From Variovorax sp. MHTC-1 (lineage in GTDB: Bacteria > Pseudomonadota > Gammaproteobacteria > Burkholderiales > Burkholderiaceae_C), in assembly GCF_003984645.1 (NCBI RefSeq), contig NZ_RWKI01000008.1:186001-250000 (forward strand): a DNA stretch of 64,000 bases, written 5' to 3'. Each line of letters starts with the position of its first letter. The stretch's first letter is position 1. Shown in pieces: positions 1 to 64,000 of the stretch. The notes beneath the pieces were generated by a model, which searched no databases, had not been told where the DNA came from, and saw nothing but the letters and a program-made list of their open reading frames with translations. The position numbers and the translations under genes are program-made.

Positions 1-399
1 GCCCTGCGCGTGGCGCAGAGCAGCGCGACGGCCCTGTCGCTGGCGCGCTTCCTGGAGAGCCACCCGGCGGTGGCGCGTGTCCACTACCCGATGCTCGAGT
101 CGCATTCGCAGCATGCATTGGCGCGCGCACATTTCGGCGCGGGCGCCTGGTTGCTGTCCTTCGAGCTGCAGGATCCGCAGGCCTGCATTCCGGTCATCAA
201 CCGGCTTCAGATTCCGATCAAGGCCACCGGCATGGGCGATACGCGCACCTTGATCATTCCGGTGGCGCCGACCATCTTCTGGGAGGCCGGCCCCGCGAGG
301 CGGGCCGAGATGGGCATCGCGGAGGGCCTGATCCGCGTCTCGGTCGGGCTCGAGCGCGAGAGCGACCTGGTCGCCGATTTCGCGGCGGCGCTGGCATGA
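1..399 (+). CDS. PLP-dependent cystathionine gamma-synthase family enzyme (C-terminal part)
   Basis: The reading frame is open from base 1, so the gene starts before the window; about 132 C-terminal residues are visible. They match the small C-terminal domain of the Cys/Met-metabolism PLP enzymes (cystathionine gamma-synthase, O-acylhomoserine sulfhydrylase, cystathionine lyase). The visible hallmarks are a segment ending in TRTLIIPVAPTIFW and a terminal stretch GLIRVSVGLE with the conserved arginine that binds the substrate carboxylate in this fold. The catalytic lysine lies upstream, outside the window. The exact reaction cannot be assigned from this part. Its stop overlaps the next start as ATGA, so the two are probably translationally coupled. 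Confidence 0.85.
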   Translation, partial: ALRVAQSSATALSLARFLESHPAVARVHYPMLESHSQHALARAHFGAGAWLLSFELQDPQACIPVINRLQIPIKATGMGDTRTLIIPVAPTIFWEAGPARRAEMGIAEGLIRVSVGLERESDLVADFAAALA

Positions 400-1385
400 G
401 CGGAGCCTGGGTTTCCCGCCTGCTTGCACTGGCTCTGGCGTGGCTATGTGCGGGCGCGACACTGGCCACGGCGGCCGACAAAGGCAGCGCCAAGCCCTTC
501 TGCCCGCCGCCGGCCGCCGTGCCCGACCTGTCGCCCGAGGCCATGCGGCGCGCGATGCAGCAGGCGGTCGACCGCGGCCTCCTGTGGCGCATCGAGAAGG
601 ACGGCCGCACATCCTGGCTCTACGGCACCATGCACCTGGGCAAGGCCGAGTGGATGGTGCCGGGGCCGCGCGTGCTGCGCGCGCTGATGCAGAGCGACAC
701 GCTGGCGCTCGAACTCGACCTGCTCGATCCGGCGACGCTGGCCGTCTTCAGCGCACCCGCCGATGCGGCCGCCAGCGCGCGCGTGCTCACGCCGGAACGG
801 CAGCGCCGCCTCGACCGGCAAGCCGCCGCCGCCTGCCTGCCCCAGGGCGCGCTGGCCCGGTTGCGGCCGATCCTGCAAGTGACGACCCTGTCGATGCTCG
901 CGGCACGCTCCGAGGGCCTGTATGGCGACTACGGCAGCGAGGCCTTCCTCGCGGGCCTGGCGCGCGCCCGCGGCAAGCCCATCGTCGCGCTCGAAACCGC
1001 GGCCGACCAGTTGAAGATGCTCAGCGGCGATTCCGAGGCGGAGGAGGGCGAGCAGATCGACCAGGCCCTCGACGAACTCGAGTCGGGCCGCACCGGCGCA
1101 TTGGCGGGCGAGCTGGCGCAGGCCTGGGCGCGCAACGACTGGCCCCGGCTCGACAGCTACACGCAGTGGTGCGACTGCGCGCGCACGCCCGCCGAACGGC
1201 GCGCGCTCAAGCGCCTGCTCGACGACCGCAACCCCGGGCTGGCCGACGGCATCGCGCGCCTGCATGCGCGGGGCCAGCGCGTGTTCGGCGCGGTCGGCGC
1301 GCTGCACATGGCCGGCCCCACCGGCCTGCCGGCGCTGCTGGCGGCGCGCGGCTTTCGCGTGACCGCGGTGGTGCCGGGCCCCTGA
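396..1385 (+). CDS. TraB/GumN family protein
   Basis: 329 residues. A hydrophobic N-terminus of about 26 residues ending near ATLATA looks like a signal peptide, so the product is probably periplasmic. The TraB/GumN family is marked by two GxxH-type motifs: here YGTMHLG sits near residue 76 and GALHMAG near residue 305, with a conserved acidic stretch (LALELDLLD) after the first motif. The fold is related to metal-dependent Tiki-type proteases, but the bacterial proteins have no settled function. The start overlaps the preceding stop by four bases. Identification of the family is solid; activity is unknown. Confidence 0.85.
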   Translation: MSGAWVSRLLALALAWLCAGATLATAADKGSAKPFCPPPAAVPDLSPEAMRRAMQQAVDRGLLWRIEKDGRTSWLYGTMHLGKAEWMVPGPRVLRALMQSDTLALELDLLDPATLAVFSAPADAAASARVLTPERQRRLDRQAAAACLPQGALARLRPILQVTTLSMLAARSEGLYGDYGSEAFLAGLARARGKPIVALETAADQLKMLSGDSEAEEGEQIDQALDELESGRTGALAGELAQAWARNDWPRLDSYTQWCDCARTPAERRALKRLLDDRNPGLADGIARLHARGQRVFGAVGALHMAGPTGLPALLAARGFRVTAVVPGP

Positions 1386-1414
1386 GCGCGGGACTGGCCG
1401 ATAATCGCCGCCTC

Positions 1415-1768
1415 ATGTCCTGCCTGCGCCACGCCCACCGACTCGGCCGCCTCGTGCTGCTGTGGTTCGCGCTGTCGCTGGGCGTGGCGGTCGCCTCGCC
1501 GATCGTGAATCCGCAGGCGGTGGAGCTGGTCTGCTCCAGCGCCGGCGCCGTCAAGATGGTCGTGCAGACCGACGACGGCACGCAGGAGCTGGGCGCGAGC
1601 CACATGGACTGCCCGCTGTGCATGCCGACCGGCGCGCCGCCGCCCACGGCGGCGGTCGCACTGCCGAGTCCTCTTCCGCTGGCCCACGCGGTCCAGCCCA
1701 TTCCGGCCGCGCGCATCGCCGCGGCCACCGCCGCGCCGCTGCCCGCGCGCGGGCCTCCAGCGCTCTGA
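1415..1768 (+). CDS. DUF2946 family protein, probably copper-related
   Basis: 117 residues starting at MSCLRHAHRL, with a hydrophobic segment at about 10-28 and a conserved HMDCPLCM cluster near residue 69. A His/Cys-x-x-Cys patch of this kind is the hallmark of DUF2946 proteins, small exported or membrane-anchored proteins often found beside TonB-dependent copper receptors and PCu(A)C chaperones. Both neighbours are present here (1872-4187 and 4216-4707), which supports a role in copper handling, although binding itself is inferred. The C-terminal third is Ala/Pro-rich and probably disordered. The frame is open far upstream; this ATG was chosen because it begins the hydrophobic leader. Confidence 0.7.
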   Translation: MSCLRHAHRLGRLVLLWFALSLGVAVASPIVNPQAVELVCSSAGAVKMVVQTDDGTQELGASHMDCPLCMPTGAPPPTAAVALPSPLPLAHAVQPIPAARIAAATAAPLPARGPPAL

Positions 1769-1840
1769 GCTTTTCTTCGAATCCGTAGCGCTGTGCGCCC
1801 CCGGCAAGGGCGCCCGCGCGCGAACTTCCTAGTCATGCAC

Positions 1841-1858
1841 CGGCGCCAAGCGGCGCCG
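1841..1858 (+). promoter_or_regulatory. Hairpin directly upstream of the TonB receptor ribosome binding site
   Basis: CGGCGCC, a four-base loop, and GGCGCCG form a perfect 7-bp GC hairpin that ends where the Shine-Dalgarno GAGGAG (1858-1863) begins. It could protect the 5' end or tune access to the site. No known riboswitch class is recognised. Confidence 0.35.
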
Positions 1859-1871
1859 AGGAGCGCTTTCC

Positions 1872-4187
1872 ATGAACAACAAAACCGTGCTGTCGCTCGC
1901 CTTGAGTGCGGCTTTTCCCTGGTTGGCCGCGCCCGTGCTGGCCCAGACCGCCGCGTCTGCGGATGACGCTCCCGAGCGCATCAAGTCGCTCGGCGTGGTG
2001 ACCGTCACCGGCGGCCGGCCGACCTCGCTGCCGACGCAGATTCCCACCACCATCGAGGGCGTGACGCGCGAGGAAATCGAGACCCGCATCAACGCCACCG
2101 ACAGCGAAGACGCGCTCAAATACCTGCCGAGCCTCCTGGTTCGCAAGCGCTACATCGGCGACTACAACCACGCGATCCTGTCCACGCGCGCGTCGGGCAC
2201 CGGCAACAGCGCGCGGTCGGCGGTGTATGCCGACGGCATCCTGCTGTCGAACTACCTCGGCAACGGCATCGCCAACGGCACCAACTACGCGCCGCGCTGG
2301 GGCCTGGTCACGCCCGAGGAGATCGAGCGCGTGGACGTGATGTACGGTCCGTTCTCGGCCGCCTACCCGGGCAACTCGGCGGGCGCAGTGGTCGACTACG
2401 TGACGCGCATGCCGACGAAGCTGGAGGCGCACGTCAAGGCCGGCTATTCGTCGCAGCCGAACGACCTGTACAACACCCGCCGGACCTTCAACAGCTGGCA
2501 GACCAGCGCCTCGCTCGGCAGCAAGAGCGGCGACTGGTCCTGGTGGATCGATCTGAACCGCACCGACAGCCACGGCCAGCCGCTGACTTTCGCCACTGCC
2601 ACCGTGGCTTCCGGCGCCGTGAGCCGCAGCGGCACGCCGGTGGCCGGCTTCGTGCCCGGCCTGAACACCACCAACACGCCGTGGTACATCCTCGGCACGG
2701 GCACGGCGTACCACACGGTGCAGGACCACGCGAAGCTCAAGCTGGCCTACGACATCTCACCGACCCTGCGCGCCACCTACACCCTGGGCTGGTGGCAGAA
2801 CAGCGCCGAGGGCCGGCCCGACAGCTACCTGCGCAACGCGGCTGGCCAGCCGGTGTACAGCGGCGCAGTCAACATCGGCGGCCGCAGCTACATGCTGGCG
2901 CCCACCGCCTTCCCGCTTACCGACGACAGCCAAACGCACGTGATGCACGGGTTCTCGGTCAAGAGCAACACGCGGGGCGAGTGGGACTGGGAAGTTGCAG
3001 CGAGCCTGTACGACTACGCCAAGGACAAGCAACGCGCGCCGACGGTGGCGCTGCCGTTCGCGGCCATCGGTGGCGCCGGCACGCTGCAGGATCAGGACGG
3101 CACCGGCTGGAACACGCTGGCGGCCAAGGGTACGTGGCGGCCGCAGGGCGTGGCCGGCGCTCACATCGTCGACTTCGGCGTCGGCCGCGATGCCTACCAG
3201 TTGCGGATCCTGAAGACGAACGTCCTGGGCAGTTGGCAGGATGGCGCGCCGTTCTCGCCGTTGAGCAAGGTCGAAGGCCGCAGCGAAACCTTCAGCGCCT
3301 GGGCGCAGGACACCTGGTCCTTCGCGCCGAAGTGGAAGGCGGTGCTCGGCCTGCGCTACGAGGACTGGAAGGCGACGGACGGCCTCACTGCCGCGGCGAC
3401 CGGGTTTCAGTCTTATGCAAAGCGTGGCGAATCGAACCTCTCGCCCAAAGCCGCATTGGCGTATCAGCTGAGCGCGGATACGGTGCTCAAGGCTTCGCTG
3501 GGCCGCGCGGTGCGCTTTCCCACCGTCGGCGAACTCTACGGCGCAACCTCGGGCGGTGCGCTGTCCTTCGTCAACGACCCGAATCTCGAGCCCGAGAAGT
3601 CATGGACCGGCGAGCTCTCGGCCGAGAAGGATCTGGGCAGCGGCCTGGCGCGCGCCACGCTGTTCCACGAGACCACGCGCGACGCGCTCTACAACCAGCT
3701 CATCTCCGGCTCCACGGTCTCGCGCGTGCAGAACGTCGACAAGGTGCGCACCGCCGGCATGGAGCTCGCCTATACCGGCCAGGACGTATTCGTGAAGGGT
3801 GTCGACCTCGGTGCCAGCCTGACCTACGCCGACTCGAAGATCGTGGCCAACGCCGCCTTGCCGGCCAGCGTCGGCAAACGGCAGCCGCGCGTGCCGCGTT
3901 GGCGCTCCACGGTCTACGCCACCTACAAGCCCGATGCGCGCTGGGCCTTCACCGTGGCCGCGCGCTACAGCGGGCGGCAATACTCGAACCTGGACAACAG
4001 CGACGTCAACGCTTTCGCCTACTTCGGCGCCAGCAAGTACTTCACGGTCGACCTGCGCGTGCGCTATCAGATCGACAAGCGCTGGTCGGCCGCCTTCGGT
4101 ATCGACAACGCCAACAACTACCAGTACTGGAACTTTCACCCCTACCCGCAGCGCACCTACAGCGCTGAACTCCGATTCGACCTGTAG
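1872..4187 (+). CDS. TonB-dependent outer membrane receptor, possibly for copper
   Basis: 771 residues. A signal peptide runs to about residue 24 (ending PVLAQ). The N-terminal plug domain (about 40-165) contains the typical IERVDVMYGPFSAAYPGNSAG motif region, and the rest is the 22-strand beta-barrel, ending SAELRFDL. Such receptors import scarce ligands across the outer membrane using energy from TonB-ExbB-ExbD. The ligand is not readable from the sequence, but a DUF2946 gene just upstream and a PCu(A)C chaperone 28 bases downstream point to copper or a copper chelate rather than a siderophore. The start is fixed by GAGGAG eight bases upstream. It is probably one operon from 1415 to 4707. 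Confidence 0.85.
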   Translation: MNNKTVLSLALSAAFPWLAAPVLAQTAASADDAPERIKSLGVVTVTGGRPTSLPTQIPTTIEGVTREEIETRINATDSEDALKYLPSLLVRKRYIGDYNHAILSTRASGTGNSARSAVYADGILLSNYLGNGIANGTNYAPRWGLVTPEEIERVDVMYGPFSAAYPGNSAGAVVDYVTRMPTKLEAHVKAGYSSQPNDLYNTRRTFNSWQTSASLGSKSGDWSWWIDLNRTDSHGQPLTFATATVASGAVSRSGTPVAGFVPGLNTTNTPWYILGTGTAYHTVQDHAKLKLAYDISPTLRATYTLGWWQNSAEGRPDSYLRNAAGQPVYSGAVNIGGRSYMLAPTAFPLTDDSQTHVMHGFSVKSNTRGEWDWEVAASLYDYAKDKQRAPTVALPFAAIGGAGTLQDQDGTGWNTLAAKGTWRPQGVAGAHIVDFGVGRDAYQLRILKTNVLGSWQDGAPFSPLSKVEGRSETFSAWAQDTWSFAPKWKAVLGLRYEDWKATDGLTAAATGFQSYAKRGESNLSPKAALAYQLSADTVLKASLGRAVRFPTVGELYGATSGGALSFVNDPNLEPEKSWTGELSAEKDLGSGLARATLFHETTRDALYNQLISGSTVSRVQNVDKVRTAGMELAYTGQDVFVKGVDLGASLTYADSKIVANAALPASVGKRQPRVPRWRSTVYATYKPDARWAFTVAARYSGRQYSNLDNSDVNAFAYFGASKYFTVDLRVRYQIDKRWSAAFGIDNANNYQYWNFHPYPQRTYSAELRFDL

Positions 4188-4215
4188 CTCACACTCTCCA
4201 TCAAGGACCTCTCCC

Positions 4216-4707
4216 ATGAAGCATTCGAAGACCCTGCTCAAGACCCTGGCGCTCAGCGCCGCACTGGCCGGCGCCGCCGGCGCCTTCTCCCAGACACCCG
4301 CCGCCGTCCAGGTGCGCGACGCCTGGGTGCGCCAATCGGTGCCCGGCCAGAGCGGGACCGGCGCTTTCATGAAGCTCACCGCGCCGGCCGGCGCGCGGCT
4401 GGTCGGCGTCTCGACGCCCGCGGCCGGTGTCGCGGAAGTCCACGAAATGAAGATGGATGGCGACACGATGCGCATGCGCGCGGTGCCGGGCCTCGATCTG
4501 CCGGCCGGCAAGACCGTCGAGCTCAAGCCCGGCGGCTACCACCTGATGCTGATGGACCTGAAGCAGCCGCTGGCCAAGGGCGCCAGCGTGCCCGTGACGC
4601 TGCGCTTCGAGGACGCCAAGGGCCAGTCGAGCACGCTGGAACTCAAGCTGCCGGTGGGCGCGCCGGCCGGTGGCGCGGCGGCGCCGGCGCACAACCACAA
4701 GCACTGA
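4216..4707 (+). CDS. Periplasmic copper chaperone PCu(A)C family
   Basis: 163 residues. A signal peptide to about residue 25 (ending GAFSQ) is followed by the PCu(A)C (DUF461) cupredoxin-like domain. The copper ligands of the family, His and Met residues in an H(M)x10Mx21HxM arrangement, are visible in VHEMKMDGDTMRMRAV and, about twenty residues later, GGYHLMLMDL. The C-terminus ends HNHKH, an extra histidine-rich tail that may also bind metal. In this family the protein delivers Cu(I) to the CuA or CuB sites of cytochrome oxidases. Position directly after the TonB receptor suggests that imported copper is handed to this protein. Confidence 0.9.
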   Translation: MKHSKTLLKTLALSAALAGAAGAFSQTPAAVQVRDAWVRQSVPGQSGTGAFMKLTAPAGARLVGVSTPAAGVAEVHEMKMDGDTMRMRAVPGLDLPAGKTVELKPGGYHLMLMDLKQPLAKGASVPVTLRFEDAKGQSSTLELKLPVGAPAGGAAAPAHNHKH

Positions 4708-4791
4708 GCTTTGGCGCATACCCGCGCGACAAAAGCGCATGCCCTTGGAGTAAGCTGCCCGGACAAGAACCACTCTCCAGGAGACCTCCCC

Positions 4792-5556
4792 ATGAGCGAC
4801 GCGAGCAAGCCTTTCGCCTTCAGCCAGTTCGTCCCGGGCTTCGACTTCCTGCAGAGCCTCGCAGGCGGTGCAGCGGGCAGCGCGAGCACGGTGCCCGGCA
4901 TGCCGAGCCTGTCGAATTGGGTGGCGCCGACCTTGAGCGTCGAGGAGGTCGACAAGCGCATCCAGGAACTCAAGACCGTGCAGTACTGGCTGGAGCAGAA
5001 CGGCCATGCGCTCAAGGCCACCATCCAGGCGCTGGAGGTGCAGAAGATGACGCTCTCTACGCTGCGCGGCATGAACGTGCGCATGGAAGATCTGGCCAAC
5101 GCCTTCACGCGCCAGGCCACGGCGCCGGCCGCCGCAGCGCCGGCCCCGCCGCCTGCGCCGGAGCCGGCTGATGAACCCGAGGACGAACCCGAAGACGTCG
5201 AAGCCGAGGCGCCGGTCGCTGCGGCGAAGCGCAACGGACCCGGCAAGACATCGGCGACTGGCGCGGCCGCGTCGGACGCCGCGGGCGGCGTGGTCGATCC
5301 GCTGCAGTGGTGGGGCGCGCTCACGCAGCAGTTCCAGCAGATCGCCAGCTCGGCCTTGCAGGACGCGTCCCAGCTGAAAATGCCGGATATGGCCAAGCCG
5401 CTCGCCGATGCGGTCGACGAGGCGATGGGCACCGCATCGGGCAAGAAGCCGGCACGAAAGACGGCCGCGGCCGCCACGAAGAAGAAGGTGCCGGCTGCGA
5501 CCGGCGCGGCCAGAAAAACCACGGCGCCGGCGCGCAAGCGAGCGCGCGGACGCTGA
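4792..5556 (+). CDS. phaM: PhaM-type polyhydroxyalkanoate granule regulatory protein
   Basis: 254 residues starting MSDASKPFAF after a good Shine-Dalgarno (CAGGAG); the upstream in-frame ATG at 4711 lacks one. The layout is that of PhaM of Ralstonia/Cupriavidus. There is a conserved N-terminal region to about residue 110, with the DKRIQELKTVQYWLEQN stretch shared by this family. A Pro/Ala/Glu-rich linker follows (about 110-150). The C-terminus is Lys/Ala-rich with PARKTAAAA and KKK repeats resembling histone H1 PAKKA motifs. Known PhaM activates PHA synthase PhaC and tethers PHB granules to DNA. No pha synthase gene is nearby, so the link rests on the protein itself. Confidence 0.75.
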   Translation: MSDASKPFAFSQFVPGFDFLQSLAGGAAGSASTVPGMPSLSNWVAPTLSVEEVDKRIQELKTVQYWLEQNGHALKATIQALEVQKMTLSTLRGMNVRMEDLANAFTRQATAPAAAAPAPPPAPEPADEPEDEPEDVEAEAPVAAAKRNGPGKTSATGAAASDAAGGVVDPLQWWGALTQQFQQIASSALQDASQLKMPDMAKPLADAVDEAMGTASGKKPARKTAAAATKKKVPAATGAARKTTAPARKRARGR

Positions 5557-5591
5557 ACTCCACCACTCAACCCCGCCAGAGAGCCGAGTCC

Positions 5592-6860
5592 ATGAAGCTG
5601 TTTCCCTCCGGGCACGCCACCCATCCGCAATGGCGCATGGCGGCCGGGCTCGTGCTGGCCCAATTGCGGGCGCAGATGGCGCTGCCCGACTACGCACGTT
5701 CGCCCACGCTGGGCCTGCTCTACATCACCGACCACTACGCGGAGGATGCGCAGGAAATCCTCGACCATCTCGGGGCCGAGCTGCCCGAGATCACAGATTG
5801 GTCGGGCACCGTGGGCATCGGCGTCTCGGCCAACAACGCCGAGTACTTCGACGAACCGGCACTCAGCGTGATGCTGTGCCAGCTGCCTAGCGACCAGTAC
5901 CGCGTGTTCTCGGGCGTGGCGCCGCTCGCCGGCACCGAGATGAGCGGCTTCGCGGCGCACACGGCGCTGGTGCATGCCGACCCGGCCACGCCCGAACTCG
6001 CCGAGCTGATCGCCGAGATGGCGGGCCGTACCGACACCGGCTACCTGTTCGGTGGCCTTTCCTCCGGCCGCGCCGGCTCGCTGCAGTTCGCCATCGGCGG
6101 CAACGGCAACATCCGCGGCCACGGCGCCGCGGGCGGCGTGTTCTCGGGCGGACTCTCCGGCGTGGTGTTCGGCGAAGGCGTGCGCGTGGTGTCCCGCGTC
6201 ACCCAGGGCTGCCAGCCGGTGTCGCGCGAGCGCGTGATCACCGAGGCCGACGGCAACCTGCTGCTGAAGCTCGATGGCGAACCTGCGCTCGACGTGCTGC
6301 TGGCCGAGCTCGGCGTTTCGCTGGAAGCGCCGCAGGAGGCGATCGATGCCGTGCGCGCCACGCTGGTCGGCCTGGTCGATGCGGGCAGCGACAGCATCCG
6401 CCGCACCGGCGATCTCGGCAACGATGTGCTGGTGCGCCACATCATCGGCCTCGACCCCACGCGTCGCGGCGTCGCGATCGCCGACACGGCCGAAGCCGGC
6501 ATGCGCATGACCTTCTGCCGCCGCAACGCGCAGGCCGCGCGCGCCGACCTGATGCGGGTGTGCGCCGAGGTCCGCGAAGAACTCGAACCGCAGGAGCAGA
6601 CGCTCGCCACCGCGCGCGCCGTCGCGGCCGGCGAAGCCGAGGCCGCGCCCCATCCGGCGCGCCGCATCGCCGGTGCGGTGTACGTCAGCTGCTCGGGCCG
6701 TGGCGGCCCGCATTTCGGTGCGCCCGGGGCCGAGCTGCAGATCGTGCGCCATGCGCTCGGCGACGTGCCGCTGGTCGGCTTCTTCGCCGCCGGCGAGATC
6801 GCGCGCCATCATCTCTACGGCTACACGGGCGTGCTCACCGTGTTCGCCGCCGACGACTGA
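5592..6860 (+). CDS. FIST domain protein
   Basis: 422 residues starting MKLFPSGHAT. The N-terminal half (about 30-210) resembles the FIST N domain with GLLYITDHYAED and a glycine-rich segment (GGLSSGRAGS), and the C-terminal half (about 220-415) the FIST C domain, with a YVSCSGRGG stretch near residue 360 and GFFAAGEIA near the end. FIST domains are predicted intracellular ligand sensors, usually coupled to signal transduction proteins; no such partner is adjacent. The protein has no membrane segment or signal peptide. Ligand and role are unknown. Confidence 0.8.
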   Translation: MKLFPSGHATHPQWRMAAGLVLAQLRAQMALPDYARSPTLGLLYITDHYAEDAQEILDHLGAELPEITDWSGTVGIGVSANNAEYFDEPALSVMLCQLPSDQYRVFSGVAPLAGTEMSGFAAHTALVHADPATPELAELIAEMAGRTDTGYLFGGLSSGRAGSLQFAIGGNGNIRGHGAAGGVFSGGLSGVVFGEGVRVVSRVTQGCQPVSRERVITEADGNLLLKLDGEPALDVLLAELGVSLEAPQEAIDAVRATLVGLVDAGSDSIRRTGDLGNDVLVRHIIGLDPTRRGVAIADTAEAGMRMTFCRRNAQAARADLMRVCAEVREELEPQEQTLATARAVAAGEAEAAPHPARRIAGAVYVSCSGRGGPHFGAPGAELQIVRHALGDVPLVGFFAAGEIARHHLYGYTGVLTVFAADD

Positions 6861-6870
6861 ACGGCCGGAC

Positions 6871-8052
6871 TCAGGCGGCGGAGCGCAGAAAGCGTTCGGC
6901 CAGCAAAACCCAGTAGGCCGAGCCGATGGCGATGTTGTCGTCGTTGAAGTCGTAGCCCGGGTTGTGCACCATGCACGCGCCGTGGCTGTCGCCCTCGCCG
7001 TTGCCGATCAGCAGGTAGCTGCCGGGCACGCGCTCGAGCATGAAGGCGAAGTCCTCGCTGCCGGGCAGCGCGGGGCCCTGCAGCGTGACCCGATCGGCGC
7101 CGAGCAGCTCGAGCGCCACTTCGCGCGCAAACGCGGTTTCCTCGGGCGTGTTGACCAGCACCGCATAGCCGGGCCGCCAGTCGATCTGCGCCTCGACGCC
7201 GAAGCTCTGGGCCTGCGCCGCGACGAGCGCCTTGATGCGCTCTTCGAGCCTGCTGCGCACTTCGCGGTCGAGCGCGCGCACGCTGATCTCCAGCACCGCG
7301 CTCTGCGGAATCACATTGTTGGCCTTGCCGGCATGGATGGCTCCGACCGTGACCACGGCCATCTGCAGCGGGTCGATGTTGCGCGACACCACGGTCTGCA
7401 GCGCCATCACGATGCTGGCCGCTGCCACGATGGGATCGGCCGCCCGGTGCGGCATGGCGCCGTGGCCGCCGATGCCGGCGAGCGTGACGGTGGCGTAGTC
7501 CGACGAGGCCATCGCCGGGCCTTCGCGCAGCGCCAGCCTGCCTTGCGGCAAGCCGGGCATGTTGTGCATCGCAAAGATCGCATCGCATGGGTACTTGTCG
7601 AAGAGGCCATCCTCCATCATCCGCAGCGCGCCGCCGCCGCCCTCCTCGGCCGGCTGGAAAATCAGGTTCAGCGTGCCTTCGAAGCGCCCGCGCTCGGCCA
7701 GATGGTGCGCGGCCGCCAGCAGCATCGCCGTGTGGCCGTCATGGCCGCAGGCGTGCATCACGCCGGCATGGCTGCTCGCGTAGGCCAGGCCGGTGGCTTC
7801 GTCGATCGGTAAGGCATCCATGTCGGCGCGCAGGCCGAGGCGCCGCGCTCCCTTGCCGCGCACCAGCCGGCCCACCACGCCGGTGCCGCCGAGGCCGCGC
7901 TCGACCTCGTAGCCCCAGCCTGCCAGCTTCGCCGCGACCAGCGCCGAGGTGCGGTGCTCGTCGAAGGCCATTTCGGGATGCTGGTGGATGTCGCGCCTGA
8001 GGCCGATGAATTCGCCGGCCTGCGCATGCAGTTGTTCGAGGAGTGTGCTCAC
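6871..8052 (-). CDS. M20 family amidohydrolase (hippurate hydrolase-like)
   Basis: 393 residues with a GTG start. Metal-binding residues of the M20D peptidase/aminoacylase group are visible: the RADMDALPI stretch, HACGHDGHTAMLL near 106-118, and PAEEGGGG near 139. These enzymes cleave N-acyl amino acids (for example hippurate to benzoate and glycine) or related amides. The start overlaps the stop of the preceding Bug remnant (TAGTG). The gene lies 225 bases after the riboswitch-controlled dadA on the same strand, so it may be expressed from the glycine-responsive leader, which would fit a glycine-releasing hydrolase. The substrate is inferred only from the family. Confidence 0.85.
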   Translation of the reverse strand: MSTLLEQLHAQAGEFIGLRRDIHQHPEMAFDEHRTSALVAAKLAGWGYEVERGLGGTGVVGRLVRGKGARRLGLRADMDALPIDEATGLAYASSHAGVMHACGHDGHTAMLLAAAHHLAERGRFEGTLNLIFQPAEEGGGGALRMMEDGLFDKYPCDAIFAMHNMPGLPQGRLALREGPAMASSDYATVTLAGIGGHGAMPHRAADPIVAAASIVMALQTVVSRNIDPLQMAVVTVGAIHAGKANNVIPQSAVLEISVRALDREVRSRLEERIKALVAAQAQSFGVEAQIDWRPGYAVLVNTPEETAFAREVALELLGADRVTLQGPALPGSEDFAFMLERVPGSYLLIGNGEGDSHGACMVHNPGYDFNDDNIAIGSAYWVLLAERFLRSAA

Positions 8053-8258
8053 TAAGTAACCTCCGTGCTCTGCACTGTGATGCGAGCCCCTTCGGGCGGC
8101 CGGGCGGGGCTCATGAGGCCAGCATACTGCGGCTGCAGCTTGATCGACTTCGCGATGCTGCGGTAGCGCGCCGTTTCGGCCCCGAAGAACTTCGCCGATT
8201 CGGCCAGCGACATCGGCGCCGAAGCCAGCTGCGTCTGCGCCGCGCGCTGGGAGCGCAC
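8052..8258 (-). pseudogene. C-terminal remnant of a Bug/TctC-type tricarboxylate transporter binding protein
   Basis: About 68 codons lie between dadA and the M20 gene. The stretch APMSLAESAKFFGAETARYR followed by SIAKSIKLQPQ resembles the last part of Bug-family periplasmic binding proteins (roughly 300 residues when intact), but there is no signal peptide or ligand-binding body and no ribosome binding site. It then runs on into about 20 unrelated residues. The likely history is a deletion that fused the tail of a former Bug gene to the region behind dadA. The one-base overlap with the M20 start suggests the two were once coupled. Confidence 0.5.
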
Positions 8259-8276
8259 GGCCGGGCGATTGAAGGA

Positions 8277-9545
8277 TCAGGCTTGCGCGAATGCGAAGTC
8301 GACTTCGGGCTTCAGGCCGCTTACGATGCGCGCGATCGATTTGCCCGAGCCGCAGGCGTGCGTCCAGCCCAGCGTGCCGTGTCCGGTGTTGAGGAACAGG
8401 TTGGGCAGCTTCGTCTTGCCGATCAGCGGCACGTTGCTCGGCGTGGCCGGACGCAGTCCGGTCCAGAACTGGGCCTGGCTGCTGTCGCCGGCGCCCGGGA
8501 ACAGTTCTTCGACGCGCCGCACGATGGCCTCGCAGCGCACCCGGTTCAGGTCGCGGTCGTAGCCGTTGAGTTCGGCCGTTCCCGCGATGCGCAGGCGGTC
8601 GCCGCTGGCCGAGGTGTAGCGCGAGAACACCAGCTTGTATTCATCATCGGTGAGGGAGACCTGGTGCGCCTTCGAGGCGTCCTTGACCGGCAGCGTGACC
8701 GAGTAGCCCTTGGCCGGATAGATCGGCAGCCGGATGCCCAGCGGCGCAGCATAGAGCGGGCTCAGCGAGCCCATCGCCAGCACGAAGGCATCGCCGCGGA
8801 TGCGCTGGAAGCGGCCTTCGTCGTCGGTCGCTTCCACGTGGTCGATGCTGCCACCGGTTTCGCGCAGCGCGGTCACGGTATGGCTCATCAGGAAGTTCAC
8901 GCCGGCGGCGGCCGCCAGGGCGACCAGCTCGCGCGCGAAGCGGTTGGCATCGCCCGATTCGTCTTGGGCCGTATAGGTGGCGCCGGCCAGCTGCGGCCGG
9001 ATGTGGGCCAGGGCAGGTTCGATCTTCACTGCCTCGTCGGCCGAGATCACCTGCCGCTCGCAGCCCAGTGCGCGCATCTGTTCGGCCGGCTTCAGCGCGC
9101 CGTCGAACTCCTTCTGCGTCGTATAGAAGTGCAGGATGCCTTGCGTGCGCTGGTCATAGCTGAGGCCGGTAGCGCGGCGCAACTGCTGCAGCGTGTCGCG
9201 GCTGTAGGTGCCCAGGCGCACGATCTGCTCGATGTTGTGGCGCGTGCGCGCCGGCGTGCATTCGCGCAGGAACTGCAGGCCCCAGAGCCACTGGCGCATG
9301 TCGGCGCGGATGCGAAAGAGCAGCGGCGCATCTTCCTTGCCGAGCCATTGCAGCACCTTCAGCGGCGCGCTCGGGTTTGCCCAGGGTTCGGCATGGCTGA
9401 CCGAGATCTGGCCACCGTTGGCGAAGCTGGTTTCGGCAGCCGGTGTGGCCTGCCGGTCGATCACGGTCACTTCGTGGCCGAGTTGCTGGAGGTAGTAAGC
9501 CGAGGTCACGCCGAGCAAGCCGGCGCCGAGAACGATCACGCGCAT
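8277..9545 (-). CDS. dadA: D-amino acid dehydrogenase
   Basis: 422 residues. The N-terminus carries the FAD-binding Rossmann motif GAGLLGVTSAYYL and the acidic end of strand 2 (VIDR). It is followed by the family motif ETSFANGGQIS near residues 39-49, and C-terminally by GLRPATPSNVPLIG and GHGTLGWTHACGSGK, all typical of DadA. The enzyme oxidatively deaminates D-amino acids to 2-oxo acids and ammonia and passes electrons to the respiratory chain. A tandem glycine riboswitch (9630-9836) lies 85 bases upstream on the same strand, so glycine probably controls expression. A divergent paralogue sits at 9867-11123. Confidence 0.92.
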   Translation of the reverse strand: MRVIVLGAGLLGVTSAYYLQQLGHEVTVIDRQATPAAETSFANGGQISVSHAEPWANPSAPLKVLQWLGKEDAPLLFRIRADMRQWLWGLQFLRECTPARTRHNIEQIVRLGTYSRDTLQQLRRATGLSYDQRTQGILHFYTTQKEFDGALKPAEQMRALGCERQVISADEAVKIEPALAHIRPQLAGATYTAQDESGDANRFARELVALAAAAGVNFLMSHTVTALRETGGSIDHVEATDDEGRFQRIRGDAFVLAMGSLSPLYAAPLGIRLPIYPAKGYSVTLPVKDASKAHQVSLTDDEYKLVFSRYTSASGDRLRIAGTAELNGYDRDLNRVRCEAIVRRVEELFPGAGDSSQAQFWTGLRPATPSNVPLIGKTKLPNLFLNTGHGTLGWTHACGSGKSIARIVSGLKPEVDFAFAQA

Positions 9546-9629
9546 TTCATGAACCCTTGAGGTGCAGCGCTTGAACGCGGAGAAACGGGAGCTCGAAAAG
9601 AAAGCAACCGGACCATGCGTCCAAGTTGC

Positions 9630-9836
9630 CGCTCCCCCTGTCCTCGGTACCTGAGAGATTCACCCGCTGCGCCCGCAGCAGGTTTGCTCCTTCGGTGCAT
9701 CACATGGCGTGATGGCTCTCCAGACGGCTTTGACAGTTGATGCAGTACAGGCTCATCGCGTGAGCCGACCTGAGCGTTTATGGGAGTTTGCGCCTTCGGT
9801 GGAGCCGCTTCAAGCGGCCCGCTCTCCTGCAGTGCC
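9630..9836 (-). promoter_or_regulatory. Tandem glycine riboswitch upstream of dadA
   Basis: Read on the minus strand, aptamer I (about 9836-9750) has GGAGAGC, CACCGAAGGCGCAAACTCCC and CGCTCAGGT. Aptamer II (about 9724-9630) has GGAGAGCC, CACCGAAGGAGCAAACC, AATCTCTCAGGTACCGAGG and ACAGGGGGAGC. These are the conserved blocks of the gcvT-type glycine riboswitch, which senses glycine with two adjacent aptamers. Aptamer I lacks the full GGACAGAG 3' block, as is common for the first member. No Rho-independent terminator is obvious between aptamer II and dadA, so control may be at translation. Confidence 0.92.
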
Positions 9837-9866
9837 GCGATTGTAGGCGCGGACGTCGGCCCGCGG

Positions 9867-11123
9867 CTACGGATTCCTGAAGGCGAACTCGAACTCGGGC
9901 CTGAGGCCGCTCACGATCCGGGCGATCGACTTGCCGGCGCCGCAGGCGTTGATCCACCCGCGCGCACCCGGCGCGACGTTGAGGAACAGGTTGAACAAGC
10001 GGGTCTTGCCGATCATCGGCAGGCCGTCACGGCTGACGGCGTGCACGGCCGTCTGGAGGGATGCATGCGCCGTGTCGGCCGCGCCGGGCAACAGCGACTC
10101 GATGCGGTGCAGGATGGCGTCGACGCGGTCCGAATCGGGTTCGTTCTCCTCGTCGAGGCTGGCGCGCACGGTGGAGGAGACCCGCAGGCAGTCGCCACCG
10201 GTCGTTTCGATGCGCCGTATGCGCAGCTTGCCCTGCCGGTCGCGCAGCGCGACGCGCGGTGCGCGGCTCGCGTCCTTGAGAGGGATCGTGACGATGTATT
10301 CGCGCAGGAAGCGAAAGGGCATGGCGATCTTCAGCCTTTCGGCGTGCATCGCGCTGGAAATGCCGAGTGCGAGCACATAGGCCTGGCCGCGCAAGACGGT
10401 GGGCTGGCCATTGGCATCGAGCAGTTCGACGTGCTCGATGCGCCCTGCGCGTTCCTTCAGCGAAATTACCGTGTGCTGGGTGAGGAAGCGCACGCCGGCC
10501 GCGCGGCACAGGAACACCATGCTGGCCGCGAACTGGGCCGGATCGCGCGTCGCCGGATCGTCGAGCGAGTAGGCCGCACCGGCGAGCTCACCGCGAAGGG
10601 CTTGCAGGGCCGGTTCGATGTGCAGCGCCTCTTCGGCCGAGACAAGGCGCTCTTCGCAGCCCAGCGCATGCCAATGAGAGGCGCGCGCCAGCCGGGCGTT
10701 GAAGGCGTCGGCATCGGTGTAGAAGCTCAGCAGGCCGGCGTTGCGCTGGCCCGGGGGCACGCCGGCTTCGTCGCGCAGCGAACGCACGATGCCGCGGCTG
10801 TAGGCGCCCAGCCGGACAAGGTGCTCGATCGGCTTTGATTTGGGCGCCTCGCCGATGACGCGATCGAGCAGCTTTGCGAAGCGTCGCCGCAGGCTCACGT
10901 AGCTCACGTACAGCCCCAACCATTTCGCGCGGGCGGCACGGCGAGCGGCGGACTGCCGAAGGAGCTGGGCGGCCGCGGCCGTGACGGCCGTTTCGACGCG
11001 CCCGCGCGCCTTGGCCGCCGGCGTGGCGTGCCTGTCGATCACGATCACTTCGTGGCCCAGCTGTTGAAGGTAATAGGCCGATGTCACGCCGAGCAAGCCG
11101 GCGCCGAGTACAACCACGCGCAT
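9867..11123 (-). CDS. Divergent DadA-like FAD-dependent oxidoreductase with a degenerate motif
   Basis: 418 residues from the ATG preceded by AAAAGGA (an in-frame ATG at 11147 has no ribosome binding site). The FAD-binding start GAGLLGVTSAYYLQQLGHEV is nearly identical to dadA at 8277-9545, and the C-terminus GWINACGAGKSIARIVSGL is also close. In between it has drifted. The ETSFANGGQ motif is replaced by an ETAVTAAAAQ stretch after an extra KARGR segment, residues about 45-90 are unrelated and Arg/Ala-rich, GLRPATPSNVPLIG has become AVHAVSRDGLPMIG, and GHGTLGW has become APGARGW. The frame nevertheless stays open. It may be a decaying duplicate or an enzyme with a new substrate. A second glycine riboswitch precedes it. 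Confidence 0.75.
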   Translation of the reverse strand: MRVVVLGAGLLGVTSAYYLQQLGHEVIVIDRHATPAAKARGRVETAVTAAAAQLLRQSAARRAARAKWLGLYVSYVSLRRRFAKLLDRVIGEAPKSKPIEHLVRLGAYSRGIVRSLRDEAGVPPGQRNAGLLSFYTDADAFNARLARASHWHALGCEERLVSAEEALHIEPALQALRGELAGAAYSLDDPATRDPAQFAASMVFLCRAAGVRFLTQHTVISLKERAGRIEHVELLDANGQPTVLRGQAYVLALGISSAMHAERLKIAMPFRFLREYIVTIPLKDASRAPRVALRDRQGKLRIRRIETTGGDCLRVSSTVRASLDEENEPDSDRVDAILHRIESLLPGAADTAHASLQTAVHAVSRDGLPMIGKTRLFNLFLNVAPGARGWINACGAGKSIARIVSGLRPEFEFAFRNP

Positions 11124-11203
11124 GTCCGGATCCTTTTGGGATGGCATGAACGGCGGGCTGGTCGCTCACCGTGCGGAGCCGCCTTAACCCGGGGTTCAGA
11201 TGC

Positions 11204-11403
11204 CGCTCCCCCTGTCCTCGATACCTGAGAGATTCATCCGCTGCGACCTGCAACGGACTTGCTCCTTCGGTGCATCACCTGGCGTGATGACTCTCCAGAC
11301 GGCGATTGATGAAGTGAGCAGTGACCGAACCGATACGAGGTTCACCTGAGCGTTCATGGGAGTTTGCGCCAACGGTGGGATGTCGATGCATCCGCTTTTC
11401 TGC
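11204..11403 (-). promoter_or_regulatory. Second tandem glycine riboswitch, upstream of the DadA paralogue
   Basis: On the minus strand, aptamer I (about 11403-11320) shows CACCGTTGGCGCAAACTCCC and CGCTCAGGT. Aptamer II (about 11296-11204) shows GGAGAGTC, CACCGAAGGAGCAAG, AATCTCTCAGGTATCGAGG and ACAGGGGGAGCGG. The layout and much of the sequence repeat the riboswitch at 9630-9836, so leader and gene were duplicated together. A TAAAAT hexamer at about 11411-11416 (minus strand) could be the -10 box of its promoter. Confidence 0.9.
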
Positions 11404-11440
11404 GGTAGAATTTTAGCTTAGGAACCGGTTTCTTACCCTT

Positions 11441-12175
11441 TCATGCGCGGCGCAGCCGGGTGAACAGCTCGAACTCCCAGTTGCGCATGCCCAACAGCAG
11501 CGTGTAGCCCTCGCGCTCCTTGGGTGAGAGCTTCTGGTCGGTCTGGTGCTGCTGGGCGAAATCCTGGGCCACGCGCTGCAGCCGGTCCAGAAAGGCTGGC
11601 GCCAGCGAGCGGCTGATCGAGCCGTGAACCAGCAGCAGGCCTTCGGCCGGCCCGTCGAAACCGCCGCGGTAGTAGTCGAGCACCACGTTCTCGCGAAAGA
11701 AGTCCATCACCGGTCCGTGCGGGCGCCAGCGGAAAGTCTTGGCGAGTTTCAGGCGGTAGCGATTCAGCGGCCGGAGCTCGATGATGCCGATGCGGTCGAG
11801 CTGCGCGAGGTAACCGATGCATTCGGCCTCGCTGATGCGGTAGGCGGTCACGATCTGCTCCAGCGTCCATTGGCTCAGGACGCAAATGGCCAGCAGCAGC
11901 AGCTTCTTGTCCTTGACCACGGCCTTTTCCTGCTCGAGCGTCAGTTCCTTGAGCAGCGGCTGCGCGTCGGCCACGCGGCGCGCGAGCTCGGCGAAGTCGA
12001 TCTTCAGCGCACGGCAGATCGCATCGACCCGCGTGAGCGGCATGTCGCCCTTGGCGAGCATGCGCTTGACGCTGGATTCGGCCATGTCGAGCGACTTGGC
12101 GAGGTCCGCATAGGTCATGCGCGCGGTCTTGAGCTCGTTCTTCAGAGCCTGCACGAGATCGACGGTGGTGCTCAT
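11441..12175 (-). CDS. XRE-type helix-turn-helix regulator with a long C-terminal domain
   Basis: 244 residues starting MSTTVDLVQAL. Residues about 18-60 form a Cro/CI-type helix-turn-helix (TYADLAKSLDMAESSVKRML followed by LTRVDAICRAL). The remaining 180 residues include a second predicted winged-helix-like segment (LSQWTLEQIVTAYRISEAEC) and a charged C-terminus that I cannot assign. It is divergent from the membrane protein at 12296. Repeated GGTATCG-type motifs in the 120 bases between the two genes may be its binding sites (inference). Whether it activates or represses is unknown. Confidence 0.75.
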   Translation of the reverse strand: MSTTVDLVQALKNELKTARMTYADLAKSLDMAESSVKRMLAKGDMPLTRVDAICRALKIDFAELARRVADAQPLLKELTLEQEKAVVKDKKLLLLAICVLSQWTLEQIVTAYRISEAECIGYLAQLDRIGIIELRPLNRYRLKLAKTFRWRPHGPVMDFFRENVVLDYYRGGFDGPAEGLLLVHGSISRSLAPAFLDRLQRVAQDFAQQHQTDQKLSPKEREGYTLLLGMRNWEFELFTRLRRA

Positions 12176-12193
12176 GGGTCGGGTATTGCCTTT

Positions 12194-12231
12194 CGATACC
12201 GAGGGGCGTGGAAAAGTACTCCGTATCGATT
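12194..12231. promoter_or_regulatory. Candidate operator: inverted CGATACC / GTATCGATT motifs
   Basis: In the divergent region between the XRE regulator and the CREST-like gene, CGATACC (12194-12200) faces GTATCGATT (12223-12231). The same word occurs as GGTATC-N7-GATACC at 15763-15781, after the last gene of the neighbouring cluster. The recurrence suggests a regulator binding site; there is no direct evidence. Confidence 0.35.
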
Positions 12232-12295
12232 CTCGATGCTCCCGAAGCGGTTGACAACCTACATTCCGCCGCACACACATCACCCGGAGCCCGCC

Positions 12296-13138
12296 ATGCC
12301 TCTGCCTTCTCTGACCCGCCGCGAATGGGGCCTCTTGTCCTTTTTCGCCTTGCTCCTGCTGCTCGCGATCGCCGGTCCCGCACTGCCGGCGTTTGGGCTG
12401 GGCGGCGCGCCTTTTGCCGACGACCGAGGCTGGCACGGCGTGCCCTACGCGATGGACGTGCTGAGCAACCTGCCGTTCGCGGTGATCGGCGTCTGGGGGC
12501 TGCGCTGGCTGCATTGGCTCGAACGGGCGCACGAGGACGCGCAGGACGACGCGCCGCTGCCCCAGGCCATGTCCCAGCCGCCGGTCAACACACTCGACTG
12601 CGCCTGGATGTTCTTTGCCGGCCTGATCCTCACCGCCGCCGGCTCGGCCTTCTACCACCTGCAGCCCGACGGTCTGCGGCTGGCGGCGGACCGCGCCGGC
12701 ATGGCGGTGGCCTTCGCCGGCCTGATCGGCTGTGCCGTCTGCGAGCGGGTCAGCGCCCGTGCCGGCTGGCCGGTGGCCTGGTTCACGCTGGCCGGCGGGC
12801 TGCTGGCCGTGGCCGTCCACCAGGTGAGCGGCAACCTGCTGCCGTGGGCGCTGGTCCAGTTCGGCGGCATGGCGCTGGTGCTCGCGCTGGCCCTTGCCAG
12901 GCCGCTCGCCGGCGCAGTCGGCCTCAGGCTCGGCTGGGTGATCTTCTTCTACGCGCTGGCCAAGCTGTTCGAGCTGTCGGACCATGCCGTCTACGAAGCG
13001 ACGCATCAACTGATGTCGGGCCACAGCCTCAAGCACCTGGTGGCGGCGCTGGCGGCGCTGCCGGTGCTGCATGCGCTGCAGTCCATGGGGCGGCAGGCGC
13101 TGCGGCACAATCCGGGCGCGGCCGCGGTGACGGCCTGA
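12296..13138 (+). CDS. CREST-like (alkaline ceramidase-related) integral membrane protein
   Basis: 280 residues with about seven hydrophobic segments. Three polar motifs lie inside or at the edge of membrane segments: SAFYHL (near residue 118), DRAGM (near 134) and HSLKHL (near 243). Ser, Asp and HxxxH in this order are the signature of the CREST superfamily of membrane hydrolases (alkaline ceramidases, Per1, PAQR). A zinc-dependent lipid amidase or related activity is therefore plausible but unproven. The next genes encode a lysophospholipid flippase-acyltransferase and a PAP2-like protein, which supports a membrane-lipid role. Confidence 0.6.
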   Translation: MPLPSLTRREWGLLSFFALLLLLAIAGPALPAFGLGGAPFADDRGWHGVPYAMDVLSNLPFAVIGVWGLRWLHWLERAHEDAQDDAPLPQAMSQPPVNTLDCAWMFFAGLILTAAGSAFYHLQPDGLRLAADRAGMAVAFAGLIGCAVCERVSARAGWPVAWFTLAGGLLAVAVHQVSGNLLPWALVQFGGMALVLALALARPLAGAVGLRLGWVIFFYALAKLFELSDHAVYEATHQLMSGHSLKHLVAALAALPVLHALQSMGRQALRHNPGAAAVTA

Positions 13139-13159
13139 GGAACCCGCCAGGGAATTCGC

Positions 13160-15121
13160 ATGACAGCACCGGTCGACGTCTCCATTGCCATCGCGCCCGA
13201 AGCGCATACGCACGCCAATCAGTTCGCCTTGCTCGGGCAGCGGAGGTTCGCCCCCTTCTTCTGGACCCAGTTCGCAGGCGCGGCGAACGACAACCTGTTC
13301 AAGTTCGCATTCACCGTGATGGTGACCTACCAGCTGCAGCTGAGCTGGATGCCTCCGACCATGGCAGGCCTCGCGATCGGCGCACTCTTCATCCTGCCCT
13401 TCCTGCTGTTCTCGGCGACGGCGGGGCAGCTTACCGACAAGTACGACAAGACGAAGATGATCCGCTTCGTCAAGAACCTCGAGATCGCGATCATGGCGGT
13501 GGCGGCCTGGGGCTTCATGCGGCCCGATGCCGTGGTGCTGCTGGGCTGCGTGTTCCTGATGGGGCTGCACTCCACGCTGTTCGGTCCGGTCAAGTTCGCC
13601 TACCTGCCGCAGGTGCTCGACGCGCGGGAGCTCACCGGCGGCAACGGCATGGTCGAGATGGGGACCTTCGTCGCCATTTTGCTGGGACAGGTGGCCGGCG
13701 GCCTTCTCGTTGCATTGCCGCAAGTCGGCCACACCACGGTGGCGGTGGCTTGCGTGCTGCTGGCGCTGGCGGGGCGCGCCGCGGCGCAGGCGATTCCGCC
13801 CGCGCCGGCCACCGATCCGGGCTTGGTGATCAACTGGAACCCGTTCAGCGAGACCTGGCGCAATCTCAAGCTGGCCCACGGCAACCTGGTCGTGTTCCGT
13901 TCGCTCCTGGGCATCTCGTGGATGTGGTTCTTCGGCGCCGTGTTCCTGAGCCAGTTTCCGAGCTTCGCGAAAGAGGTGCTGCACGGCAACGAGCAGGTCG
14001 CCTCGCTGCTCCTGGTGGTGTTCTCGGTCGGCATCGGCATCGGCTCGCTGCTGTGCGAAACCCTGAGCCGCCGCCAGGTGGAGATCGGCCTGGTGCCGCT
14101 GGGCGCGATCGGCATGAGCGTGTTCGCGATCGATCTCTACTTCGCCTCGCGCGCGCTGCCGAATGCGACTGAGATGGGGCTGGGTGCCTTCACGGCCCAG
14201 TCCGCGCATTGGCGCGTGATGGCCGATCTCGGCCTGCTGTCGCTCTTCGCCGGGCTCTACAGCGTGCCGATGTATGCGCTGATCCAGCTGCGCAGCCAGC
14301 CCACGCACCGGGCACGGATCATCGCGGCCAACAACATCCTCAATGCGCTGTTCATGATCGGCAGCGCGGTCATTGCCGGCGCGCTGCTCAAGGCCGGCTT
14401 CACGATCCCGCAGATCTTCTTGTTCACCGGCATCGCCAATGCGGTGGTGGCCTGCTACATCTTCCTGCTGGTGCCGGAGTACCTGCTGCGCTTCGTGGCC
14501 TGGGTGCTGTCGCGCATCGTCTATCGCTTCGACGTCGAGGGCGAGCAGCACATTCCGGCCGAAGGTGCGGCCGTGCTGGTCTGCAACCACGTGAGCTTCA
14601 TCGATGCGGTGCTGCTGATGGCCGCGAGCCCGCGGCCGATCCGCTTCATCATGGACCACCGCATCTTCCGCGTGCCGGTGCTCGGGTGGCTGTTCAGGCT
14701 CGCCAAGGCCATTCCGATCGCGCCGCAGAAGGAAGATCCGGCAGCCTACGAGGAAGCCTTTGCCCGCGCGGTGCAGGTGCTGCGCGAGGGCGACCTGCTC
14801 GCCATCTTTCCGGAGGGCGCCATCACGCGCGATGGCAGCCTGCAGCCCTTCAAGGGCGGCGTGATGAAGATCCTGGAGGCTGCACGCGCCGAAGGCATCG
14901 ATGTGCCGGTGATCCCGATGGCGCTGACCAACCTCTGGGGCTCGTACTTCAGCCGCATCGAGGTGCGCGAGGGCGCAAACGTGGCGATGGTGCGTCCGTT
15001 TCGGCGCGGTCTATTCAGCCGGGTGGGACTCCGTGTCGGCAGCGCGATGGCGCATGCGGATGTGCAGCCCGAGGCTTTGCAGCGGCGTGTGAGCAGGCTG
15101 CTGGAAAGCCATCCGAGCTGA
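13160..15121 (+). CDS. LplT-type MFS flippase fused to a PlsC-type acyltransferase
   Basis: 653 residues. The N-terminal ~425 residues form a 12-helix major facilitator transporter resembling LplT (FWTQFAGAANDNLFKFAF near residue 36, then KYDKTKMIR). The C-terminal ~210 residues form a glycerolipid acyltransferase with the HX4D motif NHVSFID (near 476) and the FPEGAITRDG block (near 551). LplT flips lysophospholipids inward and Aas re-acylates them; here one polypeptide would do both. The AMP-binding acyl-ACP synthetase domain of Aas is absent, so an acyl donor must come from elsewhere. The stop overlaps the next start (TGATG). Confidence 0.88.
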   Translation: MTAPVDVSIAIAPEAHTHANQFALLGQRRFAPFFWTQFAGAANDNLFKFAFTVMVTYQLQLSWMPPTMAGLAIGALFILPFLLFSATAGQLTDKYDKTKMIRFVKNLEIAIMAVAAWGFMRPDAVVLLGCVFLMGLHSTLFGPVKFAYLPQVLDARELTGGNGMVEMGTFVAILLGQVAGGLLVALPQVGHTTVAVACVLLALAGRAAAQAIPPAPATDPGLVINWNPFSETWRNLKLAHGNLVVFRSLLGISWMWFFGAVFLSQFPSFAKEVLHGNEQVASLLLVVFSVGIGIGSLLCETLSRRQVEIGLVPLGAIGMSVFAIDLYFASRALPNATEMGLGAFTAQSAHWRVMADLGLLSLFAGLYSVPMYALIQLRSQPTHRARIIAANNILNALFMIGSAVIAGALLKAGFTIPQIFLFTGIANAVVACYIFLLVPEYLLRFVAWVLSRIVYRFDVEGEQHIPAEGAAVLVCNHVSFIDAVLLMAASPRPIRFIMDHRIFRVPVLGWLFRLAKAIPIAPQKEDPAAYEEAFARAVQVLREGDLLAIFPEGAITRDGSLQPFKGGVMKILEAARAEGIDVPVIPMALTNLWGSYFSRIEVREGANVAMVRPFRRGLFSRVGLRVGSAMAHADVQPEALQRRVSRLLESHPS

Positions 15122-15774
15122 TGCTGTTTCTGCCCGACGGCTTCTGGTACTCGATCACCTGGTTCGGTGACAGCGGCTTCCTGCTGCCCGTCGCGGCCTG
15201 GATTGCCGTGTGGCTGGGCGTGCGGACGGTCACGCGGCCGATCGCATGGCGCTGGCTCGCGCTGTTCGGCGCAGGCGGCGCCATGGTGGCCGCTTCGAAG
15301 ATCGCCTTCATGGGCTGGGGCATCGGCAGCGCCATGCTCAACTTCACCGGCATCAGCGGGCACACCATGCTCTCGGCCAGCGTCTGGCCGGTTGCGTTCT
15401 GGCTGACCGCCTCGCACTGGGAGCCGCGCGTGCGCGTCTCCGCCGCCACGCTCGGCTGGGTCTTCGCCGGGTTCATCGGCCTGTCGAGGCTGGCGATCTA
15501 TGCCCACTCGAAGTCGGAAGTGGCGGCCGGGTTCGCGCTGGGCGCGGCCGTCAGCGCGCTTTTCCTGTGGCAGCAACAGCACCGGCCGCCGCCGCGGCTT
15601 CATTGGATCCTGCTGCTGATCAGCATCCTCTCGCCGGTGCTCTTCCTGCGCCCCGGCACGCCGGCACCCACGCACGACGCACTCGGGGTCATCGCCGTGC
15701 GGCTGGCCGGCACCGAACGGCCGTTCACGCGCGAGGACCTGCTGCGCCGCCGAGTGCGTCAAGGTATCGATTAA
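15121..15774 (+). CDS. PAP2-like membrane phosphatase
   Basis: 217 residues with about six membrane segments. A GISGHTML stretch near residue 79 and a GLSRLAIYAHSKSEVAAGF stretch near residue 120 match the SGH and SRxxxxxHxxxD motifs of PAP2 phosphatases; in the second the usual terminal Asp falls at a Glu (SEVAAG). The family dephosphorylates lipid phosphates such as phosphatidate or undecaprenyl pyrophosphate. Start overlap with the flippase-acyltransferase suggests coupled translation and a joint role in phospholipid turnover. The C-terminal 40 residues (charged, RPFTREDLLRRR) lie outside the usual fold. Confidence 0.72.
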   Translation: MLFLPDGFWYSITWFGDSGFLLPVAAWIAVWLGVRTVTRPIAWRWLALFGAGGAMVAASKIAFMGWGIGSAMLNFTGISGHTMLSASVWPVAFWLTASHWEPRVRVSAATLGWVFAGFIGLSRLAIYAHSKSEVAAGFALGAAVSALFLWQQQHRPPPRLHWILLLISILSPVLFLRPGTPAPTHDALGVIAVRLAGTERPFTREDLLRRRVRQGID

Positions 15775-15781
15775 AGATACC
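15763..15781. repeat. Inverted repeat at the end of the PAP2-like gene
   Basis: GGTATC, seven bases, GATACC: a perfect 6-bp inverted repeat covering the stop codon. It has no T-run, so it is not a standard terminator. It shares the GTATCGATT word with the region at 12223-12231. Confidence 0.4.
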
Positions 15782-15877
15782 GGCGGCGCCACGGGTCGCC
15801 ACTGGTGCAGTAATTTGCGCCTCGCCGAGGGCGCGCGAATCATCATTCGCGCACCTTCACTACGCCGCGAGGCATTC

Positions 15878-16363
15878 ATGCAACCCTTCTCTTCCACCGT
15901 TTCCGTCCAACGCGACACCCGCGCCTGGCAAGTCCAGGTCTGGATCTCCTTCGGGATGGCCGTGTTCCTCTGCGCCACCGGGCTCGGCTGGCTGCCGGGG
16001 CAGGCGCTGGACCGCGCGTTCATGGTGATGGGCTACGTGTTCTGCCTCTCGGCCGCCTTCGTGCTGGCGAAGTTCGTGCGCGACAACCAGAGCGGCGCGA
16101 CCGCCGGTGCCGGCGACACGCCGATGTGGAAGCTGGTCGTCTGGGGCGGCTTCTTCACTGCGATGGGCCTGACAGGCTGGGGCCTGCTGCGGATGGAGAT
16201 CAGCGAGACCTACAAGGCCTTTCTGGGCGTGAGCTGGCTGTTCCTGATCAGTTCGGCCTTCACGCTCGCCAAGACCCTGCGCGACCGCCACGAAGCCGAT
16301 CTTGCCGAGGCACGCCTGCAAGGGCGCCGCGAAGCCCGCGCAGAAGCCGGCCGAAGCGAATGA
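15878..16363 (+). CDS. YiaA/YiaB family inner membrane protein
   Basis: 161 residues with four hydrophobic segments arranged as two similar pairs (VQVWISFGMAVFLCATGLGW and VMGYVFCLSAAFVLAKFVRD, then KLVVWGGFFTAMGLTGWGLL and FLGVSWLFLISSAFTLAKTLRD). This duplicated two-helix pattern, each half ending in K-x-x-R-D, is typical of YiaAB-like proteins. No function is established. The start is the ATG before QPFSS; an upstream in-frame ATG at 15815 gives a charged leader without a ribosome binding site. The C-terminus is a charged tail rich in Arg, Glu and Ala. Confidence 0.75.
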   Translation: MQPFSSTVSVQRDTRAWQVQVWISFGMAVFLCATGLGWLPGQALDRAFMVMGYVFCLSAAFVLAKFVRDNQSGATAGAGDTPMWKLVVWGGFFTAMGLTGWGLLRMEISETYKAFLGVSWLFLISSAFTLAKTLRDRHEADLAEARLQGRREARAEAGRSE

Positions 16364-16397
16364 ATTGCCACGTCCACCTCATCTTCGAAAGCACATC

Positions 16398-16856
16398 ATG
16401 AAGAAGTCCTTCGTCACGGTTCTGATGGCGGCTTGCGCTGCGATGGCAGGCGTTGCAGCGCCGCTCCACGCCCATGCGCAAAGCGAAGCCTCGGCCGCGC
16501 TCTCGATGCTGCCGCTGGCCTCGGTCGTCGGCGTCGCCTCGGTGGCCGGCAGCGCGGCGAGCGCGGCGGTGGCCTTGCCCGCGGCGCTGTCGGTGGGCGG
16601 CTCGGTGCTCACGGTGGTGGCGGTCGAGGCATCGGTCGACGGCACTGTCTACCTGCTCGAACGCGCCTCCGACGGCGCCCGGGCCAGCATCAAGGTGCTG
16701 GGCCGCGCGGCGCACGGTGCGTCGGTCGTGGCCGGCACGGCGGTCACGGTCAGCGTGATCGGCACCGGCATCGTGCTCTCGGTGGCCGGCGACGTGCTGG
16801 CCTTCGTGCCCAACGCGGTCGGCCGTGCGCTGCTCTACAACGAGAGGCTGTCATGA
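16398..16856 (+). CDS. Exported Ala/Val-rich protein of unknown function
   Basis: 152 residues. A clear signal peptide (MKKSFVTVLMAACAAMAGVA, cleavage near HAHAQ, residue 28) is followed by a low-complexity body of Ala, Val, Ser and Gly. This body contains three hydrophobic stretches (about 37-75, 78-90 and 108-140), so it may insert into a membrane. I do not recognise a family. Its stop overlaps the start of the DUF2145 gene by ATGA, and that gene overlaps the flavoprotein the same way, so the three products are probably made together and may act together in the envelope. Confidence 0.65.
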   Translation: MKKSFVTVLMAACAAMAGVAAPLHAHAQSEASAALSMLPLASVVGVASVAGSAASAAVALPAALSVGGSVLTVVAVEASVDGTVYLLERASDGARASIKVLGRAAHGASVVAGTAVTVSVIGTGIVLSVAGDVLAFVPNAVGRALLYNERLS

Positions 16857-17737
16857 GGCGCACGCCCACCAACTTCGGCACCTACGAGATCGAGTACCGG
16901 GCCCGGCTTTCGCGGCCGCGCCGAATGCTCCGGGCCATTCTTCAGTTGCTTGGGGCGGCGGCGGCCGTGGTGCTGGCAGGACTCTTTCTGTTCCCGCTCA
17001 ACGCCCATGCCGGGCGCTCCTGCGAAGAGCGCAGGCCCGATGTCGCATCGATCGTCAAAGGCATGCAGCTGGCAGAGCGCACTGCACAGGCGCTCGACGC
17101 CAGCGCCGCGCGGGTCGTGTTGCTGGCGCGCGCCGGGCAGGATCTGAGCAAGTATGGGCTGCGCTATTCGCACATGGGCCTGGCCTACAAGACCGACGCG
17201 GGAAGCTGGCGCGTGGTCCACAAGCTCAATCAATGCAGCACCGCCGTGGCAGCCGTCTACAGGCAAGGGCTGGGTGAGTTTTTCCTCGACGATCCCTGGC
17301 GCTACGAAGCTGCCTGGGCGGTGCCGGCGCCGGCTGTGCAGGCGCAGCTGCTGGCGGTGCTCAACGAATCGCCCTCGCGCATCACCCGGCTCCATGCGGC
17401 GCCCTATAGCATCGTGAGCTACGCCTGGGGCCACAAGTACCAGCAATCGAACCAGTGGGCGATCGAGACGCTGGCGGCGGCGATGGAGCCCGGCACCATC
17501 CGCACCCGCGAGCAGGCACAGGCCTGGCTGCAGTTCAAGGGCTACGAACCCGGCGTGCTGAAGCTCGGGCCGCTTACGCGCCTGGGCGGCCGGGTGGGCT
17601 CGGCCAACGTGGCCTTCGACGACCATCCCAACGACAAGCGCTTCTCCGATCGGATCGAAACGGTGACGGTCGACTCGGTGTTCGCCTGGCTGCCGCGAGT
17701 CGGGCTGGGCGCGGCACCGGTGGTGCTGCGCCTATGA
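16853..17737 (+). CDS. DUF2145 family exported protein
   Basis: 294 residues. A cytoplasmic N-terminus of about 30 residues precedes one hydrophobic segment (ILQLLGAAAAVVLAGLFLF) ending at NAHAG, either an unusually long signal peptide or a membrane anchor. The body matches DUF2145 by its RYSHMGLAYK, LNQCSTAVAAVYRQG and EFFLDDPWRYEAAW blocks. A His in SHMGL followed later by a YQQSNQWAIETLA segment recalls permuted NlpC/P60-like enzymes. The cysteine expected in that second segment is not there, so catalysis is doubtful. It is coupled by ATGA overlaps to both neighbours. Confidence 0.8.
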   Translation: MRRTPTNFGTYEIEYRARLSRPRRMLRAILQLLGAAAAVVLAGLFLFPLNAHAGRSCEERRPDVASIVKGMQLAERTAQALDASAARVVLLARAGQDLSKYGLRYSHMGLAYKTDAGSWRVVHKLNQCSTAVAAVYRQGLGEFFLDDPWRYEAAWAVPAPAVQAQLLAVLNESPSRITRLHAAPYSIVSYAWGHKYQQSNQWAIETLAAAMEPGTIRTREQAQAWLQFKGYEPGVLKLGPLTRLGGRVGSANVAFDDHPNDKRFSDRIETVTVDSVFAWLPRVGLGAAPVVLRL

Positions 17738-19167
17738 GCCCGGCAAGCGGCACCCTGGTATCGCGCCGCACCCTGCTCGCCGCCGCGCTGATGGGGGCCG
17801 GCCTGCTGCTGCGCTCGCCCACGGAGGTCCATAGCGGAACGCTGCACCTCGTCGAAAACGTGACGCGGCTCTACACGGTGGAAGTCGAACGTGTGGCGAC
17901 CCCGCGTTCGCGCGAAGCAGTTCGCGATGCGATTGTCAGTTGGCCCGGGCTGATCGCTGTTGGCGGCGGACGTTACTCCATGGGCGGCCAGGTTGCGGTT
18001 GCAGGCGGCCTGCACATCGACATGCGTGAAATGAATCGGCTGGTCTGGCTACGCCCCGAGACGAAGACGGTGCGTGTGGAGGCCGGCATGCGCTGGCGCG
18101 ATCTGCAGGATCACATCGACGCACATCAACTCTCGGTGCAGACCATGCAGAGCTATGCCAACTTCACCGTCGGCGGCTCCGTGTCGGTGAACGCGCATGG
18201 CCGATATGTTGGCCATGGGCCCGTCGGGCACTCTGTGCGAGCGCTGCAGCTGGTGCTGGCCGGTGGCGAGATCGTCGAAGTCGATCGTCGGAGGCGTCCT
18301 GAGCTTTTTCGCGCGGCCATCGGAGGTTACGGCGCCGTCGGCGTGATCACGGAGGTGGAGCTTGCGCTGGACGACAACGTGCGGATCGAACGAACGGTCG
18401 AGGTGGTGGCGTTGCGGGACTATCCGGCCTGGTTCGAGCGAGAGGTGCGGATCGCAAACGGATGCCTCCTGCACAACGCCGACTTGGCCCCGCCTTACTT
18501 CGACGAGGCGTCGGCCGTGAGCTGGCGCCGCTCGGACAAGCCACTGACGGTGGCCGCACGACTGGTTCCGCGCAATCGGAGCTACCGGCTGGAACAGGGC
18601 ATGGCGTGGGCCGTGACCGAGCTGCCGAGCGGCGATGCTTTGCAACGCAAATACGTGCGACCGATGTTGTTCGATAGACCGGAGGTGGTCTGGCTGAACT
18701 ACGAAGCGAGCCTCGACCTTCGTTCGCTGGAACCAGCTAGCCGGCGCGCATCCACCTACGTGCTGCAGGAATACTTCATTCCGACGCAGCACTTTCTCGT
18801 CTTTGCAACGGAGATGGCGCGGATCATCCGAAAGCACCAGGCGAAAGTGCTCAACGTGTCGATCCGGCATTCGCCGATCGACGAGGTGTCGATGTTGCCC
18901 TGGGCGCGCGAGGAAGTGTTTTCATTCGTCGTGTACTACAAGCAACGCACTGACTCCCAGGCTTTGGAAGATGCCGGCCGCTGGACCCGCGAGATGACCG
19001 ACGCTGCGTTGAAGTGCGGCGGCACCTACTACCTGCCCTATCAGCTGCATGCGACCCGGGCGCAATTTGCTGCCGCCTATCCTCAGGCTGATGCGTTCCG
19101 GACCGTGAAGCGCGCGGCAGACCCTCGAGGACGCCTCAGCAATGCGCTGTGGCAGCGATACCTTTGA
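17734..19167 (+). CDS. Tat-exported FAD-binding oxidoreductase (FAD_binding_4 type)
   Basis: 477 residues. The N-terminus has a twin-arginine signal (VSRRTLLAAALMGAGLLL). The FAD-binding PCMH domain follows with GLIAVGGGRYSMGGQ (near residue 72) and GGSVSVNAHGRYVGHGPVGH (near 148), then YGAVGVITEVEL. This matches flavoproteins related to aldonolactone and glycolate oxidases. The C-terminal part has a QEYFIP segment and ends RLSNALWQRYL, as in ALO-type enzymes. There is no obvious covalent-flavin histidine at the usual place, except possibly the His in VNAHGR. The gene seems slightly less GC-biased than its neighbours. The substrate is unknown; it should act in the periplasm with the DUF2145 partner. 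Confidence 0.78.
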   Translation: MSPASGTLVSRRTLLAAALMGAGLLLRSPTEVHSGTLHLVENVTRLYTVEVERVATPRSREAVRDAIVSWPGLIAVGGGRYSMGGQVAVAGGLHIDMREMNRLVWLRPETKTVRVEAGMRWRDLQDHIDAHQLSVQTMQSYANFTVGGSVSVNAHGRYVGHGPVGHSVRALQLVLAGGEIVEVDRRRRPELFRAAIGGYGAVGVITEVELALDDNVRIERTVEVVALRDYPAWFEREVRIANGCLLHNADLAPPYFDEASAVSWRRSDKPLTVAARLVPRNRSYRLEQGMAWAVTELPSGDALQRKYVRPMLFDRPEVVWLNYEASLDLRSLEPASRRASTYVLQEYFIPTQHFLVFATEMARIIRKHQAKVLNVSIRHSPIDEVSMLPWAREEVFSFVVYYKQRTDSQALEDAGRWTREMTDAALKCGGTYYLPYQLHATRAQFAAAYPQADAFRTVKRAADPRGRLSNALWQRYL

Positions 19168-19187
19168 ATCGAACAGGAGCTATTGAG

Positions 19188-20273
19188 ATGAGCAAGTCCT
19201 TGCGTTTGTCCGAAAAGTGGTTTCGCCGCGGCCTCTGGGTGGTGGCGCTGGTGTTCGCGAGCTTTTTGATCGGGCTGGGCAGCACGATCGTCGGCGATCT
19301 GCCGCAGGTCGAGCGCACGCTGACCCTCGACGATTTCATCGACAAGGCGGCGGCCGAGCCGCTTCGCGCCACGGTTCGCAACGCGCAGCGCACCGAGCAG
19401 GAGTCGACACGCGAACGCGAGCAGGCCGAGCTCGCGCTCGTGACCGCCCAGCAGACAAGCCGGGCGGCGCGCGAGACCTTCGGCAACTGGCTCGCGACGC
19501 GGCGGGCCACCGCGCAGCCCGACCAGGACACCGAACTGATCGCGCGCACCAAGGCGCTCGACACACTGAAGGCCAAGGAAGACGAAGCCCAGAGGGCCGT
19601 TGGCGCGCAGCGCCAGATCGCGCTCGATGCGCGCCAGGCACGCCAGAGCGCACAGCAGAAGCTCGCGCCGCTGGAAGATGAAGCGCGCAAGAAGCTCGAG
19701 GCGGAAAACCGCCGCGTCGAACTGCGCGTGTTCGGCTACCGGCTCGCGCTCACCTTGCCGCTGCTCCTGATCGCCGGCTGGCTCTTCGTGAAGAAGCGCA
19801 AGAGCACCTACTGGCCTTTCGTGTGGGGCTTCATCTTCTTCGCGCTCTTCGCCTTCTTCGTGGAGCTCGTGCCCTATTTGCCGAGCTATGGCGGCTATGT
19901 GCGCTATGTGGTCGGTATCGTGGTGACCGCGCTCGTGGGGCGCTACGCCATCATCGCCCTCAACCGCTATCTCGCGCGCCAGAAGCTGGCTGAGGCGCAG
20001 CCCGACACGGTGCGCCGCAACGAGCTGAGCTACGACACCGCGCTGGCGCGGCTCGCCAAGAGCGTGTGCCCGGGCTGCGAACGGCCGGTGGACCTGAAGA
20101 ACACCGAGATCGATTTCTGCCCGCACTGCGGCATCGGCCTGTTCGACCACTGCCGCGCCTGCGAAGCGCGCAAGAGCGCCTTCTCGCGCTTCTGCCACGC
20201 CTGCGGGACGGGCGCGGCCGCCGCGGCACCGCAGGGTATTCCGCCTCAGGTCCAGCCTGCGTCCACCACGTAG
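19188..20273 (+). CDS. Membrane protein with coiled coil and C-terminal zinc ribbons
   Basis: 361 residues starting after AGGAGC. One membrane segment lies at about 16-32. A long charged helical region (about 55-185, rich in Glu, Arg, Ala and Gln) should form a coiled coil. Three more membrane segments follow (about 185-260). The C-terminal region has two zinc-ribbon-like cysteine sets (CPGCERP with CPHCGIG, then CRAC with CHACGTG). The architecture suggests a membrane scaffold with a cytoplasmic metal-binding tail. I do not recognise a named family. The gene ends inside the convergent SDR gene: the last 28 bases are shared tail to tail. Confidence 0.7.
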   Translation: MSKSLRLSEKWFRRGLWVVALVFASFLIGLGSTIVGDLPQVERTLTLDDFIDKAAAEPLRATVRNAQRTEQESTREREQAELALVTAQQTSRAARETFGNWLATRRATAQPDQDTELIARTKALDTLKAKEDEAQRAVGAQRQIALDARQARQSAQQKLAPLEDEARKKLEAENRRVELRVFGYRLALTLPLLLIAGWLFVKKRKSTYWPFVWGFIFFALFAFFVELVPYLPSYGGYVRYVVGIVVTALVGRYAIIALNRYLARQKLAEAQPDTVRRNELSYDTALARLAKSVCPGCERPVDLKNTEIDFCPHCGIGLFDHCRACEARKSAFSRFCHACGTGAAAAAPQGIPPQVQPASTT

Positions 20274-21022
20274 TCCTGCGCGGTGCACATCTTCGAATCG
20301 TCTGCCGCGAGAAAGAGCGCCATGCTGGCGATGTCCTCGGCCATCACGCGGCCCGGCAGGCACTGGGCGGCATCGATCTGGGCCTCGGATTCGGGCTTGA
20401 CCCAGAGCTTCAACTGGCGCTCGGTCATCACCCAGCCCGGCACGATCGAGTTGACGCGGATGTTGGCCTTGCCGAGGTCGCGCGCCAGCGAGCGGGTGAG
20501 GCCGCGCGCGGCCGCCTTGCAGGCCTGGTAGACCGGGTAGCCGGCGCCCTTGATCATCCAGCTGATCGAGCCGAAGTTGATGATCGACCCGCCGCCCTGC
20601 GCGCGCATGTCCTCGGCCACGGCCTGCGCGGCGAAGAACTGGTGCTTGAAGTTGATCGCCACCAGGGCGTCGAAGTCCTCGCTCGTGACGTCGGCCATCT
20701 CGTGACGGCGGTCGTTGGCCGCATTGTTGAGCAGCACGCGGATGGGCCCGAAGCGCGCGCGCACCGCGGCAATCGCCGCGCGGAGCGCCTCGACGTCGGT
20801 CACGTCGCACTCGTGGAACAGCACCTCGTTGTCGCCCTGCAGCTGAGCGGCGAGCGCGCGGCCGGCGGCGGCATCGATATCGCAGAAGCCAACATGCGCG
20901 CCCTGCGCATGGAAGGCGCGCACCAGGCTTTCGCCGATGCCGGTGGCGCCGCCGGAGATGAACACGCTGCGGCCGGCGAGCGATGGATAACGCGCCGAGG
21001 CGGAGGAAGTCGATGCCGTCAT
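20246..21022 (-). CDS. SDR family sugar dehydrogenase (galactose/arabinose dehydrogenase-like)
   Basis: 258 residues. Classical short-chain dehydrogenase features are present: GGATGIG cofactor loop near residue 24, a DVTD segment, NNAAND near 97, Ser in GSISW near 149 and the catalytic YQACK (YxxxK) near 162. The DRRHEMADVTSEDFD stretch and the WVMTERQ segment after PG are typical of the subgroup that oxidises galactose, arabinose or rhamnose to lactones. A divergent aldose 1-epimerase gene strengthens the sugar assignment, since that enzyme supplies the correct anomer. The exact sugar is not determined. Confidence 0.82.
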   Translation of the reverse strand: MTASTSSASARYPSLAGRSVFISGGATGIGESLVRAFHAQGAHVGFCDIDAAAGRALAAQLQGDNEVLFHECDVTDVEALRAAIAAVRARFGPIRVLLNNAANDRRHEMADVTSEDFDALVAINFKHQFFAAQAVAEDMRAQGGGSIINFGSISWMIKGAGYPVYQACKAAARGLTRSLARDLGKANIRVNSIVPGWVMTERQLKLWVKPESEAQIDAAQCLPGRVMAEDIASMALFLAADDSKMCTAQDYVVDAGWT

Positions 21023-21141
21023 GAGGAGGGTCCGTGCAGGAAGAAGGGGCGGGTTGCGATTCTCCACGCCAACGATGGTGCGTGTCACCCGGGTGGCCGA
21101 GAATGCCGCGTTCGCAACAACGATCGAAGGCACGCACTCCC

Positions 21142-22059
21142 ATGAACGACAACGACGAACTGGTGCATCTTGCGGCGGGCGCATTGCATCTGGTGCTGGC
21201 GCCGGCGGTCGGCGGCTCGGTGGCAGCTCTGTACGACGAGCGGGACGGCCGGCGCTTCGACTGGCTGCGGCCGGCAACGGCGGGCGCATTAGCCGTGCGC
21301 GATCCTTTCTCCATGGCCAGCTTCCCGCTCCTGCCTTGGTGCAACCGCCTTCGCAACGGCCGTGCGCACGTCGGTGGGCGCGACATCGCCATTGCGCCGG
21401 GGCATCCGGCGCGGCCTTCGGGCCGGCATCCGCTCCACGGCATCGGCTGGCTGCGGCCCTGGCAGGTGGCACAGGCCTCGCCGACCGGCGCCGAGCTGGT
21501 GCTGAGTGTGGACGCCGATGACCAGTGGCCCTGGCGCTTCGAGGCCTCGCAGCGGTTCGAGCTCGATGCGACGGGGCTTCGTTGCACCATCACCCTCCAC
21601 AACCGCGACACGGCGCCGATGCCGGCCGGCATCGGCCACCATCCCTATTTCATTCATCACGCAAGCACCAGGCTGTCGGCGGACACCGCTGCCATGTGGC
21701 GGGGCGACGCAGAGGTGATGCCGGTCGCGCTCGAGCCGACCTCCGAAGTGGCCCTGCTGCGCGAAGGCGTCGAACTGGCCGAGCTCGATCTGGACAACAA
21801 CTTCACGGGCTGGCAACACGAGGCGCGCATCGAATGGCCGGCGGCTTCGCGCGCGCTGGTGATGGCGGCCGAGGCGCCGCTCGACTTCTTCGTCCTGTAT
21901 TGCCCGCGCGGTGCGGATCACTTCTGCGCCGAGCCGGTGAGCCAGTGCACCGATGCCTTCAACCTGTGGGATCGCCACGGGCCCGGCGACGTGGGCGGCA
22001 CAGTGCTCGCACCCGGTGCCTCGCTCTCGGGGCGCTGGTCGCTTCTGCCGCAGGGATGA
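21142..22059 (+). CDS. Aldose 1-epimerase family protein
   Basis: 305 residues. The galactose mutarotase fold is indicated by FPLLPWCNRLRNGR near residue 63, HPLHGIGWLRPW near 95 (catalytic His), GIGHHPYF near 164 (second His) and a C-terminal EPVSQCTDAFNL (catalytic Glu). The enzyme interconverts alpha and beta anomers of aldoses. It is divergent from the SDR dehydrogenase, with about 120 bases between the starts, so both probably serve the same oxidative sugar pathway. A structured repeat element begins 51 bases after its stop. Confidence 0.85.
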   Translation: MNDNDELVHLAAGALHLVLAPAVGGSVAALYDERDGRRFDWLRPATAGALAVRDPFSMASFPLLPWCNRLRNGRAHVGGRDIAIAPGHPARPSGRHPLHGIGWLRPWQVAQASPTGAELVLSVDADDQWPWRFEASQRFELDATGLRCTITLHNRDTAPMPAGIGHHPYFIHHASTRLSADTAAMWRGDAEVMPVALEPTSEVALLREGVELAELDLDNNFTGWQHEARIEWPAASRALVMAAEAPLDFFVLYCPRGADHFCAEPVSQCTDAFNLWDRHGPGDVGGTVLAPGASLSGRWSLLPQG

Positions 22060-22110
22060 GCTGGCACGCTCGACGTTGCCGCCCATCAGGGCGCCCGACG
22101 CCGCCGACTA

Positions 22111-22375
22111 GGGCCTGTTAACGCTATTTGCGGGGTCGCGAAGGCCTGCCAGGGCGGGCCAATCAAGGCGCGCGACGCCGTGCGTGCGTCGGCACGCACA
22201 AGGAGCGCAACGCCGAGTGGCGCGCCCTGGCAGGCCTTCCCTTCGGGTTGCCCAGCCAAGGGGCCGTCTGCGGCGTTGCCCGCGCTTGCAAGGCGTGAGC
22301 CTTGCTGCGCGCGGGCGCCTTGCATCCAGCCCCTTGGCTGGGCAACGCGATCCCCGCAAATAGCGTTAACAGGCC

Positions 22376-22376
<1 letters not shown>
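22111..22376. mobile_element. IS630/Tc1-type MITE-like element with three nested stems
   Basis: The element starts GGGCCTGTTAACGCTATTTG and ends with its exact complement. The inverted termini match perfectly over 27 bases when the flanking TA is counted (22109-22135 and 22352-22378). Both ends lie in CTAG (22108-22111 and 22376-22379), so the insertion duplicated TA, as IS630/Tc1-mariner transposases do. Inside are two more perfect inverted repeats: 16 bp (22141-22156 with 22223-22238) and 18 bp (22247-22264 with 22329-22346). Together they form a three-stem, cloverleaf-like structure. There is no coding sequence; transposition would need a transposase elsewhere. Confidence 0.8.
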
Positions 22377-26776
<4,400 letters not shown>

Positions 26777-26813
26777 CCAAGCCGGCCAGCGAGACGGGGC
26801 CCTTCGTGGAACA

Positions 26814-26895
26814 CCGCGGAACCGGCTTTGCCGGGCCGCTGGTGTTGCCCCCGGTAGGGGGTTGGCGGCTACACGAAGTGAACAAGCCTGGGGGC
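26814..26895 (+). repeat. Dispersed palindromic repeat, copy A
   Basis: It begins CCGCGGAACCGGCTTTGCCG and ends GTGAACAAGCCTGGGGGC, with CCGG/CCGG and CCCCC/GGGGG hairpins between. Near-identical copies occur at 51715-51798 (minus) and 62163-62247 (plus). It fills the gap between recG and oxyR and ends about 20 bases before the oxyR start. Confidence 0.8.
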
Positions 26896-26916
26896 GAGCA
26901 ATAATTGACGCAAGCT

Positions 26917-27882
26917 ATGACCCTCACCGAACTCAAATACATCGTTGCAGTCGCACGCGAACGGCATTTCGGCAAGGCGGCCGAGGCCTGCTACGTGTCG
27001 CAGCCCACCTTGTCGGTCGCGATCAAGAAGCTGGAAGACGAGCTCGAGGTCAAGCTCTTCGAGCGCAGCGCGGGCGAGGTCACGGTCACGCCGCTGGGAG
27101 AGCAGATCGTGCAGCAGGCCCAGAGCGTGCTCGACCAGGCCGCGAGCATCAAGGAGATCGCCAAGCGCGGCAAGGATCCGCTGTCTGGGCCGCTCAACCT
27201 GGGCGTGATCTACACCATCGGCCCTTACCTTCTGCCCGACCTGGTGCGCCAGAACATCGCGCGCACGCCGCAGATGCCGCTGGTGCTGCAGGAGAATTTC
27301 ACCGTCAAGCTGCTCGAGATGCTGCGCGCCGGCGAGATCGACTGCGCGATCATGGCAGAGCCCTTCCCGGACACCGGCCTGGCGATGGCGGCACTCTATG
27401 ACGAGCCCTTCATGGCAGCCGTGCCCGTCCATCATCCGCTGGCGGAGCGCGAATCCGTGAGCTCCGACGAGCTCAAGAAGGAGACCATGCTGCTGCTCGG
27501 CACCGGCCACTGCTTTCGCGATCACGTGCTCGAGGTCTGTCCCGAGTTCGCGCGCTTCTCGAGCAATGCGGAGGGCATCCGCAAGAGCTTCGAGGGCTCG
27601 TCGCTCGAGACAATCAAGCACATGGTGGCCGCCGGGATGGGCGTCACGCTGGTGCCGCGCCTGTCGGTGCCGAGCGGTGCGCTCCAGTCCAGGACCAAGG
27701 GCCGCAGCAGGGAGCCCGAGCAGATCGTGCGCTACCTGCCCGTGCGCGACGTGCAGGGCGGCGAGCCGACGCGCCGCGTGGTGCTGGCTTGGCGCCGCAG
27801 CTTCACGCGCTACGAGGCCATCGCGGCGTTGCGCAATGCGATCTACGCCTGCGAGCTGCCGGGCGTCAATCGTCTCTCGTAG
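26917..27882 (+). CDS. oxyR: OxyR hydrogen peroxide-sensing LysR regulator
   Basis: 321 residues. The N-terminal LysR helix-turn-helix is ERHFGKAAEACYVSQPTLSVAI. The redox switch is visible: in GTGHCFRDHVLEVCPEF two cysteines are nine positions apart, matching Cys199 and Cys208 of E. coli OxyR, with the His before the first. Oxidation forms a disulfide and turns on peroxide-defence genes. A dps gene follows 135 bases downstream, a classical OxyR target. The ATG before TLTELKYIV is taken as start because it matches the family N-terminus; an in-frame TTG four codons upstream is possible. Confidence 0.93.
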   Translation: MTLTELKYIVAVARERHFGKAAEACYVSQPTLSVAIKKLEDELEVKLFERSAGEVTVTPLGEQIVQQAQSVLDQAASIKEIAKRGKDPLSGPLNLGVIYTIGPYLLPDLVRQNIARTPQMPLVLQENFTVKLLEMLRAGEIDCAIMAEPFPDTGLAMAALYDEPFMAAVPVHHPLAERESVSSDELKKETMLLLGTGHCFRDHVLEVCPEFARFSSNAEGIRKSFEGSSLETIKHMVAAGMGVTLVPRLSVPSGALQSRTKGRSREPEQIVRYLPVRDVQGGEPTRRVVLAWRRSFTRYEAIAALRNAIYACELPGVNRLS

Positions 27883-28017
27883 AACTTGCGCCATCGGCCT
27901 ACGCCTTCGGCCGCGGCCGAGGGCAATGGCCGCGATAGAGTGCGGCTGTTGCGAAGCCCGCTCGCGGCTTCTAAAGTTTCCGATCGCCAATCCAACTTTG
28001 AAGAAAGAACTCGCGCC

Positions 28018-28611
28018 ATGGCCAAAGTCGTGAAGAAATCCAAGTCCTCGATCTCCATTGCACCGTCTGCGTCCACCGGCAAGGTGCCCAAGAAGGGCGG
28101 CGCGGTGGTGGCCCAGGAGTCGGGCAGCCGCAATGCGCCGCTCATCAACATCGGCATCGAGCGCCAGGACCGCGCCGCCATCGCCGAAGGCCTGAGCCGC
28201 GTGCTGGCCGACACCTACACGCTCTATCTCACCACGCACAACTTCCACTGGAACGTGACCGGCCCGCATTTCAATTCGCTGCATGCGATGTTCATGCAGC
28301 AGTACACGGAGCTGTGGGGTTCGACCGACGTCATCGCCGAGCGCATCCGCGCCCTGGGCCACTACGCGCCGGGCTCGTATGCCGAGTTCAGCAAGATCGC
28401 GACCGTGCCCGACGTGCCCAGGGACCCGCCGAAGGCGATGGAGATGGTGCGCATCCTGGTCAAGGGCCACGAGACCGTTTCGCGCATCGCGCGCGAGTTC
28501 ATCCCGGTGGCCGAAGAAGCCGGCGACGACCCGACCGCCGACATGCTCACCGCGCGCTGCACGGTGCACGACCAGACGGCCTGGATGCTGCGTTCCTTGC
28601 TCGAGGACTGA
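28018..28611 (+). CDS. dps: Dps DNA-binding ferritin-like protein
   Basis: 197 residues. The inter-subunit ferroxidase motif is present: HNFHWNVTGPHF near residue 73, then D and E in GSTDVIAERIRALG near 103. The product oxidises and stores iron with peroxide and coats DNA under stress. The N-terminal ~40 residues are Lys/Ser-rich (KVVKKSKSS, KVPKKGG), longer than in E. coli Dps, and probably serve DNA binding. Position next to oxyR suggests peroxide induction, though I see no complete OxyR site in the gap. Confidence 0.93.
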   Translation: MAKVVKKSKSSISIAPSASTGKVPKKGGAVVAQESGSRNAPLINIGIERQDRAAIAEGLSRVLADTYTLYLTTHNFHWNVTGPHFNSLHAMFMQQYTELWGSTDVIAERIRALGHYAPGSYAEFSKIATVPDVPRDPPKAMEMVRILVKGHETVSRIAREFIPVAEEAGDDPTADMLTARCTVHDQTAWMLRSLLED

Positions 28612-28621
28612 GCCGCGCCGA

Positions 28622-30775
28622 TCAGAATTTGGCGCGCAGGGTCACCTGGAGCTCGCGCGGCGGGCCGGGCAGGATCAGGTTGTCCACGGTGCCGTGGGCC
28701 GAGATGTAGTGCTTCTTGTTGGCGATGTTCTTCAGGTTCAACGCCAGTTCGTAGCGCTGCGTCTTGTAGCTGCCGGCCAGGTCGGCGGTCACGTAGGACG
28801 GCAGCGTCACCAGGTTGGTGAGCGAGGCGAAGCGTGCGGCCATGTAGTTCAGTCCGCCGCCGGCGCTGAAGCCGTGACCCAGGTCCTTCATGAGCCACAG
28901 GAAGGCCGAGTGGCGCGGCGTGAGCGGCGCCACCTTGCCCTGCACCGCGATGGCCGCGCCGATCGGCAGCTGAAACGAGTTCACCGTGGCGACCGACTTG
29001 ACCATCCGCCCGTCCAGATAGGCATAGCCTGCGCTCACGTCCCAGCGGCCTGGCAGCTTGCCGGCGAGCGTGAGTTCCAGCCCATTGGTGCGCTGTGTGC
29101 CGACATTGATCTGCCGCGCCGGATTGGCCGGATCGCTGTTCTTGATGCCCGAGCGCTCCAGGTTGAAGACCGCGGCGGTGAAGTTGAGCGCGCCGTCCAG
29201 GAGGTCGAGCTTGGCACCGATCTCCTTGTTCACCGTGATCTCGGGGTCATTGGCGGTGTTGCTCGCAGAGAGCGCAAAGGTCTCCGCCGAGGGCTGGAAC
29301 GACCGGCTGTACGAGACGTAGTAGGACTGCGTGTCGCTGGGCTGCCAGATCAGGCCCGCGCGCGGGCTGAACTTGCGGTCGGTGCGCGCGAGCGGGGCGA
29401 GCGTGCGCTCGAACGAAGTCTCCTGGTCGAACACGTCGTAGCGCCCGCCGACCAGCGCCTTCCATTGCGGCGCCAGCGTGATCTGGTCCTGCGCGTAGAG
29501 CGCCGCGGTCTTGAAGGTGGAGTTGCTGGGAATTGCGCTCGCCGCCCGGTAGCTGGCGGCAGGGATGGGCGGCGGCACGGCGACGGGGTTCAGGATGCTC
29601 ACGCGCTCGAAGCCGGTGGTCGAAGACACCGTGGACGCGCGCTTGTCCTGCACGCCGAACTCCGCACCGACCAGCCATTCCTGCCGGAAGCCGCCGAGCT
29701 CGTTGCGCCACGTGAGATCGGTCTGGTTGAACCAGCCGCTCTCGTCCCGGTCCACGAAGCCGCGGGTGCGGCCAACGGTCAGGCGCACCGGGTCGGTGGT
29801 GCCGCTGGGCAGGGTGTTGTAGCGATCCAGGTGGTAGCTCGAATAGCGCGTGGTGTTGCGCAGGCTCAGTGCGTCGCTGAAGCGATGGTTCAGCGTGGCG
29901 GTGAAGGACTGGACCTTGCTGGTGGTCGTGTCGTCACGCTTCGCGAAGGCGGAGCCGTAGTAGGTGCCGATCGGCACATTCACCGGCCGACCATTGAGTG
30001 CCGGAATGCCGAAGTCCGTCAGGCGCTGGTCGTAGGCGTTGGTGTACTGCAGCAGCAGATCGGTTTGCGGGCTGAACTTCATCGCCAGCGAGGGCGCGAT
30101 GCTGTAGCGGTCGATGAACTGCTGGTCGCGGTAGCTGCCCGACTTCTCGCGCGCCACATTGAGGCGGAAGGCCATGGCTTCGCCGAAGGGCGCGTTGAGG
30201 TCCGCGGTCGCGCGCTTGAAGTCGTGGCTGCCCACGCCGAGCGAGACCTCGCCGAAGGATTCTCCGAAGACCGGCTTCTTTGTGACGCGGTTGATCAGTC
30301 CGCCTGACGAACCCCGGCCGTACAGCACCGCGGCCGGGCCCTTGAGCACCTCGATGCGTTCGGTGTCCGACAGGTCGCGAAAGTAGAGTGCGTCGTCGCG
30401 CACGCCGTCCACGAACCAGTCGGCGATGGCGCTGAAGCCGCGGATGACCACCTGGTCGCGTTGCCCATCGCCATGGTTGAAGGCGATGCCGGGTGCGTTG
30501 CGCAGCGCGTCCTGCATCGAGGTCGCGCCTTGGTCGCGCAGCAACTGCGCCGGCAGCACGTTCACCGCTTGCGGGATGTCGCGCAGCGGTGCGCTGCCCT
30601 TGGTGGCGCTGCTGCCGGTGGCCGGCGCGTAGCCGGCGTCCTGCTGCGTGCTGACCGTGATCTCCTTCAGCGTGTTGTTCTGGGCCTGCGCCGCGCAATG
30701 CAGCAAGGCGAGCGCGGCAGCGGTCAGGGGCAGATGGCGCAGGCGTGGACGCAGCGCGCGTGGGCGTAGAGACAT
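28622..30775 (-). CDS. TonB-dependent siderophore receptor
   Basis: 717 residues. A signal peptide runs to about residue 31 (CAAQAQ). The plug domain (about 50-155) has DIPQAVNVLPAQLLRDQGA and IEVLKGPAAVLYGRGSSGG, typical of catecholate/hydroxamate ferri-siderophore receptors (FhuE/FoxA group). The barrel ends in VTLRAKF with the C-terminal Phe used in outer membrane targeting. A good ribosome binding site (AAGGAAA) precedes the start. It is convergent with dps, ten bases apart. I looked for but did not find a clear Fur box in the ~230-base gap to ubiA. The siderophore is unknown. Confidence 0.9.
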   Translation of the reverse strand: MSLRPRALRPRLRHLPLTAAALALLHCAAQAQNNTLKEITVSTQQDAGYAPATGSSATKGSAPLRDIPQAVNVLPAQLLRDQGATSMQDALRNAPGIAFNHGDGQRDQVVIRGFSAIADWFVDGVRDDALYFRDLSDTERIEVLKGPAAVLYGRGSSGGLINRVTKKPVFGESFGEVSLGVGSHDFKRATADLNAPFGEAMAFRLNVAREKSGSYRDQQFIDRYSIAPSLAMKFSPQTDLLLQYTNAYDQRLTDFGIPALNGRPVNVPIGTYYGSAFAKRDDTTTSKVQSFTATLNHRFSDALSLRNTTRYSSYHLDRYNTLPSGTTDPVRLTVGRTRGFVDRDESGWFNQTDLTWRNELGGFRQEWLVGAEFGVQDKRASTVSSTTGFERVSILNPVAVPPPIPAASYRAASAIPSNSTFKTAALYAQDQITLAPQWKALVGGRYDVFDQETSFERTLAPLARTDRKFSPRAGLIWQPSDTQSYYVSYSRSFQPSAETFALSASNTANDPEITVNKEIGAKLDLLDGALNFTAAVFNLERSGIKNSDPANPARQINVGTQRTNGLELTLAGKLPGRWDVSAGYAYLDGRMVKSVATVNSFQLPIGAAIAVQGKVAPLTPRHSAFLWLMKDLGHGFSAGGGLNYMAARFASLTNLVTLPSYVTADLAGSYKTQRYELALNLKNIANKKHYISAHGTVDNLILPGPPRELQVTLRAKF

Positions 30776-31003
30776 GGATTTCCTTCAGGGCAAAAAGCGG
30801 ATCGCGAAGCGCCACGCGGCTCGCCATCGAAGCGATGGCTGAACCGGATGTGCCCTGCCTGGAAATGTCTGGGTTGGGTTACCTTTGCGCGGAAGTCCTG
30901 GCGCGGGCCGGGCTCGATGCAAAAGGGTGATCGCGTCGCGCGAACCGCCGGATTCTAGTGTGGCAAACGAGAGGGTCTATTTGGCGTGACGCAGAATCGG
31001 CCC

Positions 31004-31885
31004 ATGTCCGCATCCACTGCCGCCGCGCCGCGCGGCCGTCTTTCGCTCTATCTGGACCTGATTCGGTGGAACCGTCCCGCCGGCTGGCTGCTGCTGCTCT
31101 GGCCATCGCTCGGCGCCCTGTGGTTTGCGGCGGGAGGCTGGCCGGGCTGGCACCTGCTCATCGTGTTCGCGCTGGGCACCATCCTCATGCGCAGCGCCGG
31201 CTGCTGCGTCAACGACGTGGCCGATCGCGATTTCGACCGCCACGTCAAGCGAACTGCCCAGCGGCCGGTCACCAGCGGTGCCATCTCGGTCAAGGAGGCG
31301 CTCGTCTTGGGGGCCGTGCTCGCGCTGGCGGCGTTTGGGCTGGTGCTCACGACCAACCGCGTCACCATGCTGTGGTCGTTCGCGGCCTTGGCGGTGACCC
31401 TGATCTATCCGTATGCCAAGCGCTTCGTGTCGATTCCGCAGGCGGTGCTGGGCATCGCATTCAGTTTCGGCATCCCGATGGCCTTCGCGGCCGTGCAGTC
31501 CACGGTGCCGGCCTTCGCATGGTGCCTGCTGGCGGGCAACCTGTTCTGGGTGCTGGCCTACGACACCGAGTACGCGATGGTCGATCGCGACGACGACCTC
31601 AAGATCGGCATGAAGACCTCGGCCATCACTTTCGGCCGCTTCGATGTGGCGGCCGTGATGGCGAGCTACGCGATCTTTCTGGCGGTCTGGGCGGCGGCCG
31701 GCGCAAGCGAGGCGCTGGGTCCTGCCTTCTTCGCCGCCATCGGCGTGGCGGCGGCGCAGGCGCTGTGGCACTGGCGGCTGATTCGTGGCCGTACGCGCGA
31801 CGGCTGCTTCAAGGCCTTCCGGCTCAACCACTGGCTGGGCTTCACCGTGTTCGCCGGCGTCGTGGCCGGCTACGCGCTGCGCTGA
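31004..31885 (+). CDS. ubiA: 4-hydroxybenzoate polyprenyltransferase
   Basis: 293 residues with about eight membrane segments. The two Asp-rich prenyl-diphosphate/Mg sites of UbiA are clear: [19 protein letters not shown] near residue 69 and the [19 protein letters not shown] segment near 187. The enzyme attaches the polyprenyl tail to 4-hydroxybenzoate in ubiquinone synthesis. The ATG before [10 protein letters not shown] is used; a GTG six codons earlier is in frame. The gene is convergent with proC, with 13 bases between the stops. Confidence 0.93.
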
Positions 31886-31898
31886 AGGCGCGCTGCCT

Positions 31899-32756
31899 TC
31901 AGTCGCGGCCGAATTCCTTGGCGAGTTCGCCGGCGCGCTGGTGTGCGGCGCGGATCGCGGCCTTGAACTTCGCCTTGATGTCGTCGCCCTCGAGGGAGGT
32001 GATCGCCGCATAGGTGGTGCCGCCTTTGGAGGTGACGCGCTCGCGCAGCACCGCGGGCGGCTCGCTCGCATTGCCGGCCAGGGCCGATGCGCCGCTGAAG
32101 GTGCCCACGGCCAGACGATGCGCCTGCTCGGGAGGGAGGCCCAGTTCGACGCCGGCCTCGGTCATGGCCTCGATGAAATAGAACACATAGGCGGGGCCCG
32201 AGCCCGACACCGCGGTCACCGCATCGAGCGCGCTTTCGGCATCGACCCACAGCAGGTCGCCGGTGGCGTCCAGTACCTGCTCGACCAGCTTGCGCCCGGC
32301 GGCGTCGACCGCCGGCCGCGCGAACAGGCCGGTCATGCCCTGGCCGACCAGGGCCGGCGTATTGGGCATGGCGCGCACCACCCGTTCGGTGGCCAGCCAG
32401 CGGGCGATGCTGTCGGAGGGGATGCCCGCGGCGACGCTGAGGTGCAGCGCCTCGTTCCCTAGAGCGCGGACCGGTCCCGCGGCCTGCGCAAAGCTCTGCG
32501 GCTTGACGGCCCAGACCACGACAGCGCAGCGCGCGAGCGCGGCACCCGCCTCGGCCTGAGCGGTGATGCCGAAATCCTGCAGAAGCCGCGCCCGGGCTTC
32601 TGCAACGGGTTCGACGACTTCGAACGCCTCTGCCGGGACGTCCCGCTTGATGAGCCCGCCGATGATGGCGCTGGCCATGTTGCCGCCACCGATGAAGCCG
32701 ATCGGCGGCAAGGGGGTCGGCTCCCGGCGGGGCAGGAAGGTGACTGCGATGTTCAT
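31899..32756 (-). CDS. proC: Pyrroline-5-carboxylate reductase
   Basis: 285 residues. The NAD(P)-binding GFIGGGNMASAIIGGL stretch lies near residue 18, WAVKPQ near 84 and the C-terminal signature AVSGSGPAYVFYFIEAM near 181, followed by VTSKGGTT near 248. It makes proline from pyrroline-5-carboxylate. The ATG before NIAVTFLP is chosen; an in-frame ATG 29 codons upstream adds an Arg-rich leader unlike the family. The first ~16 residues still form a short extension before the Rossmann fold. Confidence 0.93.
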   Translation of the reverse strand: MNIAVTFLPRREPTPLPPIGFIGGGNMASAIIGGLIKRDVPAEAFEVVEPVAEARARLLQDFGITAQAEAGAALARCAVVVWAVKPQSFAQAAGPVRALGNEALHLSVAAGIPSDSIARWLATERVVRAMPNTPALVGQGMTGLFARPAVDAAGRKLVEQVLDATGDLLWVDAESALDAVTAVSGSGPAYVFYFIEAMTEAGVELGLPPEQAHRLAVGTFSGASALAGNASEPPAVLRERVTSKGGTTYAAITSLEGDDIKAKFKAAIRAAHQRAGELAKEFGRD

Positions 32757-33119
32757 GGCTGATTCCGTGACTTCAATGTGGCGACGCGCTGGATCTGCGG
32801 CGGATCGAAATTGTCGCCGCTTGCCGATGCCCTGCAGCGGCATCGATCGAAGGCCGATATGGCGGCGAAAGTCGGGACGTTTTCGGAAAGCGGGCGCTCA
32901 CCTGCGTTGCCTGCGACAAGAGACCGTCATGGCGTCGGGCGCTCGTAGTTGACAGCTCTCATGGGTCGTGCAACAATCGCGGGCTTCGCTTTTCAAAGGC
33001 GATAAGCTTCTGCCCAACGGAGGCGCGCCGAAATGGTTTTGGTGTGCGGACGACGGGCCCAAGACTGACCTGAGAGTCGCCGCAAGGCGGTCCTCGGTAC
33101 AAGTTGGGAATATCACGAA
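32757..33119. other. 363-base intergenic region between proC and rplN
   Basis: No convincing gene is present. It must hold the promoter of proC (leftward), and it contains the ribosomal operon promoter at 32949-32977. Its right part is a leader of about 135 bases before rplN, with a small GCCGC-AA-GGCGG-type hairpin near 33078-33091 that could take part in leader control. I cannot match it to a known ribosomal-protein leader motif. Confidence 0.5.
32949..32977 (+). promoter_or_regulatory. Probable sigma-70 promoter of the rplN operon
   Basis: TTGACA (32949-32954), a 17-base spacer and AACAAT (32972-32977). The -35 is perfect and the spacing ideal. It would give a leader of roughly 135 bases before rplN. 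It makes the rplN-to-rplQ block independent of an upstream S10 operon. Confidence 0.65.
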
Positions 33120-33488
33120 ATGATCCAAACTGAATCCCGGCTCGATGTGGCCGACAACACGGGCGCGAAATCCGTCCTGTGTATCAAGGTGCTCGGTGGC
33201 TCCAAGCGGCGTTATGCCAGCGTGGGCGACGTCATCAAGGTCAGCATCAAGGAAGCCGCTCCGCGTGGTCGCGTCAAAAAGGGCGAGATCTACAGCGCAG
33301 TGGTGGTCCGCACCGCCAAGGGCATCCGTCGCAGCGATGGTTCGCTCGTCAAGTTCGACGGCAATGCCGCCGTTCTGCTCAACGCCAAGCTGGAGCCCAT
33401 CGGCACCCGCATCTTCGGACCGGTCACGCGCGAACTGCGCACCGAGAAGTTCATGAAGATCGTGTCGCTGGCCCCCGAAGTTCTGTAA
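33120..33488 (+). CDS. rplN: 50S ribosomal protein L14
   Basis: 122 residues starting [17 protein letters not shown], the conserved L14 N-terminus, with normal length and the C-terminal [21 protein letters not shown]14 binds 23S rRNA and contributes to bridges with the 30S subunit. It is the first gene of the ribosomal block here and has its own promoter upstream. In most proteobacteria it follows rpsQ of the S10 operon; here the upstream neighbour is proC. Confidence 0.98.
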
Positions 33489-33500
33489 GGACACAACGCC

Positions 33501-33818
33501 ATGAACAAGATTCGCAAAGGCGACCAGGTCATCGTGTTGGCCGGGCGCGACAAGGGCAAGCGCGGCACGGTGTCGCTGCGCAAAGACGACTCGCACCTGA
33601 TCGTCGACGGCATCAACATGGTCAAGAAGCACACCAAGCCGAACCCGCTCAAGGGCACGACCGGTGGCATCGTCGAGAAGGCCATGCCGATTCACCAATC
33701 CAACGTGGCGATCTTCAATGCTGCGACCGGCAAGGCCGATCGCGTGGGCATCAAGGTCACGGACGGCAAGCGCGTGCGCGTCTTCAAGTCCAGCGGCGAC
33801 GAAATCAAGACCGCCTAA
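33501..33818 (+). CDS. rplX: 50S ribosomal protein L24
   Basis: 105 residues. The KOW motif sits at the N-terminus ([19 protein letters not shown]), followed by the typical [11 protein letters not shown] segment. L24 starts assembly of the large subunit by binding the 5' end of 23S rRNA. It lies 12 bases after rplN in the spc operon order. Confidence 0.98.
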
Positions 33819-33829
33819 GGGGTACTCAC

Positions 33830-34369
33830 ATGGCACGTCTCCAACAACACTACCGCGAAAAAGTCGCGAAAGACCTGACCGAGAAGTTCGGCTACAAGTC
33901 GCCGATGCAGGTCCCGCGCCTGACCAAGATCACGCTCAACATGGGTGTGGGCGAAGCGGTCGCCGACAAGAAGGTCCTCGACAACGCCGTCGCCGACCTG
34001 ACCAAGATTGCCGGACAGAAGCCGGTCGTGACCAAGTCGAAGAAGGCGATCGCCGGCTTCAAGATTCGCGAGAACCAGCCGATCGGCTGCATGGTCACGC
34101 TGCGCGGTGTGCAGATGTATGAATTCCTGGACCGTTTCGTGACCGTGGCCCTGCCGCGCGTGCGCGACTTCCGCGGCATCTCCGGCCGTGCGTTCGACGG
34201 CCGCGGCAACTACAACATCGGCGTGAAAGAGCAGATCATTTTTCCCGAGATCGAATACGACAAGGTCGATGCCCTGCGCGGTCTCAATATCAGCATCACG
34301 ACGACGGCCAAGACCGACGAAGAAGCCAAGGCGCTTCTCGCGGGCTTCCGTTTCCCGTTCAAGAACTGA
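33830..34369 (+). CDS. rplE: 50S ribosomal protein L5
   Basis: 179 residues starting [16 protein letters not shown]. The L5 signature near residue 62-75 and the [22 protein letters not shown] region are intact. L5 binds 5S rRNA and contacts the P-site tRNA. Start ATG lies 11 bases after the rplX stop. Confidence 0.98.
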
Positions 34370-34377
34370 GGTGATTT

Positions 34378-34683
34378 GTGGCTAAAGTAGCTTTGATCGA
34401 GCGCGAACTGAAGCGCGACAAACTGGTCGCAAAGTACGCCGCCAAGCACGCGGAACTGAAGGCGATCGCCAACGACGCGAAGAAGAGCGACGAAGAGCGT
34501 GCGGCCGCCCGCCTGGGCCTGCAGAAGCTCCCGCGCAACGCCAATCCGACGCGCCAGCGCAACCGCTGCGAGATCACCGGCCGCCCGCGCGGCACCTTCC
34601 GTCAATTCGGTCTGGCCCGCGCCAAGATCCGCGAACTGGCCTTCAACGGCGACATCCCCGGTGTCACCAAGGCCAGCTGGTAA
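34378..34683 (+). CDS. rpsN: 30S ribosomal protein S14
   Basis: 101 residues from a GTG start. This is the long, zinc-free S14 form (no CxxC pairs), with the conserved [20 protein letters not shown] segment and the C-terminal [11 protein letters not shown]. It assembles in the 30S head. The start follows the rplE stop by eight bases with GAGGTG as ribosome binding site. Confidence 0.98.
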
Positions 34684-34703
34684 GCCAGGCAGGAGCAAAC
34701 AAC

Positions 34704-35099
34704 ATGAGCATGAGTGATCCCATTGCCGACCTGCTGACGCGTATCCGCAACGCGCAGATGGTGGCGAAGCCCACCGTGTCGGTCCCGTCTTCCAAGGTGA
34801 AGATCGCGATCGCACAGGTGCTGAAGGACGAGGGCTATATCGACGGCTTCCAGGTCAAGACCGAAGCCGGCAAGAGCGAACTCGAAATCGCGCTGAAGTA
34901 CTACGCTGGCCGTCCGGTCATCGAGCGCATCGAGCGCGTGAGCCGTCCCGGCCTGCGCGTCTACAAGGGCAGCGCTGCCATTCCGCAAGTCCAGAACGGC
35001 CTCGGCGTCGCCATCGTCACGACCCCCAAGGGCGTGATGACCGACCGCAAGGCGCGCGCTACCGGTGTCGGTGGCGAAGTGCTGTGCTACGTCGCCTAA
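34704..35099 (+). CDS. rpsH: 30S ribosomal protein S8
   Basis: 131 residues, starting [18 protein letters not shown] and ending with the S8 signature around [23 protein letters not shown]8 binds central-domain 16S rRNA; in E. coli it also represses the spc operon translationally by binding its mRNA at the L5 start. I did not identify an equivalent mRNA site here. Confidence 0.98.
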
Positions 35100-35123
35100 A
35101 CGAGACATCGAGGAGAAACTGAA

Positions 35124-35657
35124 ATGTCCCGAGTAGGAAAAATGCCGGTCGCCATCCCCGCAGGCGTGGATGTGTCGATCAAGGAAGACCAGATCAGCGT
35201 CAAGGGCACGGGCGGCACGCTCAACCTGGCATTGAACTCGCTGGTCAATGTCGTCAACAAGGACGGCAAGCTGAGCTTCGAGCCCGCCAACGAATCGCGT
35301 GAAGCCAACGCGATGAGCGGCACGGTTCGCCAGCTGGTGAACAACATGGTGGTCGGTGTGACCAAGGGCTTCGAAAAGAAGCTGAGCCTGATCGGCGTGG
35401 GCTACAAGGCGCAGGCGCAGGGCGCCAAGCTGAACCTTCAGGTCGGCTACTCGCACCCGGTCAACAAGGACATGCCGCAAGGCATCACGGTGGCGACGCC
35501 GACCCCGACCGAAGTCGTGATCAAGGGTGCCGACCGTCAACGTGTCGGCCAGGTGGCCGCTGAGATCCGCGCGATTCGTCCGCCCGAGCCCTACAAGGGC
35601 AAGGGCATCCGCTATGCGGACGAGAAGATCGTGATCAAAGAGACCAAGAAGAAGTAA
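35124..35657 (+). CDS. rplF: 50S ribosomal protein L6
   Basis: 177 residues, with two L6 repeats and the C-terminal [20 protein letters not shown] signature. The protein lies near the sarcin-ricin loop region of the large subunit. It follows rpsH by 24 bases with a GAGGAG ribosome binding site. Confidence 0.98.
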
Positions 35658-35668
35658 GGGGCAGCAAA

Positions 35669-36037
35669 ATGATGTTGACCAAAAAAGCACAGCGTCTTCG
35701 CCGTTCGCGCCAGACCCGCATCCGCATTGCGACGCAAGGCGTGGCGCGCCTGACGGTGAACCGCACCAATCTGCACATCTACGCCACCGTCATCTCCGAC
35801 GACGGCACCAAGGTGATTGCCACCGCATCGACGGCCGAAGCCGAAGTGCGCACCTCGCTGGGTGGTTCCGGCAAGGGCGGCAACGCCGCTGCGGCCACCG
35901 TGGTCGGCAAGCGCATCGCTGAAAAGGCGAGGGCCGCCGGCATCGAGAAGGTCGCTTTCGATCGCGCAGGTTTCGCCTACCACGGCCGCGTCAAGGCGCT
36001 GGCCGATGCGGCCCGCGAAGCCGGCCTGCAGTTCTAA
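35669..36037 (+). CDS. rplR: 50S ribosomal protein L18
   Basis: 122 residues. Two ATG codons are adjacent, so translation may start at either. The body has the L18 pattern [20 protein letters not shown] and the C-terminal [26 protein letters not shown]18 binds 5S rRNA together with L5. Confidence 0.98.
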
Positions 36038-36055
36038 CCGGACACGAGATTCAAA

Positions 36056-36574
36056 ATGGCAAAGATTCAGGCAAGAACGCAGAGCGAAGGCCCCGAAGAC
36101 GGTCTGCGCGAGAAGATGATCGCGATCAACCGCGTCACCAAGGTGGTGAAGGGCGGCCGTATCCTCGGTTTCGCAGCACTCACCGTGGTGGGAGACGGCG
36201 ACGGCCGCGTCGGCATGGGCAAGGGCAAGTCGAAGGAAGTGCCGGCCGCCGTGCAGAAGGCGATGGAAGAAGCGCGCCGCAACCTCGCGAAGATCGCGAT
36301 CAAGAACGGCACGCTGCATCACCGCGTGACGGGCCACCACGGCGCCGCCTCGGTGGTCATGATCCCGGCCCCGAAGGGTACCGGCATCATCGCCGGCGGC
36401 CCGATGCGCGCCGTGTTCGAAGTGATGGGCATCACCGACATCGTGGCCAAGAGCCATGGTTCCTCGAACCCCTACAACATGGTCCGCGCCACGCTGGACG
36501 GCCTGAAGAATTCGACGACGGCGTCCGAAGTCGCTGCCAAGCGCGGCCTGACCGTCGAACAACTCTTCGCCTGA
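36056..36574 (+). CDS. rpsE: 30S ribosomal protein S5
   Basis: 172 residues. The double-stranded RNA-binding N-domain has [22 protein letters not shown], and the C-domain has [20 protein letters not shown]5 takes part in decoding accuracy and mRNA entry. It follows rplR by 18 bases. Confidence 0.98.
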
Positions 36575-36588
36575 ACGGGAGCATCGAC

Positions 36589-36774
36589 ATGACGACGCAA
36601 CAACAAACCCTCAAGGTGCAATTGGTCAAGAGCCCGATCGGCACCAAGGAATCGCATCGCGCCACCGTGCGTGGCCTCGGCCTGCGCAAGCTCAACAGCG
36701 TGAGCGAGCTGCAGGACACGCCCGCGGTGCGCGGCATGATCAACAAGATCAGTTATCTGGTCAAAGTGCTCTAA
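36589..36774 (+). CDS. rpmD: 50S ribosomal protein L30
   Basis: 61 residues, with the L30 signature in the [20 protein letters not shown] segment and the C-terminal [14 protein letters not shown]. The length is normal for bacterial L30. It sits between rpsE and rplO as expected. Confidence 0.97.
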
Positions 36775-36798
36775 ACAGAGTCGCTGAGAGAGACGTAT

Positions 36799-37230
36799 AT
36801 GGAACTCAATGGCATCAAGCCGGCTGACGGCTCCAAGCACGCCAAGCGCCGTGTCGGCCGCGGTATCGGCTCCGGCCTGGGCAAGACCGCGGGTCGCGGT
36901 CACAAGGGCCAGAAGTCGCGTGCGGGCGGTTTCCACAAGGTCGGCTTCGAAGGCGGCCAGATGCCGCTGCAGCGGCGCCTGCCCAAGCGCGGCTTCAAGT
37001 CGCAGCTGCTCAAGTACAACGCCGAAGTGACACTGACCTCGCTCGAGAAGCTCGGCCTGGCCGAAGTAGACGTGCTGGCGCTCAAGCAAGCCGGTCTGGT
37101 CGGTCAGATCGCCAAGGTCGTCAAGGTCATCAAGTCGGGTGAACTCACCAAGGCCGTCAAGCTGACCGGCATCGGTGCGAGCGCCGGCGCCAAGGCTGCC
37201 ATCGAAGCAGCCGGCGGCAGCGTGGCCTGA
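36799..37230 (+). CDS. rplO: 50S ribosomal protein L15
   Basis: 143 residues. The Gly/Lys/Arg-rich N-terminal extension ([20 protein letters not shown]) penetrates the subunit core, and the globular C-terminal part holds the signature around [12 protein letters not shown]. It is the last ribosomal gene before secY. Confidence 0.98.
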
Positions 37231-37250
37231 TCGGACTGAAAGAAGTCTTC

Positions 37251-38561
37251 GTGGCAACCAACGCGGCAACGCTCGCAAAAACAGGCAAGTTCGGCGACCT
37301 GCGTCGCCGGCTGGTCTTTTTGCTGCTCGCGCTCGTGGTCTATCGCATCGGAGCGCACATTCCGGTGCCGGGCATCAACCCAGACCAACTCGCGCAGCTG
37401 TTCCAGGGCCAGCAGGGCGGCATCCTGAGCCTGTTCAACATGTTCTCCGGCGGGGCGCTGTCGCGCTTCACCGTGTTCGCGTTGGGCATCATGCCGTACA
37501 TCTCCGCGTCGATCATCATGCAGTTGATGACCTACGTGGTGCCGACCTTCGAGCAATTGAAGAAGGAAGGCGAAGCCGGCCGGCGCAAGATCACCCAGTA
37601 CACCCGCTACGGCACGCTGGGCCTGGCGCTATTCCAGTCCTTCAGCATCGCTGTCGCGCTGGAATCATCGGCAGGCCTGGTGATTTCGCCCGGCCTCGGC
37701 TTCCGCATCACGGCGATGGTCAGCCTCACGGCGGGCTCGATGTTCCTGATGTGGCTCGGCGAGCAGATCACCGAGCGCGGTTTGGGCAACGGGATCTCGA
37801 TCCTGATCTTCGCGGGTATCGCGGCCGGCTTGCCGAGCGCGATCGGCGGATTGCTTGAACTGGTGCGCACCGGTGCCATGAACGTGATCATCGCGCTGTT
37901 CATCGTCGCGGTGGTCATCCTGGTGACCTACTTCGTCGTGTTCGTCGAGCGCGGTCAGCGCAAGATCCTCGTGAACTATGCGCGGCGCCAGGTCGGCAAC
38001 AAGGTCTACGGCGGCCAGTCGTCGCACCTGCCGCTGAAGCTGAACATGGCCGGCGTGATTCCGCCGATCTTCGCGTCGTCGATCATTCTGCTGCCGACCA
38101 CGGTCGTGGGCTGGTTCAGCACCGGCGAGAGCATGCGCTGGATCAAGGACATCGCGAGCGCGCTGACGCCGGGACAGCCAATCTACGTGCTGCTCTATGC
38201 CACCGCGATCGTGTTCTTCTGCTTCTTCTACACGGCGCTCGTGTTCAACAGCCGCGAGACGGCCGACAACCTGAAGAAGAGCGGTGCGTTCATTCCGGGC
38301 ATTCGTCCGGGCGACCAGACCGCGCGCTATATCGACAAGATCCTGGTTCGTCTGACGCTGGCCGGCGCGGTGTACATCACCTTCGTCTGCCTGCTGCCTG
38401 AGTTCCTGATCCTGAAATACAACGTGCCGTTCTATTTTGGCGGCACCTCTCTGCTGATCATCGTGGTTGTCACGATGGACTTCATGGCTCAAGTGCAGAA
38501 CTACATGATGTCGCAGCAGTACGAATCGCTGTTAAAGAAAGCCAATTTCAAGACTTCCTAG
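37251..38561 (+). CDS. secY: Protein translocase subunit SecY
   Basis: 436 residues from a GTG start, with ten membrane segments. SecY is the protein-conducting channel with SecE and SecG. Signature segments are visible: the N-terminal [28 protein letters not shown], the plug/TM2 region [23 protein letters not shown], and the cytoplasmic loop [23 protein letters not shown] near 243. The position after rplO is universal. Confidence 0.98.
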
Positions 38562-38570
38562 GCGATTGAG

Positions 38571-38789
38571 ATGTCGAAGGACGATGTCATCCAGATGCAG
38601 GGCGAGGTTCAGGAGAACTTGCCGAATGCGACCTTCCGGGTGAAGCTGGAAAACGGACACATCGTCCTGGGACATATTTCCGGAAAGATGCGGATGCACT
38701 ACATCCGCATCCTTCCAGGTGACAAGGTCACCGTCGAGTTGACGCCCTATGACTTGAGCCGGGCGCGCATTGTGTTTCGGGCGAAATGA
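38571..38789 (+). CDS. infA: Translation initiation factor IF-1
   Basis: 72 residues forming an S1-like OB fold: [39 protein letters not shown], then [18 protein letters not shown]-1 occupies the A site during initiation. In beta-proteobacteria it commonly lies between secY and rpmJ, as here. Confidence 0.97.
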
Positions 38790-38823
38790 GTCGCCGGGTT
38801 GGACAGAGTTTTAGGAGAATGAA

Positions 38824-38937
38824 ATGAGAGTTTCGGCTTCGGTCAAAACCATTTGCCGTAATTGCAAGATCATCCGCCGCAAGGGTGTGGTGCGCGTGAT
38901 CTGTACCGACCCGCGCCACAAGCAGCGCCAGGGTTGA
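38824..38937 (+). CDS. rpmJ: 50S ribosomal protein L36
   Basis: 37 residues, [20 protein letters not shown] onwards, ending PRHKQRQG. The zinc ribbon is complete: Cys in TICRNC, a third Cys in VICTDP and His in RHKQ. An AGGAGA ribosome binding site precedes it. This is the zinc-containing (C+) form. Confidence 0.97.
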
Positions 38938-38961
38938 TTGAAAGAGTATTAGAGGACGCAC

Positions 38962-39327
38962 ATGGCACGTATTGCTGGCATCAACATTCCGCCGCACAAG
39001 CACGCTGAGATCGGCCTGACCGCCATCTTCGGCATCGGTCGCACCCGCGCCCGCAAGATCTGCGAAGCGAGCGGCATCGAGTATTCGAAGAAGATCAAGG
39101 ATCTGACCGACGCCGATCTCGAGAAGATCCGCGACCAGATCGCGCTCTTCACCATCGAAGGTGACTTGCGTCGCGAAACGACGATGAACATCAAGCGCTT
39201 GATGGACATCGGTTGCTACCGCGGCTTCCGTCACCGTCGCGGCCTGCCGATGCGCGGCCAGCGCACGCGCACCAATGCCCGCACCCGCAAGGGTCCGCGC
39301 AAGGCCGCGCAATCCCTGAAGAAGTAA
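38962..39327 (+). CDS. rpsM: 30S ribosomal protein S13
   Basis: 121 residues. The helix-two-turn-helix ([20 protein letters not shown]) and the basic C-terminal tail with [20 protein letters not shown] are intact. S13 contacts the P-site tRNA and bridges the subunits. It opens the alpha operon segment. Confidence 0.98.
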
Positions 39328-39339
39328 GGATAGATCAGC

Positions 39340-39744
39340 ATGGCTAAAGCTCCTGCCAACAACGCAGCGCAACGCGTTCGCAAGAAGGTCCGCAAGAACG
39401 TGGCGGACGGCGTCGCGCACGTGCACGCCTCGTTCAACAACACGATCATCACGATCACCGATCGCCAGGGCAACGCCCTGTCGTGGGCGTCGTCGGGTGG
39501 CCAGGGCTTCAAGGGCTCGCGCAAGTCGACGCCGTTCGCTGCGCAGGTCGCTTCGGAAGTCGCCGGCCGCGCTGCGGTGGAACAAGGCATCAAGAACCTC
39601 GACGTCGAGATCAAGGGCCCGGGCCCTGGACGCGAATCGTCGGTGCGCGCACTCGCCGCGCTCGGCATCCGCATCAATTCGATCGCCGACGTGACGCCGG
39701 TTCCGCACAACGGCTGCCGTCCGCAAAAGCGCCGTCGCATCTAA
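39340..39744 (+). CDS. rpsK: 30S ribosomal protein S11
   Basis: 134 residues, with [38 protein letters not shown] and the C-terminal [19 protein letters not shown]11 lies at the platform near the Shine-Dalgarno helix. A terminator-like hairpin follows 14 bases after the stop. Confidence 0.98.
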
Positions 39745-39758
39745 GGCGTTGGCGCCCG

Positions 39759-39797
39759 GCGCAGTCAGCTTTCGAGCCGGCTGCGCGTTTTGTTTTT
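39759..39797 (+). terminator. Terminator-like hairpin between rpsK and rpsD
   Basis: GCGCAG (39759-39764) pairs with CTGCGC (39781-39786). The inner stem has one mismatch and closes on a TTCG loop; a T-rich tract TTTTGTTTTT follows. It probably causes partial termination, since rpsD, rpoA and rplQ follow on the same strand. Confidence 0.6.
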
Positions 39798-39878
39798 ACA
39801 ACAAGCCCACCGCCATCGGCTCGCCGCTGATGGCTCCCGCAGACAGCCTCTGCGGCAGATGACACAAAGGAAGATCAA

Positions 39879-40502
39879 GTGGCACGCTACCTCGGCCCCA
39901 AGGCCAAACTTTCCCGCCGCGAAGGCACCGACCTGTTCCTGAAGAGCGCCCGCCGTTCGATCCAGGACAAGGCCAAGTTCGACTCCAAGCCCGGCCAGCA
40001 TGGCCGCACCTCGGGCCAGCGCACCTCCGACTTCGGCCTGCAGCTGCGCGAGAAGCAGAAGGTCAAGCGTATGTACGGCGTGCTCGAGAAACAGTTCCGC
40101 CGCTACTTCGAGGAAGCCGATCGCCGCCGCGGCAACACCGGCGCCAACCTGCTGTTCATCCTCGAATCGCGCCTGGACAACGTGGTCTACCGCATGGGCT
40201 TCGGCTCCACGCGCGCCGAAGCGCGTCAGCTGGTTTCGCACAAGGCGATCACGGTGAACGGCCAGTCGGTCAACATCCCGTCGTACCTGGTCAAGACCGG
40301 CGACGTGATCGCGGTGCGCGACAAGTCGAAGAAGCAGACCCGCATTGCCGAAGCGCTGCAACTCGCCCAGCAGGTCGGCATCCCGGCCTGGGTCGAAGTG
40401 AATGCGGACAAGGCCGAAGGCACCTTCAAGAAGGTGCCCGATCGCGACGAATTCGCGGCCGACATCAACGAATCGCTGATCGTCGAACTGTATTCGAGGT
40501 AA
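39879..40502 (+). CDS. rpsD: 30S ribosomal protein S4
   Basis: 207 residues starting [20 protein letters not shown]. The S4-type RNA-binding domain ([20 protein letters not shown]) is near residue 93. S4 nucleates 30S assembly; in E. coli it represses the alpha operon by binding its mRNA. The gene is flanked by two terminator-like hairpins, which is unusual within this operon. Confidence 0.98.
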
Positions 40503-40520
40503 CGCGAGTACATGGAAGAA

Positions 40521-40558
40521 AACGAGGCTGCTGTGCAGCCTCGTTCTTGAGTTTTTTG
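40521..40558 (+). terminator. Rho-independent terminator after rpsD
   Basis: AACGAGGCTGC and GCAGCCTCGTT form a perfect 11-bp stem around a three-base loop, followed after six bases by TTTTTT. This is a strong candidate; downstream rpoA must then rely on read-through or on a promoter in the remaining ~80 bases. Confidence 0.8.
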
Positions 40559-40641
40559 TTCCCTGCGCGCGGCATCGTGCGCAGGGCACTTCACCAGCCT
40601 TACCGGTGTAACGAGCCGGGGGTATTGAGAGGAAGTTCTGC

Positions 40642-41631
40642 ATGCAAACCACCCTGCTGAAACCCAAGACCATCCAGGTCGAGCAACTGGCCGCCAACAA
40701 GGCCAAGGTCACGCTCGAGCCCTTCGAGCGCGGCTATGGCCACACGCTCGGCAACGCGCTGCGCCGCGTGCTGCTGTCGTCGATGGTCGGTTATTCCGCC
40801 ACCGAAGTGACGATCGCCGGCGTGCTGCATGAGTACTCGTCGATCGACGGAGTGCAGGAAGACGTCGTCAACATCCTGCTGAACCTCAAGGGCGTGGTGT
40901 TCAAGCTCCACAACCGCGACGAAGTCACGCTGAGCCTGCGCAAGGACGGCGAAGGCGCGGTGACCGCGTCGGACATCCAGACGCCGCACGACGTCGAGAT
41001 CATCAACCCCGACCACGTGATCGCCCACCTGTCGCAAGGCGGCAAGCTCGACATGCAGATCAAGGTCGAGAAGGGTCGCGGCTACGTGCCCGGCACGATG
41101 CGCCGCTATGCGGACGAGCCGACCAAGTCGATCGGCCGCATCGTGCTCGATGCCTCGTTCTCGCCGGTCAAGCGCGTGAGCTACACGGTCGAAAGCGCCC
41201 GTGTCGAACAGCGCACCGACCTCGACAAGCTCCTGGTCGAGATCGAGACCAATGGCGCGATCACCGCCGAAGACGCGGTTCGCGCCTCGGCCAAGATCCT
41301 GGTCGAGCAGCTGGCCGTGTTCGCGCAGCTCGAAGGCGGCGAACTGGCGGCATTCGATGCACCTGCACCGCGCAGCGCTCAGCAGTTCGATCCGATCCTG
41401 CTGCGTCCGGTCGACGAGCTCGAACTCACGGTGCGTTCGGCCAATTGCCTGAAGGCCGAGAACATCTACTACATCGGTGACCTGATCCAGCGCACCGAGA
41501 ACGAGCTGCTCAAGACCCCGAACCTGGGTCGCAAGTCGCTCAACGAAATCAAGGAAGTGCTCGCCTCGCGCGGCTTGACCTTGGGCATGAAGCTCGAAAG
41601 CTGGCCGCCGGCCGGTCTGGATAAGCGTTAA
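40642..41631 (+). CDS. rpoA: RNA polymerase alpha subunit
   Basis: 329 residues. The N-terminal dimerisation domain has [19 protein letters not shown] near residue 33. The C-terminal domain (about 250-320), which contacts UP elements and activators, has [20 protein letters not shown] and [14 protein letters not shown]. The usual Lys/Arg-rich segments are intact. The length is normal. Confidence 0.98.
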
Positions 41632-41708
41632 GAATCACCACACCTGTGTGTTGCACCGGGCAGTACCTGACACGGCTGCCTGTTTTTATAAAGTAAAGGA
41701 AAAGCACC

Positions 41709-42110
41709 ATGCGTCACGGACACGGACTCCGCAAACTCAACCGCACCAGCTCGCACCGCCTCGCGATGCTGCAGAACATGATGAACTCGCTCATCGAGCA
41801 CGAAGTCATCAAGACCACGGTCCCCAAGGCCAAGGAACTGCGCCGCGTCATCGAGCCGATGATCACCCTGGCCAAGAAGCCGACGGTCGCCAACAAGCGC
41901 CTGGCCTTCGATCGCCTGCGCGACCGCGACAGCGTGGTCAAGCTGTTCGGCGAACTCGGTCCCCGCTACCAGGCACGTCCGGGCGGCTACACGCGCATCC
42001 TGAAAATGGGTTTCCGCGTGGGCGACAATGCGCCGATGGCGCTGGTCGAACTGGTCGATCGTCCTGAAGTGACGGAAGCCCCTGCTGACGAGCAGGCCGG
42101 CGAAGAATAA
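41709..42110 (+). CDS. rplQ: 50S ribosomal protein L17
   Basis: 133 residues starting [20 protein letters not shown], with the L17 signature in the [22 protein letters not shown] region and an acidic C-terminus (ADEQAGEE). The 77-base gap after rpoA contains a long-loop hairpin (GGCAG...CTGCC) followed by TGTTTTTAT, which may attenuate transcription weakly. It is the last gene of the ribosomal block. Confidence 0.97.
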
Positions 42111-42128
42111 GCTATAATTCCATCTTGC

Positions 42129-42205
<77 letters not shown>

Positions 42206-42240
42206 AATTTCCGGCAACCCAAAAGGTTGTTGATGAAAAA

Positions 42241-42276
42241 GCAAAACGCCCACTTTCGAGTGGGCGTTTTGCTTTC
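42241..42276 (+). terminator. Rho-independent terminator after the initiator tRNA
   Basis: GCAAAACGCCCACT, loop TTCG, AGTGGGCGTTTTGC: a perfect 14-bp stem, with an A-tract before and a T-tract inside its 3' arm, followed by TTT. It should act in both directions and closes the ribosomal/tRNA unit. Confidence 0.9.
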
Positions 42277-42392
42277 TGGCGCCTAAAGAAAAACCGCGCG
42301 CCCGTCGATTCCGTGATCTGCCCCAAGGGAGTTCGCGGCTAGTACCAAGCTACTCCTTTTTGCCGTGAAACCAGGCTAAAACGCCTGAGCCG

Positions 42393-42408
42393 CGTGACAA
42401 AGATCACG
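42393..42408. promoter_or_regulatory. CRP/FNR-like palindrome upstream of 42499
   Basis: CGTGA-CAAAGA-TCACG: a perfect 5-bp inverted repeat with six-base spacing, close to the CRP consensus TGTGA-N6-TCACA. It lies about 90 bases before the hypothetical gene at 42499. The rest of the 222 bases after the terminator shows nothing else I can name. Confidence 0.5.
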
Positions 42409-42498
42409 GAGGCATGCGCGCGACGTGTGTAACATCTGGCCGATTCGAGAACAGCTGAAGGACGAGAAGTCTGTGAATTGCGCAAATAGAGGACTTTC

Positions 42499-42909
42499 AT
42501 GACCGACCCTTCGATTTCGCGGGGTCTGATTGAAAACGCAATGGGTGCCGTCGAGCAGGCGGTGGACTATATTTTCAATGACGAACCTGCTGTTCCATTT
42601 CACCCGACGACCGATCTTCTTTCTCTCAGTCCGAGCGAGGAAGATCAGATCCGTCGCGGCGAACAGGCGAATTACCGCAGCCGCCCGACGACGGCGGCGC
42701 TCAGTTTTTGCCTGACTTCGGCCATTTCGCTACTGGCGATTGCGCATTCATTGATCGATCAGCCCACAGCGCTGTCACCGGTCGAGCGGGAACAGCTGTG
42801 GAAAAAGCTGGCAGCCGAAACCAAGGTCGCGGGGCGTGCTGCCTATCGCGCGGCGCTCATCCTCTCGGATCCGAGTGCCGAGACAGCGCTCCACGAGGAA
42901 GTACTCTGA
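42499..42909 (+). CDS. Hypothetical protein with one membrane-like segment
   Basis: 136 residues. I do not recognise a family. The N-terminal ~70 residues are polar (MTDPSISRGLIENAMGAVEQ). A hydrophobic segment at about 67-88 (TAALSFCLTSAISLLAIAHS) could span a membrane, and the C-terminal 45 residues look helical and charged (SPVEREQLWKKLAAETKVAG). It stands alone between the ribosomal terminator and the convergent catabolic operon. A CRP-like site upstream suggests regulated expression. Confidence 0.6.
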   Translation: MTDPSISRGLIENAMGAVEQAVDYIFNDEPAVPFHPTTDLLSLSPSEEDQIRRGEQANYRSRPTTAALSFCLTSAISLLAIAHSLIDQPTALSPVEREQLWKKLAAETKVAGRAAYRAALILSDPSAETALHEEVL

Positions 42910-42939
42910 GGCTGCCGGCAAGCGCGGAAGCCGCCGGAC

Positions 42940-43335
42940 TCAATCGGGCAGCACCGCCGTGACCTCGATCTCCACCTTGGCGCGCGACTCCACCAGCGCC
43001 GCGACCTGCACGCAAGTCATCGCCGGAAAGTTCCGGCCCATCGTTTCGCGATAGACCGGCCCGAGCTCGCCCAGGCGCCGGTTGTACTCATCGCGGTCGG
43101 TCACGTACCAGGTCATGCGCACCATGTGCTCGGGCCCGGCGCCGGCTTCGCGCAGGATGTCGGCGATGTTGCGCAGGGCCTGGCCTGTCTGCTCGATGAA
43201 ATCGTCCGACACGAACTGCTGCTGCGCATTCCAGCCCACCTGGCCGCCGACGAACACCATCGTGCCGCGCGCGGCGACGCCGTTCGCATAGCCCTTCGGG
43301 GGTGCCCAGCCGGGCGGTTGTAAAAGTTTGATCAT
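42940..43335 (-). CDS. RidA family enamine/imine deaminase
   Basis: 131 residues of the YjgF/YER057c/UK114 fold: NGVAARGTMVFVGGQVGWNA, QTGQALRNIADILREAGAG and the C-terminal RNFPAMTCVQVAALVESRAKVEIE, with the conserved Arg/Glu of the active-site region present. RidA proteins hydrolyse reactive enamines and imines to ketones and ammonia. It is the last gene of the CoA-dependent aromatic operon and overlaps the ligase stop by four bases. If the pathway runs on 2-aminobenzoate, the reductase product is an enamine, so a dedicated RidA for ammonia release is a plausible role (inference). Confidence 0.88.
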   Translation of the reverse strand: MIKLLQPPGWAPPKGYANGVAARGTMVFVGGQVGWNAQQQFVSDDFIEQTGQALRNIADILREAGAGPEHMVRMTWYVTDRDEYNRRLGELGPVYRETMGRNFPAMTCVQVAALVESRAKVEIEVTAVLPD

Positions 43336-44948
43336 GGTGTGATTTGCCTCAGTTTGAATCGTTGGAGCTTGCCGGTCTCGGTGCGAGGCAGCCCCGCGAC
43401 GAACTCGATCTCCCGTGGGTATTTAAAGGGCGCGATGGTGGCCTTGACGTGGTCCTGCAGCGCCTTGACCAGCGCCGCATCGCCGGTGTGGCCGGGCTTG
43501 AGCACGCAGAAGGCCTTGACGATCATTCCGCGCTCCGTGTCGGGCTTGCCGATCACGCCGCATTCGGCGACCGCCGGATGCTTCAGCAGCGCGTCCTCGA
43601 CCTCCGGTCCGCCGACGTTGTAGCCGGCGGTGATGATCATGTCGTCGGCGCGCGACTGGTAGAAGAAATAGCCGTCCTCGTCCTGCACGAAGGCATCGCC
43701 GGGGTAGTTCCAGCCGTTCTTCACGTAATCGGTCTGCCGCGGATCGTCGAGGTAGCGGCATCCGACCGGTCCGATGAGCGCCAGCTTGCCGACGGCTCCG
43801 CGCGGCACCTCGTTGCCCTCGTCGTCCACCACCTTGGCGGTGAAGCCGGGCACGACCTTGCCGACCGCACCGCGCCGAACCTGATCGCCGGCGGCCGAAA
43901 TGTAGATGTGGAACACCTCGGTGCCGCCGATGCCGTCCAGCATCTCGATGCCAGTGGCTTCTTTCCATAGCTGGCGGGTCGCGTCGGGCAGGGCCTCGCC
44001 CGCGCTCACGCTGATGCGCAGGCTCGGCACGCCCGAAGCCTTGGCGAAGGGCGCCATTTGTCTGTAGAAAGTGGGCGCCGTGTAGCAGATGGTGGCGCCG
44101 ACCTCGCGGATGGCCTTGACCATCGTCTCGGGCGTGTAGGGTGCGTCGTGGAAATACACCGAGGCCCCGGCCCACATCGGGAAAACCAAGAGGCCGCCCA
44201 GGCCGAAGGTGAAGGCCAGCGGCGGCGAGCCCAGCACGATGTCGTCGCTGCGGGCCTGCAGCACGTGGCGCGGCCAGGTCTCGCACATCGCGAGCACGTC
44301 GCGGTGCGTGGTCACCGGCGCCTTCGGCTTGCCGGTGGTGCCGGAGGTGAAGGCCAGCAGCGCGATGTCGTCGGCGGCGGTCGGGCAGGCCTTGAACACG
44401 CCGCTTTTTGTGGCGGCGCGCGCGCTCAGAGAATCGGCCGCGGCAGGCTGGTTGAAGGCCACGAGCGTCTGCAGCACCGGATGCGCCTGCTGCGCAACCC
44501 GCAGCTCGTCGAGCAGCTTGCCGTCGCACAGCGCAAGCACCGGCCGAGACTTCTCGATGATGTCGCCCAGCTCCTTGGCGCGCAGCAGCGGCATGGTGGC
44601 GACCGCGATCAGCCCGGCCTTGACCACCGCCAGCCAGGCGAGCGCCATCGCGATCGAATTGCCGCCGCGCAGCAGCACGCGGTTGCCGGGCACAAGGCCC
44701 AGATCTTCCGCCAGCACCTGCGCGATGCGGTTGACCTCGGTCGCTGCTTGGGCGTAGCTCAGCGTGCGATCCGGCGAGCGCAGCATCGGCTTGTCCGCCA
44801 GGCCCTTGGACATGGCCTTGTCGAACAAAACCTCCACCAGATTGAGCTGGTCCGGCAACTGCAGCTCGGGCCGGTCGTAGCGGAACATCGGCAGTTGATC
44901 GGCCGACGGCAGCCGGTCGTGGACGAAGCGATCGACCTGTGCACTCAT
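43332..44948 (-). CDS. Aryl-CoA ligase (2-aminobenzoate/benzoate-CoA ligase type)
   Basis: 538 residues of the ANL superfamily. Motifs are the P-loop-like [18 protein letters not shown] near residue 202, the SAGEALPD segment near 322, [13 protein letters not shown] near 345, the [24 protein letters not shown] hinge region near 412, and the catalytic Lys in the C-terminal [12 protein letters not shown]. It activates an aromatic acid with ATP and CoA. Grouping with the fused monooxygenase/reductase at 47641 favours 2-aminobenzoate or salicylate over benzoate. The start is the ATG overlapping the acyl-CoA dehydrogenase stop (ATGA). Confidence 0.85.
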
Positions 44949-46141
44949 TTCTGGCTCCGCAGCACGGACTTGCCGATGATCAGTTGCTGCACTTCCGTGG
45001 CACCTTCGTAGATGCGCAGCGAGCGGATATCGCGGTAGAGGCTTTCCACCTTGGTGCCCACCTTCACGCCGAGCCCGCCGTGCATCTGCAGCGCCATGTC
45101 GATTACGCGGCTCGCGTTCTCGGTCGCGCACATCTTTGCCATGGCCGCCGCGGCAGTGAGGTCGCCGGCAGCGGGCGCGCCGCGGGCTTCGCTGTCGTCG
45201 CGCATCCAGGCGGCGCGGTAGGTGAGCAGCGCGGCGCTGTCGATCAGCGCCGCCATCTCGCCGAGCTTGGCCTGCGTGAGCTGGAAGTCGGCCAGCGTCT
45301 GGCCGAACATGCGCCGGTGGCTCGCGTGGTGGACCGCTTCGGCCAGCGCGCGCCGCGCCATGCCGAGCGCAGCGGCGGCGACCGAGGCGCGAAAGATGTC
45401 GAGCGTGCGCATCGCGAGCTTGAAGCCGCCATGCAGCTCGCCGAGCTGGGCCTCGCGCGGCACGATGCAGCGGTCGAAACGCAGGGTGGCCAGCGGATGC
45501 GGCGCCATCACTTCGATGTGTGCCGAGGTGTCGAGCCCGGCCGTGTTCGCATCAACGACGAAGGCCGTGATGCCGCGCGAGCCGGCGGTGGGATCGGTCT
45601 TCGCGAACACGCAGTAGAAGTCGGCGATGCCGCCATTGCTGATCCAGGTCTTCTCGCCCGTGAGCCGCCAGCCGTCCGAGCTAGCAACGGCCTCCATCGC
45701 CATCGCACCGACGTCCGAGCCCGCATCCGGTTCGCTGAGCGCAAAGGCTGCGATCTTGTCGCCGCGCGCCACGGCGCCGAGATAGTCGCTCTGCTGCGAT
45801 ACGCTGCCAGCCAGCGTGATGGCGCCGCTGCCCAGGCCTTGCATCGCAAAAGCGAAATCGGCCAGCGGCGAGTGGAAGGCCAGCGTCTCGCGCAGCAGCA
45901 CCAGCGCGCGCGAATCGAGGCGTTCCAGCGCGCCGCCCGAAGAAGCCGGCACGCAATAGCGCAGCCAGCCACCCTGGCCGAGCCGCTTCACCCAGTCGCG
46001 GCAGGCGGCGCGGTCGTCGCGCTCGTCCACCGACTGCGCGGCGGCCCAGGGCAGCAGCTCGCGCGCCAGCGCCCGATGCGCATCGTCGAAGAAGGGCAGC
46101 GCCAGGTGCGCCGTGGAAGGAGGTGTGGACGAGGCAGCCAT
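44945..46141 (-). CDS. Acyl-CoA dehydrogenase
   Basis: 398 residues. The flavin/substrate motif [15 protein letters not shown] is near residue 133, KTWISNGG near 162, and the catalytic Glu is in [19 protein letters not shown] near the C-terminus. It should introduce or remove a double bond in a cyclic or ring-derived acyl-CoA in this operon. The ATG before AASSTPP is used: it gives a four-base gap after the crotonase, and the longer frame has no ribosome binding site. The first 25 residues are low complexity. Confidence 0.87.
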
Positions 46142-46145
46142 CGCG

Positions 46146-47000
46146 TCAATCCCCGCCGAACACCGGCTTGCGCTTGGCGGCAAAGGCCTCGAAGGCACGC
46201 CTGAAGTCTTCGGTCTGCATGCAGATCGCCTGCGCCTGCGCTTCGGCCTCGATCGCCTGGTCGATGGTCATCGCCCATTCCTGCGACAGCATGGTCTTGG
46301 TCATGCCGTGCGCGAAGCTCGGGCCTTCGGCGAGTTCGCGCGCCACCGTGGTGGCGGCGCCGAGCAGCGCATCGCTCTCGTGCAGCGCATTGAAGAAGCC
46401 CCAGGCATGGCCTTCCTGCGCCGTCATCGCGCGGCCGGTGAAGAGCAGCTCCGAGGCGCGGCCCTGGCCGATCACGCGCGGCAGCAGGGCGCAGGCGCCC
46501 ATGTCGGCGCCGGCCAGCCCGACGCGGGTGAACAGGAATGCGGTGCGCGCCGCGGGCGTGCCGTAGCGCAGGTCGCAGGCCAGCGCGATCATCGCGCCGG
46601 CGCCGGCGCAGATGCCGTCGATCGCGCCGACGATGGGTTGCGGGCAGTGGCGGATCGCTTTCACCAGGTCGCCGGTCATGCGCGTGAACTCGAGCAGCTC
46701 GGGCATGCGCATCTTCGTGAGCGGCCCGATGATCTCGTGGACGTCGCCGCCGGAACAGAAATTACCGCCGGCGCCGGTCACGACGATCGCCTTGACGTCG
46801 GTCGCGAAGTTCAACGCGCGAAAAAGGTCGCGCAACTCGGCGTACGAATCGAAGGTCAGCGGGTTCTTGCGTTCCGGCCGATTCAGGGTGACCGTGCCGA
46901 TGCCGTCCGCGAAGGACCAGCTGAAATGCTCGGCCTCGTAGCCGGCCTTCGGCTCGAACTGCGCGCGCATGGGACTGCCTGCGCCGATGTAGTGCTTCAT
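46146..47000 (-). CDS. Crotonase-fold protein lacking the usual hydratase glutamates
   Basis: 284 residues. The crotonase fold is clear: [16 protein letters not shown] near residue 38, oxyanion-hole segments [19 protein letters not shown] and [19 protein letters not shown]. In hydratases two Glu residues, in GGGCEL and QPEI, do the chemistry; here they are replaced (GAGAMI and FTRVG). An Asp occurs in GLAGADMGA. The protein is therefore probably a hydrolase, isomerase or lyase of a ring-derived CoA ester, not a plain enoyl-CoA hydratase. It overlaps the MarR gene by four bases. Confidence 0.82.
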
Positions 47001-47473
47001 AGGGCCTCCGCCAATTGCTGATGTGAATGCTGCTTGACCTTGCCGAGCAGCCTGTGGAGCTGCGCGATTTCCTTCGCGCTCAGGCCTGCGAAGGCATCGA
47101 CGATCCAGGCCTCGTGCTGTTGCGCCATCTCGTTGAAGAGCTTGCGGCCGCGCGTGGTGAGGCGCACGCGCCAGGCGCGGCGATCGCCCTCGACGTCGAC
47201 GCGCTCGACCAGCCCCTCGGCCACCAGCTGGTCGGTGATGCCGGTGACGTTGCCGCCGGTGACCATCATGCGGCGCGACAGCTCGTTCATCTTCAGCCCG
47301 TCCGGCGAGCGCTCGAGCTGCGACATGAGATCGAAGCGCGGCAGCGTGGTCGCGAACTGCTCGCGCAGCTCGTTGCGCACCTGCTTCTCGATCAGCTGCG
47401 TGCAGGTGAGGAGACGCAGCCAGAGACGCAGCTCGTCGGGGTGCTCGCTGTGGGCTCTTGCTTCGAGGTCCAT
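46997..47473 (-). CDS. MarR family transcriptional regulator
   Basis: 158 residues. The winged helix is visible in [20 protein letters not shown] (recognition region, about 60-80) and [20 protein letters not shown] (wing, about 95-115). Such regulators often respond to aryl-CoA thioesters in aromatic operons. It is coupled to the crotonase gene and lies within the operon it probably controls; a perfect palindrome in the operon promoter (50014-50027) is the best candidate binding site. Confidence 0.88.
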
Positions 47474-47640
47474 TCAGGCCTCCCGCCGGGCCGCCCCCGG
47501 AGAGGCCTTACGTTGCAGGTCGCGCCGCTGCGAAAGGCAGCGGCTCTTCATGCCGTCCAAGCCTGCGCAGGCAGGCTTGGAGCCGCGGCACTCAGCCCCC
47601 TCGGGGGGCAGCGAACGAATGTGAGCGTTGGGGCGGTACT
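47474..47640. repeat. Hairpin cluster between the fused monooxygenase and marR
   Basis: Three perfect hairpins are packed in 167 bases without a gene: GCCGCTGC/GCAGCGGC (47524-47544), an 11-bp stem TCCAAGCCTGC/GCAGGCTTGGA (47556-47581) and CCCCC/GGGGG (47596-47607). The CCCCTCGGGGGGCAGCGAACGA word resembles intergenic repeats I associate with Comamonadaceae. It may shield or attenuate the transcript between the first gene and the rest of the operon. Confidence 0.55.
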
Positions 47641-50004
47641 TCATTGTTCTTCCTCCGTGTTGCGCGGTGCGGCCGTCGCTGCCATCGCGGCAGCCAGCTG
47701 CTGCTGCTTGGCGATCTCGCGGTACATCTGGTCGCGCCCGCTCAGGTATTGCTTGGGCCAGTCGACGTCGCGGCATTGCAGCTTGGCCGTCTCGTGCAGG
47801 GTCCACGCCGGATCGGCCAGATGCGGTCGCGCGATCGCGCACAGGTCGGCGCGGCCCGCGGCGATGATGCTGTTGGCCTGGTCGGCGTCGGTGATGGCGC
47901 CGACCGCGATGGTCGAGATGCCCACTTCGTTGCGGATGCGGTCCGCAAAAGGCGTCTGGTACATGCGGCCGTACACCGGCTTCGCCGCACGCGTGGTCTG
48001 GCCCGAGGAGACGTCGATGAAGTCGCAGCCCGCTTCCTTGAAGAGCCGCGCCACCACCACCGCGTCGGCATCGGTGTTGCCGCCCGGTGCCCAGTCGTGG
48101 GCCGAGATGCGCACGCTCATCGGCCGTTCGGCCGGCCAGGCCGAGCGCATGGCGCGGAACACTTCGAGCGGATAGCGGCAGCGGTTCTCGAGGCTGCCGC
48201 CGTATTCGTCGGTGCGCAGGTTGGTCAGCGGGCTGATGAAGGAAGCCAGCAGGTAGCCGTGCGCGCAGTGCAGCTCGAGCCAGTCGAAGCCGGCCTCGGC
48301 CGCGCGCCGGGTCGAGGCGACGAACTGGTCGCGCAGCGTGTCCATGTCGGCGCGCGTCATCGCAGCCGGCAGCTGGTTCTGTTCGCCGTAGGCCAGCGCG
48401 CTGGCGGCGATCAGCGGCCAGTTGCCTTGCGGCAGCGGCTCGTCGATCTCTTCCCAGCCCAGCTGCGTCGAGCCCTTGGGCCCGCTGTGGCCGAGCTGCA
48501 TGCCGATCTTGGCGGTGGTCTGCGTATGCACGAAGTCGACGATGCGCTTGAAGGCCACCGATTGCGCATCGCTGTAGAGACCGGTGCAGCCGGGCGTGAT
48601 GCGGCCCTCCGGCGTCGGGCTGGTCATCTCGACGAACACCATGGCCGCGCCGCCGAGCGCGCGCGCGCCGAGGTGCACCAGCAGGAAGTCCTGCGGCACG
48701 CCGTCGACCGAGCTGTAGGTGGCCATCGGCGAGACCAGGATGCGGTTCTTGAGCGTGAGTCCGCGCACGGTGAGCGGCATCAGCATCGGCGCCAGCGGCT
48801 TGCCGCCTGCCAGCCATGCCTCGTAGCCGCCCAGCCATTGCGTATCGCGCAGTCGCAGGTTCTCGTGGCTGATGCGTTGCGAGCGCGTCAAGAGCGAGTA
48901 GGCGAACTGCTCGATCTCCATGCCGGTGTAGCGGTGCACGTTCTCGAACCATTCGGTCGAATTGCGCGCTGCGTTCTGGATCTTGAGCACCTCGACGCTG
49001 CGCCGCGCCTCGTAGGCTTCGAGCACGTGGTCGACGCTGCCGCCGCGCGCGAACTCGTCGCTGAGGTCGATCGCATCCTCGAGCGCGAGCTTGGTGCCCG
49101 AGCCGATCGAGAAGTGCGCCGTGTGCGCGGCGTCGCCCATCAGCACCACCGGCACGCTCTTGCCGCTCACCTCGACGCGGTGCGTCCAGTGCTTGCAGAC
49201 CACGCGCGGAAAGCGGATCCAGTTGGCCGAGCCGCGCAGGTGGGTGGCGTTGCTGATCAGTTCGTGGCCGCCCAGGTACTTGGCGAAAAGCTTCTCGCAG
49301 AAGGCGATCGCCTCGGGCTGCTCCATCTTGTCGAGGCCGTGGGCCTGCCACACCGCTTCGGGCGTTTCGACGATGAAGGTCGAGGTCTTGTCGTCGAACT
49401 GGTAGGCATGGGCCTGGAACCAGCCGTGCTCCGTCTTCTCGAAGGCGAAGGTGAAGGCGTCGAAGGTTTGGTGCGTGCCGAGCCAGACGAAGCGGCATTG
49501 GCGCAGGTCGATGTCGGGCTCGAAGACATCGGCGTAGCGCTGGCGGATGCGGCTGTTGAGCCCGTCGCTGGCGATCACCAGGTCGGCTTCGTACTGCGCG
49601 GCCAGGGCCTGGTCGTCCGTGGCGTCGGTTTCGAACACCAGCTTGACGCCGAGCGCCAGGCAGCGCTCTTGCAGGATGTTCAAGAGGCGCTTGCGGCCGA
49701 TGCCGCAGAAGCCGTGGCCGCCCGAGCGCACCTGGCGTCCCTTGAAGAACACCTGGATGTCGTCCCAATGGTGGAACTCCCGGCCGATCAGCGCGGCCGT
49801 GTCGGGGTCGGCGGCCGCGAGGTTGGCGAGCGTCTGGTCGCTCAGCACCACGCCCCAGCCGAAGGTGTCGAAGGGGCGGTTGCGTTCTATCACCGTGACC
49901 TCGAGCGCCGGCCGGCGGGCCTTCATCAAGAGCGCGAAGTAGAGGCCGGCGGGGCCGCCGCCGATGCACAACACGCGCTGCAGATCCATTGCGAAGCTAT
50001 TCAT
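47641..50004 (-). CDS. Bifunctional 2-aminobenzoyl-CoA (or salicylyl-CoA) monooxygenase/reductase
   Basis: 787 residues, two enzymes in one chain. The N-terminal ~390 residues are a flavin monooxygenase: [18 protein letters not shown] (FAD) near residue 15, [15 protein letters not shown] near 150 and [22 protein letters not shown] near 288. The C-terminal ~375 residues are an old-yellow-enzyme-type TIM barrel: [20 protein letters not shown] near 408, then [19 protein letters not shown] near 568. This fusion is known from aerobic CoA-dependent 2-aminobenzoate degradation and from salicylyl-CoA 5-hydroxylases. It hydroxylates, and in the aminobenzoate case also reduces, the ring of the CoA ester. 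First gene of the operon; an alternative ATG lies at 49989. Confidence 0.9.
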
Positions 50005-50012
50005 GGATCAAT

Positions 50013-50040
50013 AGTTTAGACCTAAACGATCTGTTGTCAA
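50013..50040 (-). promoter_or_regulatory. Promoter with embedded palindromic operator of the aromatic-CoA operon
   Basis: On the minus strand TTGACA (50040-50035), a 16-base spacer and TAAACT (50018-50013). The spacer and -10 contain a perfect 14-bp palindrome GTTTAG-AC-CTAAAC (plus-strand 50014-50027), which would block RNA polymerase when bound. The MarR protein encoded in the operon is the obvious candidate. Transcription should start within a few bases of the ATG at 50004, giving an almost leaderless message. Confidence 0.65.
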
Positions 50041-50102
50041 CCCGAAGAGGGTTTTCGCTGGGGTCGGTTGACGAAGTTCGCCGCTGCTGGCAAAAATCAG
50101 CC

Positions 50103-51371
50103 ATGTCAAGCCTGTTGCCGAAGATCGAGTCCCAGCTTTCCGCGCTGCCTGTTCCAGTCACGCTGCAGCTGCCCGATGGGCGACAGGTCGCCAAGCCAGG
50201 CTCGCGCGTCACGCTCGCCTTCTCCGAATGGTCGGCGCTCGCCAAGCTCGGCGCCCGCCAGATCGGCGCCATCGGCGAGGCCTATGTCGAAGGCCGGGTC
50301 CAGATCGAAGGGAAGATGCGGGACCTGATCGACGTCGCGGTCAGCCTCCTGCCCGGCAATCCCGCCGAGACCAACACAAGCTGGTGGAGCCGCATGCAAC
50401 GGCGCGCAAAGTCGCGCGGCTCGCACTCGCTGGGCAGGGACGCGGCGCAGATCGAATTCCACTACGACGTATCGGACGATTTCTACGCACTGTGGCTCGA
50501 CCCGCGGCGCGTCTATTCGTGCGCCTACTACCGTGACGCCGGGATGACGCTGGCGCAGGCCCAGGAGGCCAAGCTCGATCACATCTGCCGCAAGCTCATG
50601 TTGCAGCCGGGCGAGCGCTTCCTCGACATCGGCTCGGGCTGGGGCGGGCTCCTGCTGTGGGCGGCCGAGCACTACGGCGTCGACGCGACCGGCATCACGC
50701 TGTCGAAGAACCAGCATGCGCACGTGACGCGTCTGATCGAGGAAAAGGGCTTGCAAGGCCGGGTGCGCGTCGAGCTGCTCGACTACCGCAAGCTCGACAG
50801 CGACGAGCCCTTCGACAAGATCTCCTCGGTCGGCATGTTCGAGCACGTCGGCAGCGTCAACATGCCGACCTACTTCCGAAAGATCCATTCGCTGCTCAAG
50901 CCCGGCGGATTGGTCATGAACCACGGCATTACCTCGGGGCAGCTCGACTACAAGCAGCTCGGCGCCGGCATGGGCGACTTCATCGAGAAGTACATCTTCC
51001 CGGGCGGCGAGCTGCTGCATGTGACGCACGTGCTGCGCGAGACGGTGGCCGCGGGCCTGGAAATGATCGACACCGAAAACCTACGGCCGCACTATGCGCG
51101 CACGCTCTGGGCCTGGTCGGATGCGCTCGAGTCCCGGCTCGACGAGGCGCGCGAGGTCCTGCAGCGCGCCGGCGGCCGGCAAGGCGACAACGCCGAGCGC
51201 GTCCTGCGCGCCTACCGCCTGTACCTGGCCGGTTCGGCGATGTGCTTCGAACAGGGCTGGATCTCGCTGCACCAGATGCTCTCCACCCGGCCCGACGGAA
51301 ACGTCGAGGGCGGCGCGCTGCGCGGAGCGCAATCGGTGTACCCTTTTGTCCGCGACTACATCTACAAATAA
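50103..51371 (+). CDS. Cyclopropane-fatty-acyl-phospholipid synthase family methyltransferase
   Basis: 422 residues. The SAM-binding loop ERFLDIGSGWGGLLLWAAEHY is near residue 170. It is preceded by the CFA-synthase blocks FHYDVSDDFYALWLDPRRVYSCAYY near 118 and followed by SSVGMFEHVG (near 241) and a conserved C-terminal region with the YRLYLAGSAMCFEQGWISLHQ segment. Enzymes of this type add a methylene to unsaturated acyl chains of membrane phospholipids. The N-terminal ~110 residues match the lipid-binding domain of Cfa. The start gives 99 bases to the divergent operon. Confidence 0.88.
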   Translation: MSSLLPKIESQLSALPVPVTLQLPDGRQVAKPGSRVTLAFSEWSALAKLGARQIGAIGEAYVEGRVQIEGKMRDLIDVAVSLLPGNPAETNTSWWSRMQRRAKSRGSHSLGRDAAQIEFHYDVSDDFYALWLDPRRVYSCAYYRDAGMTLAQAQEAKLDHICRKLMLQPGERFLDIGSGWGGLLLWAAEHYGVDATGITLSKNQHAHVTRLIEEKGLQGRVRVELLDYRKLDSDEPFDKISSVGMFEHVGSVNMPTYFRKIHSLLKPGGLVMNHGITSGQLDYKQLGAGMGDFIEKYIFPGGELLHVTHVLRETVAAGLEMIDTENLRPHYARTLWAWSDALESRLDEAREVLQRAGGRQGDNAERVLRAYRLYLAGSAMCFEQGWISLHQMLSTRPDGNVEGGALRGAQSVYPFVRDYIYK

Positions 51372-51385
51372 CCGAGCGAGGCACC

Positions 51386-51709
51386 ATGCTGTATCGATTC
51401 AAATCGCGCGCCAGCCCCCCTTTCGTGATGCTCGAGATCCACGCGCGTCAGTTGTTCGACATCATCGGCAAGGCGCCGGAGCGCAAGGGCATCGTGACGG
51501 TGGAGCAGATGCCGGCCGCCATTGCGGCGCTGGAGGCGGCCATGGCGCGTGAAGCCCATAACGCGCACAACAACGACGACTTCGCCGTCGAAGGCCATGA
51601 CGAGGAGGCCGAGAAGCAGCACATCACGCTGCACCAGCGCGCCGTGCCCTTGCTGCACATGCTCAAGGACTCGCTGGCCGACCGCAAGGACGTGATGTGG
51701 GAGGTGTAG
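51386..51709 (+). CDS. DUF1840 family protein
   Basis: 107 residues, starting MLYRFKSRASPPFVMLEIHA with the RQLFDIIGKAPERKGIVTVEQMP segment characteristic of DUF1840. Histidines and acidic residues cluster in the middle (HNAHNNDDFAVEGHDEEAEK). The C-terminus is amphipathic (LHQRAVPLLHMLKDSLADRK). No function is known. It follows the methyltransferase by 14 bases, probably in one transcript. Confidence 0.8.
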   Translation: MLYRFKSRASPPFVMLEIHARQLFDIIGKAPERKGIVTVEQMPAAIAALEAAMAREAHNAHNNDDFAVEGHDEEAEKQHITLHQRAVPLLHMLKDSLADRKDVMWEV

Positions 51710-51714
51710 AGCCC

Positions 51715-51798
51715 ACCCCCAGGCTTGCTCGCTTCGCGTAGCCGCCCACCCCCTTGCAGGGGGCGCCGCCTGCGGCCCGGCGACGCCGGTTCCGCGGC
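51715..51798 (-). repeat. Dispersed palindromic repeat, copy B
   Basis: On the minus strand it reads CCGCGGAACCGGCGTCGCCG onwards to GCGAGCAAGCCTGGGGG. It differs from copies A (26814-26895) and C (62163-62247) at a handful of positions and has the same CCGG/CCGG and CCCCC/GGGGG hairpins. It lies between two convergent genes. Confidence 0.8.
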
Positions 51799-51850
51799 GG
51801 CCCACGGTCAGGCGCGCTGCGCGCACCAATGGATCAGGAACGCCAGGGGC

Positions 51851-52867
51851 TTAGTCCACCTTGGCCCCGGAGGCCTTCACCACCTTCGCCCACTTGACGT
51901 GTTCGTTCTCGATGTGCTTTGCGAACTCGGCTGGCGAGTTGCCGCTCGGGATCGCGCCCTGGGCCAGCATCTTTTCCTTGATCGCCGGGGTGCCGAGCGA
52001 CTTGGCCACTTCCTGCTGGATGCGGTTCACGATGTCGGGCGGCGTGCCGGCCGGGGCCAGTAGGCCGAACCATGAGCTCGCCTCGTAGCCTTTGAGCGCC
52101 GGGCCGCCGGCCTCTTCGACCGTCGGCACGTCGGGCAGGGCCGGCGAGCGCTTCGCGCTGGTCACCGCCAGCGCCTTGAGCTTGCCGCCCTTGATCTGCT
52201 GCATCGACGAGGGCAGGTTGTCGAACATCACGTCGGCGTTGCCGCCGACCAGGTCCAGGAGCGCCGGGCCCGATCCGCGGTAGGGGATGTGCGTCATGAA
52301 GCTGCCGGTCATGGTCTTGAAGAGCTCGCCCGCCAGGTGAATCGAGGTGCCGCTGCCGCTCGAGGCCATGTTGAGCTTGCCGGGGTTCGCCTTCGCGTAC
52401 TTCACGAAGTCTGCAACGCTGTTGATGTTGAGCGCGCGGGCCTTGTCGGCATTCATCTCCATCACGTTGGGCACTGCCGCCACCAGCGTGATCGGCGCGA
52501 AGTCCTTGATCGGGTCGTAGGGCAGCTTGGGATAGAGCGCGCGGTTGATGCCGTGCGTGCCCACGGTGCCCATCAGCAGCGTGTAGCCGTCGTTCGGCGC
52601 CCTGGCCACGATATCGGCGCCCACGTTGCCGCCGGCACCCGCCCGGTTATCGACGATGAACTGCTGCCCGAAGGCATTGGAAAGCTCAGGCGCGATGGCG
52701 CGCGCGAGGATGTCAGTGGTGCCGCCGGGCGCGAAGGGCACCACGATTCGTACCGGCTTGGTCGGCCAGCTTCCTTGGGCTGCTGCGGGCCCCGCAGCCA
52801 GCGCCAGGAAGGCGCTCGCGCCCAGGGCCAGTACAGAGCGGCGACGGGATTGGAACGAGAGGGTCAT
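51851..52867 (-). CDS. Bug/TctC family periplasmic solute-binding protein
   Basis: 338 residues. A signal peptide (ending GPAAAQ, about residue 31) is preceded by three arginines ([10 protein letters not shown]). The Bug signature [18 protein letters not shown] is near residue 40, GANVG-type [12 protein letters not shown] near 77, and the C-terminus ends [12 protein letters not shown]. These proteins bind carboxylates for tripartite tricarboxylate transporters or sensing. No TctA/TctB genes are adjacent, as is common for the many orphan Bug genes of this group. The ATG at 52867 has AGGAAA upstream; another in-frame ATG lies seven codons earlier. Confidence 0.9.
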
Positions 52868-52944
52868 GCGTGTTTCCTGTTGATTCATGGCGCAGAGTTT
52901 GACAGGCGAAGCGCCTCATTCGTCGCGGGTGAAACCCCGTGTGC

Positions 52945-53868
52945 TCAGATCCCCTGCATGCGGGCCGCGAAGCGCTGCTCGCGAAATTTCTCGACCACGA
53001 AGTCGACGAAGACGCGCGTTTTCGCCGGCAACAGCTTCTTGCTCGGGTAGTAAAGCGATATCGGCCCCGAGTCGGCATACCAGCCGGGCAGCACACGCAC
53101 CAACGCGCCGCTTTGCAGGCCAGGCAGCGCGAAAGCCATCGGCATCAGCGCAATGCCCAGGCCCATCATCGCGGCGTGGGCGATCGCCTCGGGGTCGCTG
53201 AAGATCAGGCGCGGCTTCGCGTCGGCCGCGCCTTCGTCACCCGCCGCATTGCGCAGGGTCCAGGCCCGCACCCGCCCGGTCGGGGAGGAGCGCCGCATGA
53301 TGGCGTCGAAGGCAGCGAGATCCGACGGATGCTTCGGCACCGGCTTGCCGGCCATGTACGCGGGCGCCGCGACCGCCACGACGTGGATGCGCGCCAGCTC
53401 GCGCGCCACCACGCCGGGGGTCAGCTCGATGCCGCCGCCGATCGCGGCATCGAAGCCTTCGCCGATCAGGTCGACCTGCCGGTTGTCGAAATGCCAGTCG
53501 GGCATGACCGCCGGATAGCGCGCCAGGAACTCGCCGACCAGCGGCACGACGTAGGTGCGCCCGAAAGCCTGCCCCATGCTGACCTTGAGCGTGCCTGCAG
53601 GCTGGCCGCCGGCCTCGGCCGCGCCGGCCATGGCGTCGGCCAGCGTGCCGAGCGCACCGCCGATCTGCAGCAGCAGGCGTTCGCCGCTTTCGGTCAGGGC
53701 CAGCTTGCGCGTGCTGCGCTGGAACAGGCGCACGCCAAGGCCCGCTTCGAGACGCGCGACGTTCTTGCTCACCGCGGCGGGCGTCAGGCCGAGCTGCCGG
53801 GCGGCCGCGGAGAAGCTGCCGGCCTCGGCGCTGCGGACGAAGGATTCGAGATGGCTCAGCGGCTGCAT
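52945..53868 (-). CDS. LysR family transcriptional regulator
   Basis: 307 residues starting MQPLSHLESFVRSAEAGSFS. The helix-turn-helix is SFSAAARQLGLTPAAVSKNV. The ligand-binding domain (about 92-295) follows the pattern of the group with FGRTYVVPLVGEFLARYP and ELARIHVVAVAAPAY. It is divergent from the SDR gene at 53978 and probably controls it. A perfect palindrome lies just upstream of its start (53879-53893). A longer in-frame ORF exists, but its leader crosses the promoter region. Confidence 0.87.
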   Translation of the reverse strand: MQPLSHLESFVRSAEAGSFSAAARQLGLTPAAVSKNVARLEAGLGVRLFQRSTRKLALTESGERLLLQIGGALGTLADAMAGAAEAGGQPAGTLKVSMGQAFGRTYVVPLVGEFLARYPAVMPDWHFDNRQVDLIGEGFDAAIGGGIELTPGVVARELARIHVVAVAAPAYMAGKPVPKHPSDLAAFDAIMRRSSPTGRVRAWTLRNAAGDEGAADAKPRLIFSDPEAIAHAAMMGLGIALMPMAFALPGLQSGALVRVLPGWYADSGPISLYYPSKKLLPAKTRVFVDFVVEKFREQRFAARMQGI

Positions 53869-53878
53869 GCGCGTATTT

Positions 53879-53893
53879 TCAACCACCGGTTGA
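53879..53893. promoter_or_regulatory. Palindrome between the divergent LysR and SDR genes
   Basis: TCAACC-ACC-GGTTGA, a perfect 6-bp inverted repeat 10 bases upstream of the LysR start. Position and symmetry suit an autoregulatory site for the LysR protein. Confidence 0.5.
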
Positions 53894-53977
53894 GATTGAT
53901 AGGCCACTTTCGCGGCTAGCGCGAATGCAATGCAGGCTCCAAACTGCAGGCATTCCACAACTTTTCGAAAGCGCATC

Positions 53978-54739
53978 ATGTCTGCAACCACTTCTTCCAA
54001 GCCCCTTCTGGCCGGCAAGGCGGCCTTCGTCACCGGCGGCTCGCGCGGTATCGGCGCCGCCATCGTGCGGCGTCTTGCCGCGGACGGCGCCGCCGTCGCC
54101 TTCAGCTACACCAGCAGCGAAGCCGCTGCCAAGGAACTCGCCGGCAGTGTCGAAGCCGCAGGTGGCCGCGCGATCGCGCTGCGCGTCGACAGCGCCGACG
54201 CCGCAGCGCTTCGCACTGCGATCGACCAGGCCGCGCGCACCTTCGGCCGTCTCGACATCCTGGTCAACAACGCCGGCGTCTTCAAGGTCGGCACGGTCGA
54301 GGAGATGTCGCTGGAAGACTTCGACCGCACGCTGAACGTCAACGTGCGTGCCGTGTTCGTCGGCACCCAGGCAGCAGTGCGCCACATGGGCGAGGGCGGC
54401 CGCGTCATCACCATCGGCAGCACCAACGCCGAACGGGTGCCGTCCCCGGGTTTCGGCGCCTACGCGATGAGCAAATCGGCGCTCACCGGCCTCACGCGCG
54501 GGTTTGCACGCGACCTCGGCCCGCGCGGCATCACGGTCAACAACGTGCAGCCCGGTCCGGTCGATACCGACATGAACCCGGCGGACGGCCCGAACGCAGC
54601 ATCGATGCATGCGCTGATGGCGCTGCCGCGGCATGGCAGCGGCGCGGACATCGCAGCGATGGTCGCTTACCTCGCAGGTCCGGAGGCCGGCTTCGTGACC
54701 GGCGCCAGCCTCAGCATCGACGGCGGCTTCTCGGCCTGA
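53978..54739 (+). CDS. SDR family NAD(P)-dependent oxidoreductase
   Basis: 253 residues. Cofactor loop GGSRGIGAAIVRRL is near residue 20, NNAGVF near 97, the catalytic Ser in TIGSTNAER near 147, YAMSK (YxxxK) near 162 and a C-terminal GASLSIDGGFSA. It is a classical SDR resembling 3-oxoacyl-ACP reductases (FabG-like), but the substrate is unknown. It is divergent from the LysR gene. Its last 73 bases overlap, tail to tail, the convergent MarR gene at 54667-55182. Confidence 0.87.
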   Translation: MSATTSSKPLLAGKAAFVTGGSRGIGAAIVRRLAADGAAVAFSYTSSEAAAKELAGSVEAAGGRAIALRVDSADAAALRTAIDQAARTFGRLDILVNNAGVFKVGTVEEMSLEDFDRTLNVNVRAVFVGTQAAVRHMGEGGRVITIGSTNAERVPSPGFGAYAMSKSALTGLTRGFARDLGPRGITVNNVQPGPVDTDMNPADGPNAASMHALMALPRHGSGADIAAMVAYLAGPEAGFVTGASLSIDGGFSA

Positions 54740-55182
54740 TCGTCCCGGCAGGCCACCGACACGATCAGGCGGTCGAGCGTGGCGCTCAACTGCCGCAGAT
54801 CCTCGGCGCCGAGGCCCGCGAACAGATCGGCCTCGCGTTCCCTTGCCTGCACGCGGACCGTCTCGAACAACGCCTTGCCGGCGCTGCTCAGATAAAGCCG
54901 GCTGCGGCGCAGGTCGGTCGGGTCTTCATGTCGGTGCAGGCGCTTGTGCCGTCTCAGACCCGCCAGCGCGCGGCTCACCGCCATCTTGTCGAGGCCGGTG
55001 AGCTCGCACAGCTGCGTGGCCGTCAGGCCGGGCTGCATGCCAAGCACGGCCATCGTGCGCCACTCGTTGAGCGTGAGCTCATGCTGGCGCCCGACCCGCT
55101 GCTGGAAGGGCCGCGCCGTCAGGTTGACGACCCGGACCAGCTTGAAGAAGACCGAGTCCTGGAAGCCGGCTTCGGTGTTCAT
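54667..55182 (-). CDS. MarR family transcriptional regulator
   Basis: 171 residues starting MNTEAGFQDSVFFKLVRVVN. The winged helix lies at about 45-105 (TLNEWRTMAVLGMQPGLTAT, KMAVSRALAGLRRHKRL, wing DPTDLRRSRLYLSSAGKALF). Its start overlaps the E1 beta stop by four bases, so it is co-translated with the dehydrogenase and may regulate it. The last ~24 residues (KPPSMLRLAPVTKPASGPAR) are encoded antisense to the SDR 3' end and look like an unconserved extension. Confidence 0.83.
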   Translation of the reverse strand: MNTEAGFQDSVFFKLVRVVNLTARPFQQRVGRQHELTLNEWRTMAVLGMQPGLTATQLCELTGLDKMAVSRALAGLRRHKRLHRHEDPTDLRRSRLYLSSAGKALFETVRVQAREREADLFAGLGAEDLRQLSATLDRLIVSVACRDDQAEKPPSMLRLAPVTKPASGPAR

Positions 55183-56171
55183 CCGCACAGGGCCCTGGCG
55201 CTTTGAACGATCCGTTCGGCACCGACGCGCGACTGCGCCTCGAGCACCGGCGAATAGCCGACCGGGATGCGCGGCGCGCCCAGGCGCGCCACCTTGCAGC
55301 CCGTCGCTTCGGCCGCGCTGGCCGCGATCTCGGCGCCGAAGCCGGCAGCCTGCACCGCCTCGTGCACCACCAGCAGTCGACCCGTGCGCGCGCAGGAGGA
55401 GAGCACCGCCTCGCGGTCCCAGGGCCACAGCGTGCGCAGGTCGAGCAGGTCGACGTCGATGCCTTCGGCCGCCAGCGTGTCGCAGGCGGCGGCACACGTC
55501 TGCATCTGCCGGCTCCAGCTCACCAGCGTGAGCGCGTTGCCGCGGCGCAGCTGCGCGGCTTGGCCGAGCGGCACCGCCCGCGTTTCGTCGACCTCGCCGC
55601 GCGAGGCCCACAGGTTCTTATGCTCGATGTAGACCACGGGGTCGCCGCACTGCATCGCGGCGCGCAGCAGCGAATGGTTGTCCTGCGGCGTCGACGGGCA
55701 GACCACCACCACGCCCGGCAGGTGCGCGAACCAGGCTTCGAGCGACTGCGAATGCTGCGCCGCCGAGGCGTCCCAGATGCCGCCCGGCATGCGCGCGACC
55801 AGCGGCACGCGGCCCTGGCCGCCGAACATGAAGCGGTTCTTGGCGGCCTGGTTCACCAGCTCGTCCATGCCGCACAGCGCGAAGTCGACCACGCGCATTT
55901 CGACCACCGGCCTGAGGCCCGCCAGCGCCATGCCGACGCCGGCGCCCATGATCGCGGCTTCGGAGATCGGCGTATCGATCACGCGCTCGGCGCCGAAGCG
56001 CTGCTGCAGCCCCTTGTACTGGCCGAAGATGCCGCCGCGGCCGACGTCCTCGCCGAGCACGACCACGCGCGCATCGGCTTCCATCTCGCGCTGCACCGCC
56101 AGCGCGGCGGCTTCGGCATAGCTGAGTTCGCGCACGGCGCTGCCGGCGGCGATGTCGCTCGTCATGTCCAT
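55179..56171 (-). CDS. TPP-dependent 2-oxoacid/acetoin dehydrogenase E1 beta subunit
   Basis: 330 residues. The E1 beta fold is shown by VVVLGEDVGRGGIFGQYKGL near residue 36, RVIDTPISEAAIMGAGVGMA near 62 (with the cofactor-contacting Glu) and the central GGQGRVPLVARMPGG stretch, then the C-terminal LLVVHEAVQAAGFGAEIAA. It pairs with the alpha subunit just upstream, overlapping it by ten bases (an alternative ATG six bases later overlaps by four). Acetoin dehydrogenase AcoB is the closest functional guess. Confidence 0.85.
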   Translation of the reverse strand: MDMTSDIAAGSAVRELSYAEAAALAVQREMEADARVVVLGEDVGRGGIFGQYKGLQQRFGAERVIDTPISEAAIMGAGVGMALAGLRPVVEMRVVDFALCGMDELVNQAAKNRFMFGGQGRVPLVARMPGGIWDASAAQHSQSLEAWFAHLPGVVVVCPSTPQDNHSLLRAAMQCGDPVVYIEHKNLWASRGEVDETRAVPLGQAAQLRRGNALTLVSWSRQMQTCAAACDTLAAEGIDVDLLDLRTLWPWDREAVLSSCARTGRLLVVHEAVQAAGFGAEIAASAAEATGCKVARLGAPRIPVGYSPVLEAQSRVGAERIVQSARALCG

Positions 56172-57181
56172 TGGCCCGCTCCGGTGGTCTGCACGTCGGT
56201 GAAAGCGGCGCCGGCCTCGGGCCAGGGCGCGGCATCGGCGGCCGCCAGCGCTGCGGCGACTTCCGCCTCTGCCTCGTCCTCGATCGCATCGAGCAGCGCG
56301 GCATCCATGCCATCGGCGATCAGGCGTGCTCGCGCCCGCGCGAGCGGGTCGGTCTCGAGCGCCGCGGCCAGCTCGGCCGGGTCACGGTAAGCGGCGAGGT
56401 CGACCGACACATGGCCCTTCACGCGGTAGGTCAGCGCGTGCAGCAGCCGCGGCCCGCCACCGGCGCGCACCTCGGCGACCAGCCTTCCCGCAGCCCCATG
56501 CACCGCGAACACGTCGTTGCCGTCGACTTGGGTCGCGGCGATGTTCATCGCCTCGGCCCGTGCGGAGGCGCCGTCGCCGGCGGTCATCGGGCCGCTCGCG
56601 GTGGTCGCGCTCCAGCGGTTGTCCTCGCAGACGAAGAGCACCGGCAATCGGTACACCCGCGCCCAGTTGAGAGATTCGAGAAAGGGGCCGCGGTTGATCG
56701 CGCCGTCGCCGAAGAAACAGACCGTGATCGCATCCTTCTTCTGCAGCTTCTGGGCATGTGCCGCGCCGACGGCGATCGGCAGCCCCGCCGCGACCACGCC
56801 GTTAGCGCCCAGCATGCCGACCGAGAAATCGGCGATGTGCATCGAGCCGCCCTTGCCGCCGTTGAAGCCGCTTGCCTTGCCGAACAGCTCGCACATCATG
56901 CGCGTGAGGTCGGCGCCCTTCGCCAGCGTGTGGCCGTGGCCGCGGTGGGTCGAGGTCAGGTAGTCGGCCGGGTGCAGGTGGGCGCAGACGCCGGCCGGCA
57001 CCGCCTCCTGGCCGGTCGACAGGTGCAGCGGGCCGCGCACCTTGGCGGCGCCGGCGGCCTCCTGGCCGTAGGCGCTCACGCCACCCTGGCTGGCCGCCTC
57101 CGCGGCATTCTCGAAGGCGCGGATGCGCAGCATCGTGCGGTAGAGCGCGCGCCGCGCGGGCTCGGGAATCGGTAAATCCAT
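56162..57181 (-). CDS. TPP-dependent 2-oxoacid/acetoin dehydrogenase E1 alpha subunit
   Basis: 339 residues. The thiamine diphosphate motif is clear: GDGAINRGPFLESLNWARVY near residue 170, ending in LPVLFVCEDN. Upstream are HRGHGHTLAKGADL near 80 and GKGGSMHIADFSVGMLGANG near 110. It resembles AcoA, the acetoin:DCPIP oxidoreductase alpha chain, and other E1 alpha chains. No E2 or E3 gene is in the neighbourhood, so those subunits must come from elsewhere. The linked AcoR-like regulator supports a role near acetoin or a related ketone. Confidence 0.85.
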   Translation of the reverse strand: MDLPIPEPARRALYRTMLRIRAFENAAEAASQGGVSAYGQEAAGAAKVRGPLHLSTGQEAVPAGVCAHLHPADYLTSTHRGHGHTLAKGADLTRMMCELFGKASGFNGGKGGSMHIADFSVGMLGANGVVAAGLPIAVGAAHAQKLQKKDAITVCFFGDGAINRGPFLESLNWARVYRLPVLFVCEDNRWSATTASGPMTAGDGASARAEAMNIAATQVDGNDVFAVHGAAGRLVAEVRAGGGPRLLHALTYRVKGHVSVDLAAYRDPAELAAALETDPLARARARLIADGMDAALLDAIEDEAEAEVAAALAAADAAPWPEAGAAFTDVQTTGAGQWT

Positions 57182-57278
57182 ATCGGCTCCAGCGCAGCAC
57201 AGATCTGCGCTCTGCCGAAAATCGTATCGGGCGTGACCAACGCGCGGGAGCGGGCTAACCCGGCCGCGAGGCCGGCTT

Positions 57279-58466
57279 TCATTCAGGCGCGTTGTGCTGC
57301 CAGCTCTTGAGCCGGCGATAGAGCGTGCCGCGCGACACTCGCAGTTGGCGCGCGGCGTGCGAGATGTTGCCGTAGTGCGCGGCCAGGGTTTCCTCGATCA
57401 GCTTGCGGCTGTGGCCGCGCAGCGTGCCGTCGCTCGCGGGCGGCTGGGTCGGCGCGAGCTGCGGCGCCTCGTCGAGCGGCGTCGAGTCGAGGGGCGCTTC
57501 GGTCAGCACGTTCACTGCGTGCCGGAAATCGACCCCGTCGTGCGCCTGCAGCCGGGCCTGCAGCCAGACGCCGAGTCCGCTCGCAAGCCGCACCGGCTGC
57601 GCGGCTTCGTGGCGGGTCATGCGCAGCAGGCCCTCGAGGTCGAGGCCGAACAGCTGCTCGGCATCGCAAGGCCCGGACTCGGGCAGCGGGCCGATCAGCC
57701 GCATGCCGGCCGTGTTGAGCCAGGCCACGGTGCCGTCGGGCGCGATGCCGGCCAGGGCCTCGAGCGGCGTGCCCAGCAGCGCGGGGCTGGCCTGGAAGCG
57801 CAGCAGCAGCCGGTCCTGCGACTGCGCCTGCAGCAGGCGGTTCTCGATCGTGGTGGCGTAGAGCGCGACCATCGACGCCGCATCGAAGCCGAAGCGGCGC
57901 GACTCGACCGAGATGTCGAGCACCGCGGCCAGCCGCCCGTGCACGTCGCGGATCGGTGCCGCTGAGCATTGCATCTCGCGCAGGTACTCGAAGTAGTGCT
58001 CGGCACCCTGCACCGTGCAGGCCTGGCCGGTGGTCGCCACGATGCCCGGTGCCGTCGTGCCGACCACGCTCTCGGCGATGTTGACGCCCAGGCGCGCGGT
58101 CTTCTGCAGGATCGGCTGATGCGCTGCGGCCGGATGGTGCGTGACATGCATGATCACGCCCTGCGCATCGGTCAGCAGCACGCGGCAGTCGGTGCCGGCG
58201 AGCGAACTCTCCATGCTCGCCAGCTCGTGGCGCGCGGCCTCGAGCAGCTCGCGGTTGCGCCCCAGCGTGCTGTGCAGGCGGCTCGGCGTGACGGCGTCGA
58301 AGGCGATGACGCGGCGCGTGTTCGCATGGGCGCGCGTGCAGCGCATCCACGACTGGATCACAGCCTCGCCGACCAGGCCGGAAGGACGCACGCCTTCCTC
58401 GAAGAACTGCTGCCGGGCCAGCGCCACGCGCTCGGTCCGCGTATTGGCGAAGGGGGACAGAGGCAT
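57279..58466 (-). CDS. AcoR-like regulator (GAF-PAS-Fis HTH) without an AAA+ domain
   Basis: 395 residues. The N-terminal ~220 residues resemble the sensor part of AcoR-type activators, including RVLLTDAQGVIMHVTHHPAA and GVNIAESVVGTTAPGIVATTGQ. A PAS-like segment follows (LLGTPLEALAGIAPDGTVAW). The C-terminus is a Fis-type helix-turn-helix (HYGNISHAARQLRVSRGTLYRRLKSW). The central sigma-54-interacting AAA+ domain, with its GAFTGA loop, is missing: only an Ala/Pro/Asp-rich linker is there. It therefore cannot work as a normal sigma-54 activator. A GC hairpin at 57259-57275 lies after its stop. Confidence 0.85.
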   Translation of the reverse strand: MPLSPFANTRTERVALARQQFFEEGVRPSGLVGEAVIQSWMRCTRAHANTRRVIAFDAVTPSRLHSTLGRNRELLEAARHELASMESSLAGTDCRVLLTDAQGVIMHVTHHPAAAHQPILQKTARLGVNIAESVVGTTAPGIVATTGQACTVQGAEHYFEYLREMQCSAAPIRDVHGRLAAVLDISVESRRFGFDAASMVALYATTIENRLLQAQSQDRLLLRFQASPALLGTPLEALAGIAPDGTVAWLNTAGMRLIGPLPESGPCDAEQLFGLDLEGLLRMTRHEAAQPVRLASGLGVWLQARLQAHDGVDFRHAVNVLTEAPLDSTPLDEAPQLAPTQPPASDGTLRGHSRKLIEETLAAHYGNISHAARQLRVSRGTLYRRLKSWQHNAPE

Positions 58467-58497
58467 GGCCGTCTCCTGTGATCGAGGAGGCTGAATT

Positions 58498-58514
58498 TGT
58501 TCCGCAATGGAACA
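58498..58514. promoter_or_regulatory. Candidate operator between the AcoR-like regulator and the PQQ dehydrogenase
   Basis: TGTTCC-GCAAT-GGAACA: a perfect 6-bp inverted repeat in the 129-base divergent region. It overlaps a second small palindrome TGGA-ACAG-TCCA. Fis-type regulators bind such dyads; I see no -24/-12 sigma-54 promoter nearby. Confidence 0.6.
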
Positions 58515-58595
58515 GTCCAGGTCTAGGGAAATCCCGAAGGTGAACAAAAGGCGCGGGCAAACGATTCTTCGGCGCACAACGACCGGAGACCCACG

Positions 58596-60704
58596 ATGAA
58601 CAAGACCCACGCCGTGCTCGCGCTCGGCGCGCTGCTGTGCCTGGCCGCAGCGCCCGCGTCGGCCCAGACCAAGGGATCGGCCGAGCACATCAAGGCCGTC
58701 ACGCAGCGCGTGGACGGCAGCTTCATCCGCAGCAATGCGCAGAAAACGCCGGACTGGCCGAGCTACGGCCTCGACTACGCCGAAACGCGCTTCAGCAAGC
58801 TCGACCAGATCAACGCCGGCAACGTGAAGGAGCTCGGCCTCGCCTGGTCCTACAACCTCGAATCCACGCGCGGCGTCGAGGCCACGCCGCTGGTGGTCGA
58901 CGGCATCATGTACGTCACGGCCTCGTGGAGCGTGGTGCATGCGATCGATGCGCGCACCGGCAAGAAGATCTGGAGCTACGACCCCGAGGTCGACAGATCG
59001 AAGGGCTTCAGGGGCTGCTGCGACGTGGTCAACCGCGGCGTCGCGCTCTACCAGGGAAAGGTCTTCGTGGGCGCCTACGACGGCCGCCTGATCGCGCTCG
59101 ACGCCGCCACCGGCCAGCCGGTCTGGGAGAAGGACACGATCGTCGATCGTTCGAAGTCCTACACCATCACCGGCGCGCCGCGCGTCTTCAAGGGCAAGGT
59201 GATCATCGGCAACGGCGGCGCCGAGTACGGCGTGCGCGGCTACATCACGGCCTACGACGCGGCTACCGGCGAGCAGAAGTGGCGCTGGTTCACCGTGCCG
59301 GGCGATCCCGCCAAGCCCTTCGAGGATGCCTCCATGGCCAAGGCCGCCAAGACCTGGGACCCGAGCGGCAGATACTGGGAGGCGGGCGGCGGCGGCACCG
59401 CCTGGGACACGCTCGCCTTCGACCCCGAGCTCAACCTCATGTACGTGGGCACCGGCAACGGCTCGCCGTGGGCGCACAGCAAGCGCAGCCCCAAGGGCGG
59501 CGACAACCTCTACCTGTCGTCGATCGTCGCGCTCAATCCCGACACCGGCAAGTACGCCTGGCACTACCAGGAGACGCCGGGCGACAACTGGGACTACACC
59601 GCGACGCAGCCGATGATCCTGGCCGACCTGAAGATCGACGGCAAGCCGCGCAAGGTGATCCTGCATGCGCCGAAGAACGGCTTCTTCTTCGTCATCGATA
59701 GGACCAACGGCAAGTTCATCTCGGCCAAGAACTTCGTCGAGGTCAACTGGGCCACCGGCTACGACAAGAAGGGCCGGCCGATCGAAGTGGCTGCCGCGCG
59801 CCAGAACGAGAAGCCCGGCGACAGCATTCCCGGCCCCTTCGGCGCGCACAACTGGCATTCGATGTCCTTCAATCCGCAGACCGGCCTGGCCTACCTGCCG
59901 GCGCAGAACATCCCCGTGAGCCTGATGGACGACAAGGCCTGGAAGTTCAATGAGAACGTGCCGGCCCGGCCGCATGCCGCACTCGGCTGGAACACCGCCA
60001 TGTTCATCAATGCCGAGCCGCCCAAGAGCAAGCCGATGGGCCGTCTCGTCGCGTGGGACCCGGTGGCGCAGAAGGAAGCCTGGGGCGTCGAGCATGTCTC
60101 GCCCTGGAACGGCGGCACGCTGACCACGGCCGGCAACCTGGTGTTCCAGGGCACGGCCGACGGGCGGCTCGCCGCCTACAACGCCAAGACCGGGGAGAAG
60201 CTCTGGGAGACCGCCACCGGCACCGGCGTGGTCGCGGCGCCCGCCACCTACATGGTCGACGGCAAGCAGTACGTCTCGATCGCGGTCGGCTGGGGCGGCG
60301 TCTACGGCCTGGCCGCACGCGCGACCGAGCGCCAGGGCCCGGGCACGGTCTACACCTTCGTGGTCGGCGGCAACGCCCCCAAGCCGGAGTTCGTTCAGTA
60401 CCGCATGGACAAGCTGCTGCAGGGCGTGAAGTACGACCCGGCCAAAGTGCCCGACGGCACGCTGCTCTACGTGAGCAACTGCGTCTTCTGCCACGGCGTG
60501 CCGGGCGTGGACCGCGGCGGCAACATCCCCAACCTCGGCTACATGAATGCGAGCTACATCGAGAACCTCGACAAGTTCGTCTTCAAGGGGCCGGCGATGG
60601 AGCGCGGGATGCCGGACTTCAGCGGCAAGCTCAGCGCGGAGGACGTGGAGAAGATCAAGGCCTTCATCCAGGGAACGGCGGATGCGATAAGGCCGAAGCA
60701 GTAG
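58596..60704 (+). CDS. PQQ-dependent quinohemoprotein alcohol dehydrogenase
   Basis: 702 residues. A signal peptide runs to about residue 24 (ASAQ). The eight-bladed PQQ propeller follows, with the adjacent-cysteine disulfide FRGCCDVVNRG near residue 139, W-docking repeats such as GNLVFQGTADGRLAAYNAKTGE near 512, and active-site Asp/Asn regions (TPGDNWDYTA). The C-terminal domain carries a cytochrome c haem site CVFCHG near 631 with a Met ligand region (GPAMERGMPDF). Such type II enzymes oxidise primary or secondary alcohols in the periplasm. Divergent from the AcoR-like gene, which probably regulates it. Confidence 0.93.
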   Translation: MNKTHAVLALGALLCLAAAPASAQTKGSAEHIKAVTQRVDGSFIRSNAQKTPDWPSYGLDYAETRFSKLDQINAGNVKELGLAWSYNLESTRGVEATPLVVDGIMYVTASWSVVHAIDARTGKKIWSYDPEVDRSKGFRGCCDVVNRGVALYQGKVFVGAYDGRLIALDAATGQPVWEKDTIVDRSKSYTITGAPRVFKGKVIIGNGGAEYGVRGYITAYDAATGEQKWRWFTVPGDPAKPFEDASMAKAAKTWDPSGRYWEAGGGGTAWDTLAFDPELNLMYVGTGNGSPWAHSKRSPKGGDNLYLSSIVALNPDTGKYAWHYQETPGDNWDYTATQPMILADLKIDGKPRKVILHAPKNGFFFVIDRTNGKFISAKNFVEVNWATGYDKKGRPIEVAAARQNEKPGDSIPGPFGAHNWHSMSFNPQTGLAYLPAQNIPVSLMDDKAWKFNENVPARPHAALGWNTAMFINAEPPKSKPMGRLVAWDPVAQKEAWGVEHVSPWNGGTLTTAGNLVFQGTADGRLAAYNAKTGEKLWETATGTGVVAAPATYMVDGKQYVSIAVGWGGVYGLAARATERQGPGTVYTFVVGGNAPKPEFVQYRMDKLLQGVKYDPAKVPDGTLLYVSNCVFCHGVPGVDRGGNIPNLGYMNASYIENLDKFVFKGPAMERGMPDFSGKLSAEDVEKIKAFIQGTADAIRPKQ

Positions 60705-60802
60705 CGCGCGCAATCCCGGTCCGGGCGAGGCGTCGCAAAGCTTCAAGACCAGCCTGCGATGCGCGAGAACCATGGAGGCTTTCTTGCCATCGGGAAAATT
60801 CC

Positions 60803-60994
60803 ATGCGTTCCACTCGTATGCCCATGAGCGCCGATGCCGTCGGCGCCGAGGAGCTGCGCGTGACGCTGGTCTATCGCCGCGACGGAGCCGGCGAATGGGA
60901 GCTGGCCCACCGGCATGCCGATCCGCTGGTCCATGGCATCGATCTCGGGCAGGCGGCGGCCATCGCGCGAGGGTCATGCCCGCCCACCCTGTAG
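60803..60994 (+). pseudogene. C-terminal fragment resembling a SnoaL/NTF2-like protein
   Basis: 63 codons. The segment ELRVTLVYRRDGAGEWELAH followed by RHADPLV resembles the last strands of SnoaL/DUF4440-type NTF2-like proteins (normally 120-150 residues). The upstream half, which would hold the pocket, is missing, and no ribosome binding site is obvious. The tail ARGSCPPTL is not conserved-looking. It is probably a relic between the PQQ dehydrogenase and the sugar transporter. Confidence 0.4.
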
Positions 60995-61108
60995 TGCCTT
61001 TTCCCGCAGGGATTCCCCGGATGGCCGCGTCGAAAGTGCGTGACCATAGTTGGTTCGCCGCCCGAACCAACCCGACGCGGCAACGCCCACAACCCCGGAG
61101 ACATGCCC

Positions 61109-62134
61109 ATGAAGAAGCCCTTTCGCGCCCTCGGCGCCCTGGCCCTCGGCCTTTCCGCCATCGGCGCCTGCGCTCAGACCGTGGTCGGCGTGAGCTGGTC
61201 CAACTTCCAGGAGGAGCGCTGGAAGACCGACGAGGCGGCGATCAAGGCGCAGCTGGAGAAGCTGGGCGCGAAGTACATCAGTGCCGATGCCGGCGGCTCG
61301 CCCGAGAAGCAGCTGGGCGACATCGAGGGCCTGATGTCCAAGGGCGCCAAGGCGCTGATCGTGCTCGCGATGGACAAGGACGCGATCCTGCCGGCCGTCA
61401 ACAAGGCGACGCGGCAGAAGGTGCCCGTGGTGGCCTACGACCGTCTGATCGAAACGCCCGGCGTCTTCTACATCACCTTCGACAACGTCGAGGTCGGCCG
61501 CATGCAGGCGCGTGCCGTCTACAAGGTCCAGCCCAAGGGCAACTACGTGATGATCAAGGGCTCGCCCACCGACCCGAACGCCAACTTCCTGCGTGCCGGG
61601 CAGCAGGAGGTGATCGACGCCGCCGTGAAGAAGGGCGACATCAAGATCGTCGGCGACGAATACACCGACGGCTGGAAGCCCGAAGTGGCGCAGAAGAACA
61701 TGGAGCAGATCCTCACCAAGGTCGGCAACAAGGTCGATGCCGTGGTGGCGGCCAATGACGGCACGGCCGGCGGCGCGGTGGCGGCGCTCACGGCCAAGGG
61801 CATCCGAGGCATCCCGGTGTCGGGCCAGGACGCCGACTTCGCGGCGCTCAACCGCGTCGCGCTGGGCACCCAGACCGTGACGGTATGGAAGGACTCGCGC
61901 GAGCTCGGCCGCGAGGCCGCCTCGGCCGCGATCGCGCTGACCCAGGGCAAGACGCCGGAGAAGGCGGCCACCTGGAGCGGCGGCGAGAAGAAGGTCGCGA
62001 TCTCCTCGCGCCTGCTCACGCCGGTGCCGATCACGCGCGACAACCTCGACGTGGTGGTCAAGGAAGGCTGGATCAAGAAGGCGGAGCTCTGCAAGGGCGT
62101 GACCGGCGACAAGGCTCCCGCCGCCTGCAAGTGA
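61109..62134 (+). CDS. Sugar ABC transporter substrate-binding protein (XylF-like)
   Basis: 341 residues. A signal peptide ([20 protein letters not shown]) is cleaved near CAQ. The periplasmic binding protein type 1 fold follows, with [20 protein letters not shown] as in Xyl[22 protein letters not shown] near 121 and [16 protein letters not shown] near 219. D-xylose is the best guess. GGAG eight bases before the second of two nearby ATG codons fixes the start. It is the first gene of the transporter operon; 118 bases separate it from the permease. Confidence 0.88.
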
Positions 62135-62162
62135 AGCGCTCTCGCGATCTTCGCGGGGGCCG

Positions 62163-62247
62163 CCGCGGAACCGGCTTTGCCGGGCCGCAGGGCGGCGCCC
62201 CCGGCGAGGGGGTTGGCGGCTACGCGCAGCGAGCAAGCCTGGGGGGG
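62163..62247 (+). repeat. Dispersed palindromic repeat, copy C
   Basis: CCGCGGAACCGGCTTTGCCG onwards to GCGAGCAAGCCTGGGGGGG, inserted between the binding-protein and permease genes. Its purine-rich end (GGGGGGGAG) sits at the right distance to serve as the permease ribosome binding site. Copies A and B are at 26814-26895 and 51715-51798. Confidence 0.8.
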
Positions 62248-62252
62248 AGCCC

Positions 62253-63422
62253 ATGATTCGTCGCAGCGGCATCGATCTGCGCCTGCTCCTGATGAGCGTG
62301 CTGCTCGTGGTGATGGCAGTCGCCTTCCACGTGCTCTCGGGCGGCATCTTCCTCACGCCCGAGAACCTTTACAACATCGCGCAGCAGACCGCGGTGGTCG
62401 GCATCGTCTCGACCGTGATGGTGCTGGTCATCGTCGCGCGCCACATCGATCTCTCGGTCGGCTCGGTGATGGGCTTCGTCGGCGTGCTGGTCGCCTACCT
62501 GCAATACACCTCGGGCTGGTCCTGGCCGGCGGCCTGCCTCGCGGGGCTGGCGGTCGCGCTGCTGGTGTCGCTCTACCAGGGCGGGCTCACCGCGATGCTG
62601 GGCGTGCCTTCGTTCGTGGTCACGCTGGGTGGTCTCATGTCCTTCCGCGGCGCCGCCTTCCTGGTGGCCGACGGCAAGACGCAGCCGGTCAACGACGAGT
62701 TCTTCCAGCGACTGGGCGGCGGCTACGACGGCGGCATCGGCGCCACGGCCACCTGGGGGCTGGCCGCGCTCGTGGGCGTGGTGCTGTTCGCGCGCAAGCT
62801 GCAGCAGCGGCGCGCACGCCAGCGCCACGAGATGCCGGTCGAGCCGCTGTGGCTGGACCTGCTGCTCACGGCCGTGCCGGTGGCCGTGGTGTTCGCCTTC
62901 GCCGCGACGATGAACAGCTACCAGATCTCGTCGAAGACCGAGCCGCAGGGCATCCCGATCCCGGTGCTGATCTGGGCCGTGGTCGCGGTCGTGCTGTCCT
63001 TCATCGTGCACCGCACGCGCTTCGGGCGCTACGTGTTCGCGATGGGCGGCAATCCGGATGCGGCCGCGCTGGTCGGCATCCCCGTCAAGCGCGTGACGAT
63101 GCTGCTGTTCGCGCTGCTCGCGGTGCTGGTGACGGTGGCCTCGATCGTTTCCATCGCGCGGCTCAACGCCGGCACCAACTCGCTGGGCAGCGGCATGGAG
63201 CTCTACGTGATCGCGGCGGCGGTCATCGGCGGCGCCGCGCTTGCGGGCGGCAGCGGCTCGATCTTCGGCTCGGTGCTGGGCGCGCTGATCATGCAGTCGC
63301 TCGACAGCGGCATGCTGCTGCTGGACGTGCAGATCGGCAAGCGCATGGTGATCATCGGGCAGGTGCTGATCGTGGCGGTCGTCTTCGACGTGCTCTATCG
63401 CAAGTATTTCGGCGAGCGTTGA
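62253..63422 (+). CDS. Sugar ABC transporter permease (XylH-like)
   Basis: 389 residues with about ten to twelve membrane segments. It is of the ribose/xylose permease family: [20 protein letters not shown] near residue 61, [20 protein letters not shown] near 116 (both typical), [20 protein letters not shown] near 253 and [20 protein letters not shown] near 329. A cytoplasmic insert around 185-205 ([17 protein letters not shown]) is as in XylH. Its stop overlaps the ATPase start (TGATG). Confidence 0.9.
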
Positions 63423-64000
63423 TGGGCGCCGCGACACAACCCCTTGTCGAGCTGCGCGAGATCCGCAAGTCCTTCGGCGGCGTGAAGGCGGTGGACGGCG
63501 TCAGCGTCAACCTCTATGCCGGCGAGGTGGTCGCGCTGCTCGGCCACAACGGCGCCGGCAAGTCCACGCTGATGAAGATGCTGGCCGGCGCCTATCCGGT
63601 CGACTCGGGCGAAACGCTGATCGCGGGCGAGCAGGTCCACATCCGCACGCCCTCCGAGGCCCAGGCCCAGGGCATCGAGACCATCTACCAAACGCTCGCG
63701 CTGGCCGACAACCTCGACTCGGTCTCCAACCTCTTCCTCGGCCGCGAGAAGCTCACGCCCTGGCGCACGCTGGACGACCACTTCATGGAAAACCAGGCGC
63801 GCAAGGTGTTCCAGCGCCTGAACAAGAACTTCACCAACATCCGCGTGCCGGTGCGGCGCCTATCGGGCGGCCAGCGGCAGGTGGTGGCGATCTCGCGGGC
63901 CCTGTACTTCAACGCCCGCATCCTGATCATGGACGAGCCCTGCGCCGCGCTCGGCCCCGAAGAGACCGCGATGGTCGGCAGGCTGGTGAAGCAGCTCAAG
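63422..64000 (+). CDS. Sugar ABC transporter ATP-binding protein (partial)
   Basis: The first 193 codons are in the window; the gene continues beyond it. Translation starts [20 protein letters not shown]. Walker A is GHNGAGKST (near residue 41), the signature LSGGQRQ (near 148) and Walker B ILIMDEP (near 167). The Q-loop region reads [20 protein letters not shown]. It energises the permease at 62253. Whether the full protein has one cassette or two (as XylG does) cannot be seen. Confidence 0.92.

Follow-up and report, generated by a model that had tools for sequence, protein, structure and literature searches.

The Genes of the Locus

Two neighbouring copies of a leader with glycine-riboswitch aptamers, each followed by a gene of the D-amino acid dehydrogenase family, raise the question of whether the two copies still do the same work. 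The window is a 64-kb stretch of Variovorax DNA, in which both leaders and both genes lie on the minus strand. The genes and a neighbour are:

8277..9545, minus strand: gene A, canonical DadA-type FAD-dependent D-amino acid dehydrogenase, 422 aa (NF001933 496.7 bits, cut-off 383; Pfam DAO 227 bits)
9867..11123, minus strand: gene B, DadA-derived paralogue, predicted pseudoenzyme, 418 aa (NF001933 213 bits, cut-off 383)
11448-12173: HTH gene (HTH_26), neighbour of the B leader

Gene A scored above the curated cut-off of the DadA model NF001933 and gene B below it. In the sequence-only reading each leader preceded a dadA-like gene; membership of the DAO/DadA family holds for both, but the name dadA fits only the downstream gene A, because the upstream gene B is 46% identical to it and fails the DadA model. 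The two best PDB sequence matches of A are glycine oxidases by name, and in the ThiO glycine oxidase model TIGR02352 the gene stayed below the curated cut-off (112.8 against 250.8 bits). Gene B shares with this family the DAO domain (PF01266, 149 bits) and the DAO fold: its structure model (mean pLDDT 78) matched PDB entry 4ysh in Foldseek with an E-value of 3.5e-19. It differs in its motifs. The Rossmann N-terminus is retained, but NGG, LRPAT and GHGTLGW, all present in A, are gone from B and are absent from all 29 B proteins of the genus that were examined. The arginine of LRPAT presumably takes part in substrate binding in the oxidases, and the missing motifs suggest that B has lost its catalytic activity.

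A family search of the neighbours identified the HTH_26 gene and a FIST gene, and gave no family for the one at 12296. All 28 fetched B loci share a single order of the HTH gene, B and the FIST gene, and in two relatives without B (L148 and L162) the HTH gene adjoins A.

The Leader of Gene A

A covariance search with RF00504 over the 64-kb window, at the gathering cut-off of 32 bits, gave three matches over the cut-off, all on the minus strand. Two of them make up the A leader:

9628..9733, minus strand: aptamer II (57.8 bits, E-value 2.5e-9)
9749..9839, minus strand: aptamer I, core intact (GGAGAG, CCGAAGG; 39.1 bits, E-value 2.2e-4)
9604..9629, minus strand: hairpin T (GCAACUUGGAC:GUCCGGUUGC), followed by UUUCUUUU (9603-9596), terminator-like in the window (from pair counts and folds)
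9570..9625, minus strand: helix H1 of A (CUUGGAC 9625-9619 with GUUCAAG 9576-9570), mutually exclusive with T

With two aptamers and one platform, this leader resembles the tandem glycine riboswitches of, for example, gcvT leaders. It differs from them in that it would control dadA rather than gcv, and in that a hairpin replaces the consensus A-rich segment ahead of the 3' strand of P1 in aptamer I. A standard tandem glycine riboswitch stands in the same genome before a GcvT-like gene (gene name assigned by eye). Among 71 distinct aligned A leaders, CCGAAGG was conserved in 71 and the letters of GGAGAG in 70-71. The outer GC pairs of hairpin T overlap the 3' end of P1, which pairs as GCCG:CGGC with a probability of about 1. 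The U-run after T is present in the window and absent, for example, in L146. In helix H1, five of the seven pairs were changed on both sides over 30 leaders, a count reached by none of 500 shuffles. Pairwise values hinted that synonymous change is suppressed at the beginning of gene A; this was not clear over 1673 pairs, and the idea was dropped.

The pairing of such a riboswitch with dadA had been thought unusual. It is the rule in this group: both aptamer cores were found before all 61 distinct A-type dadA genes of Variovorax that were examined and before 8 of 18 from elsewhere, counting as distinct by the first 200 residues those with at least 300 bases upstream, among loci fetched by similarity rather than sampled at random. 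Literature searches for glycine riboswitches together with Variovorax returned no paper, as did those with D-amino acid dehydrogenase, for which the hyphenated spelling gives no clean negative. In the portions of text returned, the combination with dadA matched only Dickeya dadantii or Dadabacteria, and dadA does not occur in the main texts, taken by themselves, of PMC3766115 and PMC12452182. The link may already be listed somewhere, for instance in supplementary tables.

The Leader of Gene B

The elements of the B leader and its upstream region are:

11202..11308, minus strand: aptamer II, intact (RF00504 53.9 bits, E-value 2.7e-8)
11324..11408, minus strand: degenerate aptamer I (GAAAAG for GGAGAG, CCGUUGG for CCGAAGG; 17.2 bits, E-value 4.1 in a 2.1-kb search)
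11147..11198, minus strand: platform helix H1 of B (UGAAC 11198-11194 with GUUCA 11151-11147), in the position of the H1 of A
11421..11432, no strand assigned: palindromic operator-like site (GAAACCGGTTTC, one mismatch in the window) upstream of the leader

The range singled out in the sequence-only reading ends at 11403, just inside this upstream leader. The aptamer II cores quoted there are found in both leaders. The covariance search, proposed as a check on two tandem-aptamer leaders, bore out the downstream one in full; in the upstream one aptamer II alone passed, with aptamer I under the cut-off. The same held across the genus, where at 29 B loci aptamer II was over the cut-off in 28 and aptamer I in 1, compared with aptamer I in 18 of 20 A leaders at the same loci. 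A count of core motifs before the 29 Variovorax B genes gave 28 aptamer II cores and no aptamer I core. Of 30 distinct regions upstream of B, 20 contained the palindromic motif GAAACCGGTT[TC]C; none of 81 A regions did.

In these aptamers glycine is bound in a pocket at the P3 internal loop. The letters lost from aptamer I were located by comparing 29 B leaders with 71 of A, and on the B tree these columns had changed repeatedly (G35 6 times, G37 3, A74 8, A75 6, G160 8 and U161 5), with no change at all in the GCAG, ACC, CUCCCAU and CUGC columns. Further changes, some of them outside the presumed pocket, affect G43 and C66, each kept in 9 of 29 B leaders and altered as a matched G-C to A-U change. 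A167 is kept in 4, A83 in 19, U98 in 20, and G76 and C99 in 21 each.

This arrangement recalls the type-2 singlet glycine riboswitches, described in passages of PMC6944388 as carrying a 5' ghost aptamer: the B leader likewise has a full core in its second aptamer only, the first presumably serving as a 5' scaffold. It differs in that its 5' element keeps most aptamer letters and columns despite the lost core letters, and it therefore appears to be an intermediate. According to the same passages, 90% of type-2 singlets stand before transporters; the B leader stands instead before a dadA-derived gene. Excerpts of two other papers report that mutation of the aptamer I pocket in the tandem switches of B. 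subtilis (PMC5666159) and N. gonorrhoeae (PMC13104608) leaves a weaker glycine response.

Folding and Polarity of the Two Leaders

P1 pairs less surely in the B leader of the window (probability about 0.64) than in that of A. Helix H1 of B, which shares GGC with P1, was paired in 93.1% of cells, compared with 28-48% when slid; two of its nine pairs were changed on both sides, as in 80 of 500 shuffles that reached this value. A two-state folding calculation gave mixed results on polarity. Among 70 A platforms the change in ribosome-site opening exceeded +1 kcal/mol (ON-like) in 13 and was below -1 in 26; all five short A leaders belong to the 13 and the long ones lean the other way, so that most A leaders give no support for ON.

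It could be argued that glycine switches A on and B off. The GGC shared by H1 and P1 would fit this, together with the 19 of 29 B platforms that were more accessible with the 3' strand of P1 free; on the side of A, the short leaders and the overlap of the terminator-like hairpin in the window point to ON. Against this, 6 of the 29 B platforms went the opposite way by more than 1 kcal/mol and the 26 A platforms lean as those of B do, which indicates that the folding model may be biased; we regard opposite polarity as rather unlikely. A wider division of work, with A as a two-site glycine ON switch and B carrying a dead or retuned aptamer I and a long helix competing with P1, and responding either with the reverse sign or to another ligand, appears unlikely to a slightly greater degree. 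If it were true, glycine would raise the enzyme and lower a catalytically dead partner that modulates the enzyme.

Conservation of Gene B

The B genes form one clade (SH-aLRT 100) on a long stem and are present in 29 of 101 genomes of the genus. This patchy presence and the long stem are what would be seen if B were a decaying pseudogene with its leader eroding along. The dN of B was also higher than the dN of A in every one of the 14 genome pairs for which the two were compared, residues 38-100 are relaxed (dN/dS 0.15-0.59), and one B gene (L086/L119) has no riboswitch. The gene is nevertheless under purifying selection: the reading frame is open in 29 of 29, and 16 pairs of B genes gave whole-gene dN/dS values of 0.09-0.36, against 0.03-0.15 for 14 pairs of A genes. 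The C-terminal stretch GAGKSIA.IV is invariant, B is kept without an adjoining A at 9 of 28 fetched loci, and in the leader, aptamer II passes in 28 of 29 with many aptamer I columns unchanged. Decay is on this evidence quite improbable.

The preserved fold of aptamer I in B, with its changed core letters, could also mean that it was retuned to another ligand, so that the leader would combine the glycine signal with that of a second metabolite. Passages of PMC6944388 mention variant glycine riboswitches, and A replaces G at column 35 in 19 and at column 37 in 24 of the 29 leaders. Columns 74-75, however, hold all four letters, with the 8 and 6 changes given above, a pattern that suggests loosened constraint more than a pocket newly fixed; retuning is very improbable.

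Gene conversion rather than RNA selection as the source of the near-identical A and B aptamers II, whose identity of 0.89-0.91 in the window and its three nearest relatives is the highest of 20 genomes, was tested by comparing identity within and between genomes and was not seen (mean 0.804 against 0.802 over the 20 genomes, and 0.840 against 0.838 for the first 105 coding bases; the window's own value is equalled by its best between-genome value of 0.902), which leaves it hardly credible.

A Model of the Two Cassettes

We consider it likely, from the sequence comparisons, that A is a glycine-induced amino-acid dehydrogenase and that B is a conserved pseudoenzyme whose leader is a natural "one-and-a-half" glycine switch, between a tandem and a type-2 singlet. 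In this model, a cassette of tandem-aptamer glycine riboswitch and dadA underwent tandem duplication no later than the Variovorax radiation. The proposal that leader and gene were duplicated together was right as to the duplication, except that the duplicate now appears to be a conserved gene for a pseudoenzyme, behind a riboswitch of which half is inactivated. The downstream copy A would still be an amino-acid dehydrogenase of the DadA type, with glycine as its most likely inducer. On binding glycine, aptamer II of its leader would close P1, whose 3' end forms the foot of hairpin T as well, and closure would relieve termination or blocked translation of A. The enzyme would then oxidise amino acids, possibly glycine itself; this last is a guess, as A fails the ThiO model. 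Control by glycine of the gene for an amino-acid-oxidising flavoenzyme, as suggested in the sequence-only reading, is well supported at the sequence level for gene A; glycine may serve purely as an achiral signal for D-amino acids, or it may itself be a substrate.

The upstream copy B would have lost its catalytic motifs and become a pseudoenzyme with a dinucleotide-binding N-terminus, acting perhaps as a regulator, as a partner or with altered activity. In its riboswitch, aptamer I is missing core letters and, with them, probably its glycine pocket. Since the scaffold of aptamer I and the full aptamer II are retained, the B leader is expected to respond to glycine through one site, aptamer I providing the scaffold, much as a type-2 singlet does.

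How tandem glycine aptamers become singlets, and whether the second ligand site matters in the cell, are debated, as passages of PMC6944388 and PMC5666159 indicate. The present locus offers a natural control, an intact tandem leader beside one with an eroded aptamer I core, in one genome, before related genes, and recurring across the genus. It is a natural experiment on the possible change from a double sensor to a single one, and it connects glycine riboswitches with genes of the dadA type and with a conserved putative pseudoenzyme.

The Cassette and Its Leaders

The two-leader cassette noticed in the window is real. It comprises, on the minus strand, the DadA-type gene A, its paralogue B and the leader of each gene. 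The elements are listed 5' to 3', with aptamer scores against the Rfam glycine model (RF00504, cut-off 32 bits).

Elements of the cassette (window positions)
11408–11202, minus strand: B leader, first element of the cassette
11408–11324, minus strand: B aptamer I, 17.2 bits and E 4.1 in a permissive search of 9500–11600
11308–11202, minus strand: B aptamer II, 53.9 bits
11123–9867, minus strand: gene B, after the B leader
9839–9628 plus platform, minus strand: A leader, after gene B
9839–9749, minus strand: A aptamer I, 39.1 bits
9733–9628, minus strand: A aptamer II, 57.8 bits
9545–8277, minus strand: gene A, last in the cassette

The sequence-only reading had proposed two tandem-aptamer leaders, each followed by a dadA-like gene. 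The A leader and B aptamer II bear this out and B aptamer I does not. Similarly, gene A exceeds the cut-off of the NCBIfam DadA model (496.7 vs 383 bits), whereas gene B, 46% identical to A, falls under it (213 vs 383 bits), though it has the DAO domain. In aptamer I of the dadA class (window 9749–9839, minus strand) a variable hairpin, absent from leaders such as those of loci L148 and L170, replaces the consensus A-rich segment.

A palindrome close to GAAACCGGTTTC was observed at 11421–11432, upstream of the B leader and ahead of a TAAAAT resembling a -10 box. Among distinct upstream regions, the motif GAAACCGGTT[TC]C was present in 20 of the 30 belonging to B and in none of the 81 belonging to A. 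The two exact genome sites of the palindrome lie elsewhere, near genes named by eye as a TctC-like transporter and a PfkB-like sugar kinase; on this basis a LacI-type operator is a guess. Elsewhere in the window, the Bcj11 sRNA family (RF02835) matched at 13860–13981 (plus strand, 72 bits). This family may be a conserved coding sequence, since the match sits inside a same-strand coding frame (13160–15121) and recurs in L153, a locus from an unclassified MAG (83.6 bits).

Spread of the Riboswitch–dadA Link

The pairing with dadA, first taken as unusual, is found regularly in Variovorax and in some of its relatives. Core motifs were scored per distinct gene (distinct by the first 200 residues) among fetched loci picked by similarity to A and B. 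Both aptamer cores accompanied all 61 distinct Variovorax A genes and 8 of 18 A-type genes from outside the genus (Ramlibacter, Acidovorax, Comamonas, Polaromonas, three unclassified Burkholderiales/Burkholderiaceae and L153). Those lacking the cores, ten in all, were from beta-proteobacterial or unclassified MAGs; three bear the label Bordetella parapertussis. By the same motif test, the Variovorax B genes had aptamer II in 28 of 29 cases and an intact aptamer I core in none. The Rfam search over the 29 genus loci placed B aptamer II above cut-off in 28 and B aptamer I in one (L049, 33.9 bits); A aptamer I passed in 18 of the 20 genus B loci that also hold A. In L153, B and A lie in tandem, and the B leader retains CCGAAGG.

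In Variovorax sp. J22P168 (L086/L119) the leader has been lost naturally, leaving the sole genus B gene that lacks a riboswitch. Glycine riboswitches occur at two further places in the window's genome. One is a tandem ahead of a GcvT-like gene; the other (L105, G000:C59, 7486–8127, 57.7 bits) is followed by a dadA-like frame that has an internal deletion, and is a decayed extra cassette. Two contigs of Variovorax sp. OV700 (L181, L183) each break off roughly 67 codons inside an A-type dadA frame, a sign that two similar A copies may have broken the assembly.

Gene B as a Conserved Duplicate

B was found at 50% identity or more in 29 of 101 genus genomes, including the window's own, with every frame open (95% in V. 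paradoxus ISL-79, 91% in Variovorax sp. CF079, 86% in V. paradoxus ISL-3); some relative at E 1e-20 or better occurred in 100 of the 101. The NGG, LRPAT and GHGTLGW motifs of A are absent from the 29 genus B proteins (window and L067–L094), as well as from that of L153. Alignment of 25 B proteins showed almost no variation in the Rossmann N-terminus or in a C-terminal stretch, GAGKSIA.IV. The dN/dS ratio was 0.09–0.36 for B (16 pairs) and 0.03–0.15 for A (14 pairs), with residues 38–100 of B relaxed (0.15–0.59). The AlphaFold model of B (25 sequences) showed a DAO fold with a mean pLDDT of 78, poor at about residues 32–95, and its top Foldseek match was the glycine oxidase 4ysh (18% identity).

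In a quick-build tree, the 30 B rows came together as one clade (SH-aLRT 100) with a long stem, the B of L153 being flagged by the program as a long branch. B was probably inherited vertically, because its subgroups mirror those of A (by eye), and often lost. In all 28 fetched B loci the gene immediately ahead of B is an HTH gene (HTH_26), and a FIST gene follows the cassette; A is not beside B in nine of them. In L148 and L162, which are without B, the HTH gene adjoins A.

General gene conversion between A and B was not seen: across 20 genomes A–B identity came out equal within and between genomes, at 0.804 vs 0.802 for aptamer II and 0.840 vs 0.838 for the opening 105 coding bases. Local conversion is possible in the group formed by the window and three close relatives, which holds the highest aptamer II values of the 20 genomes (0.89–0.91).

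Loss and Retention in B Aptamer I

The aptamer I alignment took in 71 distinct A regions and 29 distinct B regions, the latter being L153 and 28 genus sequences. Before this, 11 leaders in which no aptamer could be recognised had been set aside, namely one B and 10 non-Variovorax A-type leaders. The columns nearly invariant in A split two ways in B. The closing-stem (P1) GCAG, A38 G39, ACC, CUCCCAU, AACGC, GG103 and ACUGC were kept in 27–29 of the 29, as was GGCGCAA, single cases excepted. The columns lost (number kept of 29; changes on the B protein tree) were G35 (7; 6), G37 (5; 3), A74 (9; 8), A75 (8; 6), G160 (1; 8) and U161 (1; 5). GCAG, ACC, CUCCCAU and CUGC showed zero changes on that tree. 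Further columns had changed as well. A167 was kept in 4 and changed 8 times on the tree; G43 and C66, each kept in 9, underwent a matched change from G-C to A-U. A83 was kept in 19, U98 in 20, G76 and C99 in 21, C40, G102 and U104 in 24 each, A36 in 25 and G73 in 26. In the Rfam structure the partner of A74 is the U of CUCAGG, and A75 falls in the adjoining internal loop, a site which we take to be the glycine pocket. Core letters that change again and again without becoming fixed, on a scaffold that stays mostly constant, are as expected of an aptamer that has been retained but has no ligand. Of the 68 aptamer II columns that are invariant in A, 59 were conserved in 90% or more of 28 B leaders.

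Possible Switch Mechanism and Polarity

RNAfold gave the GCCG:CGGC pairing in P1 of aptamer II a probability of about 1 for A and 0.64 for B in the window, and 0.97 for the B of L090; the 3' end of P1 therefore takes in GGC, a stretch that also forms the foot of the terminator-like hairpin T. T and a second helix, H1, both draw on the CUUGGAC strand, and only one of them can form at a time. Two-sided changes occurred in 30 A leaders at 5 of 7 pairs of H1 (0/500 shuffles) and 2 of 9 pairs of T (42/500), T also having five double-change cells (0/500). The signals were weak in 24 B leaders, both for the H1 equivalent (2 of 9 pairs, 80/500; three double-change cells, 17/500) and for a local anti-Shine-Dalgarno hairpin (1 of 4 pairs, 191/500).

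We lean towards a glycine-ON switch for A, because T, directly followed in the window by UUUCUUUU, looks like a terminator, and because short A leaders have a GGGGGAG able to base-pair with a CUCCC immediately upstream of the start codon. The two-state accessibility test was mixed: the change was above +1 kcal/mol in 13 of 70 A leaders, including all five short ones (L088, L089, L103, L142, L168), and below -1 in 26; the corresponding numbers for B were 6 and 19 of 29. That the two riboswitches have opposite polarity seems to us unlikely.

Function of A and Meaning of the Duplicate

The best solved sequence match to A was the glycine oxidase 4ysh (E 9.8e-18) and the second is named FAD-dependent glycine oxidase; A fell under the cut-off of the ThiO glycine oxidase model (112.8 vs 250.8). 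Glycine induction would be simplest to explain if A burns glycine itself or else an amino acid whose level goes up together with glycine. Malate synthase lies under glycine riboswitches in other bacteria, according to PMC2211319. A route from glycine by way of glyoxylate may exist. As for the duplicate, B is more interesting than first reported: judged from its sequence, it is a conserved, predicted pseudoenzyme gene, and its leader is a tandem riboswitch apparently half-inactivated by natural change.
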